NCBI GenBank assembly: GCA_903825465.1
Contig: CAIKAR010000005.1
Span: forward strand, 1-64,000
DNA from: an uncultured Hyphomicrobiales bacterium
GTDB lineage: Bacteria; Pseudomonadota; Alphaproteobacteria; Rhizobiales; Beijerinckiaceae
Length of the DNA: 64,000 nt
Reading direction: 5' to 3'
The position numbers and the translations under genes are program-made. Positions 1-64,000 of this stretch are shown here, piece by piece. The notes under the pieces were generated by a model, which did not search any database, was not told where the DNA came from, and saw only the letters and a list, made by a program, of their open reading frames with translations. Every line of letters begins with the position of its first letter. Positions within the stretch are counted from its first letter, which is position 1.

Positions 1-78
1 GCTGCCGAAACTCCGCCCCGGGCGAGGCGTCGTCGTCGAATGCCCGCGTTGTTGAATAACGTTTTTAAGCGCCGCGCG

Positions 79-113
79 AAAAAAAGGGCCGCCCCGAGGG
101 ACGGCCCTTTGTT
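79..113 (-). terminator. Rho-independent terminator downstream of rpsI
   Basis: GGGCCG/CGGCCC hairpin; the minus strand reads hairpin then a T7 tract just after the rpsI stop. Confidence 0.75.
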
Positions 114-130
114 TTGACCCGGAAGACGCC

Positions 131-631
131 TTAGCGCTTCGAGAACTGGAAGCTGCGGCGGGCTTTCTTCTTGCCGTACTTCTTGCGCTCGACGACGCGG
201 GCGTCGCGGGTCAGGAAGCCCTCTTTCTTGAGCGCCGGGCGAAGATCGGGTTCGTAGGCGGTCAGCGCCTTGGCAAGCCCGTGGCGCACCGCGCCCGCCT
301 GCCCCGACAAGCCGCCGCCGGCAACCGTGACAACGAGATCGTACTGGGTGACACGGTTGGCGATGACGAGCGGCTGGCGCAGCACCATGCGCAGCACCGG
401 ACGGGCGAAATAAACCTCGACCGGGCGGTCGTTGACGGTGATCTTGCCGGTGCCCGGCTTGATCCAGACGCGGGCGACGGCGTCCTTGCGCTTGCCGGTG
501 GCGTAAGCGCGGCCGTATTTGTCGAGCTTCTGCACATAAACGGGATGCACGGGCTGGACGCCCTCGCCCGCTGGCGTGCCGGCGGTCGCGGCCTTGAGGT
601 CCTGCAACGAGGAAAGCGTGGTCTCGGCCAT
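131..631 (-). CDS. rpsI: 30S ribosomal protein S9
   Basis: [29 protein letters not shown]...[17 protein letters not shown] is the S9 signature; internal ATG at 631 is the likely start. Confidence 0.97.
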
Positions 632-633
632 GT

Positions 634-1104
634 TCAGGCGCTCCGCGTGTTCTTGGAATTCAGGGCGGCGATGTCGAGCGACACCGGGCTCTGAGCCGCG
701 TGGGGATGCTCCGCGCCCTTGTAGACGCGCAGGTTGCCGAACTGCTGGCGACCGAGAGGCCCGCGCGGCAGCATGCGCTGCACGGCCTTCTCGACGATGC
801 GCTCGGGGAAGCGGCCCTCGAGGATGAACTTGGCCGAACGTTCCTTGATGCCGCCAACGAAGCCCGTGTGGTGGTAGTACATCTTCTGTTCGACCTTGCG
901 GCCCGTCAACACCACCTTCTCGGCGTTGACGATGATGACGTTGTCGCCGTCGTCGACATGCGGGGTGAAGGACGCCTTGTGCTTGCCGCGCAGGCGCATC
1001 GCGACAATCGTCGCAAGCCTGCCGACAACGAGCCCGGCGGCGTCGATCACCACCCATTTCTTCTCGACCTCGGCGGTCTTGGTTTGCGTGGTATGGCCGA
1101 ACAT
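634..1104 (-). CDS. rplM: 50S ribosomal protein L13
   Basis: [29 protein letters not shown]...[18 protein letters not shown]; adjacent to rpsI as usual. Confidence 0.97.
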
Positions 1105-1121
1105 TGAATGTTGTCCTTGCG

Positions 1122-1158
1122 AAAGAACCTTGGTCTGGCGAAAAACCTTGGCCTGGCG
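1122..1158 (-). repeat. Two-copy ~18 bp tandem repeat in the rplM upstream region
   Basis: AAAGAACCTTGGTCTGGCG followed directly by AAAAACCTTGGCCTGGCG. Confidence 0.8.
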
Positions 1159-1275
1159 AAAAAATCGGCGACGCGGAATCCGCGCGCGCCGAAGTTGGCG
1201 CGCTTATGAAGCGAACATGCCACCATGTCAACGCCACAGAGCAGCCAAAACGACGGATTTCTCAACCTTAATTGA

Positions 1276-1297
1276 ATGAGGTATTATATTACCTCAT
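1276..1297. promoter_or_regulatory. Inverted repeat containing a TATAAT hexamer (minus strand), candidate rplM promoter/operator
   Basis: ATGAGGTA-TTATAT-TACCTCAT, perfect 8-bp arms; AT-rich island in GC-rich DNA. Confidence 0.5.
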
Positions 1298-1339
1298 GAT
1301 TCTCCAGCGCGCGTGGAGGCCGCCCGTTCCGCTGTGGAT

Positions 1340-1609
1340 TTACTTGAATTCCCGCGCGCGCACATTGTCGATGAAATCGCGCACGACCGACGAGCGGTCG
1401 AAGCGCGCGCCGCCCATCGCCACCGCCGCGCCGTCGGCGAGCGCGAAGGCTCCGAAGGCAATGGGGGCGAACAACAATCCGGCGAGGACGATTTTGACGA
1501 CAAGGCCCAGCCCTGCGCCGCGCGGCTGTCCCTTGGCGCCAACGAGGCGCAACGCGCCGCTTTCCGGCGATCGCCGCAACGAGGCTTCGGTCGTTTCGAA
1601 GGGGGACAT
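1340..1609 (-). CDS. Small hypothetical membrane protein
   Basis: 89 aa ORF with one hydrophobic segment (GLVVKIVLAGLLFAPIAFGAFALA). Confidence 0.5.
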   Translation of the reverse strand: MSPFETTEASLRRSPESGALRLVGAKGQPRGAGLGLVVKIVLAGLLFAPIAFGAFALADGAAVAMGGARFDRSSVVRDFIDNVRAREFK

Positions 1610-1734
1610 GGCTCACCGCGTCTCGCCCCGCAACGCGCGAACGGGGTTTTCGCGCCGCGCGCGCCCCGTTTTGACACAATTTCCAAACGAGGCGGGCCGG
1701 CGGAGGGCAAGCTGCAACCCGCCTGCCAACGGCG

Positions 1735-3198
1735 TCAGGCGGGCCAGCGCTTTTCCGCCAACGGCGGCAGCGCCTCTATCAGTCCGCCAAGATCGCCGGA
1801 GCTGAGGAACAGCACGGCGTCGTCGCCGCGCCACTCCGCCGAAATCGCCGCGACGCCCTGCTCGCGCGTCGCGACCGGCGTCGCGTCGCAACCCGCCGCG
1901 CGCAGCCGCGCCATGATGTCGTCGAGCGAGACCTGCTCGTGCGTCGCCGCGCCCTGCGAGGCCGGCTCATAGACGAAGACTTTTCCGCAGCCTTCGAAGA
2001 CGTCGTCGTACCAGTGCAGCGTCTTGCGGTTGCGCCACGAAAACGTGTGCGGCTCGAACACGACGACGAGCCTGCGGCCGGAGAAATGCAGCTTCATCGC
2101 CGCGATCGCGCTGCGCGCCTTGTCGTAGGACGAGCCGAAGCCCTCGAAGATCGGCAGCGCCGTCTTTTCCGATTTGCGATCGAGCCGCCGCACGATGCCG
2201 CGAAACGATCCCATCGCCTCGACATATTGTTTCACGCTCACAAGTCCGCGGCCCAAAACGAACGCGCCGATGCCAACCATGTTCTCGACGTTGTGGACGC
2301 CGAGCTGGCCCGTTTCCACGCGCGCGATTTCCTTGCCCGCGTTGGTCAGCGCGAAGCGCGAGCGCTCGCCAAACGCGATGTTTTCCGCGCGCCAGTCGCC
2401 TTCGCCGACGCCAAACGTCGTCACCTTGCGCTTCACGCCGGCGAGAAACCGCTTGCTCAACTCGCCCGACACCGCGGCGACCACGTGGCCGTCGGCGGGA
2501 ACCATGTCGAGCAATTGGTGGAACGGCGCGAGATAGGATTCGATGGTTGGAAACACGTTGACGTGGTCGTGCGCCAGCGGCGTCAGCAAGACATGCGACG
2601 GATGATAATGCAGGAATTTCGAGCGGTCGTCGGTGTTCGACGAGGGATACTCGTCGCCTTCGAGCAGGAACTGCGGCCCCGCGCCCACATGCGACGCGCG
2701 CGGCGGCGACAATGGCAAGGCGCCGATCATCCACGAGGGGTCGAGCCCGGCCGACCCCAGGCAATGCGCCATCATCGAGACGCTGGTGGTCTTGCCGAAC
2801 GAGCCCGCCATGACGCAGGCGTCCTTGCCGCTTGAGAGCAGGCCGAGCACTTCGGCGAAGGACAGGATTTTCGGCCCGCCGGGCTTCGCCGCGCGGGAAA
2901 AAGCCTCGGCGACTTCGGCGTTTGTTTCCGGCGTCAGGCGCGCGTTCTTGCCGATGACGATCATTTCCGTCCCGGCGGGTATGTTGTTCGGCGCGTAGGG
3001 AACGCGGCAATCGACGCCTTCACGCGCGAGAACATGCGAAATCGGCGGATAGATCGCCTCGTCCGAGCCCGTGACCGCCACGCCGCTGTCGCGCAGCAAA
3101 ATCGCCGTCGCGCTCATGCCGACGCCGGCGACGCCGATGAAATGGGCGGATTTGTAGGGAAAGTCCAAAGCAGGGCCTCGCGCGAATCGGGACATCAT
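1735..3198 (-). CDS. mpl: Mur ligase family protein, Mpl-like (UDP-MurNAc:L-Ala-gamma-D-Glu-mDap ligase)
   Basis: N-term HFIGVAGVGMSA, P-loop AGSFGKTTS, LEGDEYPSSNTDDRSKFLHY, LAHDHVNVFPT, FEPHTFSWRN. Confidence 0.85.
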   Translation of the reverse strand: MMSRFARGPALDFPYKSAHFIGVAGVGMSATAILLRDSGVAVTGSDEAIYPPISHVLAREGVDCRVPYAPNNIPAGTEMIVIGKNARLTPETNAEVAEAFSRAAKPGGPKILSFAEVLGLLSSGKDACVMAGSFGKTTSVSMMAHCLGSAGLDPSWMIGALPLSPPRASHVGAGPQFLLEGDEYPSSNTDDRSKFLHYHPSHVLLTPLAHDHVNVFPTIESYLAPFHQLLDMVPADGHVVAAVSGELSKRFLAGVKRKVTTFGVGEGDWRAENIAFGERSRFALTNAGKEIARVETGQLGVHNVENMVGIGAFVLGRGLVSVKQYVEAMGSFRGIVRRLDRKSEKTALPIFEGFGSSYDKARSAIAAMKLHFSGRRLVVVFEPHTFSWRNRKTLHWYDDVFEGCGKVFVYEPASQGAATHEQVSLDDIMARLRAAGCDATPVATREQGVAAISAEWRGDDAVLFLSSGDLGGLIEALPPLAEKRWPA

Positions 3199-3500
3199 AG
3201 CCGATGGCGCCGGGGACGCGACCGGCTGGCGCCGCGCCGAAGTCCATTCGCTCGCATGTTCCCCATGGAAAGGGCCACCCGCAACGGCCGCGCTTCACGA
3301 AATAGCGCGGCGCTTGCGTTCGCCAACGTCAACAGCCCCGGCACAAGAATGAAAATGTTTTCTGAACCTGTTGAAAACGGTATGAGCTGGGAACCGGGCG
3401 TCGCGGCGCTGGCTTGCGTATGCGATTGGATTTCCTGAAGCGCTTTCCCGCCCCGTCGGCGTCGCGTAGGTTTCCACATACCGCGAATCGAATCACATTC

Positions 3501-5012
3501 ATGGCCTTTCTCGAATCCCTCGCCCCGCGCGGCGCCTTTCCGCCCGCGCAAAGCGCCGAAAACCCGGCCTACCGGATCGCTCCGCACAATGTGGAGGCGG
3601 AGCAGGCGCTTTTGGGCGCGATACTGGTCAACAACGACGCTTTCGACCGGGTGTCCGACTTTCTGATCGCCGAGCATTTTTCCGAGGAGTTGCACCGTCG
3701 CGTTTACGAGGTCGCCTCGCACCTCATCCGAGCCGGCAAGCACGCGAGCCCGGCGACGATGCGGACGTTTCTGGGCGAGCACGCGCTCGGCGACAGCGGC
3801 GTCACGGTTCCGCAATATCTGGCGCGCCTCGCGGCGGAGGCGACGACCGTCATCAACGCCGCCGACTATGGCAGGGCGATCTACGACCTCGCGACGCGCC
3901 GCACGCTGATCAACATCGGCGAGGACATCGTCAACACCGCCTATGACTCGCCGATCGACACGCCGCCGCGCGCCCAGATCGAGGAAGCCGAGCGCCGGCT
4001 CTACGAGGTCGCCGAACAGGGCCGCTACGAAGGCGGCTTCCAGACGTTTTCAAGCGCGTTGAAAAGCGCCGTCGATCTCGCCGCCAACGCCTACGAGCGC
4101 GACGGCAAATTGTCGGGCATCGCGACGGGGCTCGCCGACCTCGACGCCAAGATGGGCGGCCTTCAGGCGTCCGACCTCGTCATCATCGCGGGCCGCCCCG
4201 GCATGGGCAAAACCGCGCTGGCGACGAACATCGCCTTCAACATCGCGCGCGCCTATAAGGCCGAAACCCACGCCGACGGCACGCATCACGCGGTCAACGG
4301 CGGCGTCGTCGGCTTCTTCTCGCTCGAAATGTCGTCGGAGCAACTGGCGACCCGCGTGCTCGCCGAGCAGTCCGGCGTGCCGTCGTATAAAATCCGCCGC
4401 GGCGACATCACCGAAGGCGATTTCCAGAAGCTGGTCGCGGCCTCCAGCGAGATGAGCGTCATCCCCTTCCACATCGACCAGACCGGCGGCATTTCCATCG
4501 CGCAGTTGACCGCCCGGGCGCGGCGGCTGAAGCGGCAGAAGGGCCTCGATGTGCTGGTCATCGACTACTTGCAGCTGCTGTCGGGCTCGAAATCGCGCGA
4601 GGGCAACCGCGTGCAGGAATTGACCGAGATCACCACCGGCCTGAAAGCGCTGGCGAAGGAGCTGAAGGCGCCGGTGATCGCGCTGTCGCAGCTCTCGCGC
4701 CAGGTCGAGTCGCGCGACGACAAGCATCCGCAGCTCTCCGATCTCAGGGAGTCGGGCTCCATCGAACAAGACGCGGACGTAGTTCTCTTCGTCTATCGCG
4801 AGGAGTACTATCTGAAGAACAAGGAGCCGCGCCCCGGCACGCCCGAATACACGGAATGGCAGAACGCGATGGAACGCGCCCACGGCCGCGCCGAAGTCAT
4901 CATCGGCAAACAGCGCCACGGACCGACGGGCACGCTTGAGCTCGCCTTCGACGGCGAATTCACGCGCTTCTCCAATCTCGCGCGCGAGGACATGACGCCG
5001 GAGCGCCTGTGA
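3501..5012 (+). CDS. dnaB: Replicative DNA helicase DnaB
   Basis: APHNVEAEQALLGAILVNNDAFDRV; Walker A AGRPGMGKTALATNIA; IDYLQLLSG; start ATG 3501. Confidence 0.97.
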   Translation: MAFLESLAPRGAFPPAQSAENPAYRIAPHNVEAEQALLGAILVNNDAFDRVSDFLIAEHFSEELHRRVYEVASHLIRAGKHASPATMRTFLGEHALGDSGVTVPQYLARLAAEATTVINAADYGRAIYDLATRRTLINIGEDIVNTAYDSPIDTPPRAQIEEAERRLYEVAEQGRYEGGFQTFSSALKSAVDLAANAYERDGKLSGIATGLADLDAKMGGLQASDLVIIAGRPGMGKTALATNIAFNIARAYKAETHADGTHHAVNGGVVGFFSLEMSSEQLATRVLAEQSGVPSYKIRRGDITEGDFQKLVAASSEMSVIPFHIDQTGGISIAQLTARARRLKRQKGLDVLVIDYLQLLSGSKSREGNRVQELTEITTGLKALAKELKAPVIALSQLSRQVESRDDKHPQLSDLRESGSIEQDADVVLFVYREEYYLKNKEPRPGTPEYTEWQNAMERAHGRAEVIIGKQRHGPTGTLELAFDGEFTRFSNLAREDMTPERL

Positions 5013-6142
5013 GCGGCGAACCCGCCATGTCAGGCGATGGCGCGCGGGCCGAGCTGACGATCGACCTCGGCGCGCTCGCCGACAACTGGCGCAAACTGGC
5101 GGAAACGGCGGTGGGCGCGGAATGCGCCGCCGTGGTGAAGGCCGACGCTTATGGCGTCGGCGCGGAGCCAGCGGTTCGCGCGCTGGCGCGGGCGGGATGC
5201 CGGACGTTTTTCGTCGCCCACACGAGCGAGGGCGCGCGGGCGCGGGCGGCGCTTGGCGCGGGCGAAGGGTTTCGGATTTTCGTCTTGAACGGCGGCGCGC
5301 TGGATGCGGCGGCCCCTTCGGCCTACGCGGAACATGGCCTTCGGCCCGTGCTGGGGTCGCTGGCGGAAATCGAGGCGTGGGGGGCGCGCGGCGGCGGGTC
5401 TGCCGCGGCGCTGCATATCGACACCGGCATGAACCGGCTGGGCATTTCAAGCGGGGACATCGACAGGGCGCTGGCGCTCGCGGCGACGGGCGGGTTTCGG
5501 TTTGAGCTGGCGATGAGCCACTTTGTCTCCTCCGAGGAGCCGGCCGATCCGCTCAACGACCGCCAGATCGACGCCTTCCGGAAAGCGCTTGAAAAACTTC
5601 CCGGCGTGGCGGCGAGCCTGGCGAATTCGTCTGGAGTTTTCCTGCCGCAAAAGCCCTTCTTCGATCTCGTTCGGCCGGGCTACGCGCTTTATGGCGGCAA
5701 CCCGCTGCCGGGCCAGCCAAATCCGATGCGTCCGGTGGTTCGCCTCGTGGCGCCGATCATTCAATTGCGCGACATCGCCCCGGGCGCGACAGTTGGCTAC
5801 AACGGCCAGTGGACGGCGAAGCGCCCGACGCGCCTGGCGACGATCGGCGTCGGCTACGCCGATGGATTTCCGCGGAATCTGATGGCGACGGAGTCCCGCG
5901 CCGGCGGCGAGGCCATGGTGTTGAGCCAGCGCTGCCGCTTCGCCGGACGCGTGTCGATGGACCTGATCGTCATCGATGTCACCGATGTGCGCGACACGGC
6001 GCTCGCGCTGGGAACACCCGTCGAACTGCTGAGCGAAAACATCGGCGTCGACGATGTCGGCGCGCGGGCGGGCACCATCGGCTACGAGGTGCTGACCTCG
6101 CTCGGGCGGCGGTATCGCCGGCGATACATCGGCGGGGTTTGA
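5009..6142 (+). CDS. alr: Alanine racemase
   Basis: AVVKADAYGVGAEP PLP-lysine motif, HIDTGMNRLG, VGYADGFPRN; 4-bp overlap with dnaB. Confidence 0.95.
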   Translation: MSGEPAMSGDGARAELTIDLGALADNWRKLAETAVGAECAAVVKADAYGVGAEPAVRALARAGCRTFFVAHTSEGARARAALGAGEGFRIFVLNGGALDAAAPSAYAEHGLRPVLGSLAEIEAWGARGGGSAAALHIDTGMNRLGISSGDIDRALALAATGGFRFELAMSHFVSSEEPADPLNDRQIDAFRKALEKLPGVAASLANSSGVFLPQKPFFDLVRPGYALYGGNPLPGQPNPMRPVVRLVAPIIQLRDIAPGATVGYNGQWTAKRPTRLATIGVGYADGFPRNLMATESRAGGEAMVLSQRCRFAGRVSMDLIVIDVTDVRDTALALGTPVELLSENIGVDDVGARAGTIGYEVLTSLGRRYRRRYIGGV

Positions 6143-6203
6143 CGCGCGCGCGATCCTGTCCGACATTGTTGGCGAAACCGCCGGCGAAATTCCGAGGTGG
6201 CCC

Positions 6204-6947
6204 ATGCGAACGCTTTCGGTGTTGCGCGCGATCTCTTTGACAGCCTTCGCGGCGTTCGCGCTTTCCTTGGCGCCGGCGCGCGCGCAGGACGCCAGAACCC
6301 CCGTCGATCTTCAGCTCGCGCTCGCGGTCGACGCCTCTGGCAGCGTCACGCCGCGGCGCTTCGAATTGCAGAAGCAAGGCTATGTCGCGGCGTTTCGCGA
6401 CCCCAAGGTGCTGAGCGCGATCAAGTCCGGCGTCCACGGTTCGATCGCCGTCACCCTGTTTCAGTGGACCGGGCCGCGTCTGCAGGCCGAAGTCATTCCC
6501 TGGATGATCATCAAGGACGAGGCGACGGGAGCCGCGGTCGCCGACGCCATGGCCCGGGTTCCGCGCATGATCTTCGGCGGCGGCACGTCGCTCAGCGGGG
6601 CCATCGATCATTCCATGGACCTGTTTTCGCGCGGTCCCTACGCCGGCGACCGCAGGGTGATCGACGTGTCGGGCGACGGCTCGAACAACCGCGGCCGGCC
6701 GGCGGAAAAGGCGCGCGACGAGGCCCTCGCGAAAGGCGTCGTCATCAACGGATTGCCCATTCTCACCATCGAGCCCGACCTCGACGACTACTACCGCGAC
6801 AGCGTGATCGGCGGCGAGGGTTCCTTCGTCATCGCCATCAAGGATCTGGACGCCTTCGCCGACGCCATCGTGCGCAAGCTGGTTGCGGAGATCGCCATGA
6901 ACGACTACTCGGTTGGCGCGGGCGGACCCATCCGCCGTAAATTCTAG
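6204..6947 (+). CDS. Secreted DUF1194/VWA-like domain protein
   Basis: Signal peptide; LQLALAVDASGSVTPRRFELQKQGY; GGGTSLSGAIDHSMDLF. Confidence 0.85.
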   Translation: MRTLSVLRAISLTAFAAFALSLAPARAQDARTPVDLQLALAVDASGSVTPRRFELQKQGYVAAFRDPKVLSAIKSGVHGSIAVTLFQWTGPRLQAEVIPWMIIKDEATGAAVADAMARVPRMIFGGGTSLSGAIDHSMDLFSRGPYAGDRRVIDVSGDGSNNRGRPAEKARDEALAKGVVINGLPILTIEPDLDDYYRDSVIGGEGSFVIAIKDLDAFADAIVRKLVAEIAMNDYSVGAGGPIRRKF

Positions 6948-6957
6948 GGAGTGTGAA

Positions 6958-7803
6958 ATGTCGGGCACAGCGCGCAAGGTTGGCGACTGGCAGAACGTGC
7001 TTGTGGACGTCGAGGACAAGATCGCCTGGGTGACGCTGAACCGCCCGGCCAAGCGCAACGCCATGAGCCCGGCGCTCAACGACGACATGGTCGATGTGCT
7101 CAACACTCTCGAAGTCGACGCCGATGTCGGCGTCGTGGTCCTGACCGGCGCGGGCGAAAGCTTCACCGCCGGCATGGACCTTCGCGAATATTTCCGCGCG
7201 CTCGACCATCTGCCCTACATACAGCAGGTTCACGGCCGGCGTTCCGCGTGGGTGTGGCAATGGCGCATGTTGGCGAGCTATTCAAAGCCCACCATCGCCA
7301 TGGTCAACGGCTGGTGCTTTGGCGGCGGCTTCACGCCGCTGGTCGGCTGCGACCTCGCCATCGCCGCCGAAGAGGCACATTTCGGTCTCTCGGAAATCAA
7401 CTGGGGCATCATCCCCGGCGGCAACGTGACGCGCTCCGTCGTGCAGACGATGCGCCACCGCGACGCCATGTACTACATCATGACCGGCAAGACCTTCGAC
7501 GGCAAAAAGGCCGCTGAAATGGGCCTCGTCAACCAGGCGGTGCCGCTGGCGAAGCTGCGCGAAACGACGCGGGAGCTGGCGGTGGAATTGCTGGGCAAGA
7601 ACCCCGCGGTGCTCAACGCCGCCAAGCAGGCCGTGCGCTCGACGCAGGGCATGTCGTGGGAATTGTCCGACGAGTATCTGATGGCGAAAAGCCACCAGAG
7701 CCGCTTCCTCGACACGGAAAACGGCCGCGCCAAGGGGCTGAAGCAGTTCCTGGACGAAAAATCCTTCCGTCCGGGGCTCGGAGCCTACAAGCGCGATGAA
7801 TGA
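6958..7803 (+). CDS. p-Hydroxycinnamoyl-CoA hydratase/lyase (feruloyl-CoA hydratase/lyase)
   Basis: Crotonase fold: LNRPAKRNAMSPALNDDM, SFTAGMDLREYFRALD, MVNGWCFGGGFTPLVGCDLAIA, typical of HCHL. Confidence 0.9.
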   Translation: MSGTARKVGDWQNVLVDVEDKIAWVTLNRPAKRNAMSPALNDDMVDVLNTLEVDADVGVVVLTGAGESFTAGMDLREYFRALDHLPYIQQVHGRRSAWVWQWRMLASYSKPTIAMVNGWCFGGGFTPLVGCDLAIAAEEAHFGLSEINWGIIPGGNVTRSVVQTMRHRDAMYYIMTGKTFDGKKAAEMGLVNQAVPLAKLRETTRELAVELLGKNPAVLNAAKQAVRSTQGMSWELSDEYLMAKSHQSRFLDTENGRAKGLKQFLDEKSFRPGLGAYKRDE

Positions 7804-9910
7804 TGTGGATCCGGCGCGGCGCGGCGCGATAAAAAGGCTGCTCGCGCCGAAGTCGGTCGCCATTGTCGGGGCGTCGCCGACGCCGGGCTCGCTCGGCGGC
7901 GGCGTGCTCGGCAATCTTGAACGCTTCGGCTTCAAGGGCGACATCCATCTCGTCAATCCCTCGCGTTCGGAGATCGGCGGGCGTCCCTGCGTGGCCTCCA
8001 CGCGGGACTTGCCGATGGGCGTCGACGCGGCGGTGTTGGCGATTCCCGGCAAGGGCGTTCTGGACGCGCTGCGCGGCTGCGCCGAGCGCGGCGTCGGCGG
8101 CGCGATCGTGTTTTCCGCCGGCTTCGCGGAGGCGGGCCCCGAGGGCGCCGCCCGACAGCGCGAGATCGTCGAACTCGCGCGAAAATCCGGCATGGCGATC
8201 GAAGGGCCGAACTGCCTCGGCGTCGTCAACTACATCGACAATGTGTGCCTGACCTTCGGCGTCGCCGCGCCATTCGCGCCGGCTGGCGGGCGGGGCGTCG
8301 CGATCGTCTCCCAATCCGGCGCGATGGCGACCGTGCTGCGCGCGGCGCTGCACGCGCGCGACATCGGCGTGAGCTGCACGGTCTCCACCGGCAACGAGGC
8401 GATCGACGGCGTCGAGGATTTTCTCGACACGATGCTCGACGATCCCGCGCACGCCTGCGTTGCGATGGTCGTGGAACAGTTCCGCAAGCCCCGCGCGTTC
8501 CTGGCGCTGGCGCGCCGCGCGCGGAAAATCGGCAAGGTGGTTTTTCTGCTGCATCCAGGCCGCGGCCAGGCGGCGCGGCAATCGGCGGCGACGCACACGG
8601 GCGCGCTGGCGGGCGATTGGGAGGTCATGCGCGCCTGCGCGCAAAGCGCGGGCGTCTGCGTCGTCGAAAGCCTCGAGGAAATAATCGACGTCTGCGAAAT
8701 CGCCATGCGCAGTCCGCGTCTGCCGCGCGGCGGCGTGGCGATGATCACGGATTCCGGCGCGTTCAAGGCGATCACGCTCGACACGGCGGAATCGCTCGGT
8801 TTGCGAATGCCCGAATTGTCGCCGACCTCGTCGGAAATCATTGGCGCGATCGCGCCGGGGCTGATCCTGCCGACCAACCCGCTCGACCTCACGGCTCAGG
8901 CGCTGGTCGATCCCGACCTCTACCGCAAGACGCTGCGGCCGTTGCTCGACGACGACGCGTTCGGCTCGGTGCTGTTTGGCGTGATTTTCTCCAGCCCGCA
9001 CATGGCGCACCGCAAGAACAAGCCGATCGTCGACGCGCTGCGGGACTTCAAGCCGGAAAAGCCGGTGTTTCTGGCGATGCTCGGCGACGAGGCGGAAGTG
9101 CCGGCGGACCTGATCGCGCAATTCCGCGAATTGAAGACGCCGTTCTTCCGGTCGCCCGAACGGCTGATGCGCGCCCTGGCGCGGCTCGACCAATGGGCGT
9201 CGCGGCCGCTTCCGCCCGAAGGCGGCGAGGCCCCGGAGGCGGAGACGTTGCCGGCGGGAACCGTTCCCGAACACCGCGCCAAGAAATTGTTGCGGCCCTT
9301 TGGCGTGGCGACGCCGAAAGGCGACTTGGCGCAAGCGCTTGTGGACGCCGTGGCAGTCGCCGCGCGCGTCGGCTATCCCGTCGCGTTGAAGGCGCAGTCG
9401 GCCGCGTTGTCGCACAAAAGCGACGCTGGCGGCGTGATCCTGAACGTCGCCAGCGCCGAGGCGCTGCGCGACGCGTGGACGCGCCTGCACGGCAATATCG
9501 CCAAGGCGAACCCCGCGCTGGAACTCGACGGAGTCCTGGTGGAGGCGATGTCGCCGCGCGGCGTCGAACTGATCGTCGGCGCGCGCAACGATCCCGACTG
9601 GGGCGCGATCGTGCTCGTCGGCATGGGCGGCGTGACGGCGGAGGCGCTGGGGGATGTCCGCATCATGCCGGCGGGCCTCGGCGTCGACGCCATCGCGGCG
9701 GAAATTTCGGCGCTGAAGGGCGCGGCGTTGCTGAAAGGTTTTCGCGGCGATGGCCCGCGCGACATCCGGGCCGCCGCCGAAATCGCCGCCGGCGTCGGGC
9801 GCTTCGCGCAGGCGCATCCGGAAGTCCGCGAGATCGATATCAACCCTGTTCTGGTTTTGCCGGAGGGACAGGGCGCGCTGGCGCTTGACGCGCTGATCGA
9901 GGTGGGGTGA
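7796..9910 (+). CDS. ADP/NDP-forming acyl-CoA synthetase (FerA-like)
   Basis: CoA-binding domain SVAIVGASPTPGSLGGGVLGNL, ligase-CoA domain, ATP-grasp VGYPVALKAQSAALSHKSDAGGV. Confidence 0.9.
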   Translation: MNDVDPARRGAIKRLLAPKSVAIVGASPTPGSLGGGVLGNLERFGFKGDIHLVNPSRSEIGGRPCVASTRDLPMGVDAAVLAIPGKGVLDALRGCAERGVGGAIVFSAGFAEAGPEGAARQREIVELARKSGMAIEGPNCLGVVNYIDNVCLTFGVAAPFAPAGGRGVAIVSQSGAMATVLRAALHARDIGVSCTVSTGNEAIDGVEDFLDTMLDDPAHACVAMVVEQFRKPRAFLALARRARKIGKVVFLLHPGRGQAARQSAATHTGALAGDWEVMRACAQSAGVCVVESLEEIIDVCEIAMRSPRLPRGGVAMITDSGAFKAITLDTAESLGLRMPELSPTSSEIIGAIAPGLILPTNPLDLTAQALVDPDLYRKTLRPLLDDDAFGSVLFGVIFSSPHMAHRKNKPIVDALRDFKPEKPVFLAMLGDEAEVPADLIAQFRELKTPFFRSPERLMRALARLDQWASRPLPPEGGEAPEAETLPAGTVPEHRAKKLLRPFGVATPKGDLAQALVDAVAVAARVGYPVALKAQSAALSHKSDAGGVILNVASAEALRDAWTRLHGNIAKANPALELDGVLVEAMSPRGVELIVGARNDPDWGAIVLVGMGGVTAEALGDVRIMPAGLGVDAIAAEISALKGAALLKGFRGDGPRDIRAAAEIAAGVGRFAQAHPEVREIDINPVLVLPEGQGALALDALIEVG

Positions 9911-9943
9911 AAGTTCGCGCGGTTGTCAACGAGGGGGAAAGCC

Positions 9944-10423
9944 ATGGAACGCCGACGCATTTTCAGGGCGCTCGCCGCCGCCGCCGCGCTGACGCCGTTT
10001 GTCGCGAAGGCGGCGCGCGCCCAGGACAAGACCCAAGACATGGCTAAAGCCAAGAAGGTCCACAAGCTCGTTCTGCACGTCGGCGCCAACAGCGAGGAGT
10101 CGATGAAGACGGCGCTGAACAACGCCAAGAACGCGCACGAGGTTTTCACCGAACGCGGCGACGAGATCGTCATCGAGATCGTCGCCAACTCAAGCGGCCT
10201 GCACATGCTGCGCGACGACACCTCGCCGGTGAAGGCGGAAATCCAGTCGCTGCGCAAGCTTGATCCGAAGGTCGTGTTCTCCGCCTGCAACAACACGAAG
10301 ATGGGCATGGAAAAAAAGGAGGGAAAAACCATTCCCATCATTTCCGAGGCCGTCGTCGTGCCCGCGGGCGTCGTGCGGCTTGTCGAGCTGGAAGAGCAGG
10401 GCTACGCCTATATGCGGCCTTGA
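9944..10423 (+). CDS. Exported DsrE-family-like protein
   Basis: N-term MERRRIFRALAAAAALTPFVAKAARA (Tat-like), HKLVLHVGANSEESMKTALNNAKNAHE DsrE/DsrF-like core. Confidence 0.7.
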   Translation: MERRRIFRALAAAAALTPFVAKAARAQDKTQDMAKAKKVHKLVLHVGANSEESMKTALNNAKNAHEVFTERGDEIVIEIVANSSGLHMLRDDTSPVKAEIQSLRKLDPKVVFSACNNTKMGMEKKEGKTIPIISEAVVVPAGVVRLVELEEQGYAYMRP

Positions 10424-10474
10424 GCCCGCGACGCCGTCCAGCCCAAACGCTATCGAGAAGCCATCGAGGAAGCC

Positions 10475-11461
10475 ATGTCGTTATCCGTTCGTCCGTTTCT
10501 CGCGGCCGCCGCGTTGGCCGCTGTCGCCGCGCTGTCGCCGGCGCGCGCGCAAACGCCCGCGCCGGCGGCTTGGGCACCGCCCGATTTGAAGAAGCTGCCC
10601 GACGACGCCTGGGGCAAGCTGGTGCGCTATGGCCGCGACCTCAACACCAACACCCCGGCGTTGCTCGGGCCGGAAGCCGTCAACGCCTCCATGCGTTTTT
10701 CAGGCTCGAACCTGTCGTGCCAGAATTGCCACCTCGAAGCGGGCGCGAAGAAGTTCGGCCTGCCCTATGTCGGCGTCTATGGCGATTTCCCGCAGTACCG
10801 CGCCCGCGAGGGCGAGGTCGGCACCATCGAGGACCGCGTCAACGGCTGCATGACGCGCAGCATGAACGGCAAGCCGCTGCCGCTTGACAGCCTGGAGATG
10901 AAGGCAATGACGGCCTACATCAAATTCCTGTCCACCGGCGTGCCGGTGGGCGCGCCGACGACGGGGCGCGGCGCCGGCGCGATCGCCGAATTGACGCGGG
11001 CCGCCGATCCCGAGCGCGGCAAGGCTGTTTACGCGGAGACCTGCGTCGCGTGTCATGGCCCGGATGGGCAGGGCAAGCGGCGTGGACAGGTTGGCGACGG
11101 CAAGGGCTACGAATTTCCGCCGCTCTGGGGCCCCGACAGCTTCAACGACGGCGCCGGGATGAACCGCCTGATCGCCGCGGCGAACTTCATCCACTCGAAC
11201 ATGCCGAATGGCGTGAGCGCCGACAATCCCCTCCTGTCGGACGAGGATTCGTGGGATGTCGCGGCCTATGTGCAGAGCCAGCCTCGGCCCCACAAGGACG
11301 CGCTGGACAAGGATTTCCCAGTGCGAACGGAAAAGCCCGTCGACGCCGGCTATGGCCCCTACCCCGACGCTTTCGAACAGTCGGCGCACAGGCTTGGACC
11401 GTTCACGCCGATCCGCGCCGCGATCAAGACGCTGGCGGCGGAAGCCGCCAAGGGGAAATAG
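10475..11461 (+). CDS. Dihaem cytochrome c, TsdA-like (thiosulfate dehydrogenase family)
   Basis: Two CXXCH motifs (CQNCH, CVACH); GVYGDFPQYRAREGEVGTIEDRVNGCMTRSMNGKPL. Confidence 0.8.
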   Translation: MSLSVRPFLAAAALAAVAALSPARAQTPAPAAWAPPDLKKLPDDAWGKLVRYGRDLNTNTPALLGPEAVNASMRFSGSNLSCQNCHLEAGAKKFGLPYVGVYGDFPQYRAREGEVGTIEDRVNGCMTRSMNGKPLPLDSLEMKAMTAYIKFLSTGVPVGAPTTGRGAGAIAELTRAADPERGKAVYAETCVACHGPDGQGKRRGQVGDGKGYEFPPLWGPDSFNDGAGMNRLIAAANFIHSNMPNGVSADNPLLSDEDSWDVAAYVQSQPRPHKDALDKDFPVRTEKPVDAGYGPYPDAFEQSAHRLGPFTPIRAAIKTLAAEAAKGK

Positions 11462-11505
11462 AGCGCAAGACGCTGGCGGCGCGGCCCCCAAGGCGAAATA
11501 GAGCG
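11425..11505 (+). repeat. ~40-bp imperfect tandem duplication spanning the stop codon of the TsdA-like gene
   Basis: CAAGACGCTGGCGGCGGAAGCCGCCAAGGGGAAATAGAGCG followed directly by CAAGACGCTGGCGGCGCGGCCCCCAAGGCGAAATAGAGCG. Confidence 0.9.
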
Positions 11506-11546
11506 GTCGCCGGCGGCGTCATCGACAAGCGAGCGACCAAACGAAG

Positions 11547-11580
11547 CGGCCTTCTCCTCGTCAAAGGAGAAGGCCGTTTT
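11547..11580 (+). terminator. Intrinsic terminator after the TsdA-like gene
   Basis: CGGCCTTCTCCT-CGTCAA-AGGAGAAGGCCG-TTTT, 12-bp perfect stem. Confidence 0.85.
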
Positions 11581-11611
11581 CGCATGCGCCCAGGGTTCGA
11601 CGCCCGCCGCC

Positions 11612-13822
11612 TCAGTGCGCCAGCGGGTCCGGACGCATCTGGATTTTGAAGACCCGCGGGCGCTCGCCCTTGCCGGTCTCGCTGTGGAACATGGCGCGCG
11701 TGCCCGACGTGGTCCAGAGGCCGCGACCCTTCCAGCCCGCGTTCGGATCGTCGATGCGGCCATCGACGTTCTTCGTGAAGAAGCCCGCCGGATAGGGCAC
11801 ATGCAGCGTCACCATCTTGCCGTTGACGAGCGCCGTGATGGCCTCGCCGCCGTTGGTCATCGCCAGCGGAACGTCGTTGCCGAGACCAAGCGTGTTGTAG
11901 CGGTCCACCCACACGTAATAGGCGTGCTCGGACGACATGTCCGCGCCGTTCATTTTCGGCCCGGGGAACTCGTACAGCGTCCAGCCCTCGTAGCACTGCT
12001 CGCCGGTGACCGTGTTCGGGCCCTTCAGCGTTTCCTTGCATTTCGAGCGGTCGAAACTCGCCATCTGGCCGCTGGCGAGCGCCGTCCAGACAACGCCTTT
12101 GGTGTCGACATCGACGCCGCGCGGGCCAAACGTGCCCTTCGGCGGCTGGAACAACTCGGTCATGCCGGTGTTGACGGGGTCCGCGCCGGGGATGAAGCGG
12201 ATCAGGTAGCCCGGCTGCGACAAGCGGGAAAAGCCGATGTCCATCGACTGACCCCAGATGGAATCGTCGGCCGGGCTCGGCTGCACGCCGTAGAAGCCCG
12301 CTATCACGCGCTTCTGCTTGTTGGGATCGATCGGCGCCTTCTCGTCGACATAGTCGCCGCGCTTGCCAAGGCCCGGCACATCGACGATTTCCGGCGCCCA
12401 GCCCTGCGCCTTGTTCACGTCGCCGGTCTCCTTGAACACTTTCGTGTTGAGCCAGCCGATGGCGACGGCGGCCGGGCCGCCGGCGCTCGTCCACAACGTG
12501 TTGTCCTTGTCGTGGCCGAAATAGAGATGGTGCGTGCCGAAGCACGTGTTGATCAGCGAGAATTTCCGCGTCGCCGGATCGTAGTAGGACATTTCGCGGC
12601 CGGCGGCGGCGATCGGCGCGAGCTTCGCGGCGGGGAGCGCGTCGGGCCCGGCCTTGCAATCCGAAGGGTTCGCCAGCGGCCTGATGCGGGCGGTGAACCA
12701 AAGCTTGGCGTCCTGATCCATCATGACGTTGTGGATCGAGGTGTGGCTGTCCCAAATCGGATCCTCGCCCCAGAAGACCGACGGTCCCTTCGGGTCTTCC
12801 CGGGTGGTCGGGGTTTTCGGATCGGCGTAGGGATGCGTGATCTTCGACGCCTTGTTGGCGACCGGGTCGAGCACCGGCACGTCGTCGGTGGATTCCTCCG
12901 GCGAGCCGTAGATCAGGCCGTTCGCGTTGACCGTGGGGTTGCGCTTGTCGGTCGAAACCGCGTCATGCAGGTAGGTGAAGGGCTCGGCCCAGTCCCACAA
13001 CGTCACGACCATGTTGCGCTCGACGCCGGTGGGGCGCGACGGCTTGTCGGCGGGAAGCTCGCCCTTGGCGACGCGGTCCGTCCAGTCGCCGAAGTTTTGC
13101 AGGCCGAGGTCCGGCCCGAGGCGCGCGATGGCCGTGTTCATGCCCGCCATCGCCTGGCCGGACGCGATGCGGCGCATCCACATGTCGGCGGAAGTCTTGA
13201 ATTCCTTTTCTCCGACCGTTTCGGCCAGCGCCTGCACGTTGGGCGAGCGAACATTGCGCGAGCCGAGCGCGTGGCAGGACTGGCACGAGTTCTTGATGGT
13301 GTCGACCCAGTCGCCCTGGGTTTTCATGAACGTCGGAATGCCGTTGCCGGGATTCTTGTCCGTCTTCGTGCCCGGGAACTGGTCCACGGCCGGAATTTTC
13401 AGCATCGAGTACCAGTACATGCCGGGATAATACGCCGCGGCCGCGGCCGGCGTCGGCGCGATCTTCGCCGCGAGGTTCAGGTTCTTGCCGGGCTCGCCAT
13501 CGACCTTGTCGGAGTCGACAAGCCCATAGCCGCGCACCCACACTTTGTATTTCGCCTTCGGCAGATCGGGCATTTCATAACGCCCCTGATCGTCGGTGAC
13601 GACGATCTTCGCGTATTTCGTTGGGAGATCGGTGGTCTCGGCGACAACCCAGACGCCGGCTTCCGGCCCCGCGGAGCTGGTGACGACGCCGCCGATATCG
13701 GATGGGCCGATTGAGACGGCCGCCGGCGCGGCGTTCTGCGCCCGCGCGGAAATAATCGTCGTGGAGAGCAGCGCGGCGAAGGCCGCCGCCGTCAGGCCCG
13801 CGTGGCGCGTTTGGATGTGCAT
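11612..13822 (-). CDS. Exported carboxypeptidase-regulatory-like domain / mono-haem cytochrome c / beta-propeller-like protein (paralogue A)
   Basis: Signal peptide; IGGVVTSSAGPEAGVWVVAETTDL..DDQGRYEMPDLP; CQSCHALG; propeller-like GVDVDTKGVVWTALASGQMASFDRSKCK. Confidence 0.8.
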   Translation of the reverse strand: MHIQTRHAGLTAAAFAALLSTTIISARAQNAAPAAVSIGPSDIGGVVTSSAGPEAGVWVVAETTDLPTKYAKIVVTDDQGRYEMPDLPKAKYKVWVRGYGLVDSDKVDGEPGKNLNLAAKIAPTPAAAAAYYPGMYWYSMLKIPAVDQFPGTKTDKNPGNGIPTFMKTQGDWVDTIKNSCQSCHALGSRNVRSPNVQALAETVGEKEFKTSADMWMRRIASGQAMAGMNTAIARLGPDLGLQNFGDWTDRVAKGELPADKPSRPTGVERNMVVTLWDWAEPFTYLHDAVSTDKRNPTVNANGLIYGSPEESTDDVPVLDPVANKASKITHPYADPKTPTTREDPKGPSVFWGEDPIWDSHTSIHNVMMDQDAKLWFTARIRPLANPSDCKAGPDALPAAKLAPIAAAGREMSYYDPATRKFSLINTCFGTHHLYFGHDKDNTLWTSAGGPAAVAIGWLNTKVFKETGDVNKAQGWAPEIVDVPGLGKRGDYVDEKAPIDPNKQKRVIAGFYGVQPSPADDSIWGQSMDIGFSRLSQPGYLIRFIPGADPVNTGMTELFQPPKGTFGPRGVDVDTKGVVWTALASGQMASFDRSKCKETLKGPNTVTGEQCYEGWTLYEFPGPKMNGADMSSEHAYYVWVDRYNTLGLGNDVPLAMTNGGEAITALVNGKMVTLHVPYPAGFFTKNVDGRIDDPNAGWKGRGLWTTSGTRAMFHSETGKGERPRVFKIQMRPDPLAH

Positions 13823-13876
13823 GTGCCGCCTCCCTTGAAGCCGCCCATCCGGCGGGGCCGGAGAGCTCCAGAGTTT

Positions 13877-13909
13877 CCGTCGGCGCCCGCGCGCCGACGG
13901 TTTTTTTTT
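13877..13909 (+). terminator. Strong + strand intrinsic terminator between two minus-strand genes
   Basis: CCGTCGGCGC-CCGC-GCGCCGACGG followed by T9; no T tract on the minus-strand side. Confidence 0.75.
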
Positions 13910-13913
13910 GTTT

Positions 13914-16067
13914 TTAGTCCGCCAATGGATTGGGACGAACCTGCATGTGAACCGCGAGAGGCGTCGTGCCCTTGCCGCCTTCCTTCAGCCACGGCACGCG
14001 GTCGCCGCTGGCGACCCAGACTCCGCGGCCTTTCCAGCCGGCGTTGGCGTCGTCAATGCGGCCGTCAAGCCCCTTGGCGTAGAAGCTGAGCGGATAGGGG
14101 ACGCGCAACACGACCCACTTGCCGTTGACAAGCGCGAGCAAGGCGTCGTTCTCGTTGCCGGTCGAGATCGGAACGTCGTTGCCCAGGCCCAGCGTGTTGT
14201 GCTGATCGACCCAGGTGTAGTAGCTCGCCTCGGCGCTGTTTTTGCCGATGCCAGCGAAGCCCGGGCCGGGATATTGGTAGAAGCTCCAACCTTCGGGGCA
14301 TTGGTCGCCAGTCGCCTTCGGACCGTTCGCCGGCTCCTTGCACTTGCGCCGGTCGAACGCGCCAAGGTGGCCGCTCGCCAGCGACACCCAGACGACGCCC
14401 TTGCTGTCGATATCGCCGCCGCGCGGACCGAAATGCGCGCCGTCCTTCGGCAGATTGTAGGCTTCCGCCAGCGAGGTGTTCGGCGGATTGTCGCCGGGTA
14501 TCATACGCACCACGCCGCCCGGTCCGCCAAACACGCCGACCGTGCCCCAGACGGAGCTGTCGACCGGGCTTGGCATGACGGCGTAATAGCCGCCGTTCAG
14601 GCGCTTGTCGCGCTGGGGATCGACGGGATCCGACGGGCTGACATAGGCCTCCGGCTTGCCCGTCGCCTTGATGTCGAGGATCAACGGCGTCCAGCCCTGC
14701 GATTTCTCGGCGTCGCCGGTTTCCCGGAACTTCTTGGTGTCGAGCCAGCCCACGACCGGGCCGCCGCCGCTGGTCCAAAGCGTGTCGTTGGCGTCGAAGC
14801 CGAATTGCAGATGATGGTCGGTGAAACACGTGTCCACGAACGTGTATTTCATCGTTTTCATGTCGATGAAGCCCAACTGGCGCGGGCTTTTGTCGAGCGG
14901 GAACAATTTGGCGGAGGGATTTTCCGAGCCCTTTTTGCAGAACGCCGGATTATCGACCGCGCGTCCGGCGGCGGTCAGCCACAGGTTGCCCTGCTCGTCG
15001 AACATGGAGTTGTGGTTGTTGATCCGGTTCGACCAGTATTTCTCGTTGCCCCAATAGGCCGAGGGCTGGTTCGGCTTGAGTTCGGCCGCGTGGCCAGGCC
15101 CCAGCGATTCCGGCATGTCGGCGTCGCGCACCGGCACGTGGAATGTGCCGGCGGTGTTCGCGACCGGATCGACCCACGGGATGTCATCGGTGGAATATTC
15201 GGTCGAGCCCCAAACCTTGCCGTAGGCGTTGACGCTCGGGTTGCGCTTGTCGGTCGAGATGGCGTCGTGAACATAGGTGTGGGCGCTGCCAAATCCCCAC
15301 ATCGTCAGCACTCTGTTGCGCTCGACGCCCTGCGGCCGCGGCGGTTTTTCCTTCGGCAAATTCCCCTTGGCGACGCCGTCGGTCCACGCGCCGAAATACT
15401 TGAACGGCACGCCGGCGAGGTCGCCCGCCAGCGGCGTCACCATGTTCAGCGCCGACTGGCCGGACTGCACGCGGCGCTCCCACGCCTCCTCCCCCGTCTT
15501 GAAGTGCGAGAAGGCGGCTGGAAGCGTGCGCGTCGCCTCCTGTCCGAGCTGGTGGCAACCCACGCAGTCCCGGTTCTTCATTTTGGTGAGCCATTCCTCT
15601 TGCGTCACCTTCTCGGGAATGTCGCTCTTGCCGCCGAACTGGTCTTTGCCCGGGATGCCCAGCATCGAATACCAATAGATCGCCGGGTAGTAGTGCGCCG
15701 CTTCGGCCTCCGACGGCGCGACGACCGCCGTGATGTTCATGCTTTGATGCGGCACGCCGTGCATTTTCGGCGAATCCACGAGGCCGTAGCCGCGCGACCA
15801 CACCTGATAGTTCGCCTCGGGCAGATCGGGCAGAACGTAGCGGCCCTTGTCGTCGGTGACGACGATTTTGACGAAGCGCGTTCCCAGATCGTTGGTTTCG
15901 GCGACCACCCATACGCCGGCTTCAGGCCCCTTGGCGCTGGCGACGACGCCCGAAATGTCCTTCGGACCCGGGGCCGGCGCCTGCGCGCGCGCGCCGACGA
16001 TGGTGGACGACATGAGCGCCGCGACGAAAGCCGCCCGTCGCGCGTATAGGTTGATTGGTTCCGACAT
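13914..16067 (-). CDS. Carboxypeptidase-regulatory-like domain / mono-haem cytochrome c / beta-propeller-like protein (paralogue B)
   Basis: Same architecture as 11612-13822: ISGVVASAKGPEAGVWVVAETNDL; CVGCHQLG; GGDIDSKGVVWVSLASGHLGAFDRRKCKEP. Confidence 0.8.
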   Translation of the reverse strand: MSEPINLYARRAAFVAALMSSTIVGARAQAPAPGPKDISGVVASAKGPEAGVWVVAETNDLGTRFVKIVVTDDKGRYVLPDLPEANYQVWSRGYGLVDSPKMHGVPHQSMNITAVVAPSEAEAAHYYPAIYWYSMLGIPGKDQFGGKSDIPEKVTQEEWLTKMKNRDCVGCHQLGQEATRTLPAAFSHFKTGEEAWERRVQSGQSALNMVTPLAGDLAGVPFKYFGAWTDGVAKGNLPKEKPPRPQGVERNRVLTMWGFGSAHTYVHDAISTDKRNPSVNAYGKVWGSTEYSTDDIPWVDPVANTAGTFHVPVRDADMPESLGPGHAAELKPNQPSAYWGNEKYWSNRINNHNSMFDEQGNLWLTAAGRAVDNPAFCKKGSENPSAKLFPLDKSPRQLGFIDMKTMKYTFVDTCFTDHHLQFGFDANDTLWTSGGGPVVGWLDTKKFRETGDAEKSQGWTPLILDIKATGKPEAYVSPSDPVDPQRDKRLNGGYYAVMPSPVDSSVWGTVGVFGGPGGVVRMIPGDNPPNTSLAEAYNLPKDGAHFGPRGGDIDSKGVVWVSLASGHLGAFDRRKCKEPANGPKATGDQCPEGWSFYQYPGPGFAGIGKNSAEASYYTWVDQHNTLGLGNDVPISTGNENDALLALVNGKWVVLRVPYPLSFYAKGLDGRIDDANAGWKGRGVWVASGDRVPWLKEGGKGTTPLAVHMQVRPNPLAD

Positions 16068-16219
16068 TCATAGACCTCCCGGCGTAAAGCCCGGCGCCTG
16101 TTCGGCGCTCCGGATTCTCGCCCGCATTCTGCACCTTGCGGATGACGGCGGCAAGCGGATTCCCACTCCGACCAGCCGCTCAACGCCAGCGCCGCGCGGC
16201 GGGCGCCGGCCCACCGGTT

Positions 16220-18070
16220 TCAATCCTTGCGCCCCGACGTGTGGCCGCGGTCGCCCTCGCCCGGCGCGCCAACATCCACGCGCGCGTCGATGACATATTG
16301 ACCACCAGCCCGCACGACCTTCTCGCCGCGTTCCAGCGCCGCCGCGAAATCCACCGCGTTCATGACGGGCCCCTCGCCGTCGAGGCCTTGCGCCTTCGCC
16401 ATGGCGACAAGGTCGATCGTCGGCCGCACCATCTCCTGACCGACGAACTTGTTCTCGACAGGCCGGCCGCGCTGAACCGCCATGCGCTCCTGATGCGCGA
16501 CGTCGTTGTAGTAAACCTGGTTGTTGGCGATCACCACCAGCAGCGGTATGCCCATGTGCGCCGCCGTCCAGAAAGCGTTGCCGCCCATGGTGAAATCGCC
16601 GTCGCCGATGACCGTCATCGGCAGGCGCCCGGAGCCCTTGATCGCGAGCGCGGTGCCAATGGCGTTGGAAGGGCCCGAGCCGACGCCGCCGCCGCCGTCG
16701 AAGCCGGCGAAATCAAGCGGATGCTTGAAACTCACGGTGTCCGAAGGCCAGCCAAGCGCGTAGCCCGCCATCGTCACCTCGCGCTTGTCGCAGAAATCGC
16801 GCACGACGAGCGCGAGATCGCGCAGGCCCATGACGCCCTCGGGACGCGGCTTGCCCAGCGCCACGGAGACGCGCGGCGGCCACTTCGGCGCGGCCTTCGC
16901 ATTCTCCCCGCGCAGGCGCCGCACGGCGTCCAGCAACGGCCGCACGAGTTGGTCGGGCGAACTCAGAATCTTCAGATCCACCGGCGGCAGGCCGAAATGA
17001 TCCATGCTCCAGCCGTTGTGGAGATAATCGTCGACGGTGCAGTGGATGACCTTTGACGCGACATCCACGCCCTTGCCGAGCGTGAGTTCGAAGTGGCCCT
17101 TCAAATCCATCCAATCGAGCGACAGGACGACGTCGGCCTCTTTCACAATGTTCGCGGAGGCGGGCGACGGCCGGAAACGCGGTTCAACCAGATGCAGCGG
17201 ATGCTCCGTCGGAAACGCCGGCGCGAGCTTCATGTCGGTCAGCACGGCGGCGCCAATCGCTTCGGCGAGTTCCACGCGAAGGTCCCAGTCCTTGATCGAA
17301 CGCGACACACGCCCCATCAGGATGACCGGCTTCTTCGCGTCCACGAGCATCCGCGCGGCCTGTTCCACCACTTCTCCCGAAGGGGCCGGCGGCGACCCGG
17401 GTTGAAAACGCGCCATGTCGGGAAAACGGATTTCCTTTTCGAGCTTCGATTCCTGCAAGCCGACATCGAGGCACACGTAGGTCGGCCCGAAGGGATGCGT
17501 CGCGGCGATCTGCCAGGCCCGGGTGATCGACTCGACGGCGGCGCCGGCCGAGCGCGGCTCGTCGTCCCATTTCGTGTAGTGGCGGATCAGCGCGCCCTGG
17601 TCCTTCGACGTGTGGATCCAGTCGATCCAGGGCCGCCGCTCCTCCGCGTCGCCGGGGCCCGTCGCGCCGAGTATCAGCACGGGATCCCTGGCGCACCACG
17701 CGTTGAAAACCGCCATCGTCGCGTGCATGAGCCCGACGTTCGAATGCACGGCGACCGCCATCGGCTTTTCCGTGATCTTGGCGTAGCCCTGCGCGATGCC
17801 AACCGCGTGCTCCTCGTGCAGGCACACCATCATCTGGGGATCGCGGTTGCCGAGATAGTTCACGAGACTGTCGTGCAGGCCGCGATAGCTCGCGCCCGGC
17901 GTCAACGCGATAAAGCGCACGTCGAGGCGGCGAAGCGTTTCCGCCATCGCGTCGGAAGCCCATTCCAACCGCGCGTTGGAGTTTTTCAGCAAGGGATCCT
18001 TGCCGTCGAACCGCGCCGTCGCCAGCGCGACCTCCCTGACGCCCGCCTTGCCGCCCTCGTTCCCGCTCAT
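16220..18070 (-). CDS. Thiamine-pyrophosphate-dependent enzyme, acetolactate synthase/benzoylformate decarboxylase-like
   Basis: HEEHAVGIAQGYAKITEKPMAVAVHSNVGLMHA; ThDP motif VIGDGDFTMGGNAFWTAAHMGIPLLVVIANNQVYYND. Confidence 0.88.
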   Translation of the reverse strand: MSGNEGGKAGVREVALATARFDGKDPLLKNSNARLEWASDAMAETLRRLDVRFIALTPGASYRGLHDSLVNYLGNRDPQMMVCLHEEHAVGIAQGYAKITEKPMAVAVHSNVGLMHATMAVFNAWCARDPVLILGATGPGDAEERRPWIDWIHTSKDQGALIRHYTKWDDEPRSAGAAVESITRAWQIAATHPFGPTYVCLDVGLQESKLEKEIRFPDMARFQPGSPPAPSGEVVEQAARMLVDAKKPVILMGRVSRSIKDWDLRVELAEAIGAAVLTDMKLAPAFPTEHPLHLVEPRFRPSPASANIVKEADVVLSLDWMDLKGHFELTLGKGVDVASKVIHCTVDDYLHNGWSMDHFGLPPVDLKILSSPDQLVRPLLDAVRRLRGENAKAAPKWPPRVSVALGKPRPEGVMGLRDLALVVRDFCDKREVTMAGYALGWPSDTVSFKHPLDFAGFDGGGGVGSGPSNAIGTALAIKGSGRLPMTVIGDGDFTMGGNAFWTAAHMGIPLLVVIANNQVYYNDVAHQERMAVQRGRPVENKFVGQEMVRPTIDLVAMAKAQGLDGEGPVMNAVDFAAALERGEKVVRAGGQYVIDARVDVGAPGEGDRGHTSGRKD

Positions 18071-18249
18071 TCACGCTTCCTCCATGGCGCCGCCGCCGTT
18101 TCGGGGTTTTACCCCGGCCCGGCGCAAAGTCGAATCCGCGGCGACGCGGCGCGCGCTATTCCGGTGGCCCGCGAAATATGTTTAAGTCGCCGCGACGACC
18201 GCCAACATAAAGGCCGCGGGTCGACGCCACGCGGCCTAGAGGAAACAAC

Positions 18250-19020
18250 GTGAGGATTCTCTTTCTCAACCAGGCGCCCCTGGTGCCCAACAAGAATCCT
18301 CCCTACGACATCGCCGGCGTCACACGCCAATTGATGTCCTACGCGTCGCCCGGCACCACCATCGAACTCGGCTTTCCCGACAACTCCGACGGCGCCGGCG
18401 TGATGGAGGCCATAGGATCGCAGAGCAAGCTCAACGGCCTGCACCACATGATGGAAACGCCGGCGATCGTGCGCAAGATTTTCTGGGCGCAAGAGAACGG
18501 CTACGACGCCGTCATTTGCAGCAACACGTTCGATCCCGGCGTCGATGGCGGCAGGCTGGCGGTCGAGATACCCGTCATCGGCGTGCTGCGCGCCTCGATG
18601 CACGCCGCGCTGACGCTCGCCGACCGGGTCGGCGTCACCGTGCCGCTGCCTTCGCACATTCCCTACACCAGGCGCATCCTGCGCTCGTATGGGCTCGAAC
18701 AGTTCGTCGCCGGCATGGAAGCCATCGACGTCTACGTCGACGTGCAAAAGCGAAAAGCGGAAATTTTCGACATCGCCGTCAGGATTGTCCGCGACCTCGT
18801 TTCACGCGGCGCCGAAATCATTCTGCCGCTCGGCGGCGCGCTGATCCCCTACCAGGTCGATCCGGACGACATCGCGGCGGCGGCGGGCGTGCAGGTGCTC
18901 AACACCAAGGCCATCGGCATCCGCTTCGCCGAACTCTGCGTCAGCCGGAAATGGACGCAAAGCGCGATCACTTATCCGCGCGCCAAGCTGACCCTCGACG
19001 ACTTCGCCAAGAAGCTTTGA
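18250..19020 (+). CDS. Asp/Glu/hydantoin racemase-family protein (paralogue 1)
   Basis: ICSNTFDPGVDGGRLAVEIPVIG; EIILPLGGALIP; GTG start with upstream GAGG. Confidence 0.85.
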   Translation: MRILFLNQAPLVPNKNPPYDIAGVTRQLMSYASPGTTIELGFPDNSDGAGVMEAIGSQSKLNGLHHMMETPAIVRKIFWAQENGYDAVICSNTFDPGVDGGRLAVEIPVIGVLRASMHAALTLADRVGVTVPLPSHIPYTRRILRSYGLEQFVAGMEAIDVYVDVQKRKAEIFDIAVRIVRDLVSRGAEIILPLGGALIPYQVDPDDIAAAAGVQVLNTKAIGIRFAELCVSRKWTQSAITYPRAKLTLDDFAKKL

Positions 19021-19034
19021 GGCGGGAGAAGGCT

Positions 19035-20084
19035 TTGCGGACGCTCATTCCAGCCATCGTCGGAATACTCGCCGCCTTCGCCGCGGCGCCGGCGCGCGCC
19101 GCGGACGCCGTGGAAGCGTTCTACCGCGGCAAAACCATCCGCTTGATCGTCGGCGCGCCGGCGGGCGGCGGCTACGACCTTGTCGGCCGCACCGTGGCGG
19201 AGCGGCTCGGCGCGCATATTCCGGGCAACCCCAACGTGACCGTCGAGAACATGCCCGCCGCCAGCAGCCTGGTGATGAGCAACTACCTCTATAATTCCGC
19301 GCCGCGCGACGGCACAGCCATCGGCGTGCCCAGCAACGCGCTGCCGCTGGAGTCGCGCCTTCACCTCCTGACGCGCGCGGGGGGCGCGCTGAATTTCGAC
19401 TTTTCCAAATTCATATGGATCGGCAACGCCGCGCGGCAGCCACAGGTCTTGTTCGTCTGGCATGACGCCCCGGTCAAAACGGTCGAAGACCTCAAGACGT
19501 TTCCCGCGCTGATGGGCGCGATCAGCGTCGGCGCGGACAGCTTCACCCTGCCCTATGTGATGAACGCCGTCCTGCCCGCGAAGATGAAGATCATTCCCGG
19601 CTACGCGGGCATTGGCGAAACCCTGTTGGCGATGGAGCGCGGCGAGTTGCACGGGCACAGCGCCGGCCTCGCCAACATCGTCTCCGCCAAGCCCGACTGG
19701 ATTCGCGAGGGAAAGCTTCGCGTGCTCGCGCAATTCGGCCTGACGCGCCAACCGGAGCTGCCCGATGTTCCCACCGGCGACGAAATCGTCGACAACCCCG
19801 CCGACAAGGACATGCTGCGCTTCTTCGCGCTGAAATACGAGCTCGCCTATGGCTTCATCGCGCCGCCGGGCGTGCCTGGCGACCGCGCCGCGGCGCTGAA
19901 ACACGCGTTCGACGAGACCATGCGCGATCCCCTCTACATCGAAGCCGCGGCGCGCCTGTCGCTGCCGCGCAATTCCATGACATCGAACGAAGTCGACGCG
20001 ACCATCGCGAAAATAAACGCCACGCCCGAGCCGGTGGTCGCGCGCATGCGGGCGATCCTCGACACGCTGAACGAGAAAAAATAA
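19035..20084 (+). CDS. Bug/TctC-family tripartite tricarboxylate transporter substrate-binding protein
   Basis: GKTIRLIVGAPAGGGYDLVGRTVAERLGAHIPGNPNVTVENMPAASSL; signal peptide from TTG start 19035. Confidence 0.88.
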   Translation: MRTLIPAIVGILAAFAAAPARAADAVEAFYRGKTIRLIVGAPAGGGYDLVGRTVAERLGAHIPGNPNVTVENMPAASSLVMSNYLYNSAPRDGTAIGVPSNALPLESRLHLLTRAGGALNFDFSKFIWIGNAARQPQVLFVWHDAPVKTVEDLKTFPALMGAISVGADSFTLPYVMNAVLPAKMKIIPGYAGIGETLLAMERGELHGHSAGLANIVSAKPDWIREGKLRVLAQFGLTRQPELPDVPTGDEIVDNPADKDMLRFFALKYELAYGFIAPPGVPGDRAAALKHAFDETMRDPLYIEAAARLSLPRNSMTSNEVDATIAKINATPEPVVARMRAILDTLNEKK

Positions 20085-20095
20085 TGGAGACCTCC

Positions 20096-20869
20096 ATGCG
20101 CATTCTGGTGATCGACCAAGCCCCGCTGTCGGCGGAAAAGAACCCGCCCTACGACGTCGCGGCGATAACACGGCTGCTGCAATCCTACGCGTCGCCGGGC
20201 ACAACCATCGAAATAGGATTTCCGGAAAACTACGAGGGCGCGCGGCTGATGGATTCGATTGGCGCGCAAAGCAAGCTGAACGGGCTGCACCACATGATGG
20301 AAACGCCCGGCATCGTGCGCAAGATCTTCTGGGCGAAGGAGAACGGCTACGACGCCGTGATTTCGAGCAACACTTTCGACCCTGGCGTCGACGGCGGCCG
20401 CCTCGCGGTGGACATCCCCGTCATCGGCCTCAACCGCGCGTCGATGCACGCGGCGCTGACGCTCGCCGACAGGGTTGGCGTGACCGTGCCGCTGCCGAGC
20501 CACGTGCCCTACACGCGCCGCATCATGCGCGCCAACGGGCTTGAGCAGTTCATCGCGGGGATGCGGCCGATCGGCGTCTATGTGAACGCCGGCGAGCGCA
20601 AGGACGAGATCTTCGACATCATGGTGAAGTTGATCCGGCGGCTTGTCGACGAGGACGGCGCCGAAATCATCCTGCCGCTCGGCGGCGCGTTGATCCCCTA
20701 TATCGTCGATCCCGACGACCTGGCGAAGGCGACGGGCGTTCAGGTGCTGAACACCAAGGCCATCGGCATCCGGTTCGCCGAATTGTGCGTCAGCCGCAAA
20801 TGGACGCAAAGCGCGATCACTTATCCGCGCGCGCGGTTGGAACTGAAGGATTTCACGGCGAAACTCTAG
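20096..20869 (+). CDS. Asp/Glu/hydantoin racemase-family protein (paralogue 2)
   Basis: Highly similar to 18250-19020; ISSNTFDPGVDGGRLAVDIPVIG; EIILPLGGALIP; alternative ATG at 20084. Confidence 0.85.
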   Translation: MRILVIDQAPLSAEKNPPYDVAAITRLLQSYASPGTTIEIGFPENYEGARLMDSIGAQSKLNGLHHMMETPGIVRKIFWAKENGYDAVISSNTFDPGVDGGRLAVDIPVIGLNRASMHAALTLADRVGVTVPLPSHVPYTRRIMRANGLEQFIAGMRPIGVYVNAGERKDEIFDIMVKLIRRLVDEDGAEIILPLGGALIPYIVDPDDLAKATGVQVLNTKAIGIRFAELCVSRKWTQSAITYPRARLELKDFTAKL

Positions 20870-20890
20870 CCGCCGCTTCGAGGAAACGAC

Positions 20891-22021
20891 ATGACGAATT
20901 CCATCGACGCGCGGGAAAGCGATCTCAAGATCGCGAAGATCGAGGCCGTCCGGCTGCGCCTGCCGTTCAAGTCGGCCGTCTCCTACAAGTCGGTCAAACA
21001 GGCGGTCGGCGAATACGTGCTTGTCCGCCTGACCCTCGGCAACGGATTGCAAGGCGTCGCCGAAACCAATTGCCGACAGGAGCAGTCGGGCGAGGACGCG
21101 GTTTCGCTCGCCTATCAGGTCGAGGCGTTTTTCGGCCCGCGCCTTCTCGGCCGCGACCCCCTCGGCCACCTGTCGATTCTCCACGACATCAACGCCTGCA
21201 AGGCCTGTCCAGCGGCCAAGTCCCTCATCGACATCGCGCTGTGGGACTTGCGCGGCAAAGTCCTCGGCCAACCAGTCTGGCGGCTGCTTGGCGGCGAAAA
21301 GGCGAAGCCCATGCCGCTGACGTGGATCGCCCACGGCAACAGCGTGGAAGGTCAGATCGCCGAAGCTCGGAAAATGCGCGAGACCCGGGGATACCGGGGC
21401 CTCAAACTCAAAACGTGGCGGCGCTCGCGCGAGGATTTGCGCATGATCGAAGGCGTGCGCAAGGCGGTGGGCGACGATGTCTTCCTCACCATCGACTGCA
21501 ACGGAACCTACGCGGAGTCGGAGGCGCGGGCCATCCTGTCGCGCGCGGTGGATTTCGACGTGCGCTTCATCGAGGAGCCATGCGACTTCAAGGACATCGC
21601 GCGGCAGGCGGACATGGCGACGGCGCTGCCGATCCCGATGCTCGGCGACCAATGCTGCGAGACGCTGGCCGACGTCAACGCGCATCTGCGCGCGCGCAGC
21701 ATCGGCGGCGTCAGCGTGAAGATGCGGCGAACCGGCGTGACGCAATCGCTCAAGATCATTTCGCTGTGCGAGGCGGCGAACGTGCCGGCGCTGATCGGCA
21801 CGGATTCCGAAAGCCGCCTCGCCGCCATGCCGCGGGCGCATCTGCACGCCGCCATTCCGCATCTCGCCGACCTGCCCGCCGAAACGCACTTTTACGACAA
21901 GCTTGACGACGACGTGTTCATGGGCGATTTTAAATTCGCCGATGGGGCCTTGACGCCGTCCGACGCGCCCGGATTCGGCGCCGAAATCGACGAGGACAAG
22001 CTGCGAAAGTACGCGTTTTGA
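20891..22021 (+). CDS. Mandelate racemase/muconate lactonizing enzyme family protein
   Basis: GLKLKTW (KxK), TIDCNGTY, FIEEPCDF, GDQCCETL, GGVSVKM: full set of enolase-superfamily MLE-type residues. Confidence 0.88.
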   Translation: MTNSIDARESDLKIAKIEAVRLRLPFKSAVSYKSVKQAVGEYVLVRLTLGNGLQGVAETNCRQEQSGEDAVSLAYQVEAFFGPRLLGRDPLGHLSILHDINACKACPAAKSLIDIALWDLRGKVLGQPVWRLLGGEKAKPMPLTWIAHGNSVEGQIAEARKMRETRGYRGLKLKTWRRSREDLRMIEGVRKAVGDDVFLTIDCNGTYAESEARAILSRAVDFDVRFIEEPCDFKDIARQADMATALPIPMLGDQCCETLADVNAHLRARSIGGVSVKMRRTGVTQSLKIISLCEAANVPALIGTDSESRLAAMPRAHLHAAIPHLADLPAETHFYDKLDDDVFMGDFKFADGALTPSDAPGFGAEIDEDKLRKYAF

Positions 22022-22998
22022 CCGGCCGCCCGAAGACGAACCTCGCGATCATCGGCCTCGGTGGATGGGGGCGCAAGCTCGTCGAATCCGTACAAGGCGA
22101 ATCGACCGACGTTGGTTTTTCCGCGGCGATCGTCCGGCGGACGGACTCGTCCGAGGCCTTCGCGAAGGCGCATGGATTGCGGCTGGAGACGGACATCGCG
22201 TCCACTCTCGCCGACCCCTCGATAGCGGGCGTCGTGTCGAGCGGCCCGGCGCATCTGCACGCCGTTCACGGCATCGCCGCGATGGAGGCGGGAAAACCCG
22301 TTCTCGCCATCAAGCCGCTGGCGCTGACAGCGGCCGACGCGGCGAAAATGGCCGCCGTGAGCGAGGCGAAAGGCGTTTTACTGGCGCTCGGATACAACCG
22401 CTGCTTCTATCCCAACGTCGCGGAAATGCGCCGCCGCCTCGCCGCCGGAGCGCTGGGCGACCTCGTCCACGCCGAGGGCGATTTCTGCGTCGACCGCTAC
22501 CGTTCGCTGAAGGGCGCGCACTGGAAGGCCAATCCCGAGAACTCGCCGGCGGGCGGCCTCGCCGACCACATGCTCTATCTCGCCATCGACACGCTGGGCG
22601 CCATCGACGAAGTCCACGCGCTCGCCTTCCGCCACCACTCCGACAACGAACTCGCCGACGCGACGGCGGTGTTGTTGCGGACAAAAGGCCGCCAATCCGC
22701 GTTGCTCACGGCCATCGGCGTCACGTCCGACTACTACCGCTTCCAGGTTTTCGGCGCGAAAGGCTGGATCGAAATCCGCGACGACACCGGCTTCGCGTTC
22801 CAGCCGCTGAAGGGGCCGCGCGAGGACATCGTGTTCGACGCCATCGACGCCGAGCGCGCGGAAGTCGAGGCGTTCGCGGCGGCGATCCGCGGCGAGCGAA
22901 TCTTCCCCGTGCCGGTCCGCGACGCGGTCCACGGCGTCGCCGCGCTCGAGGCCATCGGCCGCTCCGCGATTGAAAACAGGCCCATGCTGGTTGAATAA
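22018..22998 (+). CDS. Gfo/Idh/MocA family oxidoreductase
   Basis: NLAIIGLGGWGRKLVESV; GKPVLAIKPLALTAADAAKM; TTG start overlapping upstream stop. Confidence 0.85.
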   Translation: MTGRPKTNLAIIGLGGWGRKLVESVQGESTDVGFSAAIVRRTDSSEAFAKAHGLRLETDIASTLADPSIAGVVSSGPAHLHAVHGIAAMEAGKPVLAIKPLALTAADAAKMAAVSEAKGVLLALGYNRCFYPNVAEMRRRLAAGALGDLVHAEGDFCVDRYRSLKGAHWKANPENSPAGGLADHMLYLAIDTLGAIDEVHALAFRHHSDNELADATAVLLRTKGRQSALLTAIGVTSDYYRFQVFGAKGWIEIRDDTGFAFQPLKGPREDIVFDAIDAERAEVEAFAAAIRGERIFPVPVRDAVHGVAALEAIGRSAIENRPMLVE

Positions 22999-23047
22999 AC
23001 CGCGCTTCGGCGGCGCGAACATTCCACGCGACAACGGAATTGGACAC

Positions 23048-24511
23048 ATGCAAGACGACGTCGCCCGCTCGTGGCTCGGCAAATACAACCGGCCGCACCG
23101 CGACCTCCGCGAATTCATCGAGCGGGCCGAGCGCGAGGGCGAGATTCTGCGCGCGTCGGGCGCCGACTGGGATCTCGAAATGGGCGCGCTGGCGGAAATC
23201 GTCAACCACAAGCACGCGGAACCCAAGGCGATCCTGTTCGAGAACATCAAGGATTATCCGGGCTATTCGGCGATCTCCGGCCTGTCGAACTCGTCGAAGC
23301 GGCTCGCGCTGACGCTCGGTTTTCCCATGCCGCGCAACGCGCTCGACGTGGTCACCGCCTACCGCGACCGCATGAAGCATCACAAGCCCATTCCGCCGAC
23401 GACCGTCGCGACGGGGCCGGTGTTGGAGAACATCCAGCGCGGCGACGACGTCGATCTGTTCAAATTCCCGGTTCCGCGCCTGCACGAGAAGGACGGGGGC
23501 CGCTACATTGGCACCGACGATCTCGTCATCATGCGCGACCCGGAGGGCGGCTGGGTCAACGCGGCGACCTACCGCGTCATGGTCCACGACGCCAAAACGG
23601 TGGGCATCTGGATATCGCCGGGCAAACAGGGCCGGCAAATCCGCGACAAGTATTTCAAGGCCGGCAAGCCGTGTCCCGTGCTGATCTGCTGCGGGCAGGA
23701 CCCGCTGCTGTTTCTCGCGGCCAACCACGAAGTGCGCTACGGCGTTTCCGAAATCGACTACGCTGGCGGCCATCGCGGCGAGCCGTTCGAGGTCGTGCCA
23801 AGCGAAGTTTACGGCCTGCCCATGCCCGCGAGCGCGGAAATCGTGCTCGAAGGCGCGCTTCACGCCAATGACGCGAGGCTCGAAGGGCCGTTCGGCGAAT
23901 TCACCGGCTATTACGCGAGCGCGCCGAGCGAACAGCCCGTCATGCGCGTCGAGCGCGTCTATCACAGGAACAATCCAATCCTCGGAATCGCCTGCCCGAT
24001 GCGCCCGCCAACCGACGTGTCGTTCGGCAAGTGCATCGTGAAAGCCGGCATGATCTGGGACGAGATGGAGCGGGCGGGCATTTCGGGCATCAAGGGCGTG
24101 TGGTGCCACGAGGCCGGCGTCGCGCGGCTTTTCAACGTGATTTCGCTGAAGCAGGCGTACGCCGGGCACGCCAAGCAGGCGCTGCTGGTGGCGGCCGGCT
24201 GCCAGTCCGGCGCCTACGTCGGCCGTTTCACGATCGTCGTCGACGACGACGTCGATCCAACGGACATGTTCGACGTGATCTGGGCGATGTCGACGCGCTG
24301 CGATCCGATCGAAGACATCGACTTCGTCCGCAAGATGTGGAGCGGCCCGCTCGACCCGATGGCGCCAGCGTCCAACCAGACCTCGCGCGCGCTGATCGAC
24401 GCTTGCCGGCCGTTCGACCGGTTGAAGGATTTTCCGGAAGTGGCGAGCGCGCCACGCGAGTTGATCGACCGCGTCTCGGCGAAGTTCGCCGATCTTGTCG
24501 GGAAGATTTGA
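23048..24511 (+). CDS. UbiD-family (prFMN-type) decarboxylase
   Basis: DLREFIERAEREGEILRASGADWDLEMGALAEI; RYIGTDDLVIMRDPEGGWVNAATYR; EGPFGEFTGYY. Confidence 0.92.
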   Translation: MQDDVARSWLGKYNRPHRDLREFIERAEREGEILRASGADWDLEMGALAEIVNHKHAEPKAILFENIKDYPGYSAISGLSNSSKRLALTLGFPMPRNALDVVTAYRDRMKHHKPIPPTTVATGPVLENIQRGDDVDLFKFPVPRLHEKDGGRYIGTDDLVIMRDPEGGWVNAATYRVMVHDAKTVGIWISPGKQGRQIRDKYFKAGKPCPVLICCGQDPLLFLAANHEVRYGVSEIDYAGGHRGEPFEVVPSEVYGLPMPASAEIVLEGALHANDARLEGPFGEFTGYYASAPSEQPVMRVERVYHRNNPILGIACPMRPPTDVSFGKCIVKAGMIWDEMERAGISGIKGVWCHEAGVARLFNVISLKQAYAGHAKQALLVAAGCQSGAYVGRFTIVVDDDVDPTDMFDVIWAMSTRCDPIEDIDFVRKMWSGPLDPMAPASNQTSRALIDACRPFDRLKDFPEVASAPRELIDRVSAKFADLVGKI

Positions 24512-24619
24512 CGCCGCGCGCGGTTTGACGCGGCGAGTCGCCTGACGCATAAGGCCGGCCCGCTCCCCATCCAGCCGACGCGAAGCGCCCTGCCCCGGGC
24601 CGTTCGCTTTTGGACCGTC

Positions 24620-25912
24620 ATGCCGCGCGCCATTGGACTTGATTTCGGCACGACCAACACCGTGCTCGCCACCTGCCCGGAGGGCGGCGCCGCGCGGCCG
24701 CTGCTTTTTCCCTTCGAGGGCGGACACGTCGACGCGCTGCGTTCGGCCCTGTGCTTCTGGAAGGATTTTCGACAATCGCCCGCGTCCGTCGAGGTCGAGG
24801 CCGGCCCCTGGGCCATTGATCACTATGTCGACGACCCCCAAGACTGCCGCTTCCTGCAATCGCTGAAAACGTTTTCGGCGAGCCCGCATTTTCAGGCGAC
24901 GTATCTTTTCGCCAAAAAATACCGCTTCGAGGATTTGTTGCGGACATTTCTCGAACGCTTGCGCGCCCGCGCCGGCGAGGCGATGGCGAGCTTGCCCGAG
25001 CGCGTCGTTGTGGGGCGCCCCGTGACTTTCGCCGGCGCGAGCCCGGACCCTCTGCTCGCCATGTCCCGCTATCGCGCCGCGCTCGCCGAATTCGGCTTCA
25101 AGGAGATTGTCTTCGTTTACGAGCCCGTGGCCGCCGCTTTCTCCTTCGCGCGCAAGCTGCGAGGCAGCGCGCGGGTTCTCGTCGCCGATTTCGGCGGTGG
25201 CACGACGGACTTCTCGATCATGGACTTCAACGTCGCCGGCGGCGCGTTCCACGCCAGGCCATTGGCGCATTCGGGTGTCGGAATCGCCGGTGACACGTTT
25301 GACTACCGGATCATCGACCACGTGGTGCTGCCGTGGCTCGGCAAGGGCACGAGCTTCCGCGGCATGGGCAAGGTTCTGCCCTTGCCGCAGGGGCCCTTCG
25401 CCAGTTTCGGCCGCTGGAACCTGCTGTCGGTGTTGAAATCCTCCGACGAGTTTCGCGACCTCAAGCAGACCCTGCGCTATTGCGTCGAGCCGGAAAAGAT
25501 CCAGCGCTTCATCGAGCTTGTCGAAGAGGACATGGGCTATCCCCTCTACAAGGCGGTGTCGGCGGCGAAGGCGCGCCTGTCGCTGGCGGAGGAAACCGCC
25601 TTCGATTTTCCGCCTCTCGGCCCCGGCTTCCACGCGACGATCAAGCGCGCCGATTTCGACGAGTGGATCGCCGGCGATCTGACGCGCGTCGAAACCGCGC
25701 TCGACGCGGCGATGACGGAAGCCGCGCTCGTGGACGCGTCCATCGACAAGGTGTTTCTCACCGGCGGCACCTCGTTTGTGCCCGCCGTGCGCGACATCTT
25801 CAAACGCCGCTTCGGCGCGGAAAAAATCGAAACCGGCGACGAACTCCTGTCCATCGCCAACGGCCTCGCGTTGATCGGCGAGCGCGACGACGCCGCGGCC
25901 TGGGCGGCGTGA
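24620..25912 (+). CDS. Hsp70 family protein, YegD-like
   Basis: AIGLDFGTTNTVLA; LVADFGGGTTDFSIMDF; FLTGGTSFVPAVRDIF. Confidence 0.9.
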   Translation: MPRAIGLDFGTTNTVLATCPEGGAARPLLFPFEGGHVDALRSALCFWKDFRQSPASVEVEAGPWAIDHYVDDPQDCRFLQSLKTFSASPHFQATYLFAKKYRFEDLLRTFLERLRARAGEAMASLPERVVVGRPVTFAGASPDPLLAMSRYRAALAEFGFKEIVFVYEPVAAAFSFARKLRGSARVLVADFGGGTTDFSIMDFNVAGGAFHARPLAHSGVGIAGDTFDYRIIDHVVLPWLGKGTSFRGMGKVLPLPQGPFASFGRWNLLSVLKSSDEFRDLKQTLRYCVEPEKIQRFIELVEEDMGYPLYKAVSAAKARLSLAEETAFDFPPLGPGFHATIKRADFDEWIAGDLTRVETALDAAMTEAALVDASIDKVFLTGGTSFVPAVRDIFKRRFGAEKIETGDELLSIANGLALIGERDDAAAWAA

Positions 25913-25996
25913 GCCGTTTTGCCGCTTGCGCGCGGCCCGCCCGCGCCGCATGATCGGCGGGATGGCCGATCAAACGATCCGGCGCCGGGGGGCTTC

Positions 25997-27013
25997 ATGT
26001 CGATGTTCAAATCAATCTTGCTGGCGGGCGCCGCCGCGCTCTGCGCCGCCTCCCCCGCCCTCGCCGCCGAACCCGCCGCTTGCGACAGCTACAAGGCCGC
26101 CGTCACCGGCGGACCTCTGCCGCCGGTCGATTCCGACACCGTCGTCATACGCTGGCTCGCCAACGCCAATTATGAGTTCGCCTACAAGGGCAAGGTCTAT
26201 CTCTTCGACGCCTATTTCGACCGCGTGCCGCGCAGCCATAATGTTGGCTTCAAGGCTGCCGACGTGACGAAGGCCGAGGCGGTCTTCGTCTCGCACGCGC
26301 ATTTCGACCATATCTCCGACATCGGCCCGGTGGCGCGGCAGACCGGCGCGCCGGTCGTCGGCGCGCCGATCACCGCGCGCGTCGCCAAGGAATTGGGCGT
26401 GCCGGAAAAGCAAATCGTCGTAGCCACCGGCGGCGAGAGCCTGAAGTTCGGCGACGCGACCGTGGAGGTGGCGCTCGCCGAGCATTCCACCATTCAGCCC
26501 GGCCTCACCGAGCTCTACGGGCAGATGTACGCCAACGATTCCGCGCCCTACACGCCCGCCGAAAAGACGCTCGGCGCCTACGTGAAGACGCTCGGTTCGT
26601 TCGATCCGGACATCATCAAGAAGGGCACCCTCGCCTTTGGCCTGACTTTTCCCTCCGGCTTCAAAGCCGTGTTGATCGGCAGCGCCGGCCCCATCACCGA
26701 GGGTGTGCGCGAGCTCGCGAAAAAGCTCGGGCCGGTCGATGTCGCCATCATCGCCTACCAGGTGCATCCGGTGGCCGAGGTCCAGATCGCCTACACGTGG
26801 CCCTTCATCGAGTTGTTCAAGCCGAAGCTGTTCCTCCCCGCCCACCACGACGCGAGTTTCGGCACATGGGTCGACCTTGGCCTTGAACCGCTGTTCGAGA
26901 AAATCCGCGACGAAATGCCGGAAACGAAATTTCTGTCGCCCTTGTATCGCTCGCCCATCTGCGTCTCCGGCGCCGGGCCGACCAAAGGCGAGGTTGTGTC
27001 GTTCAAGCCGTGA
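25997..27013 (+). CDS. Exported MBL-fold metallohydrolase
   Basis: Signal peptide; VFVSHAHFDHISDIGPV (HxHxDH); LPAHHDASFGTW. Confidence 0.88.
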   Translation: MSMFKSILLAGAAALCAASPALAAEPAACDSYKAAVTGGPLPPVDSDTVVIRWLANANYEFAYKGKVYLFDAYFDRVPRSHNVGFKAADVTKAEAVFVSHAHFDHISDIGPVARQTGAPVVGAPITARVAKELGVPEKQIVVATGGESLKFGDATVEVALAEHSTIQPGLTELYGQMYANDSAPYTPAEKTLGAYVKTLGSFDPDIIKKGTLAFGLTFPSGFKAVLIGSAGPITEGVRELAKKLGPVDVAIIAYQVHPVAEVQIAYTWPFIELFKPKLFLPAHHDASFGTWVDLGLEPLFEKIRDEMPETKFLSPLYRSPICVSGAGPTKGEVVSFKP

Positions 27014-27095
27014 ACCAACCCCGCCGCCGATCCGAAACAATTTGCGCGCGGAGCGTTGACAGTCCGCGCCGCCGGCCCTAGACAACGCGCGGTTT

Positions 27096-27171
27096 GGGGC
27101 TGTAGCTCAGATGGGAGAGCGCTGCAATCGCACTGCAGAGGTCGTGAGTTCGAATCTCATCAGCTCCACCA
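27096..27171 (+). tRNA. tRNA-Ala (anticodon CGC)
   Basis: GGGGCTGTAGCTCAGATGGGAGAGCGCTGCAATCGCACTGCAGAGGTCGTGAGTTCGAATCTCATCAGCTCCACCA: full cloverleaf with encoded CCA. Confidence 0.96.
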
Positions 27172-27589
27172 AACCGTTCCTCTTTTTTCCTGACCGCCTG
27201 GATTTGCGATAAAAGCGCGGCCTGCGGGCCGTTCGCGTGATATCGCGATCTCGGTCGTGGACATCTCAGGCTCTTCCACCGGCCGCGTCGCGAAAGCATG
27301 CCGCGATCTCCGACGGCAAAACCGCCCTTTCCGCGTTCGCCACGGGTGTGGACCCCGGATGACCCGCTTCCCGGAACTCAAATCTCCGGCGGTCCAAAGA
27401 ATGGGAACGGATCAACAATAGATGGACCGAACTTATGAGCGGCGGGAAATCGAGGAGGAGGTCAAACGACATAAACCGCGCGGGGCCGAATGAGTTGTCT
27501 GTCGTCGGAGATGACTCAACCCTTTGTGGAAACAAGATTCACCCGCGCCGGGCAACGGTTCCGCGTGGCAATCAACGGGCCACGCTTTG

Positions 27590-28621
27590 TCAACCGCCCG
27601 CGAGAACTTCGCGCAGCTGGTCAACGACGTCATTGGGCGCTTCGCGCAAACCGTCGAGGAGACGGACGATCTCGGCGCCGCTAACGGGGCTTACGTCGAT
27701 ATTGATGGCTTTCGCCTCGGCCAAAAACTCCGGGTCGCGCATCGTATCGTCGAAAGCTCGGCGCAATAGGGCGAGACGCGGGGCGATGACGCCGGGCGGC
27801 GCCATCAATGGACGCGCGAGTTTATATTTCAAGCCGAACATGCGCAGCATCTCTCGCGAGTTGACGTTGTCGGCCAGCTCGATCGCGGTGGGAACATTCG
27901 GCATGCCGCGCGCTCGTTCGGATCCAAACTGCGCGAGAAGAGTGATTTTCCCCTCGCGAAGCCAATCCGCCTTCGTCACGAAGACATTTGTCGAGCCCGT
28001 GCTGTTTCCCTGCGCTTCTCCACGCTCAATGGCCTCGAATATTTCGTTTTGTCCCTGATAGCCGGTGACGATATCGATGTTGGCCCCGATGAGGCGTTTT
28101 AGAAGCTGGGGCGCCGAGTAATTGTCGGCGGTGGGTCCGGTCGCGCCCACGATGACCTTGTTTTGCTTGAGCATCGCGATGCTGTTGGCGGCGGTCGACA
28201 GCGTGAAAAACACCTGAGGGTCCTCGACGGGAGAGCCGATCCAACCGAATTTTTCCGCGTCGAACGCGACGTTTCCGCCGTCCCTGGACATCAATTTCAG
28301 GCGGGATTCAACGGGCACGTTGTTGGTTGGCATTCCAATGACCAAGCCGTCCCGCGGCGCGGATCGATAGAGGTAATTCGCCATGATAAGCCCCGTCGCG
28401 CCGGGCATGTTCTCGACGACAATGGCCGGAGACCCCGGAATGTGGCGGGCCATGTGGATCGCGAGCACGCGCGCCATTATATCGTATCCGCCGCCCGCGG
28501 CGGCGCCGACCACGAGCCGAATTGTCTTTCCCTGATAAAACCCCGGGCTTTCCTGCGCGTGAGAGACGGCCGCCGGCGCGATGAGCGCCATGCCTATCGC
28601 CAACAATTTCACGATGCTCAT
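27590..28621 (-). CDS. Bug/TctC-family substrate-binding protein
   Basis: GKTIRLVVGAAAGGGYDIMARVLAIHMARHIPGSPAIVVENMPGATGL; signal peptide from ATG 28621. Confidence 0.85.
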   Translation of the reverse strand: MSIVKLLAIGMALIAPAAVSHAQESPGFYQGKTIRLVVGAAAGGGYDIMARVLAIHMARHIPGSPAIVVENMPGATGLIMANYLYRSAPRDGLVIGMPTNNVPVESRLKLMSRDGGNVAFDAEKFGWIGSPVEDPQVFFTLSTAANSIAMLKQNKVIVGATGPTADNYSAPQLLKRLIGANIDIVTGYQGQNEIFEAIERGEAQGNSTGSTNVFVTKADWLREGKITLLAQFGSERARGMPNVPTAIELADNVNSREMLRMFGLKYKLARPLMAPPGVIAPRLALLRRAFDDTMRDPEFLAEAKAINIDVSPVSGAEIVRLLDGLREAPNDVVDQLREVLAGG

Positions 28622-28625
28622 GACG

Positions 28626-29351
28626 CTAGTCCCTCGCGAGCGAGGCAAGCAGCTTGCCATGGCCCCGCACGGGCGCGCCAATATTCAAAGCTTTGAACGC
28701 GCAGAAAAAGTTGGCGTGCGTGTACGCTATGACTGTTTTGCCGGTGTCTTCTTCAAGCGCTCTCACCGCTTGAGCGCCCTGCCACTGAGGGCAAGGAAGG
28801 TAAATGGTGTCGCAGTCAGGGGAGCGGGAGGCGACGCGGCGCGCAAATCGATATATCTCTTGAGGCGTTTGGTTCTGAATTTCCTTAAACGGCATATTCG
28901 TCCCTTCAAGGCCGACAACATCGAAGCCGAAGGCCTTGAAATAAGCAGCCATGGCGTCATTGTGTTCGGGCGGATAGCAAGACGCCATGACGATCCGATT
29001 GGCGTTCATATGTCGGAGCGCCTCGACAGCCGATCGCACGCCCGTCGTCGCGCCAACCCCTGACACAGTCTCGATTTCCTTTATTATCGTCTCTTCGAAG
29101 CCCTTGCCACGCATAACGACGAGCGGACCACCGCCGTGTATGATGTAATCAACCTTGCGGGAGCCTAGGTAAGCGGCTGATTCCTTTACTTGGGCCAATC
29201 CCTTCTCGAAACCGTCATTTGTCCAATTCTCGATGGCGCAAGCGCTGCTGACCAATCCAACGCCGTCGGGCGCGAAACGATAAAACTCATAGGCTAAAAC
29301 CTCGATGACAGAAGGCGAAATATACCCTATTCGCGCGCGCCAACCGAACAT
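28626..29351 (-). CDS. Maleate isomerase/arylmalonate decarboxylase-like protein
   Basis: ARIGYISPSVIEVLAYEFYRFAPDGV; YIIHGGGPLVV; TIYLPCPQWQGAQAVRALEEDTGKTVIAYTHANF. Confidence 0.8.
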   Translation of the reverse strand: MFGWRARIGYISPSVIEVLAYEFYRFAPDGVGLVSSACAIENWTNDGFEKGLAQVKESAAYLGSRKVDYIIHGGGPLVVMRGKGFEETIIKEIETVSGVGATTGVRSAVEALRHMNANRIVMASCYPPEHNDAMAAYFKAFGFDVVGLEGTNMPFKEIQNQTPQEIYRFARRVASRSPDCDTIYLPCPQWQGAQAVRALEEDTGKTVIAYTHANFFCAFKALNIGAPVRGHGKLLASLARD

Positions 29352-29655
29352 CGCTTTTCTCCTTGAACAGAAAACCCAACGGCATGTCTATCTATCTCGG
29401 ACGCGACGTCGCGGCTCAAGGCTTTCACCCCCGGCGATGACCGTTTTTCGAGACGCCCGACAATGACGTATCGTGGCGTGACTCGCCTTGCCCCGATAGA
29501 TCCCTATTCGGAATTCGGACCGCGAGGCGGTAGCCGTCAAACGCCACGCGCGGTCCCGCCGCGGGCCGCCGTCACTTCTTCAATGGTCGAGCGGGCCGCT
29601 TGCCGTCTTGAACGCCGACGGCAAGCTCGTCACCGGTCCAGTTGGCGACGCCGCC

Positions 29656-30381
29656 TCAAGTCAAATATTGGCCGCCGTTGGCGGACAACGTCGATCCCGT
29701 GACAAAGCCGGCGTCGTCCGAGGCGAGGAACACCACGCAGCGCGCGATTTCGGAGGGCTCGCCCAGACGCCCAACGGGGATGTGCGGCAGGATCGCCTTT
29801 TCAATAATCGCGGGATCGATCGCGCGGACCATTTCCGTGCCGATATAGCCGGGATTGATCGCGTTGACCGTGATGCCGAGCTTCGCGCCTTCCTGCGACA
29901 GCGCCTTGACGAAACCCACGTCGCCGGCCTTGGCCGCGGAATAGTTGGCTTGGCCCATCTGGCCCTTCTGGCCGTTGATGGAGGAAATGCAAATGACGCG
30001 GCCAAACTTGCGGGCGCGCATGCCTTCCCACACCGGCCTGGTCATGTTGAAGAGCGAATTGAGATTGGTGTTGATGACCGCGTTCCATTGATCTCTAGTC
30101 ATGCGGTGGAACATCGCGTCGCGGGTGATGCCGGCGTTGTTGACGAGGACTTCGACGGGGCCGATGTCCGCCTCGACCTTGGCGATTCCAGCGGCGCAGG
30201 CGTCGAAATCCGAGACATCCCATTTGAAGACCGGGATGCCCGTTTCCGCGTGGAATTTCGCGGCCGCCTCGTCGTTGCCAGCGTAATTCGCGGCCACCTT
30301 GTAGCCCGCGGCTTTCAGGGCGACGGAAATGGCCGCGCCGATGCCGCGCGATCCCCCCGTCACAAGCGCTATTCTCGACAT
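29656..30381 (-). CDS. phaB: Acetoacetyl-CoA reductase
   Basis: SDR: ALVTGGSRGIGAAI; NNAGITRDAMFHRMTRDQWNAVINTNLNSLFN; YSAAKAG; next to phaA. Confidence 0.95.
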   Translation of the reverse strand: MSRIALVTGGSRGIGAAISVALKAAGYKVAANYAGNDEAAAKFHAETGIPVFKWDVSDFDACAAGIAKVEADIGPVEVLVNNAGITRDAMFHRMTRDQWNAVINTNLNSLFNMTRPVWEGMRARKFGRVICISSINGQKGQMGQANYSAAKAGDVGFVKALSQEGAKLGITVNAINPGYIGTEMVRAIDPAIIEKAILPHIPVGRLGEPSEIARCVVFLASDDAGFVTGSTLSANGGQYLT

Positions 30382-30454
30382 GGCGTTATCCCCTCCGGAT
30401 TTCTGAATCGACGACGGCCCAACCTAGCAGATTGGACCGTCGGGTCATTGATCA

Positions 30455-30472
30455 AAAAGGCGTCAGCCTTTT
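30455..30472. other. Short hairpin between phaA and phaB
   Basis: AAAAGGC-GTCA-GCCTTTT, 7-bp stem in the 104-bp gap. Confidence 0.5.
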
Positions 30473-30485
30473 GGCCAATCCGATA

Positions 30486-31661
<1,176 letters not shown>

Positions 31662-31948
31662 GCCCAAACTCCTTTGTTGATTCCGCCTGTGTTCCGCCAA
31701 AATCCGACATCACGCGAAATTGCGCCGGAAGGCGGCTTTTCATCGCAACTTGCCTTCGGGCTACGCCTCCCCCGCCATGGGGTCAAGCCTGTTTGCGCAT
31801 CGCAGCAATTCACATTTGGTCTACTCCGCCCACGCTCTCTCCCGCTTTGCAACAACGTATTATCCTGTCATGCTGGCGCTGGGTCGGCCATGGAAGGGCG
31901 CCCTGAAAACGGGCGCCTGTTCGGCGTCCCGCAGCGCGAGGCGGACGC

Positions 31949-32539
31949 ATGGCGAACGACAAGCAGCCCACTGTCATCAAAAAATACGCGAACCGGCGCC
32001 TCTACAACACTGGCGCGAGCGTCTATGTGACGCTTGAGGATCTGGCGAAGATGGTGAAAGGCGGCGAAGACTTCGTCGTGCAGGACGCCAAGACCGGCGA
32101 GGACATCACCCGTCCGGTGCTGGCGCAGATCATTTTCGAGCAGGAGGGCAAGGAAGGGCAGTCGATGCTGCCAATCGCTTTTTTGCGGCAGTTGATTCGA
32201 TTTTACGGCGACAGCATGCAGAAACTCGTGCCAAGCTACCTGGAGTTCAGCTTCGACAAATTCGTCGGCGAACAACAGAAAATGCGGGAGCAGATGAGCG
32301 CCGCCTTTGGCGTCAAGGGTCTGCCGGGCGGCGAGATGTTCGTCGCCATGGAAGAACACGCGCGCAAGAACTTCGCGTTGTTCAATCAAGCGCTTGGCAT
32401 GTTCAACCCGTTCGCGCCGGGCGCCGCCAAAGACGCGTCGGCCGAAACCGGCAAGCCGGGCGAGCCCGATCTCGAACAATTGCGCAGGCAGGTCGCCGAG
32501 TTGCAGCGCAACCTCGACACGCTGGGCAAAAAGAGCTGA
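31949..32539 (+). CDS. phaR: Polyhydroxyalkanoate synthesis repressor PhaR
   Basis: VIKKYANRRLYNTGASVYVTLEDLAKMVKGGEDFVVQDAKTGEDITRPVLAQII. Confidence 0.95.
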   Translation: MANDKQPTVIKKYANRRLYNTGASVYVTLEDLAKMVKGGEDFVVQDAKTGEDITRPVLAQIIFEQEGKEGQSMLPIAFLRQLIRFYGDSMQKLVPSYLEFSFDKFVGEQQKMREQMSAAFGVKGLPGGEMFVAMEEHARKNFALFNQALGMFNPFAPGAAKDASAETGKPGEPDLEQLRRQVAELQRNLDTLGKKS

Positions 32540-32542
32540 AAC

Positions 32543-33313
32543 TCAGAACTTGTTCTTGCGCTCGCGGATTTCCGCGAAGACATCGGCGGGATCGCGCCCG
32601 GACATGCCGACCGCGTTTTGAACATCCTCGTCCTCGGCCCGCAAAAACGGGTTGATGGCGAGTTCGAGGCCGATGGTCGAGGGCAAGGTGAACTTCCCCT
32701 CGGCGCGCAGCTTCGCCGCGGTTTCAAGGTGATGTTTGAGCATGTCGTTGCCGGGATCGACGGTCAACGCGAACTTGCCGTTGGCGAGCGTGTATTCGTG
32801 CCCGCAGTAGACTTGGGTTTCCTCCGGCAAAGCGGCTAGCTTTTCCAGCGAGTTCCACATGACCGACAGGGGCGCTTCCATGACGCGGCCGCAACCGAGG
32901 GAAAACAACGTGTCGCCCGCGAAAAGGAGATCGTCGTCCTCGAACCAGTAGACGATGTGCCCGATGGTGTGGCCGGGCGTTTCAATAACCTTCGCGGCGA
33001 GATTTCCCACGCGAACGACATCGCCCTCCGCCACTTTCAGATCGACCATCGGCACGCGGTCGGCCTCGCCCTTCGGCGCGACGACGCGCGCCTTGGGGAA
33101 ATGTTGCTTGACCTCGGGAATGCCCTGCACATGGTCGGCGTGGCGGTGCGTGACGAGAATATCCGTCAGCGTCCAGCCCTTTTCCGCCAGAGCCTTGAGC
33201 ACGGGCGCGGCTTCCGGAACGTCGATCGAGGCTGTCGCGCCCGTCTTCGGATCGTGTACAAGGACGCCAAAATTGTCCTGCAGGCAGGCGAATTGATAAA
33301 TTTGCGTCGACAT
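32543..33313 (-). CDS. gloB: Hydroxyacylglutathione hydrolase (glyoxalase II)
   Basis: DILVTHRHADHVQGI; GHTIGHIVYWF; GDTLFSLGCGR; YCGHEYTLANGKFA. Confidence 0.94.
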   Translation of the reverse strand: MSTQIYQFACLQDNFGVLVHDPKTGATASIDVPEAAPVLKALAEKGWTLTDILVTHRHADHVQGIPEVKQHFPKARVVAPKGEADRVPMVDLKVAEGDVVRVGNLAAKVIETPGHTIGHIVYWFEDDDLLFAGDTLFSLGCGRVMEAPLSVMWNSLEKLAALPEETQVYCGHEYTLANGKFALTVDPGNDMLKHHLETAAKLRAEGKFTLPSTIGLELAINPFLRAEDEDVQNAVGMSGRDPADVFAEIRERKNKF

Positions 33314-33474
33314 GGCGGGTTCTCCGTTTCGCGCGACGCTAGCGAACCCGCGTGTCGGCGGCAAGGCGGGCTGACCGCGGCGGAGCCCGCCGCGCTCAAA
33401 ACCCGCCGGTGGCGACACTCTCCCCCTGGCCGTCGAAAACGACTACAACGGCGCGCGACACTTGGGAGTTCACC

Positions 33475-34545
33475 GTGCGATCAATCAACATACTCGTCCG
33501 TCGCCTCTTTCGCGCCGACGCGCTGGCGGCGGTCGTCGTCGCCGTCGTCTCGCTGACCGGCCTTCACACGGCGCGGGCCGCCGACAAGGCGAGCGCCGGC
33601 GTGCTGCGGTTCGTCTCTTCGGGGCCGGTTTTCCTCGCCATCGAGCGGGGTTATTTCAAGGAACAGAACATCGATCTCGAGCCGAAGTTTTTCGAAGCGG
33701 CGCAGCCGATCGCCGTCGCCGTGGCGTCGGGAGACGTCGATTTCGGCGCGACCGCGTTCACGGGCGGATTCTTCAACCTCGCCGGAGCCGGCCAACTCAA
33801 GATCATCGCCGCGCAGTCGAAAGAGGCCAAGGGCTATGAAGGCAACGCCATCCTCGCGTCCAACGCCGCGTGGGAGAAGGGTTTCCGCGACATCGGGGAT
33901 TTCGCCGGCAAAAGCCTCGGCATTTCGCAGATGGGCTCGTCGTTCCACTATCAGATTGGGCAACTCGCCCGCGTGAAAAACTTCGACCTGAAAAGCGTGA
34001 CGTTGCGGCCGTTGCAATCGTTGCCCAACATGGTGGCGGCGCTCAAGGGCAACCAGGTCGACGCCATCATCATCGCGCCCAATCTGGCCAAGCCGCTTGT
34101 CGCCAACGGCGACGCGCATTTGCTCGGCTGGTATTCCGACTTCGACGAATACCAGTTCGGCGGGCTTTTCACATCGACGAAAACCGCGACGGCGCGCCGC
34201 GACCTGGCGCAACGCTTCGTGCGCGCCTATCAGAAGGGCTGCGCGGACTACGCCGAGGCGTTCATGAAAAAGGACGCGTCCGGCGCGCGCGTGTTCAACG
34301 CCTCGTCGGACGCCGCCGCGGCGATCATCACAAAATACGTCTATCCCAACGAGCCCGCCGACAAGGGCGCGGCGCTGGTCAAGGCGTCGGCGTTTCCAGC
34401 GGACGCGCAAGCCCGCCTCGATGTTTCCGACATCTACAAGCAAATCGCCTGGATGAAGGGCGAAAAGCTCGTGGACGCGAAGGTCGATCCCGCCGCGACG
34501 CTCGACCTCGGTTTTGTCGAGGGCCATTTCAACTTGCCGAAATAG
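33475..34545 (+). CDS. ABC transporter substrate-binding protein (NMT1/SsuA-like)
   Basis: Signal sequence, AIERGYFKEQNIDLEPKFFEAAQPIAVAVASGDVDFGATAFTGGF; GTG start 33475. Confidence 0.85.
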   Translation: MRSINILVRRLFRADALAAVVVAVVSLTGLHTARAADKASAGVLRFVSSGPVFLAIERGYFKEQNIDLEPKFFEAAQPIAVAVASGDVDFGATAFTGGFFNLAGAGQLKIIAAQSKEAKGYEGNAILASNAAWEKGFRDIGDFAGKSLGISQMGSSFHYQIGQLARVKNFDLKSVTLRPLQSLPNMVAALKGNQVDAIIIAPNLAKPLVANGDAHLLGWYSDFDEYQFGGLFTSTKTATARRDLAQRFVRAYQKGCADYAEAFMKKDASGARVFNASSDAAAAIITKYVYPNEPADKGAALVKASAFPADAQARLDVSDIYKQIAWMKGEKLVDAKVDPAATLDLGFVEGHFNLPK

Positions 34546-34597
34546 CTGGCTGCGCCAGGTCTTGTAACCCAATGCCCGCGACGCAACGCGCCGCCGA

Positions 34598-35320
34598 CTA
34601 ATCCCCGGCGCAGCGCGACAGCGGCACGCGAAAAACCCTGTCGCGGCCCAGCGCGTGCGCGAAGGGCTCGCGCGCGAACAACGCGTCAAAGGCGGCGTCG
34701 CGGATGTTCAACCCGCCGGTGTAGGCGCCGAACGACGGCATGACGCAGCGAGTGTCGTCGGCGACGAAGCACTTGCGGCGGGTCGAGCCGGACTCCGACC
34801 AGACGCGCGCGACCGGGTGCAGGTGGCCGGATATTTCAGCGCGCGCGCCACCCGCGATCGCGCCTCCGGGCTCGTGTCGCAACACCACCGCTCCCACGCG
34901 CAACTCCGCGACGGCGTCGCCGCCCATATCCCGTGGCGGTTCGGGATCGTGATTTCCGGAGACCCACACCCACGCGCGCCCCGCGGTCAGCGCGCGCAGG
35001 GCTCCGCGATCCCCTTCCGCCATGCGGCTTTCCGCGCGGCGGTCATGGAACGAATCCCCCAGCGCGACCACCACGCGGGGATTGAACCGCGCGATCGCGG
35101 CCGTCAGGCGCGCCAGCGTCGCCGCCGTGTCGTAGGGCGGCAGCATGACGCGCCGCTCGGCGAAGGCGGAGCCCTTCTCAAGATGCAGGTCGGCGACGAC
35201 GAGCGCGCGCTCCGCGGCGATCCACAGAACGCCCGAAACGTCGGGCGCGGCGTGGAGGCCGGCGAGGACGAAACCCTCGGGCCGCGATTCGGCGGGTTTG
35301 CTAGCGGCTGACGCGTTCAA
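34598..35320 (-). CDS. pdeM: Metallophosphoesterase, ligase-associated DNA damage response endonuclease PdeM-like
   Basis: LVVADLHLEKGSAFAERRVMLPPYDTAATL; VVALGDSFHD; WVSGNHDP; ISGHLHPVARV; GAYTGGLNI. Confidence 0.85.
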   Translation of the reverse strand: MNASAASKPAESRPEGFVLAGLHAAPDVSGVLWIAAERALVVADLHLEKGSAFAERRVMLPPYDTAATLARLTAAIARFNPRVVVALGDSFHDRRAESRMAEGDRGALRALTAGRAWVWVSGNHDPEPPRDMGGDAVAELRVGAVVLRHEPGGAIAGGARAEISGHLHPVARVWSESGSTRRKCFVADDTRCVMPSFGAYTGGLNIRDAAFDALFAREPFAHALGRDRVFRVPLSRCAGD

Positions 35321-35390
35321 TACAAGCTCCGGTTCGGCGGCGCGATTCCAGCGCGCTTACAGGCCTAGCGAATCCCGGGGAATTTTCAAA

Positions 35391-36260
35391 ATGGCCGAAC
35401 AAGAGATTTCCTTCGTTTCCGACGGTTTTAAAATCGCGGGAACCGTCGCCGTCCCCGAAGGCCTGAAGCCCGGCGAGAAGCGGCCGGCCTTCATGGTGCT
35501 GCACGGTTTCGGCTCGACGCGCAACGCCGGCAATGTGCGCGGCCCCTGCGCGATGCTCGAAAAGCTCGGCTACGTCACGCTGCGGTTCGACATGCGCGGC
35601 TGCGGCGACAGCGAGGGCGCGCGGGGGCATCTGATCTGTCTCGAACAGGTCGCCGACACAAGCGCCGCGCTGACGTTCCTCGCCGGGCATTCCCATGTCG
35701 ATGGCGCGCGGATCGGGGTGATGGGCAGCAGTTTCGGCGCCGCGGTTTCGGTTTACACCGCCGGCGTCGACGCGCGCGTGGCGGCGTGCGTCTCGGCGTC
35801 GGGCTGGGGCAACGGCGAAACCAAGTTCAAGGGCCAGCACCACGGCCCCGGCGAATACCAACGCTTTCTCGCGATGCGCGACGAGGGCCGCGCCCACAAG
35901 GCGCGCACGGGCGAGTCCCTGATGGTGTCGCGCTACGACATCGTGCCTATCCCCGAGCATTTGCGCGGCCACGTCGTCGAGCGTTCGGCGGCCCGCATGA
36001 CGGCGGAAACCGCGCAGGGCATGTTCGACTTCCGCGCCGAGGACGTTATCGGAAAAATAGCGCCGCGACCCTGCCTGCTGCTGCATTCAAGCGTCGATTC
36101 GGTGACGCCGACCCAGCAATCCATAGACATGTTCGCGCGCGCCGGCCAGCCTGCGGAGCTGCATCTGTTTTCCGGCACCGACCACTTCATGTTCGCCGAG
36201 GGCAACACGCGCGTCCACCACGTGGTGGCGGACTGGCTGTCGCGGTATTTCCCGGTTTAG
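35391..36260 (+). CDS. Alpha/beta hydrolase
   Basis: FMVLHGFGSTRNAGNVRG; GVMGSSFGAAVS nucleophile elbow; SGTDHFMFAEG. Confidence 0.88.
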   Translation: MAEQEISFVSDGFKIAGTVAVPEGLKPGEKRPAFMVLHGFGSTRNAGNVRGPCAMLEKLGYVTLRFDMRGCGDSEGARGHLICLEQVADTSAALTFLAGHSHVDGARIGVMGSSFGAAVSVYTAGVDARVAACVSASGWGNGETKFKGQHHGPGEYQRFLAMRDEGRAHKARTGESLMVSRYDIVPIPEHLRGHVVERSAARMTAETAQGMFDFRAEDVIGKIAPRPCLLLHSSVDSVTPTQQSIDMFARAGQPAELHLFSGTDHFMFAEGNTRVHHVVADWLSRYFPV

Positions 36261-36274
36261 GCGCCCGCCAGCCC

Positions 36275-38038
36275 CTACGGCAGCGCGAACACATAAACCG
36301 CGTTATGCCCGCGCACCGGCTTGATCTGCGGCGCCATGTCGAGCACGCCGCGCGAGCCGGACTGGCCCTCGCCGGTGAAGATCGCGACATATTGCTTGCC
36401 GTTGACGGCATAGGTGATGGTCGAGGTCATCACGGGCCCGCCGACGATCTGCTCCCACAGCACCTTGCCCGTCTCGGGATCGAAGGCGCGGAAGCGGCGG
36501 TTGAGGTCGCCCCAGAACAGCAGGCCCCCGTCGGTCATCAGCGCCGAGCCGTTGCCGGGCGCGGCCTGCGAAAAGATGCGCTTCATCTCGCCGGTGGTCA
36601 TGTCGACCTTCATCATTCCCATGAACTTGTCGGCGTCGACGCCTTCGCGCCGCACGCCGAAGCGCGGCCCGAACCCCAGGGGCTTGGAGCTGTCCGCCGT
36701 CATGTCGAGGCAAGCGTCCTGGAAGGGCACGTAGAGCGAGTTGTTCTTGGGGTCGTAGCTGGTGGCCCAGTAGGACCGCGTGTTCTGGAAGCAGCCAACG
36801 GAACGGTCGCCATCCTTTTTGAACACCGAATTTTCGTTGATGTGCGTGATCCCCGTCTTCACGTCGATCGAGGTCATGTTGACGTTGGGCACATCGTAGG
36901 GGAACGGCGCGGCCCAGAGAAACTCGCCGGTCTTCCGGTCGTTGGCGAAGATATCGCCGGCCTCGGCCACCTCGACGACGATGTCGCGCTCGTCGCCCTT
37001 TGGGATCGCCGGGTTGATCCACTTGATGAACCTGGGGTCGGCGGCGACCTTCGTGTGAATCAGCGTGCGCTCGTGGATGTGGTCGGAATCCCAATCGTCG
37101 CCGGGCAGATGCTGATAGTACCAAACGAGCTTGCCCGTATCGACGTCGATGGCGACCGTGCTGTTGCTGTAGAGCTCCGCCGGCGCGTCGTAGGGCACGG
37201 CGTCCGCCTTGCCATTGTGGCGCTTCAGGCGCGTGTAGGGGATGGGATTCGAGATCGCCCAGTAAAGCCGACGCGTCTTCGGATCGTAGGAGCCCGGCAG
37301 ACCCCACGAGGAAGCGACGCGCTGTTCCTCGGGCATGTCTCCCCATGTCGCGTCGCCCGGCTCGCCCTTGCCGGCGGTGTTGTAGAACTTCCACAACTCC
37401 TTGCCGGTCTTCGCGTCGTGCGCGGCGAGAAAACAACCCGCGCGCGTCGAGCAGGCCCGGTTGCTGATGACCTTGCCGTCGGCGACGATCAGGCCGCCGG
37501 TGTGCTCGGTCTTGGTCGAGAGGTCGTAGGCCTTGGTTTCCCAGCGCAGCTTGCCGGTCTTGGCATCGACAGCGACGATATAGCCATCGGGCGCGGTGAA
37601 ATAGACCATGTCCTCGTAGATCGCCATCGCCTTCGAGCGCGACAGTTGCGGCGACCGTACCTTCTCCGCCAGGTCTTTCGGATAGTCGCGCTTGTACTCC
37701 CAAATTTCATCGCCCGTCGTCGCGTCGATGGCGAGCAGGTTCGCGCCCGGCTCGATCATGTACATGACGCCGTCGTGGACGATGGGCGTCGATTCCTGCG
37801 ACCCCTGCGGCAGGCCGCGGGAGAAAGCCATGCGCAAATTCGCGACGTTGGACTGGTTGATCTGGTTGAGCGGGCTGAATCGCTGCTCGTCATAGGTGCG
37901 GCTGATCATCAGCCAGTCGTCGGCCGGCGGGTCGACGAGCATCTCGGAGGTGACGGGTTTGTAGTCGGCGGCCCGCGCGCCGAGGCCCGCGCAGATGGTG
38001 ATCGCCGCGATCGAAACCGTTCGCCCGAAAGCGCCCAT
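36275..38038 (-). CDS. PQQ-dependent alcohol dehydrogenase family protein (XoxF/ExaF-type DXD motif)
   Basis: Beta-propeller WGDLNRRFRAFDPETGKVLWEQ, TGELLW-type repeats, YYQHLPGDDWDSDHIHERTLI. Confidence 0.85.
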   Translation of the reverse strand: MGAFGRTVSIAAITICAGLGARAADYKPVTSEMLVDPPADDWLMISRTYDEQRFSPLNQINQSNVANLRMAFSRGLPQGSQESTPIVHDGVMYMIEPGANLLAIDATTGDEIWEYKRDYPKDLAEKVRSPQLSRSKAMAIYEDMVYFTAPDGYIVAVDAKTGKLRWETKAYDLSTKTEHTGGLIVADGKVISNRACSTRAGCFLAAHDAKTGKELWKFYNTAGKGEPGDATWGDMPEEQRVASSWGLPGSYDPKTRRLYWAISNPIPYTRLKRHNGKADAVPYDAPAELYSNSTVAIDVDTGKLVWYYQHLPGDDWDSDHIHERTLIHTKVAADPRFIKWINPAIPKGDERDIVVEVAEAGDIFANDRKTGEFLWAAPFPYDVPNVNMTSIDVKTGITHINENSVFKKDGDRSVGCFQNTRSYWATSYDPKNNSLYVPFQDACLDMTADSSKPLGFGPRFGVRREGVDADKFMGMMKVDMTTGEMKRIFSQAAPGNGSALMTDGGLLFWGDLNRRFRAFDPETGKVLWEQIVGGPVMTSTITYAVNGKQYVAIFTGEGQSGSRGVLDMAPQIKPVRGHNAVYVFALP

Positions 38039-38177
38039 GACATCCTCCCGCTTGTCCGCGCCCGGTATTCGGGCTTCGAAAGCGAGAGTGCATCAACCAG
38101 CGGTGTCGAGCAAGGCCGGCTTCGCAGCGGGCAACGCACCCCGGCCCGTATCCTTCTCCCCCACGCGTGGACTCCGC

Positions 38178-38876
38178 TTACGCGGGCGTCGCCACGAACA
38201 TCATTCGCGCCTGGTTGTGGCCGATGTTCGGTTTCACGCGCTTGCCGTTGAACGCGTGCTTCGTCAACAGCCCCAGCATCTCGGCCTCGCGGTAGCGCGT
38301 CAGCCCGTATCGCGCGCGCAGCGAGCGGTAGTCGGAGAAGAACGTGCGCGCCAGGCCGACGACGGCCGCGACAAAAAATCCGCCTTCCCAGGCGAATGAC
38401 AACAGAGCCTTCGTGTCGTCGACAGCGCCCGTGTCCGGCGAAACGATGTCGGCGAGAACGAGGCGCCCCGCCGGTTTCAGCTTTCCATGGAATCGATCAA
38501 GCAGCGCCTCGAAATCCGGCGGCGCGACATATTGCAACACGGAATTGACGACGATCAGGTCGAGCGACGCGCCGGGGATCGACGACAGGGCCTCGTCTTC
38601 GACGAGCGCGATTGTTTCGCGTCCCGTGAAACGCCGCGCGAGGCGCGCGCGCACATTCGGCGCGGCGTCGTAGAGATAAAGCTTGGCGCATTTGCCCGCC
38701 ACCAGGTCCGCCTCGGAGGCGTCGCCGCAGCCGTAGTCGAGCACGTCGCCGGCGGGCGCCGTCAACAGCCCCGCGATGCCGCGCGCCACGAGGTCGTCGT
38801 GAAGCTTCGAGTGCAGGGCGTTGACGTAGATGGTGTTCGTTTCGCGGTTCCAGTAATCGCGCCAGGACATGTCCAT
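38178..38876 (-). CDS. Class I SAM-dependent methyltransferase
   Basis: GDVLDYGCGDASEADLVAGKCAKLYLYDAAP SAM motif I; LDLIVVNSVLQYVAPPDFEALLDRF. Confidence 0.85.
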   Translation of the reverse strand: MDMSWRDYWNRETNTIYVNALHSKLHDDLVARGIAGLLTAPAGDVLDYGCGDASEADLVAGKCAKLYLYDAAPNVRARLARRFTGRETIALVEDEALSSIPGASLDLIVVNSVLQYVAPPDFEALLDRFHGKLKPAGRLVLADIVSPDTGAVDDTKALLSFAWEGGFFVAAVVGLARTFFSDYRSLRARYGLTRYREAEMLGLLTKHAFNGKRVKPNIGHNQARMMFVATPA

Positions 38877-38948
38877 ACCCCCGCGCTGGCGCGGTTTGAC
38901 GAGTGAAGCGCGGCGGTTATTTCAGAGCCGGCGCCGGAACGCCAGCGC

Positions 38949-40055
38949 CTATTCGGCCAAAGCCGCCTCAAGCGCCGCCAATTCCGCCGGCAAGGCGCTT
39001 TCGAACATGAGGGGCTCGCCGGTCGCCGGGTGATCGAAGCCGAGGCTCGCCGCGTGCAACGCCTGCCGCCGCAAGCCCGCGACGAGGGCTTGCGCCCTCT
39101 CCGGCAGCAGCCCGACCTTGGTGCGAAACCCCTGCGCGTAAAGGGGGTCGCCGATGACCGGCGCGCCGATATGCGCCATGTGAACGCGTATCTGATGGGT
39201 TCGCCCGGTTTCGAGATGGCAGCGCACCAGCGAGGCCACCGGCCTTTTGTCGATTTTGAACACGCGCTCGACCGCGAAATGGGTGATCGCGAAGCGGCCG
39301 TTCTTTTCCTCGCGGACAACGGCCTGTTTTTCGCGGTGGGAGGGATGGCGGCCGATGGGCGCGTCGATCTTGCCGGCCGGGCGGTCGGGCGCGCCCCACA
39401 CCAACGCGACATATTCGCGCGTCAGATTCAGTTCGCGGCCATGGTCGGCGAACAGCGCCGACAGGCCCTGATGCGCCGCGTCCGTCTTGGCCACCACGAG
39501 CAGGCCGGACGTGTCCTTGTCGAGCCGATGGACGATGCCCGGCCTTTTGACGCCGCCGATGCCCGACAGGCTTTCGCCGCAATGGGCGATGAGCGCGTTG
39601 ACGAGCGTGCCTGATTCATGGCCAGCGGCGGGGTGGACAACGAGCCCAGCCGGCTTGTCGATGACGATCAGGTGCTCGTCCTCGAAGACGATTCTGAGCG
39701 GAATATCCTCGCCCTCGGGCTCCGCGGCGGCGGGCTCGGGCATATCGATGGCGATGGTTTGGCCGGCGCGCACCTTCACGCCGGAATCATCGACGATCCG
39801 CTGCTCGATGGCGACCATGCCGGCTTCCACGAGCCCCTGGATCCGCGTGCGCGACAGGCCGCCGGCAGCGCGCGCCAAAAAGCGGTCGAGCCGCTCGGCG
39901 GGCGCGCCCTCTTCAAGCGCGAACTCGTGTCGGCCTGGCGCGAGCGGCGGTCCCACGGGCTTCGGCGCGGCTGGCGTCTCGGCCTCGACGGGCTTGGGAC
40001 GGGTCTTCGAGCCGAAGACCTCGTGTTGATAGCGGCGCTTGGCGTGCTGGTTCAT
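38949..40055 (-). CDS. RluA family pseudouridine synthase (RluD-like)
   Basis: S4 domain then IVHRLDKDTSGLLVVAKTDAAHQGLSALF; HLETGRTHQIRVHMAHIGAPVIGDPLY. Confidence 0.95.
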   Translation of the reverse strand: MNQHAKRRYQHEVFGSKTRPKPVEAETPAAPKPVGPPLAPGRHEFALEEGAPAERLDRFLARAAGGLSRTRIQGLVEAGMVAIEQRIVDDSGVKVRAGQTIAIDMPEPAAAEPEGEDIPLRIVFEDEHLIVIDKPAGLVVHPAAGHESGTLVNALIAHCGESLSGIGGVKRPGIVHRLDKDTSGLLVVAKTDAAHQGLSALFADHGRELNLTREYVALVWGAPDRPAGKIDAPIGRHPSHREKQAVVREEKNGRFAITHFAVERVFKIDKRPVASLVRCHLETGRTHQIRVHMAHIGAPVIGDPLYAQGFRTKVGLLPERAQALVAGLRRQALHAASLGFDHPATGEPLMFESALPAELAALEAALAE

Positions 40056-40123
40056 GGGCGCGCTGTAGCATGGAAAACCGACGAAATGCGGATTTTTCCG
40101 CGCGCTGTGCTACACGCCGCCGC

Positions 40124-41383
40124 ATGGCGAAATCATCCAAGTCAATCGCGATTGTCGGCGGCGGCCCCGCCGGCTTGATGGCGGCGGAACAAGCGGCGCT
40201 CGCCGGTTGCGCCGTGACGGTTTTCGACGCCATGCCCTCGCTGGGCCGGAAGTTCCTGCTCGCCGGGCGCGGCGGCCTCAATCTCACGCATAGCGAGAAG
40301 GCGGAGGGATTTCTCGCCCGCTACGGCGACGCGGCGGGGCCGCTTGAGCCCGTCATCTCTCTGTTTCCGCCCGACGCGTTGCGGCAATGGGCGCTCGAAC
40401 TGGGCGAAAAAACCTTTGTGGGCACCAGCGGCCGGGTGTTTCCGGAAAGCCTCAAGGCCTCGCCGTTGTTGCGGGCGTGGCTGCGGAGGCTTGGCGCGGC
40501 CGGCGTCGCGACGCGGCTGCGGCATCGGTTTGTCGGGTTTGGCGACGGCGGCGGCTTGCGCTTCGAAACGCCCGAAGGCGCGGTGAATGTCCATGCGGAC
40601 GCGGTTGTGTTGGCGCTGGGCGGCGCGTCGTGGCCCCGGCTCGGAAGCGACGGCGGCTGGGTTGCGGCCTTGGCGGACAAGAGCGTGGCTGTCGCGCCGC
40701 TGATCCCGGCCAATTGCGGTTTCGATATCGCGTGGTCCGATATTTTCCGCGAAAAATTCGCCGGCGCGCCGCTGAAATCCATCGCCTTGCGGTTTGCCGG
40801 GCGGGTTGTCCGCGGCGAGGCCGTCGTGACGGCGCGCGGAATCGAAGGCGGCGCTGTTTACGCGCTGTCCGCTTCGCTGCGCGACGCGATCGCCGCGAAC
40901 GGCGCCGCGACGTTGATCGTCGATACGCGCCCCGACACGTCGGTCGCCGATCTCGCCCGCCGACTTTCGGCGCCGCGCGGCAAACAATCGACCTCGAATT
41001 TTTTGCGCAAGGCGGCCGGCCTGCCGCCGGTCGCCATCGCCCTGTTGCGCGAGGCCGGCCCTTTGCCCGCCGGCGCCGAAGAACTCGCGGCGCGAATCAA
41101 ATCCCTGCCCATGGAACTCGTCGCCACGCGCCCCATCGAGCGCGCGATTTCGACGGCTGGCGGCGTGGCATGGGACGAAATCGACGGCACGCTGGCGCTG
41201 AAGAAGCTGCCAGGCGTGTTCGTCGCCGGCGAAATGCTCGACTGGGAAGCGCCAACCGGCGGATACCTGATGCAAGCCTGTTTCGCGACGGGATTCCTGG
41301 CGGGACGCGGCGCCGCCGAGTGGGCGCGGCGACCCAAAAAGCGCGTGGCGAAGCCACGCCGCGCGAAGTCCGCGCCCGACTGA
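40124..41383 (+). CDS. HI0933/YhiN-like family flavoprotein (FAD/NAD(P)-binding oxidoreductase)
   Basis: IAIVGGGPAGLMAAEQAALAGCAVTVFDAMPSLGRKFLLAGRGGLNLTHSE; GVFVAGEMLDWEAPTGGYLMQACFATG. Confidence 0.92.
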   Translation: MAKSSKSIAIVGGGPAGLMAAEQAALAGCAVTVFDAMPSLGRKFLLAGRGGLNLTHSEKAEGFLARYGDAAGPLEPVISLFPPDALRQWALELGEKTFVGTSGRVFPESLKASPLLRAWLRRLGAAGVATRLRHRFVGFGDGGGLRFETPEGAVNVHADAVVLALGGASWPRLGSDGGWVAALADKSVAVAPLIPANCGFDIAWSDIFREKFAGAPLKSIALRFAGRVVRGEAVVTARGIEGGAVYALSASLRDAIAANGAATLIVDTRPDTSVADLARRLSAPRGKQSTSNFLRKAAGLPPVAIALLREAGPLPAGAEELAARIKSLPMELVATRPIERAISTAGGVAWDEIDGTLALKKLPGVFVAGEMLDWEAPTGGYLMQACFATGFLAGRGAAEWARRPKKRVAKPRRAKSAPD

Positions 41384-41413
41384 ACCGCGCGTCGCTTCAA
41401 CCCGCCGTCGCGG

Positions 41414-42550
41414 TCAAAACCCCAGCGCCTTGCTCGCCAGCCTCGCTCCATCCGTCATCGCCTTCAGCTTCGCCCATGCGATCTCTGGATGGCAGCGCCA
41501 CCCCAGCCCGCAATCCGTGCCCGCGATCAGATTCTCGCGGCCGACGTGGCGCGCGTAGCGTTGCAGGCGCTGCGACACCAGTTCCGGATGTTCGACGATA
41601 TCGGTGGAATGCGTCACAACGCCCGGAATCAGGATTTTCCCGTCGGGCAGCTTCACGCGCGACCACACTTCATGCTCGTGCTCGTGGCGGGCGTTGGCGC
41701 CCTCGATCAAATAGCCCTGCGCCTTCACCTTCAACATGAGGTCGACGATATGTTCGAGCTCGAGGTCGAAGGCGTGCGGCCCATGCCACGAGCCCCAACA
41801 GAGGTGATAGCGAATCCTGTCTTCGGAAATGTCGCGCAACGCGTGGTTCAGCGCCTCGACGCGCATCTCGCAGCGGGCGCGGAAGCGTCGCATGCCCATG
41901 CCGATGCCGATGCGGTCCCACAGCGCCGGCAGCCAGGCGTCGTCGACCTGCAAGATGAGGCCGGAATTGGCGATGGACTCGTATTCCACCCGCATCGCCT
42001 CGGCGATCGCGTACACATATTCCTCGTCGCTTTTGTAGAACTTGTTGAGGCGGTAGACTTCGAGGCTCGCCGGCGCGGTCGAGGTGAGGAAGGCGTCCGT
42101 CGTTCCCGCGCCCGCTCGCGCGGCGGCGATCTCTTCGTTCAAATCGTCCACGCCCGTGTAGACAACCGGCCCAACGCAAGCCTGAACCGGGCGGCGCTTC
42201 GCGCCGAGCGTGCCAGGCATGTAGAACAATGTGCCGCGCTCGCCCGCGTATTTATAAAATCCGGCGAATTCCTCGCGGTCTTTTCCCGTTTCTATGAGCG
42301 GCTTTTCGCCTGACGTCTCGACGTCCGCGAAGCCGCCGAAACGGGTTTCCATGTAGCGCAGCCAATCGCCGTTCTTGGCGTATTCGCCCTCGTTGACGAT
42401 ATCGATCCCAAGCTCGCGCTGGCGCGCCACGACGGCCGCGATGTCGGCCTTCAACATCGAGCGGTCGCCGGCCGCGAGTCCCTTGCCGTCCTCGACGAAG
42501 GGCAGCGCCCCGACATGGGTTGAAAGGATGTGCGTGTCGCTGCGGCGCAT
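41414..42550 (-). CDS. Cobalamin-independent methionine synthase II (MetE C-terminal-like) family protein
   Basis: STHVGALPF; RYHLCWGSWHGPH; NLIAGTDCGLGWRCHPEIAWAKLKAM. Confidence 0.82.
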   Translation of the reverse strand: MRRSDTHILSTHVGALPFVEDGKGLAAGDRSMLKADIAAVVARQRELGIDIVNEGEYAKNGDWLRYMETRFGGFADVETSGEKPLIETGKDREEFAGFYKYAGERGTLFYMPGTLGAKRRPVQACVGPVVYTGVDDLNEEIAAARAGAGTTDAFLTSTAPASLEVYRLNKFYKSDEEYVYAIAEAMRVEYESIANSGLILQVDDAWLPALWDRIGIGMGMRRFRARCEMRVEALNHALRDISEDRIRYHLCWGSWHGPHAFDLELEHIVDLMLKVKAQGYLIEGANARHEHEHEVWSRVKLPDGKILIPGVVTHSTDIVEHPELVSQRLQRYARHVGRENLIAGTDCGLGWRCHPEIAWAKLKAMTDGARLASKALGF

Positions 42551-42734
42551 GGGGGCGTCTCCAATATCGAGGTGTCTGTCGCACCGCGGAGAACCCTGGC
42601 ATTTTTCCAAGCGCTTGTCGCCGCTCTCCGAATCGCCCCGACGGCGCCGCGGGCGGCGCGACGCGCGGCTTCCTTTCCCGCCGCGCCATCCCGTGCTTAA
42701 ATCCCGCCGCGCCGCTCGGGGAGGATGGAACGCC

Positions 42735-44672
42735 ATGGCCCAATCACGCAACCGCTATGGCGCGTCGCGCCGCGCGTTCATCGGAGGGACGGCGGGGGCG
42801 ATCCTCGCGCCGGGAGCCCTTCGCGCGCAAGGCCTGGCGGGCGGCTTCCACCGGATCGACCCGCGATTGATGATCGCGCCCGAACTCGCCTGGGACTGGA
42901 ACATGTTCAAGGCTCAGGGCGGCCCAACCTACGCGGGCAGCGCGGGATGGAAGCGCTACACGGATTTTCTCGTGAACAAGATGGGCGAATTCGGCGCCGT
43001 CGATCTCGACCACGTCGATATTCCCTACGACCATTATATCGTCGACGACTGGCCGGACAGGCGAACGCACCTGCACGCCTCGGACATGGCGGTGGAAAAA
43101 CTCGTCACCGACGGCTCGCCGGTGCCGGTCGTGGCGTCCTACGGCATGACATCGGGCTTCACGCCGCCCGAAGGCGTCACCGCGCCGATGATTTTCTTCG
43201 ATCCCGAGCGCCCTCCGGCGGCCGCCGACATCGCCGGGAAAATCCTCGTCTGCGCCACCGCGCCCTACCCCGCGCCGCCCTATTCGGCGGCGTTTCTCGA
43301 CAACTACACGCTCTCCGACTACGAATGGCGCTCGCCCGGCAAGTGGGAGAAGTTGTTCGTTCCGCCGCCAACGAACATCGTCACGTCGTACCATTGCCGC
43401 TGGGTCTGGAATCAACTGAACGGCTTCGCCGCGAAGGGCATCGAGGGCAAGGCGGCCGGCATCGTCGTTGTTTACGACCTCTCGCCGGGCGCGGCGCTCG
43501 GCCTCATCCAGCGCAGCGTCTACACCGCCAACGGCAAGGCCGGCCTCGACGCGAAATACATCAATTGTCCGACGCTGGCGCTCGACCGCGTCAATGGCGC
43601 CAAGGCGATCGCCGACGCGAAGGCGGGCAAGTCGGCGACGCTGACGTTGACCGCGCGGTTCCAGCGCGAGGTTGGCCGCGCCTTCATCGCGCATTTGCCC
43701 GGCAAAAACTACGGCACGCCCGCCGACGAGCAGGTGCTGCTCGCCACGCACACCGACGCCATGTCGCTGATCGAGGAGAACGGCGGGCTCGGCATGCTCG
43801 GCATCATGAGCTATTTCAACAAAATCCCGAAGGCCGCGCGCGACCGGACGCTCGTGTTCTATTTCGACTGCCGCCACTTCATGCCCGGCGGCGAGGGCTC
43901 ATGGCCGCAATTCGATTATTATTCGATCCATCCGGAAAAACTGAAAACCATCGTCGCCACGCTCGGCATGGAGCACATGGGCGGGCGTCAGACCGTCGAG
44001 ACCGGCCCCGGCGGGAACGACTATCGTTATTCCACGGAAACGCCGGAAAACGGCGGCGTCATCACCAGCCTCATCGACGTCAACAACAACAACACCTGGC
44101 TGGTGGAGGCGATCGCGCGCGCCGCGACCGACAACAAATGGCCCCGCGTCGATGTCAAGGCCGGCCCCGTCGCGCCCGGGGTCAACGGCGGCTTTCAGGG
44201 CAAGGTGAAAAGTCCGATGAACAAGGGCCGCGACTTCGATATCCCCGGCCTCGGCCTCGCCGGCGACTGGCCCGGCGGCTGGACCCAAACCTTCGCGCAG
44301 ATCGACACCGAGGCCGGCGCGCATGGCTTCGACCAACATTATTTCATGCGGCAGGTCGAGGGATTGTCGCAGATCGCGGGCGATCTCATGCGGGTCAAGC
44401 CGCTGACCATCGATCTGGGCTGGGGAAAGCTGAAGTCGGCGCTCGCCAATGCGAAAGACGCCGATTTCGCCGCGCCCGGCGAAGCCTCGGCGGGCCGAAA
44501 GGCGCTGGTGGGCGAATATACCGCAGCCTTCCGCCACATGGAGGCGGGCGACCTCGGCGCGGCGAAGACGGCGCTGAAAGGCTTGGCGGAAAACGTCGAC
44601 AAGACGATCGCCGGGGGCGCGCGCGGCGAAGCGGCGGCGGCAATCGACGCGCAAAAGGCGAAGCTGGGATAA
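42735..44672 (+). CDS. Tat-exported M28-peptidase-like/PA-domain protein
   Basis: SRRAFIGGTAGA Tat motif; LLATHTDAMSLIEENGGLGMLGIMSYF; HLPGKNYGTPADEQV. Confidence 0.7.
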   Translation: MAQSRNRYGASRRAFIGGTAGAILAPGALRAQGLAGGFHRIDPRLMIAPELAWDWNMFKAQGGPTYAGSAGWKRYTDFLVNKMGEFGAVDLDHVDIPYDHYIVDDWPDRRTHLHASDMAVEKLVTDGSPVPVVASYGMTSGFTPPEGVTAPMIFFDPERPPAAADIAGKILVCATAPYPAPPYSAAFLDNYTLSDYEWRSPGKWEKLFVPPPTNIVTSYHCRWVWNQLNGFAAKGIEGKAAGIVVVYDLSPGAALGLIQRSVYTANGKAGLDAKYINCPTLALDRVNGAKAIADAKAGKSATLTLTARFQREVGRAFIAHLPGKNYGTPADEQVLLATHTDAMSLIEENGGLGMLGIMSYFNKIPKAARDRTLVFYFDCRHFMPGGEGSWPQFDYYSIHPEKLKTIVATLGMEHMGGRQTVETGPGGNDYRYSTETPENGGVITSLIDVNNNNTWLVEAIARAATDNKWPRVDVKAGPVAPGVNGGFQGKVKSPMNKGRDFDIPGLGLAGDWPGGWTQTFAQIDTEAGAHGFDQHYFMRQVEGLSQIAGDLMRVKPLTIDLGWGKLKSALANAKDADFAAPGEASAGRKALVGEYTAAFRHMEAGDLGAAKTALKGLAENVDKTIAGGARGEAAAAIDAQKAKLG

Positions 44673-44775
44673 GCCGCGACCCGCTGGCAACGTCTGGTTT
44701 GCGGCGACGCTGGCGCGCGATATATAGTAGGTTTCAATCGCCGCCGGCCTTGAACCGGCGATCGAGGAGAGAGCC

Positions 44776-45333
44776 ATGTTCATCCAGTCCGAAGCGACCC
44801 CCAATCCCGCCACGTTGAAATTCCTGCCCGGCCAGCCGGTGCTGCCCGAAGGCGCGCTCGATTTGCGCGACACCGAGGCCGCCGAGCGCTCGCCGCTGGC
44901 CAGCGCGCTGTTTTCGATCAAGGGCGTCTCCGGGGTGTTTCTCGGTCCAGACTTCATTTCCGTCACCAAATCCGACGGCGAATGGCAGACGCTGAAGCCG
45001 ATGGTGCTCGGCGCCATTCTCGAACACTACACATCGGGCCAGCCTATTTTGCGCGAGGGCGCGCAGGCCCCCGCCGCGGACGCGGAATTCTTCGATCCCA
45101 AGGACGCCGAGATCGTGGAAACCATCAAGGAACTGCTGGAATCGCGCGTGCGCCCGGCGGTGGCGGGCGATGGCGGCGACATCACCTTTCGCGGATTCAG
45201 GGATGGCATTGTCTATCTTGAGATGAAGGGCTCGTGCTCGGGCTGTCCCTCGTCCACCGCGACGCTCAAGAATGGCGTGCAGAACCTGATGCGGCATTTC
45301 CTGCCCGAGGTTGTCGCGGTGGAGCAGATTTGA
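44776..45333 (+). CDS. NifU-like Fe-S cluster scaffold (Nfu)
   Basis: MFIQSEATPNPATLKFLPG; RPAVAGDGGDITFRGF; CSGCPSSTATLKNGVQNL. Confidence 0.95.
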   Translation: MFIQSEATPNPATLKFLPGQPVLPEGALDLRDTEAAERSPLASALFSIKGVSGVFLGPDFISVTKSDGEWQTLKPMVLGAILEHYTSGQPILREGAQAPAADAEFFDPKDAEIVETIKELLESRVRPAVAGDGGDITFRGFRDGIVYLEMKGSCSGCPSSTATLKNGVQNLMRHFLPEVVAVEQI

Positions 45334-46019
45334 GGCTTCTCGCCATCGACACAGCTCTGCCCGCCGTCTCCGTTTGCGTTCTCGACGACAGCGACAAGAT
45401 TCCGCTCGCCGTCGAAAGCGCGCCGATGACGCGCGGCCACGCCGAAGCGGTCATGCCGATGATCGAACGCGTCGTCGGCGCGGTCGAGGATGGATTCTCG
45501 ACCATCGACCGGATCGTGGCGACGACGGGGCCGGGCTCGTTCACCGGCATCCGCGTTGGGCTCGCGGCGGCGCGATCCATCGGTTTGGCGCTCGGCAAGC
45601 CGGTGGTCGGCGTCTCGACGCTGCGTGCCATCGCGACGCCGCTGATGCTGGCGCGCGGGGGGACGCCCGTGCTCGCTTGCATCGACGCGCGGCACGGCCA
45701 GGTTTACGCGCAATTGTTTTATGGCGGCGGCGCGTTGGACACCGCTCCCCGCGTGATGCCCGTGGCGGAGGCCGCCGCTCTCGCGAAAGGCGCGGGTTGC
45801 CGCCTCGCGGGGGACGCCGCGCCCGCCATCGCGAAAGCCGCTCTCGACATAGGCGCGCAGCTCGAAATCGCGAGCGACGCCGTCGCTCCCGATATCGCCT
45901 TCGTCGCGATGCTGGGCTTGTTGGTGGAGGTCGGAGACGGCCGGCCAAGGCCCGTTTATTTGAAGGCCGTGGACGCGACGCCGATGGCGACGTCGATGGC
46001 CAGGTCGATAGCACCGTGA
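45330..46019 (+). CDS. tsaB: tRNA threonylcarbamoyladenosine biosynthesis protein TsaB
   Basis: LLAIDTALPAVSVCVLD; TTGPGSFTGIRVGLAAARSIGLALGKPVVGVSTL; TTG start overlapping upstream stop. Confidence 0.93.
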   Translation: MRLLAIDTALPAVSVCVLDDSDKIPLAVESAPMTRGHAEAVMPMIERVVGAVEDGFSTIDRIVATTGPGSFTGIRVGLAAARSIGLALGKPVVGVSTLRAIATPLMLARGGTPVLACIDARHGQVYAQLFYGGGALDTAPRVMPVAEAAALAKGAGCRLAGDAAPAIAKAALDIGAQLEIASDAVAPDIAFVAMLGLLVEVGDGRPRPVYLKAVDATPMATSMARSIAP

Positions 46020-46026
46020 CGCCCCA

Positions 46027-46512
46027 ATGATGGCGCTGTGGCGTTTTCTCGCGGGCGGGACACGGATCGATATCGGTCCGCTTCGCCGGGCCGACATCGA
46101 GGCTTGCGCGATCATCCACGCGGCCGCCTTTCATCGCGGCTGGGGCGCCGACGAAATCGCCGCTTTGCTCGCCGAGCCCTCGGTCGCGGCGGCCGCGGCG
46201 ACGCGCTCCGGCGCGTTGGCTGGTTTTGTCCTGTCGCGCAGGGCGGCGGACGAAGCCGAAATCCTGACCATCGCCGTTGCGAAGAAATTTCGCGGCGCGG
46301 GCGTCGGACGCGCGCTGCTCGACGACCATCTCGCCACATTGGTCCGGCTGGGCGCCAAACAGCTGTTTCTCGAAGTCGATGGCGGCAACAAGGCGGCGCT
46401 GGCGCTTTATGCCCGCGCCGGGTTCACGCGGGTCGGCGAGCGCAAAGCGTATTACACCGCCAAAAACGCCCCCCCGGCGACGGCGTTGATCCTGAAGCGG
46501 GCGCTCGCGTGA
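46027..46512 (+). CDS. rimI: Ribosomal-protein-alanine N-acetyltransferase
   Basis: GNAT: ILTIAVAKKFRGAGVGRALLDDHLATL; FLEVDGGNKAALALYARAGFTRVGERKAYY. Confidence 0.92.
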   Translation: MMALWRFLAGGTRIDIGPLRRADIEACAIIHAAAFHRGWGADEIAALLAEPSVAAAAATRSGALAGFVLSRRAADEAEILTIAVAKKFRGAGVGRALLDDHLATLVRLGAKQLFLEVDGGNKAALALYARAGFTRVGERKAYYTAKNAPPATALILKRALA

Positions 46513-46588
46513 GCGGTTTCCCTCGCCGCCCGCGTTCCGCTAAACAACGCGTCCCGAAAGCGTCCCGTTCACAGGCCGAAAGCCAGCC

Positions 46589-47950
46589 ATGACCACGCCC
46601 GCCCCCGCCGCCAGCCGCAAGGTCTTCGTCAAGTCCTACGGCTGCCAGATGAACGTCTACGACGCCGAGCGCATGAAGGACGCGCTGGCGGGCGAGGGCT
46701 ATTCGGAAGCGTCCGTTATCGAGGACGCCGACCTCGTCATCCTCAACACCTGCCACATCCGCGAGCGCGCGACCGAGAAAGTGTTTTCCGAACTCGGCAA
46801 GGTCCGCGAGGTCCATGACGCCCGCGCGGCGCGCGGCGAAAAAACCATGATCGCGGTCGCCGGCTGCGTCGCGCAGGCCGAAGGCGGCGAAATTCTCCGC
46901 CGGCAAGCCGCCGTCGATCTGGTCGTTGGACCGCAAAGCTATCACCGCCTCCCCGACCTCTTGCGCCGCGCTGAATCAGGCGCGCGCGTCGTCGAAACGG
47001 AGTTTCCGCCCGAGGACAAGTTCGACCACCTCGCCGCGCCGAGCCCGACCGCGATCAGGGGCCGCGGCGTGGCGGCCTTCGTCACCATCCAGGAGGGTTG
47101 CGACAAGTTCTGCTCGTTCTGTGTCGTGCCTTTCACGCGCGGCGCGGAGGCGTCGCGGCCGCTCGCGCGCGTCGTCGAGGATGTCAAGCGGCTCGCGGAC
47201 GCCGGCGTCGCGGAGGTAACGCTGCTCGGCCAGAACGTCAACGCGTACCATGGCCTCGACGAGGGCGGCGCGACGCGCGGGTTGCGGTCGCTGATCGAAC
47301 GCCTCGCCGGGATCGACGCGCTCAAGCGCATTCGCTACACGACGAGCCATCCCAACGATTTCAGCGGCGACCTGATCGCGGCGCACCGCGACATCGACAA
47401 GCTCATGCCCTTCGTCCACTTGCCGGTCCAGTCTGGTTCCGACCGCGTGTTGAAGGCGATGAACCGCAAGCACGATGTCGCGAAATTCATGGGGATCGTC
47501 GATGAACTGCGCGCCGCGCGCGCCGGCATCGCGTTGTCGTCCGATTTCATCGTTGGATTTCCCGGCGAAACCGAAGCCGACTTCGAAGCGACGCTTGAGC
47601 TGATGCGCCAAACGGGCATGGCGAGCGCGTTTTCGTTCAAATATTCGCCTCGGCCGGGCACAAAGGCGGCGGAATTGGCGGAGCAGGTCCCCGAAGCGGT
47701 CAAAGCGGAGCGGCTGGCGCGGCTTCAGGCGCAGGAAATTCAGCAAAGACAGGCATTCAACGCGGCGACGGTCGGTCGCGTCGTCGATGTGCTGTTCGAG
47801 AAAAAGGGCCGGCACGCCGGTCAAATCGGAGGCAAGTCGCCCTGGTTGCAAGCGGTTCACGCGGATGGGCCCGAGGATTTGATCGGCCGCGTCGCGTCTG
47901 TCAAAATAACGTCGACGAAACCGAATTCCCTCGCGGGGGAATTGGTGTGA
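46589..47950 (+). CDS. miaB: tRNA-2-methylthio-N6-dimethylallyladenosine synthase
   Basis: [16 protein letters not shown]; radical-SAM [31 protein letters not shown] domain. Confidence 0.97.
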
Positions 47951-47996
47951 TATGGTTTGATTCTCGAACCTCACCATCCGGACCGGAGGCCACGCA

Positions 47997-49049
47997 TTGA
48001 GCCGAGCCGACACGCGGACCACCCCGGCGCCGCAAGCGCGCCATGTCTTGTCGCCGCCCGCCGAACTCAGGCTCGCCTTCGATGACAACAAGCTCGCGTC
48101 GGAAGTCTTCGGCCAGTACGACCAGAATATCGCCAAAATCGAGCATCGGCTGGGCGTCATCGCCAGCGCCAGCGGCAATCACGTCGTCATCAAGGGGCCG
48201 GCGGAGGCTTGCGGCCGGGCGCGCCGCGTTTTCGAAAGCCTTTACGAGCGGGTGCGCCAGGGCCAGGCGATCACGCTTGGCGACGTCGATGGAACCATCG
48301 CGGAAATCGGCTTGCAGGGCACGTTGTTTCCAGCGGGGGAGCCGGAGGGCGCGCGCGTTCATTTCGACCAGATCGCCACGCGCAAGCGCGGCGGCGTGCG
48401 CGCGCGGAATTTGGCGCAGGACACTTATCTGAAGTTGCTCAAGCGGCACGAACTCGTCTTCGCCGAAGGACCGGCGGGCACCGGCAAAACATGGCTCGCG
48501 GTGGGACAAGCGGTGAGCCTGCTTGAACAGGGCGTCGTGGACCGCCTCATCCTGTCGCGCCCCGCCGTCGAAGCGGGCGAACGGCTCGGCTTTCTGCCCG
48601 GCGACATGCGCGAAAAGGTCGATCCCTATCTGCGGCCGGTCTACGACGCGCTCTACGATTTCATGGATGGGCGCGCGGTTGAACGCGGCATGCAGACCGG
48701 CATGATCGAAGTGGCGCCGCTCGCCTTCATGCGCGGGCGCACGCTGACCCGCGCCATTGTGCTGCTCGACGAGGCGCAAAACACCACGTCGATGCAAATG
48801 AAGATGTTCCTGACCCGGCTTGGCGAGGGCTCGCGCATGATCGTCACCGGCGATCCCTCGCAAATCGATCTGCCGCCGGGCCAGAAATCCGGCCTCGTGG
48901 AGGCGGTTCGCCTGCTGAGCGGCGTCGAGGGCATCGGCCATGTGCGGTTTTCGGGCGCGGATGTCGTGCGCCACGACCTCGTGCGGCGCATCGTCGCGGC
49001 CTACGAGGGAGCGGGAAATCCGCCCGAGCGAAATGCCGCTGGAAGTTGA
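47997..49049 (+). CDS. PhoH family protein
   Basis: FAEGPAGTGKTWLAVGQAVSLLEQGVVDRLILSRPAVEAGERLGFLPGDM; LDEAQNTTSMQMKMFLTRLGEGSRMIVTGD. Confidence 0.96.
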   Translation: MSRADTRTTPAPQARHVLSPPAELRLAFDDNKLASEVFGQYDQNIAKIEHRLGVIASASGNHVVIKGPAEACGRARRVFESLYERVRQGQAITLGDVDGTIAEIGLQGTLFPAGEPEGARVHFDQIATRKRGGVRARNLAQDTYLKLLKRHELVFAEGPAGTGKTWLAVGQAVSLLEQGVVDRLILSRPAVEAGERLGFLPGDMREKVDPYLRPVYDALYDFMDGRAVERGMQTGMIEVAPLAFMRGRTLTRAIVLLDEAQNTTSMQMKMFLTRLGEGSRMIVTGDPSQIDLPPGQKSGLVEAVRLLSGVEGIGHVRFSGADVVRHDLVRRIVAAYEGAGNPPERNAAGS

Positions 49050-49518
49050 CATCATCGTCGAGGCCGAAGGCTGGAACGCCGTTGCCGACATCGACGCGCT
49101 CGCCCGCCGCGCGGCGGCGGCGGCCGTCGACATCGACGACGCCGAGATCGAGGACGGCGAGGCGCTCGACATCCTGTTGTGCGACGACGCGCGCATCCGC
49201 GAATTGAACCGGAATTTCCGGGGCCTCGACAAGCCCACCAACGTGCTGTCTTTTCCGGCGCCCGACATGCCGGGCCAGAGCGCGCTCGGCGACATCGCGG
49301 TCGCCTGGGAAACCGTTTCGCGCGAAGCCCTGGCGGAGGGCAAAACCGTCGCCGACCATTTCGCCCACATGGTCGTCCACGGCGTGTTGCACCTGTTGGG
49401 CCACGACCACGAAATGGACGGCGAGGCCGAGGAGATGGAGGCGCTTGAACGCGCGGCGCTGAAGGGCCTGGGGATCGCCGATCCCTATGGCGACGATGTC
49501 GCGGAGCACGCTCCATGA
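49033..49518 (+). CDS. ybeY: Endoribonuclease YbeY
   Basis: LNRNFRGLDKPTNVLSFP; HMVVHGVLHLLGHDHEMDGEAEEME. Confidence 0.95.
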   Translation: MPLEVDIIVEAEGWNAVADIDALARRAAAAAVDIDDAEIEDGEALDILLCDDARIRELNRNFRGLDKPTNVLSFPAPDMPGQSALGDIAVAWETVSREALAEGKTVADHFAHMVVHGVLHLLGHDHEMDGEAEEMEALERAALKGLGIADPYGDDVAEHAP

Positions 49519-50477
49519 GCGCGTCCGACAACGCCGGCGCCCAGCCGCGGGGCGGCCTGTTCGAACGGCTGCGCTCGCTGTTCGGCTTCGAAGGCGCCAC
49601 GCCGCGCGAGGATGTCGAGGAGGCGATCGCCGAGGCGACGCGCGACGGCGGATTCAGCGAGAAGGAAACCGCCATCCTCAAGAACGTGCTGTCGCTGCAC
49701 GAATTGCGCGTGGCCGACGTGCTCGTGCCGCGCGCCGACATCGTGGCGGTGGAGCTTGGTCAAACGCTCGGCGAGATATTGTCGGTGTTTCGCGCCGCGA
49801 GCCACTCGCGGCTTCCCGTCTATTCCGAAACGCTCGACGACCCCAGGGGCATGGTCCACATCCTCGACTTTGTGGATTTTCTCGCGCGCTCGGCGGAGCA
49901 GCGCCGCCCGAGGTCGGCCGAAGGCGCGGAATCGGCGGCCACAGCCGCCGCGCGGGGCGGCCTGGATCTCTCGCTGCCTCTGTCGCAGGCCAACATCCTG
50001 CGGCCGGTGCTCTACGCGCCACGTTCGATGCCGGCGCTCGACCTGTTGATAAAGATGCAGGCGAGCCGCACGCACATGGCTCTCGTCATCGACGAATACG
50101 GCGGCACGGACGGCCTTGTTTCCATCGAGGACATCATGGAGACGATTGTCGGCGACATCGAGGACGAGCACGACGAGAGCGGCGCGCACGTCATCGAGAC
50201 GGCGCCCGACGGCGCGCTGACGATGAGCGCCCGCGCGCCGCTGGACGCCGTCGCCGAAAAACTCGGGGCGCCGCTCGCGAGCGCGGAGGCGCGCGAGGAT
50301 ATCGACACCATCGGCGGCCTCGTCGCCTCCGCGGCCGGCCGCCTGCCCGCGCGCGGCGAAATCATCCGGCTTTCGCCGACGCTCGAAGCGGAAATCGTCG
50401 ACGCCGACCCGCGCAAACTGAAGCGGGTGAGGTTGCGCAGGATCGCCGAGGAGCCTTCCGACGACAACAGCGGTTGA
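49515..50477 (+). CDS. Hemolysin/CorC family CBS-domain transporter-associated protein
   Basis: CBS domains; VLVPRADIVAVEL; MALVIDEYGGTDGLVSIEDIMETIVGDIEDEHDE. Confidence 0.94.
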   Translation: MSASDNAGAQPRGGLFERLRSLFGFEGATPREDVEEAIAEATRDGGFSEKETAILKNVLSLHELRVADVLVPRADIVAVELGQTLGEILSVFRAASHSRLPVYSETLDDPRGMVHILDFVDFLARSAEQRRPRSAEGAESAATAAARGGLDLSLPLSQANILRPVLYAPRSMPALDLLIKMQASRTHMALVIDEYGGTDGLVSIEDIMETIVGDIEDEHDESGAHVIETAPDGALTMSARAPLDAVAEKLGAPLASAEAREDIDTIGGLVASAAGRLPARGEIIRLSPTLEAEIVDADPRKLKRVRLRRIAEEPSDDNSG

Positions 50478-50572
50478 TTTCCGGAGGCGGATTGGATGGG
50501 CCACGCCCTCCCTCCGCCTTCGTTCCCTTGTAAGGTGACGTTCTTCGAATCAGCCGGGACCGGGATCGCGAT

Positions 50573-52219
50573 TTGACCTTCAACGCCTTCGGGAAGGCCG
50601 CCGATCTGGTCATATTGTCGTCGGGTTGGCGGCGGCGCGGCATCGCGTTTCTGGCGGGCGCCGTCGGCGCGCTGGCGATGGCGCCGGTCGATTTTTTTCC
50701 CGCCATGCTCGTCCCAATGATGGTCGCGGTCTGGCTGATCGACGGCATCGCGGCGGGTTCCGCGTCCGGACGAGCCTTCCCGCTGACCGAGGCTCGCGAG
50801 GCCGCGTGCGCGGGCTGGTGGCTCGGCTTTGGTTATTTCACCGCCGGCTTGTGGTGGCTCGGCGCGGCGATGCTGGTGGACGCCGATCAATTCGCGTGGG
50901 CTATTCCCCTCGCCTGTCTGGGCCTGCCGGCGGTGTTGGCCTGTTTCACCGCGGGCGGCTTCGCGGCGGCCCGGCTGTTGTGGAGCCCCGGGCCGGTTCG
51001 GCTGCTGGCGCTCGCGACGGGCATCGGCGGCTTCGAGTGGTTGCGCGGCCACGTCGCGACGGGCTTTCCGTGGAACGAATTCGGCATGGCTCTGGGCGGC
51101 AATCTGGTCCTCGCGCAATCCGCTTCGATGGTCGGCCTCTACGGACTGAACTTCATCGCGGTGGTTTTGTTCGCCGCGCCGGCCCTTCTACGCGATCCCC
51201 CCTCGCGACAGCGCTTCCGCGGCGGCGCTTTCGCGGTCAAACTCTGCCTCGCCGCCTTCGTCGTGCTTGGCGCGTTCGGCGCCGTCCGCCTGTCGGGCGG
51301 CCCCGTTGAAGACGTCCCCGGCGTGAAGCTGCGGCTCATGCAGCCCAATTTGCGGCAAGACAAATTCTTCAGCCCCGAGAACAAAGACAAGATACTGGAC
51401 CGTTACCTCTCGCTGTCGGACCGCGCGACGTCGCCGCAAACAACGGGGATCGCCGATGTCACCCATCTCGTTTGGCCGGAATCGGCGTTTCCCTTCATTC
51501 TCGCGCGCGACGCGGAAGCCTTGGCGCGGATATCCAAGTTTCTCGGACCCAAGGCGATCCTGATGACGGGGGCGGCGCGCATGATACCCGCCACCCGCGG
51601 CGAGCCTCCGGTTTTCTATAATTCCATCGAGGCGATGGATCAGGCGCGGGGAATATTCGCCGATTACGACAAAGTTCATCTCGTCCCGTTTGGCGAATAC
51701 CTGCCTTTCGACGGCATTCTGCGCCGGCTGGGCCTGCGCAATCTCGTCCACATTCCCGGCGGTTTCTCGCCGGGCCCGACCGGCCGGCTCATGACGATCC
51801 CCGGCCTGCCGCCGATCGCGGCGCTGGTCTGCTACGAAGCCGCGTTCTCCGGCGAGGTCGTGCCACCCGGCGGGGAGCGGCCCGGCGCGTTGTTGAACGT
51901 GTCCGACGACGGCTGGTACGGCGACACCGCCGGACCCTATCAACATTTCTCGCAGGCGAGGCTTCGCGCGATCGAGGAGGGCTTGCCGCTTGTGCGCGCG
52001 GCGACGACGGGCATAACCGCCTTCGTCGATCCCTATGGACGCGTGGTCTCGTCCCTGCCGCTCGGCGTCGAAGGCGTTCTGGACGGCGGCTTGCCAAAGT
52101 CGATCGCCGCGACTCCCTTCGCCAGATGGCCTCTGGCGGCCCCGCTTGGCCTGTTCATTCTCGCCCTCGCCGGGGCGCTCGCCGGGCGGACCCGCGCGGC
52201 GTCGTTCGGCAAAGACTAA
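50573..52219 (+). CDS. lnt: Apolipoprotein N-acyltransferase
   Basis: Multi-TM N-term; LVWPESAFPFIL; YDKVHLVPFGEYLPF; NVSDDGWYGDTAGPYQHFSQARLRAIEEGLPLVRAATTGIT. Confidence 0.96.
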   Translation: MTFNAFGKAADLVILSSGWRRRGIAFLAGAVGALAMAPVDFFPAMLVPMMVAVWLIDGIAAGSASGRAFPLTEAREAACAGWWLGFGYFTAGLWWLGAAMLVDADQFAWAIPLACLGLPAVLACFTAGGFAAARLLWSPGPVRLLALATGIGGFEWLRGHVATGFPWNEFGMALGGNLVLAQSASMVGLYGLNFIAVVLFAAPALLRDPPSRQRFRGGAFAVKLCLAAFVVLGAFGAVRLSGGPVEDVPGVKLRLMQPNLRQDKFFSPENKDKILDRYLSLSDRATSPQTTGIADVTHLVWPESAFPFILARDAEALARISKFLGPKAILMTGAARMIPATRGEPPVFYNSIEAMDQARGIFADYDKVHLVPFGEYLPFDGILRRLGLRNLVHIPGGFSPGPTGRLMTIPGLPPIAALVCYEAAFSGEVVPPGGERPGALLNVSDDGWYGDTAGPYQHFSQARLRAIEEGLPLVRAATTGITAFVDPYGRVVSSLPLGVEGVLDGGLPKSIAATPFARWPLAAPLGLFILALAGALAGRTRAASFGKD

Positions 52220-52322
52220 GTTGCGCGTCCCTGGATTATCGCGTAACGCGTGTGCAGCAATTGGCCGCTCTAGACGCGCGGACCTTGGTTGCCCCAATCT
52301 GCCCTGAAATCACCCCTGGAGC

Positions 52323-52763
52323 TTGGCGCAAGTGATCAAGAAGATACCCAATCCTATCGACAAACATGTGGGTAGTCGTGTTCGCATGAAGCGAATCTTG
52401 CTTGGCTATAGCCAGGAGAAGTTGGGTGAGGCCCTGGGTTTGACCTTTCAACAAGTGCAGAAATACGAGAAGGGCACGAATAGAATTGGCGCGAGCCGCC
52501 TGCAACAAATCGCGAAAATTCTGCAGGCGACGCCGGCGTTCTTTTTCGATGGATCGCCACAAGGCGAAACCATCGCCCACGAGGGATTCGCCGAGGCCCC
52601 ATCGAGCCAGTACATCGTCGATTCCATTTCCTCCGTCGAGGGGCTTCAACTCAATCGCGCCTTCGCCGGCGTCAAGGATGCAAAAGTTCGAAAACGCATT
52701 GTCGATCTCGTCGCCGCCATCGCGGATTCGCAAGTTGAAACGGCTGAAGGAAACAACGAATAG
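52323..52763 (+). CDS. XRE-family HTH transcriptional regulator
   Basis: VGSRVRMKRILLGYSQEKLGEALGLTFQQVQKYEKGTNRIGASRLQQIAKIL. Confidence 0.93.
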   Translation: MAQVIKKIPNPIDKHVGSRVRMKRILLGYSQEKLGEALGLTFQQVQKYEKGTNRIGASRLQQIAKILQATPAFFFDGSPQGETIAHEGFAEAPSSQYIVDSISSVEGLQLNRAFAGVKDAKVRKRIVDLVAAIADSQVETAEGNNE

Positions 52764-52775
52764 CTCGGCGCGCCT

Positions 52776-52791
52776 GTTCGATTTATCGAAC
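52776..52791. promoter_or_regulatory. Palindrome between XRE gene and metK, candidate operator
   Basis: GTTCGAT-TT-ATCGAAC, perfect 7-bp arms. Confidence 0.45.
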
Positions 52792-52926
52792 GAAATCGGC
52801 GGAAACGCTTGACCTAACGAACGCGGTCTGCAATAGCGCGCAAAGCGGCGAAAGAGCCGCAAGCGAGGGAAGCGTCAGGGCCCGCCGCCTCGCCGTCATT
52901 CACGAAGCCCGGCTGGAGACGCACGC

Positions 52927-54114
52927 GTGGCGCGCAAGTCTTATTTTTTCACGAGCGAATCGGTCTCCGAAGGCCATCCCGACAAGGTTAGCGACCGCGT
53001 TTCGGACGAAGTCGTCGATCTTTTCTTCCGCGAAGGCGCGAAGGCTGGCATCGACCCCTACCAAATCCGCGTCGCCTGCGAGACTCTCTGCACCACCAAC
53101 CGCGTCGTCATCGCCGGCGAAGTGCGCGGCCCGAAGATCTCCGAAGAGCAGATCATCGCGACGGCGCGGCAGGCGATCAAGGACATCGGCTACGAGCAGG
53201 ACGGCTTCCACCACGCCAACGCCAAGATCGAAGTGCTGCTGCACGCCCAGTCCGCCGACATCGCCCAGGGCGTCGACTCCTCCAGCAACAAGGACGAAGG
53301 CGCCGGCGACCAGGGCATCATGTTCGGCTACGCCTGCCGCGAGACGCCCGAGCTCATGCCGGCGCCGCTGGCCTATTCGCACAAGATCCTGCGCCTGATT
53401 TCCGAAGCCCGCCACGCCGGCAAGGAAAAAGCCCTCGGCCCGGACGCCAAGAGCCAGGTGACCATTCGCTACGAAAACGGCAAGCCGGTCGGCGCCACGC
53501 AAATCGTCGTGTCGCATCAGCATCTGATCGAGGACATGACCTCGGCGCAAATCCGCGACGCGGTCGAGCCCTACGTTCGCAAGGCGCTTCCCGCCGAGTG
53601 GATCACGACGGACACCGTCTGGCACATCAACCCGACGGGCAAGTTCTACATCGGCGGCCCCGACGGCGACACCGGCCTCACCGGCCGCAAGATCATCGTG
53701 GACACCTACGGCGGCGCGGCCCCGCACGGCGGCGGCGCCTTCTCCGGCAAAGACCCGACGAAGGTCGATCGCTCGGCCGCCTACGCCGCGCGCTACCTCG
53801 CCAAAAACGTCGTCGCGGCCGGCCTGGCCGACCGCTGCTGCATCCAGCTCGCCTACGCGATCGGCGTGGCGCAGCCGCTGTCGATCTACGCCGACCTCTA
53901 CGACACCGGCAAAGTCGACGGAGAAAAGCTCGAAAAGGTGCTGGGCGAGTTGATGAGCCTGTCGCCGCGCGGCATCCGAGAGCATCTCAACCTCAACCAC
54001 CCGATCTACGCGCGCACGTCGGCGTTCGGCCATTTCGGCCGCGAGCCCGACGCGACCGGCGGCTTCACCTGGGAGAAGACCGACCTCGCCGACAAGCTGA
54101 AGGCGGCTTTCTGA
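52927..54114 (+). CDS. metK: S-adenosylmethionine synthetase
   Basis: [78 protein letters not shown] start. Confidence 0.97.
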
Positions 54115-54140
54115 TCCGCTTCGAAATCCACTTGAACGGG

Positions 54141-54174
54141 AAAACGCATCGGCCCATTCGCCGGTGCGTTTTTC
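54141..54174 (+). terminator. Intrinsic terminator after metK
   Basis: AAAACGCATCGGC-CCATTC-GCCGGTGCGTTTTT. Confidence 0.75.
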
Positions 54175-54186
54175 ATTGAGGCGAAT

Positions 54187-54894
54187 GTGCCGCGTCGAAG
54201 CAACCCCGAGAGCGCGAGGCCGGCGCACCGCCAGTTGCACGGGCGGGCGCATGGCAAGAAGCTGCGCGCCTATCACGCCGGCCTTGTCGAAACGCTGTTG
54301 CCGCGCCTGGCGCTGCCGGGCGGCCACGAGCCGCTTGATCCCGCCGCGCTGTTCGATTTTCCCATCCGCGCGCTTGTCGTCGAAATCGGCTTTGGCGGCG
54401 GCGAACACCTCGCCGACGAGGCGAACGCGCGCGCCGACACCGGCTTCATCGGCTGCGAGCCCTTCGTCAACGGCGTCGCCAAGCTGCTGGCCCGCGTGGA
54501 GGAGGAAGAACTGCGCAACGTCCGCGTTCACGACCGCAACGCGCTCGACATTTTGCCGCGGCTGCCGCGCGGATGCGTCGATCGGATCGACCTTCTGTAT
54601 CCGGACCCCTGGCCGAAAGCGCGGCATCGCAAACGCCGCTTCGTCTCGATGCAGGCGCTGGCCGAAATGGCCGGCGTGTTGCGCCCCGGCGGCGAACTGC
54701 GCTTCGCCACCGACATCGACGATTACGCCGCGTGGACGCTGTCGCGCGCGCAAGCCTCGCCCTTCTTCGAATGGCGCGCGGAAAGCGCCGCCGACTGGAT
54801 GGTTCCCTGGGCGGGCTGGAAACCGACGCGTTTCGAAGAGCGCGCGCGGCGCGAGGGCCGAAGCAGCGCGTATCTGACCTTCGTCCGCGTTTAG
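54187..54894 (+). CDS. trmB: tRNA (guanine-N7-)-methyltransferase
   Basis: VEIGFGGGEHLADEA; FIGCEPFVNGVAKLL; RIDLLYPDPWPKARHRKRRFVS. Confidence 0.95.
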   Translation: MPRRSNPESARPAHRQLHGRAHGKKLRAYHAGLVETLLPRLALPGGHEPLDPAALFDFPIRALVVEIGFGGGEHLADEANARADTGFIGCEPFVNGVAKLLARVEEEELRNVRVHDRNALDILPRLPRGCVDRIDLLYPDPWPKARHRKRRFVSMQALAEMAGVLRPGGELRFATDIDDYAAWTLSRAQASPFFEWRAESAADWMVPWAGWKPTRFEERARREGRSSAYLTFVRV

Positions 54895-55931
54895 CGCAAC
54901 CGCGCGTAGGTCGCGAGCGCGTTGCCGCTTTCGATCTTTTCCCGCAGATGTTCGGGAAGCCCGGCGGGATAGACCGCGTCGCCGTCGAATTGCCAATGCG
55001 GATAGTCGCTGGCGAACAGGAACATGTCGTCGCTCTCGAAATGTTCGACGATTTTCGCGACGCCGCCCGCGTCCGGCGGCGCGTCAAAGGGCTGGATCGT
55101 CAGCCGCACGTGCTCGCGCACGATCTCGAACGGCGGGCGGTCGACCCAGGGCGCCTCGCGGCGCATCGCGCGCCAGAACTTGTCGACGCGCCAGACGAAG
55201 CCCGGCAGCCAGGTGACGCCGGATTCCATCATCACCACCTTGAGGCCGGGGAACTTCTGAAACACGCCCTCCAGCACGAGACTGGCCAGTTGCGACTGAA
55301 AGCCCTGCGACTGCGCGGCGTAGTCCTCGACAAGCCACGACGGCCAGCCGAGCGACGTGACGGGGTGGCGGTAGGAGGAGCCCGCGTGGACGCCAAGCGG
55401 CAATCCGTGGCGCTCCAGCGCCGCGTAGATCGGCCAGAACTGGCGGCGCCCGAGCGGCGCGTCGCCCATGCAGGGAACCACGGCCTGCACGAAACGGCGG
55501 TCGCCGGCGCGGGCTTCGATCTCATCCACGGCGCGCTCGATGTTTTGCAGCGGCAACACGATGGAGCCGCGCAGCCGCGCGTCCTTGTCGAGCCATTCGC
55601 GCGCCACGAATTCGTTGAGCGCGGAGGTCATCGCGACCGCCATGTCCTCGTTGTGGATCAACTGAACGCCGAACAGCGGATTGAGAATCGCGATGTCGAT
55701 GTTCCAGCGGTCGAGCGCTTCGCCCGCCATGTCGGCCGCGCTCAGCGCCGCCCGCCCGCCGGCCTTGCGCCAATCGGGCCGCGCGGTGAGCGGCGCGCCG
55801 GGAGGATAGCCGACGGTGTCGAGGTAAAGCACCTCGCGGTCCACGATCTCGTCGCGCCAATGCGGCGCGAGATAGGGAAGCAGCGAACGGCTGTCGGCGA
55901 CCGTCGGATGAATGTCGCAGTCGATGCGCAA
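54891..55931 (-). CDS. Amidohydrolase family protein (ACMSD-like)
   Basis: MRIDCDIHPTV; LPLGVHAGSSYRHP; KVVMMESGVTWLPGFVWRVD; FASDYPHWQFDGD. Confidence 0.9.
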   Translation of the reverse strand: MRIDCDIHPTVADSRSLLPYLAPHWRDEIVDREVLYLDTVGYPPGAPLTARPDWRKAGGRAALSAADMAGEALDRWNIDIAILNPLFGVQLIHNEDMAVAMTSALNEFVAREWLDKDARLRGSIVLPLQNIERAVDEIEARAGDRRFVQAVVPCMGDAPLGRRQFWPIYAALERHGLPLGVHAGSSYRHPVTSLGWPSWLVEDYAAQSQGFQSQLASLVLEGVFQKFPGLKVVMMESGVTWLPGFVWRVDKFWRAMRREAPWVDRPPFEIVREHVRLTIQPFDAPPDAGGVAKIVEHFESDDMFLFASDYPHWQFDGDAVYPAGLPEHLREKIESGNALATYARLR

Positions 55932-56077
55932 GGCGTCCTCCCGCGCGCCGGGCGGCGCTCAAGGCGATGTTCGCATGGTTCGCGGGAGGGCGACAAGCGG
56001 GCGCGACACCCCCTTGACCCCCGCGCGCGCAGCGGGAACAAAGGCTCGCGCCCGCGCCAGCCACACCGGAGGATTTC

Positions 56078-57154
56078 GTGAAGATCGTCGCGTTCGACAC
56101 CCAGGTCAGCGTCATGCGCAAGGACGATCCCACGTGGAAGTTCGCGCTCGGCGCGAGCCCCATCATCGAGGGGCACATTCTGCGGATCGCGACGGACGAC
56201 GGGCTCGAAGGCTTCGGCTACGCTTCGACGACGGCGCACATGGGCTCCCTCACGGGCGCTCTGGACGCCGAGCTCGAGCACCTGAAAAGCTCCGTGCTTG
56301 GCCGCGACGCCGACGAAATCGAATCCATCCTGACCGGCCTCGACCGCGCCATGCGCGGCGCCCCGCAGGCCAAGGCCGCCATCGATTGCGCGCTGCACGA
56401 GCTCAAGGCGAAGCGGCTGGGGATTCCGTTGTGCGGACTGTTCGGCGGCAAGGTGCGCGACCGCGTGCCGATCCTGCGCATCCTCGCCATCAAGACGCCC
56501 GCTGAAATGGCGGCGCAGGCGCGCAAGCTCGTCGACGCCGGCTACGCCTATTTGAAAATCAAGGTGCATGGCGACGTGGCGGAGGACGTCGCGCGCGTCG
56601 CCGCCATCCGCGCCGAAGTCGGAGAGGGCGTCCACCTCACCATCGACGCCAACCAGTCTTACACGCCGAAGGACGCGATCACGGCGTTGAACGCGATGGC
56701 GAAACACGTCATCGACCTCGCCGAACAGCCGGTGCCGGTGGAGGATTTCGCCGGCCTCGCGCTGGTGACGCGCAACGTGCCCATCGTGATCGAGGCCGAC
56801 GAGGCCGCGGGTTCCATTCACGAAATTTACCGCCTCGTGACGGAGCGCGCGGTCGACGCGGTGAGCCTTAAAATTCCCAAGCTCGGCGGCCTGCGCAACA
56901 CGCTCGCGGCGGCGCGCGTCTGCGAGGCGGGTGAAATCAAATACCGCATGGGCGCCGCGGTCGGCAGCCGCTTGCTCGCCGCGCACGGGCTGCACATGGC
57001 CTGCGCCCTGCCGCGCGTGGACTACGCCTGCGAGCTCGGCGAGTTCGCGCGATTGATGGACGACCCGTTCGAGGGCCTCGAAGTCAAGAATGGCTTTCTC
57101 GAATTGCCCGCCGGCGCTGGCTCGGGCGTTCGCCCAATAGGCGCCAAGGCGTGA
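56078..57154 (+). CDS. Mandelate racemase/muconate lactonizing enzyme family protein
   Basis: YLKIKVHGD, LTIDANQSYTPKDA, LAEQPVPVED, VIEADEAAGS, VSLKIPKLGGLRN. Confidence 0.9.
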   Translation: MKIVAFDTQVSVMRKDDPTWKFALGASPIIEGHILRIATDDGLEGFGYASTTAHMGSLTGALDAELEHLKSSVLGRDADEIESILTGLDRAMRGAPQAKAAIDCALHELKAKRLGIPLCGLFGGKVRDRVPILRILAIKTPAEMAAQARKLVDAGYAYLKIKVHGDVAEDVARVAAIRAEVGEGVHLTIDANQSYTPKDAITALNAMAKHVIDLAEQPVPVEDFAGLALVTRNVPIVIEADEAAGSIHEIYRLVTERAVDAVSLKIPKLGGLRNTLAAARVCEAGEIKYRMGAAVGSRLLAAHGLHMACALPRVDYACELGEFARLMDDPFEGLEVKNGFLELPAGAGSGVRPIGAKA

Positions 57155-58875
57155 GCGTTTCATCTCTCGCGAACGACGGCGGCGGCGCGCGCGTGTTGGG
57201 CCGCGCGGCTTTTCCCTCGCCCGTTGTCCTGGTTTTGCTGCTGATCCTGCTCCTCCTCGTCGTTCCGCCGGTTGTGTTCCTGGTCAACGTCAGTTTGCAC
57301 GAGACCGCGGCCGACGGCGGCCTTGGCGCCTTCACCACGCGCTTTTATTCGCAAATCCTCTCGGAGCGGCGGTTCGGCGAGAGCCTGCTTAACACGCTGA
57401 TTTACGCGCTGGGCTCGGGCGCGGTCGGCATCGCCATCGGCACGGTCCAGGCGCTGATCGTCGAACGCACCAACGCGCCGGGGCGGCGCTTCGCCTTTTA
57501 TGGCGCGATCATGTCGCTCGGCGTGCCGCATGTGCTTTACGTCGTCGCGTGGCTGTTGTTGCTCGGGCGGTCCGGCCCCTTCAACGACTTCATCGCCGCG
57601 CTCGGCGGCGGCGGCGTCGATGTTTATTCGATGTGGGGCATGATCCTGATCGAGGGCGTCGGCTTCGCGCCATTGACGTTTCTGATGATGTCGGCGGCGC
57701 TCGGCGCGACGGATCCCTCGTTCGAGGAATCCTCGCTCATGTCGGGCGCGGGGCCGTTGCGCACGTTTTCCCGCGTCACCTTGCGCATGGGCATGCCGGC
57801 GTTCCTCGCGCTGCTGCTGCTGGTTTTGATCAAGGCGTTCGAAAGCTTCGAAGTGCCGGCGCTCGTGGGCCTCGCCGGCAACGTCGATGTGCTGACCACG
57901 ACGATATGGCAATCCGCCCACGCGACCGGCACGCCCAACTACGGCGAGGCCGGCGCCTACTCGGTGTGCCTTGTGTTGATCGCCATGGGGCTGCTGGCGC
58001 CGCAATCGCGGCTGGCGCGCGACGCGCACCGCTATCAAAGCGTCACCGGCAAGGGGTTTCGCCCGCGCGTCGTCGATCTCGGCCCGTGGCGGAATTTCGC
58101 CGCCGCCGTGTTGTTCGCGCTGTTCCTGCTGGTGACGATATTGCCGGTGGCGATGCTTGTGTTCGCGTCTCTGCAGCCCTTCTACGAAGGCGTCACGCTC
58201 GACAGTTTTTCGCGGCTCACCCTCGACAACTACGCGGTGCTGCTCGAACCCGGCTCGTTCCGCGACTCCATCCTCAACACGATGATCCTCGGCGTTTCGA
58301 CCGCGACGTTCGTCGTGCCCTTCACCGCGCTTTGCGCCTGGCTCGCGGCGCGGCGCGCGCGCGGCGCGTGGATGCTCGACCAGCTCGCCAGCGCGCCGCT
58401 GGTGTTTCCCGCGCTCATCCTCAGCGTCGCGTTTCTCGACGTTTTCGTGAATTCGCCGCTGCCGCTGTACGGCACGCTGCTGTCGATCGTCATCGCCTCG
58501 TCGGTGCGCTTTCTGCCCTACGGCATGCGCTACGCCTACGCCGGCGCGCTGCAAATCCATCCCGATCTCGAAGACGCCGCGGGTCTCGCCGGCGCGGGGC
58601 GCGCGCGCGTGTTTGTCCGCGTGTTGCTGCCCTTGTTGTCCGCGTCGCTCATCGGCTCGTGGCTGCTGGTGTTCCTTCTGTCCGTTCAGACGGTGTCGCT
58701 GCCGCTGATGCTGTCGGGCCCCGGCTCCGAGGTCATGGCCGTCACCCTGTTCGAACTCTGGCAGAACGGACAGGCGACCGAGCTCGCCGCCATGGGGGTG
58801 GTGTGGATCGCGATCATGACGACGGTCAGCGTCGTCTTCCACATGACCGTGAAAAAGCGGATCGTCGAGGCGTGA
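57151..58875 (+). CDS. ABC transporter permease (fused two-domain, FbpB/iron-type)
   Basis: ~12 TM; LMSGAGPLRTFSRVTLRMGMPAFLALLLL and DAAGLAGAGRARVFVRVLLPLLSASL EAA loops; GTG start overlapping upstream stop. Confidence 0.92.
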   Translation: MSVSSLANDGGGARVLGRAAFPSPVVLVLLLILLLLVVPPVVFLVNVSLHETAADGGLGAFTTRFYSQILSERRFGESLLNTLIYALGSGAVGIAIGTVQALIVERTNAPGRRFAFYGAIMSLGVPHVLYVVAWLLLLGRSGPFNDFIAALGGGGVDVYSMWGMILIEGVGFAPLTFLMMSAALGATDPSFEESSLMSGAGPLRTFSRVTLRMGMPAFLALLLLVLIKAFESFEVPALVGLAGNVDVLTTTIWQSAHATGTPNYGEAGAYSVCLVLIAMGLLAPQSRLARDAHRYQSVTGKGFRPRVVDLGPWRNFAAAVLFALFLLVTILPVAMLVFASLQPFYEGVTLDSFSRLTLDNYAVLLEPGSFRDSILNTMILGVSTATFVVPFTALCAWLAARRARGAWMLDQLASAPLVFPALILSVAFLDVFVNSPLPLYGTLLSIVIASSVRFLPYGMRYAYAGALQIHPDLEDAAGLAGAGRARVFVRVLLPLLSASLIGSWLLVFLLSVQTVSLPLMLSGPGSEVMAVTLFELWQNGQATELAAMGVVWIAIMTTVSVVFHMTVKKRIVEA

Positions 58876-59663
58876 AGCGCGCCATCGGCCGCCACGTTTT
58901 CGTCGTCGATTTGCGGGCGACGATGGGCGACGACAGCCTCGACGCCTTCGCGGCGAAATGCGCGCGCGCGCGGTTCAACTCGGTCTGGGTCCGCGTAGGC
59001 CGCGGCGCCGCGCTCGACAGGAATTTCTCGATCCCCGGAGCCGCCGACATCGCGAAGGCGTTCCGCGCGGCGGGCGTGGAACTGTGGGGCTGGCACGTGC
59101 CGTTTTGCGCGCGCGCGGCGGCGGCGCGGACCGAATCCGACAACGTCTGGAACTGGGCTTTCGAGTTTGGCCTCGACGGAATCGTCGTCGACGCCGAGGC
59201 GACGCCCGAGAACCCGCGCTTTCAGGGCGGCGCGGCGCAGGCGCGCGCCTACATGCAGCCGCTGTCGGCCGCGTTGGCGAGCGCCGGCAAAGGCCTGGCG
59301 TTGTCGAGCCACGACCAGCCGCCGCTGCATTCCGACCTGCCTTTCGACGAGTTTTCGCGCTGGGTCTTCGATGTCTGCCCGCAGGTCTATCACCGCGGCC
59401 ACGATGTCGAGACGCGTCTGGCCCGCTCCATCGCCGGCTTCGCGCCGCTGGAAACCGGACGCGATTTCGCCGACCGCTACAAGCCCACGGGCAACATCTC
59501 CACGCGGGGCGATGTCAGGGTCGGCGACGCGAAGGAATGCCTCGCCGCGGCCGGCCAGTTCATCGGCCTCGCCAAGGCGAACGGCTTCGCCGGCTATGGT
59601 TTCTGGTGCCTCGACGACGCGCCAGGCGCGATCTGGGACTTTTTGGCGAAGACGCCGGCGTGA
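58872..59663 (+). CDS. Hypothetical TIM-barrel/glycoside-hydrolase-like protein
   Basis: Coupled GTGA overlap with permease; VELWGWHVPF, GLDGIVVDAEATPEN, GYGFWCLDDAPGAIWDFL. Confidence 0.7.
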   Translation: MKRAIGRHVFVVDLRATMGDDSLDAFAAKCARARFNSVWVRVGRGAALDRNFSIPGAADIAKAFRAAGVELWGWHVPFCARAAAARTESDNVWNWAFEFGLDGIVVDAEATPENPRFQGGAAQARAYMQPLSAALASAGKGLALSSHDQPPLHSDLPFDEFSRWVFDVCPQVYHRGHDVETRLARSIAGFAPLETGRDFADRYKPTGNISTRGDVRVGDAKECLAAAGQFIGLAKANGFAGYGFWCLDDAPGAIWDFLAKTPA

Positions 59664-59676
59664 GGCGCCGCCGCGC

Positions 59677-60786
59677 TCACCGCTTGCGCTTCTCCCGCAG
59701 ACCCGCGCGCTCCATGCGCGGAATGAGCTCGTCCCTGACGCCGGGCATGTCGCGCACATAGTTGATCATGCCGCAGGCCAGCCCGTTGATGCCGATCGAA
59801 TCGAGCTTCTTGAACGTCTCCACCGCGTCGTCGTACGAGCCGACGATGGGATAGCCCGCGCCGCTGATCAGCCGCGCCTTGATGTCCTGCTCGTCGCGCA
59901 TCCACGAGCCCGGGCGCTTGCCGCGGTAATTGGCGGCGTATTCGGCGGCCTCCCAATCCCCTTGTTCATAGACGATGTAGTGGTGGTAGTCCTTCGCCTC
60001 CTTTGTGGTGGCGCGCGCCATCAGATGCGCGCTGGCGAAGGCCTCGCGCGTCTGCCCCTCGGGCGTGAAAGCGCGGAAGGCCGCGACCTTGTCGGAAATT
60101 CCATCGAGTTGCGGAATCGCCGTGAACAGGCAATCGACGTTGCCCGCGGCGAATTCGCGGCCCTTCGCCGAATTGCCGGCGCTGACGAGGATGGGCCTGC
60201 CGCCGCCCCAGGGCTTGGGTTTCCCGAGCACGCCCTTGAGGTCGTAGTATTTGCCCTTGTGGTCGAAGGGCTCGGTCTCGCTCCAGATGCGCTTGACGAT
60301 CTGGATCCACTCTTCCGCGTAGCCATAGCGGTCGTCGTGGTCCTGCAGCGTCACGCCGAACATGCCGAACTCGGTCGGGTTCCAACCCGAGACGATGTTC
60401 AGGCCGAAACGGCCCTGCCCTATGTGGTCGGCGGTGATCATCTGCTTGGCGGCGAAGACCGGATTGATGAAGGCGACATGCACCGTGCCGAACGCGCGTA
60501 TGCTCTTGGTCCGCGCCAAAAGGCCCGACGCCCAGGTGATGGTTTCGAACGTCGTGCCCTGCGTGTCCGTCTCTCCGCGGTAGCCGTGCCAGCGGCCGAT
60601 GGGCAGCAGGAATTCGAGGCCCGCCTCGTCGGCGAGTTCGGCCGCCTTGACGTTGTTTTCCCACGAGGCGTCCCAGCGCTCGGGCGCCTTGGTCAGGCTG
60701 AGTCCGCCCGAGCAATTCATGCCGAACAGGCCGAGCTTGAACCTGTTGGCGCCGAAGTCGCGGGTCTGTGGCTTGTCGGTCGGCAT
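59677..60786 (-). CDS. LLM-class flavin-dependent oxidoreductase (RutA/SfnG-like)
   Basis: LEFLLPIGRWHGYRGETDTQGTTFETITWASGLLA; GRFGLNIVSGWNPTEFGMFG; PILVSAGNSAKGREFA. Confidence 0.92.
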   Translation of the reverse strand: MPTDKPQTRDFGANRFKLGLFGMNCSGGLSLTKAPERWDASWENNVKAAELADEAGLEFLLPIGRWHGYRGETDTQGTTFETITWASGLLARTKSIRAFGTVHVAFINPVFAAKQMITADHIGQGRFGLNIVSGWNPTEFGMFGVTLQDHDDRYGYAEEWIQIVKRIWSETEPFDHKGKYYDLKGVLGKPKPWGGGRPILVSAGNSAKGREFAAGNVDCLFTAIPQLDGISDKVAAFRAFTPEGQTREAFASAHLMARATTKEAKDYHHYIVYEQGDWEAAEYAANYRGKRPGSWMRDEQDIKARLISGAGYPIVGSYDDAVETFKKLDSIGINGLACGMINYVRDMPGVRDELIPRMERAGLREKRKR

Positions 60787-60852
60787 GGTTTCCTTTCGGC
60801 GCGGCGCGAAGCCGGTGGCGCGGACTATTCCGCGATCCGGCGGTTGCTTCAA

Positions 60853-61830
60853 TTAGACGGATTGCCGCGCGCCGGCCAGCAGCGCCAGCGTTCTGAGCAC
60901 GGCTTCCGGATCGGCGGTCATGCGCCCCGCGATGTCGTGCGCGCTGCCATGGCCGACGGTGGAAAACAGCACGCCCGCGCCAATCGAAAGCGCCGACGCC
61001 GCGCGCCCGGCGAGCAGTTTGACGGGAATATGGCCCTGGTCGTGGTACATGGCGACAAAAGCGTCGAAGTCTTTTTCGCCGATCAGCAAATCGGCGCCGA
61101 CGGGACCAGCGACATCGATCCCCTTCGCGCGCAACAACGCGGCGGCGGGAACGGTGACGCGGAAATCGTCGTCGCCGAACAACCCGCCTTCGCCGGCGTG
61201 CGGATTGATTCCGAACAGGCCGACGCGCGGTTTTTCCACGCCGAGCCGACGCAGGGCCTCCACCGCGGCGACAGCGGCGGCTTCCACAAGTTCCGGCGTC
61301 AGCCGCGCCAACGCGCCGCTCAACTGCTCGTGCAGCGTCGCGTGAACGACGCGCAAGCCGCCGCCGACGAACATCATGAACACCCTGCCCTCGGGCAGGC
61401 CGAGAATTTCCGCGACGAGTTCGGGATAGCCCGTGAAGCGTATGCCAGCCGCGTTCACCGCTGTCTCGTTGTGGGGACAGGCGACAACCGCGGCGACGTG
61501 TCCCGCGGTGGCGAGGCCGATCGCCGCCTTCACATAGGCCACCGTCGCAACGCCCGCTTCCGGCGCGACGCGGCCCGGCGCGAAGTCGGATTCACGAAGA
61601 GCCTCGACATTGAACACATCGATCACCCCCTCGACCGCCGGCGCGGCGCCGTCGGCCTCGCGCAGGCGGTGGCCGGGCGCGAGTTTTTCCGCGTAGCGCG
61701 CGACGACGTGCCAATCCCCCACGAGAAGCGGCGGCGCGACACCTGGAGCGATCGCCGCCTTGACGGCGATTTCCGGACCGATTCCGTTGGGGTCGCCGAT
61801 GGCGAGCGCGATGCGGCGCGACGCGGGCAT
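60853..61830 (-). CDS. PdxA-family dehydrogenase, TphB-like
   Basis: LAIGDPNGIGPEIAVKA; CPHNETAVNAAGIRFTGYPELVAEIL; GGGLRVVHATLHEQLSGAL; INPHAGEGG; MYHDQGHIPVKLL. Confidence 0.88.
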   Translation of the reverse strand: MPASRRIALAIGDPNGIGPEIAVKAAIAPGVAPPLLVGDWHVVARYAEKLAPGHRLREADGAAPAVEGVIDVFNVEALRESDFAPGRVAPEAGVATVAYVKAAIGLATAGHVAAVVACPHNETAVNAAGIRFTGYPELVAEILGLPEGRVFMMFVGGGLRVVHATLHEQLSGALARLTPELVEAAAVAAVEALRRLGVEKPRVGLFGINPHAGEGGLFGDDDFRVTVPAAALLRAKGIDVAGPVGADLLIGEKDFDAFVAMYHDQGHIPVKLLAGRAASALSIGAGVLFSTVGHGSAHDIAGRMTADPEAVLRTLALLAGARQSV

Positions 61831-61966
61831 TTTCGACGGTCCCTCATCAAGCCCGGCGTCCCGCCGCGAGGCCGCGCGAACATGCCGGGTTTTAGACCAT
61901 GCCGTGTTTTAGACGTGGCGGCAATGTTGGTTTAGAAGCGCGGCTGCTCCCCGCGCCGAGGCCGCC

Positions 61967-62695
61967 ATGTCTGTCAATTCGACCGATCCCGTCAATTCCA
62001 TCGATCCCATGGACCGTTTGATCATCGCGCTCGATCTGCCTGATGTCGGCGCCGCGACCGACATGGTGGCGCGCGTCGGCGACGCCGCGAATTTCTACAA
62101 GATCGGGCTGGAGCTAACCTATGGCGGCGGGCTCGAACTCGCCCGGCGGCTGGTGGGCGAAGGCAAGAAAGTGTTCCTCGACCTCAAGCTGCACGACATT
62201 CCCAACACCGTGGCGCGGGCGACGGCGCAGGTCGCCGACATGGGCGCGGCTTTTTTGACGATCCACGCCTATCCGCAAACCATGCGCGCGGCGCGCGGGG
62301 CGTTGGGCGGCTCGTCGCTTCAACTGCTCGCGGTGACGGTCATGACGTCATACGACGACAACGACCTTCGCGAGGCGGGCTACGGCCTTGGCGTGAAGGA
62401 GCTTGTCGCCCGCCGGGCGACGCAAGCCCGCGACGCCGGCGTCCACGGCATTGTGCTTTCCGCGGAGGAAGCGCCCGACATTCGCGCGCTCGTCGGCCCC
62501 AACACACGGTTGGTGACGCCTGGCATCCGCCAAGCCGGCGGCGATGTCGGCGACCAGAAGCGGGTCATGACGCCCACGCGCGCTATTCGTGGCGGAGCGG
62601 ACCATCTCGTCGTCGGACGCCCGATCACGCAGGCGCCCGACCCGCGCGCCGCGGCGTTGTCGTTCCTCGCGGAAATCCGCGCGGCGGCGATTTAG
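61967..62695 (+). CDS. pyrF: Orotidine-5'-phosphate decarboxylase
   Basis: [63 protein letters not shown]; alternative ATG at 62009. Confidence 0.96.
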
Positions 62696-62697
62696 GC

Positions 62698-63570
62698 CTA
62701 CAGGCGTTCGTCGTCGTCCTGTGGGTCGCGCTGGCCCGCGCCATCATCGCGCCTGTCGCCGCGGCCGCGCCGGTCGCCGCCGTCGTATCGGTCGCGGTTG
62801 TTGTCATTGTCGCGATTGCCGCGCCGGTCGCGGTCAGCGTAAGGGCCTCGTTCATCGCGGTCGCGGGAGCGCGGGTCGGCCCGGTCGTCTCGACCACGGG
62901 CGCCGTCGCCCCGCGGACCGCGCCCGCCGTAGCCGCGCTCATTGAAACGATTGTTGAAACGGTCGTCGTCTGAGGGGCCCCGATCCCGCGGCCGGAAATC
63001 CGGCTGAGCGTCGGCCCGTTCATTGTTTCGGCCTTCATTGTTTCGCATGGCCGGCCCTTGGCCGGGCGCCATCCGCATCGCGCCCATCTTGCCCATTCCC
63101 GGACCACGCAGGAGAAGACCAACGCGCCGCTTCTGATCGTCGCTGAGGCTCGCGTAAAGCGGCTGGGCGGCGTCGATGATTTTACGCAAGGTTTCGCCAC
63201 GCGCGGTGGCCGCGTCGGCCATGTGGCGCAGCCGGTCCATCGCGTCGGTCGGCTGTTGCCCGCCGCCGCCCTGCGCGCGCAAAGTGCCCATTTTGGCGGC
63301 GCCATCGCGCCACGCCTGCTCGACCGGCGGCCACATGGCCTCCTGTTGCGGAGTGAGCTTGAGGCCCGCGTGAACCGCCGCGACGCGCGCGTCGAAGAAC
63401 GCCGCGCGGTCGTCGGCGGACATTTGCGGGCGCGCCGGACGTTGCTGGCTTTGCTGGCTTAGCGCGGCCGGCGGCGCGCCCGCGGGGTCGTCGGCGGCCC
63501 GCGCTGGCGAAAACGCCATCGACGAAGCGAACGCCGCCATCGCGATGGCGGAGGTGAACTGGACTTTCAT
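62698..63570 (-). CDS. Periplasmic LTXXQ (Spy/CpxP-like) protein with long R/D/N/G-rich C-terminal tail
   Basis: Signal peptide; GLKLTPQQEAMWPPVEQAWRD; tail RGYGGRGPRGDGARGRDDRADPRSRDRDERG... Confidence 0.75.
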   Translation of the reverse strand: MKVQFTSAIAMAAFASSMAFSPARAADDPAGAPPAALSQQSQQRPARPQMSADDRAAFFDARVAAVHAGLKLTPQQEAMWPPVEQAWRDGAAKMGTLRAQGGGGQQPTDAMDRLRHMADAATARGETLRKIIDAAQPLYASLSDDQKRRVGLLLRGPGMGKMGAMRMAPGQGPAMRNNEGRNNERADAQPDFRPRDRGPSDDDRFNNRFNERGYGGRGPRGDGARGRDDRADPRSRDRDERGPYADRDRRGNRDNDNNRDRYDGGDRRGRGDRRDDGAGQRDPQDDDERL

Positions 63571-63673
63571 GAGGGTTGCTCCCGTTCCCGAACCCGGCGA
63601 GAAACTAGGCGCCTGAAATCCGAACGGCAAGTTAAGCTTCGTCCATCTCATCCGCGCCGGATCGACACAGATG

Positions 63674-63982
63674 TCAGCGGATGACTTCGCAGGATTTATA
63701 GCCGTCAAGCCGGCGATTGCCCCATTTCATGTCACGGAGCCAGGCGTTGCATTCAACCCGGGCGGCGAAGCACGCGTAAACATCTTGCCACGCCACCGGG
63801 CTATTGCCGCCTGTAAAATGGCCAAGGAAGATTCGGTCCGCGTCGCCGCCATGGGACACCACGCCGCAATTCGGCCCGTTCGACAGGACGCCGCCATGCC
63901 TGGCCGCCACGTGCGCAATCCACTCCGCCGGGCTGGATTCGACGACGTAGTCGGCGCGGGCGACGCCAACGGCCGCGATCAA
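63674..63982 (-). CDS. Hypothetical secreted protein near the window edge (may extend beyond)
   Basis: 102 aa ORF with paired cysteines (PNCGVV, YACFAARVECNAW, KSCEV); truncated context. Confidence 0.45.
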   Translation of the reverse strand: MIAAVGVARADYVVESSPAEWIAHVAARHGGVLSNGPNCGVVSHGGDADRIFLGHFTGGNSPVAWQDVYACFAARVECNAWLRDMKWGNRRLDGYKSCEVIR

Positions 63983-64000
63983 GACAACCAGGGCGGTAAG

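Follow-up and report, generated by a model that had tools for sequence, protein, structure and literature searches.

Two cysteines are the hallmark of the Asp/Glu racemase superfamily, and a pair of racemase-like genes in an uncultured Hyphomicrobiales bacterium (Beijerinckiaceae) raises the question of what such proteins do when these residues are missing. The window, a stretch of 64,000 nucleotides from contig CAIKAR010000005.1, was described in an initial annotation as carrying twin racemase-family paralogues on either side of a Bug gene, the first having kept one catalytic cysteine and the second neither. The arrangement of the genes is as described, with two PF01177 genes that are 78% identical, both on the forward strand, and a TctC/Bug gene between them (Table 1), and the peptides that had been quoted from them are found in the translations. 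The account of the cysteines is a different matter, as set out below.

The twin genes and their probable operon

Both twins, here P1 and P2, are assigned to a subfamily designated F1. Against the PF01177 profile they score 69.9 and 66.4 bits respectively where the curated cut-off is 31, which places both in the family, and PF01177 is the sole domain of each, the profile search having found no DNA-binding or signalling domain. No model in an NCBIfam profile search names either twin.

Table 1. Genes of the window discussed in the text
Feature	Position	Strand	Profile evidence	Remarks
Large protein, CarboxypepD_reg-like start	11612-13822	-		CXXCH haem motif
Paralogue of the preceding, CarboxypepD_reg-like start	13914-16067	-		CXXCH haem motif
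ThDP (TPP) enzyme, benzoylformate-decarboxylase-like	16220-18070	-	PF02776/PF02775	Divergent from P1
P1, racemase-fold twin 1 (F1)	18250-19020	+	PF01177, E 3.5e-19	GTG start, 256 aa
TctC/Bug periplasmic binding protein	19035-20084	+	PF03401, E 6.7e-15	TTG start, signal peptide visible
P2, racemase-fold twin 2 (F1)	20096-20869	+	PF01177, E 3.9e-18	ORF open from ATG 20084; 257-261 aa by start chosen (20084/20096)
Enolase-superfamily enzyme, muconate-lactonizing subgroup (MR/MLE)	20891-22021	+	PF13378/PF02746	KxK and second Lys readable in sequence
Gfo/Idh/MocA-type NAD(P) dehydrogenase	22018-22998	+	PF01408	4-bp overlap with MR/MLE gene
UbiD-family (de)carboxylase	23048-24511	+	PF01977, E 6e-65; TIGR00148 above its cut-off	TTG 22970 a possible alternative start
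Bug gene	27590-28621	-		Adjacent to the following
AMDase-family protein	28626-29351	-	PF17645, E 4e-28	

From P1 onwards the genes are tightly spaced (14 bp, an overlap, 21 bp, the 4-bp overlap and about 50 bp, from the coordinates), which suggests that the six genes from P1 to UbiD form a single operon. The solved structures nearest to the MR/MLE enzyme are 2qde, an unnamed MR/MLE protein, and the muconate cycloisomerase 3dg3, and those closest to the TPP enzyme are benzoylformate decarboxylases of the 4mq5/1bfd family (E about 1e-22). The module of TPP enzyme, P1, Bug gene, P2 and MR/MLE enzyme recurs at two other loci (L007 and L008) and in part at a third (L009); the TPP enzyme (cluster 14) adjoins at all three, and the MR/MLE enzyme (cluster 5) is found at L007, L008 and L035. 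Tandem twins in one operon are therefore known from three genomes, that of the window included.

The two large proteins upstream are paralogues of one another with no clear NCBIfam match, the second of them having no solved relative, and their homologues lie near F1 genes at three loci (L007, L012 and L014). Further downstream, the protein of the arylmalonate decarboxylase (AMDase) family has a Gly-rich IHGGGPL at the first catalytic position and a cysteine at the second (YLPCPQ), as in AMDase.

Catalytic positions and active site

The positions of the catalytic cysteines were located with three aligners: HMMER against 3QVJ, HHalign against 18 canonical hydantoin racemases (probability 99.6) and a 98-sequence MAFFT alignment. 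In all three the first cysteine, C79 of allantoin racemase, falls on N92 in both twins, and since the spacing from D86 to D95 is nine residues in F1 and in canonical racemases alike, this pairing needs no gap. The second cysteine (C184) falls on G195 in both, within a conserved PLGGALIPY; one HMMER alignment pairs it with L194 instead, which is still not a cysteine. Throughout F1 position 92 is Asn and position 195 is Gly (53 of 53 sequences at each), so that neither cysteine is present in any F1 member, whereas both are found in each of the 21 canonical sequences aligned.

The residue previously read as the surviving first cysteine of P1 is C90 of AVICSNTF, which lies two residues before N92 and is the counterpart of Ile77 in allantoin racemase. 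It varies within F1 (32 Ser, 10 Gln, six Gly and five Cys among 53), and with the alignment placing the catalytic cysteine at N92 we rule it out as a retained catalytic residue. Alignment to racemase structures thus bears out one half of the earlier reading, that P1 has LGGAL where canonical racemases have LGCAG, and overturns the other, as P1 has no first cysteine either. The supposed contrast of one cysteine against none disappears, both twins being without both, and the difference between C90 and S90 is therefore not a step in catalytic loss. The two-cysteine mechanism of the fold is, to judge from the sequences, closed to P1 and P2.

A further cysteine, C230 of AELCVS, is invariant in F1, and its occupation of the active site would have left room for normal racemase chemistry. 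The AlphaFold2 (AF2) secondary structure puts it past the midpoint of the final helix (219-232), whose N-terminus faces the cleft and is apparently a long way off, and it is therefore disfavoured as a replacement.

The AF2 model of P1, built on a 45-sequence alignment (pLDDT 84.9, pTM 0.86), has the two-domain racemase fold, its closest PDB entries being the allantoin racemase structures 3qvk and 3qvj (TM 0.75-0.80), with further matches to 5lg5, 2eq5 and AMDase (TM about 0.6 for AMDase). The rest of the active site has changed along with the cysteines. The residues that contact substrate in KpAllR are Asn12, Thr118 and Thr119 (PMC12661438), and in F1 these are replaced by A9 (Ala or Ser in the subfamily), V131 and P132. 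Where canonical racemases have a conserved E101, F1 has an invariant R114; their Asp/Glu just ahead of the last helix is N218 in F1, with T219 and K220, both invariant, coming next. F1 therefore has an invariant set of its own, consisting of SNT (91-93), R114, LGG (194-196) and NTK (218-220). In the AF2 model residues 7, 91-92, 114, 194-196 and 218-220 lie directly after core strands or at helix N-termini. Such strand ends and helix N-termini are the usual active-site edge of the racemase fold, and on this predicted secondary structure the F1 invariants should face the usual cleft.

Distribution, relatives and gene neighbourhoods

F1 is rare. It was found at 40 loci in GTDB genome contigs, mainly in metagenome-assembled genomes (MAGs) of Rhizobiales/Beijerinckiaceae together with a few Deltaproteobacteria, and most of these loci are single-copy. 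Searches of sampled genomes at E below 1e-40 found it in two of 386 others from the class and in none of 398 from the phylum, it occurs in a minority of genomes of the same genus, and the relatives found in the plasmid collection were all distant, below 60% identity.

In a tree with 51 rows of F1 and 15 of a sister family, F2, each of the two is split off by a branch with 100/99 support, and under midpoint rooting they join against the hydantoin racemases (100/99), some long branches making the deeper joins unsure. Since the window, L007 and L008 are represented in the P1 clade as well as in the P2 clade, the duplication is older than the divergence of these genomes. Purifying selection acts on both twins, as dN is far below dS in orthologue pairs between the window and L007 (dN 0.056 and dS 1.58 for P1, dN 0.071 and dS 0.81 for P2). 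The fixed differences from P1 to P2 include N7D, C90S, V112L and L113N, and positions 7, 112 and 113 are predicted from the model to lie on the cleft side. The proposal that the twins have a maintained but changed function is upheld by these low dN values, by the invariant residues peculiar to F1 and by the two-cysteine mechanism being unavailable.

F2, recognised by PLGMLDLG...ITQCP (for example L004, L005, L006 and L039), resembles F1 in grouping against the hydantoin racemases, in having the same loop insertion and in lacking the canonical cysteines, with Gly at both positions. Unlike F1 it has one cysteine, displaced by four residues to the position of I199 in P1, in all 16 F2 sequences. 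F1 and F2 genes are found convergent, tail to tail, in six distinct places (L012/L093/L105, L014, L039, L041, L042 and L085/L116), and at three of these the matched stretches lie only some 30-50 bp apart; a functional link between the two families is possible. The twins of the window have no F2 neighbour. Three hydantoin-racemase-like sequences (L068, L071 and L080) likewise have no cysteine at either position (AAFGDPG; LAGG, PGGA or IGGG); they differ from F1 in having Ala at the first position and form a separate lineage, so the cysteines have been lost more than once.

The neighbours of F1 vary widely between genomes and include MmgE/PrpD, an FAD dehydrogenase, a Rieske protein of LigXa type, EutA, QPRT, an ADP-forming CoA ligase and AMDase; a single common pathway read from these neighbourhoods was therefore rejected. 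The Bug gene next to the twins also tells us little about function, given that the 3.9 Mb genome of the window has 135 TctC/Bug genes (with two TctA membrane components and nine AMDase-family genes). AMDase-family genes adjoin F1 at three loci (L018, L022 and L027), and AMDase gene clusters are reported to contain TTT transporters and MR/MLE genes, the latter in 61% (PMC4996985). Together with the resemblances of the TPP and MR/MLE enzymes, these associations support a putative role for the twins in carboxylate or aromatic-acid catabolism.

Two other associations were observed among the neighbourhoods. At four loci (L020, L021, L026 and L045) F1 lies near a Cupin_2 protein and EutA, which serves to reactivate ethanolamine ammonia-lyase, and NMT1-like proteins (PF09084) of one cluster adjoin F1 at L003 and L043 and F2 at L005.

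Possible roles and comparison with known enzymes

The job of the twins almost certainly differs from racemisation by two cysteines. On balance we consider it somewhat more likely than not that they are two specialised copies of the rare F1 subfamily, acting as enzymes independent of cysteine. The initial annotation left the choice between lyase, isomerase, decarboxylase, heteromer and sensor, and the operon context together with the invariant residues makes us lean towards an enzyme. Under this scheme a carboxylate-bearing substrate, sensed or imported with the Bug protein assisting, would bind through R114, K220 and the SNT and NT groups in the same cleft between the domains, and would undergo a step of lyase, decarboxylase or isomerase type in which the proton donor might be Lys220, His66 or water, with no racemisation through a two-cysteine 1,1-proton transfer. 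P1 and P2 would take separate yet related substrates or stereo-forms, because the fixed differences between them include pocket positions 7, 112 and 113. A more specific version, which we offer tentatively, is that F1 constitutes a cofactor-free subfamily with an Asn/Arg/Lys site in place of the thiols, carrying out a decarboxylation, C-C cleavage or isomerisation new to the fold, with the twins specific for substrate or stereochemistry.

An alternative that we think unlikely, if deserving serious attention, is that the twins are non-catalytic pseudoenzymes for ligand binding or regulation, with the cleft acting as a sensor or carrier of the operon substrate. Both acid/base residues are lost while the cleft is conserved, a conserved pocket is also compatible with a binding protein, a periplasmic binding protein gene is adjacent and the F1 neighbourhoods are diverse, all of which would fit. 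However, a single PF01177 domain with no DNA-binding or signalling partner domain is not what a regulator would lead one to expect, and the new invariant polar set (SNT, R114 and NTK) exceeds the needs of binding.

It would seem improbable that P1 and P2 are halves of an obligate heteromer with a shared active site. The tandem arrangement in one operon in three genomes and the fixed differences between the twins agree with such a pairing, as does the tail-to-tail association of F1 with the distantly related F2 (with its displaced cysteine) in six other places, but most F1 loci are single-copy, so that a twin is not required by F1, and each monomer of the racemase fold normally forms its own active site. 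That the twins are ordinary hydantoin, Asp or Glu racemases with C90, S91 or C230 as a substitute is more improbable still: in the alignment to aspartate racemase 2dx7, and there alone, a one-residue gap pairs the catalytic Cys with S91 and its Asn-Thr with N92-T93, and C230 is invariant, yet C90 is variable, no Cys, Ser or Thr lies near the second position, the substrate-contact residues are replaced as well, and C230 is predicted to lie far along the last helix.

A conserved subfamily without cysteines and with an invariant site of its own offers a natural experiment on the chemistry open to the fold after loss of its thiols, and caution is warranted where such genes are automatically named as racemases. 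In the open-access literature we found no described member of the superfamily that has neither cysteine. A structure deposited as an allantoin racemase of Pseudomonas fluorescens (5LFD/5LG5) has Gly at the first cysteine position (AGYGEHG) and keeps LGCGGM at the second.

Finally, two known systems allow the twins to be placed. With allantoin/hydantoin racemase (HpxA/KpAllR, 3QVJ/3QVK; PF01177) they share the fold, the DPG...R and H motifs and clear homology; they differ from it in the replacement of C79 by N92, C184 by G195 and E101 by R114, in Ala, Val and Pro for N12, T118 and T119, and in about three extra residues in the second loop. AMDase (PF17645) belongs to the same superfamily as F1, and its gene clusters also bring TTT and MR/MLE genes together (PMC4996985), although the PF17645 profile has no match in P1 or P2. 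AMDase has one cysteine only, with Gly74 at the first position and Cys188 as the proton donor at the second. F1 does not have this combination, as there is no cysteine in its second loop.
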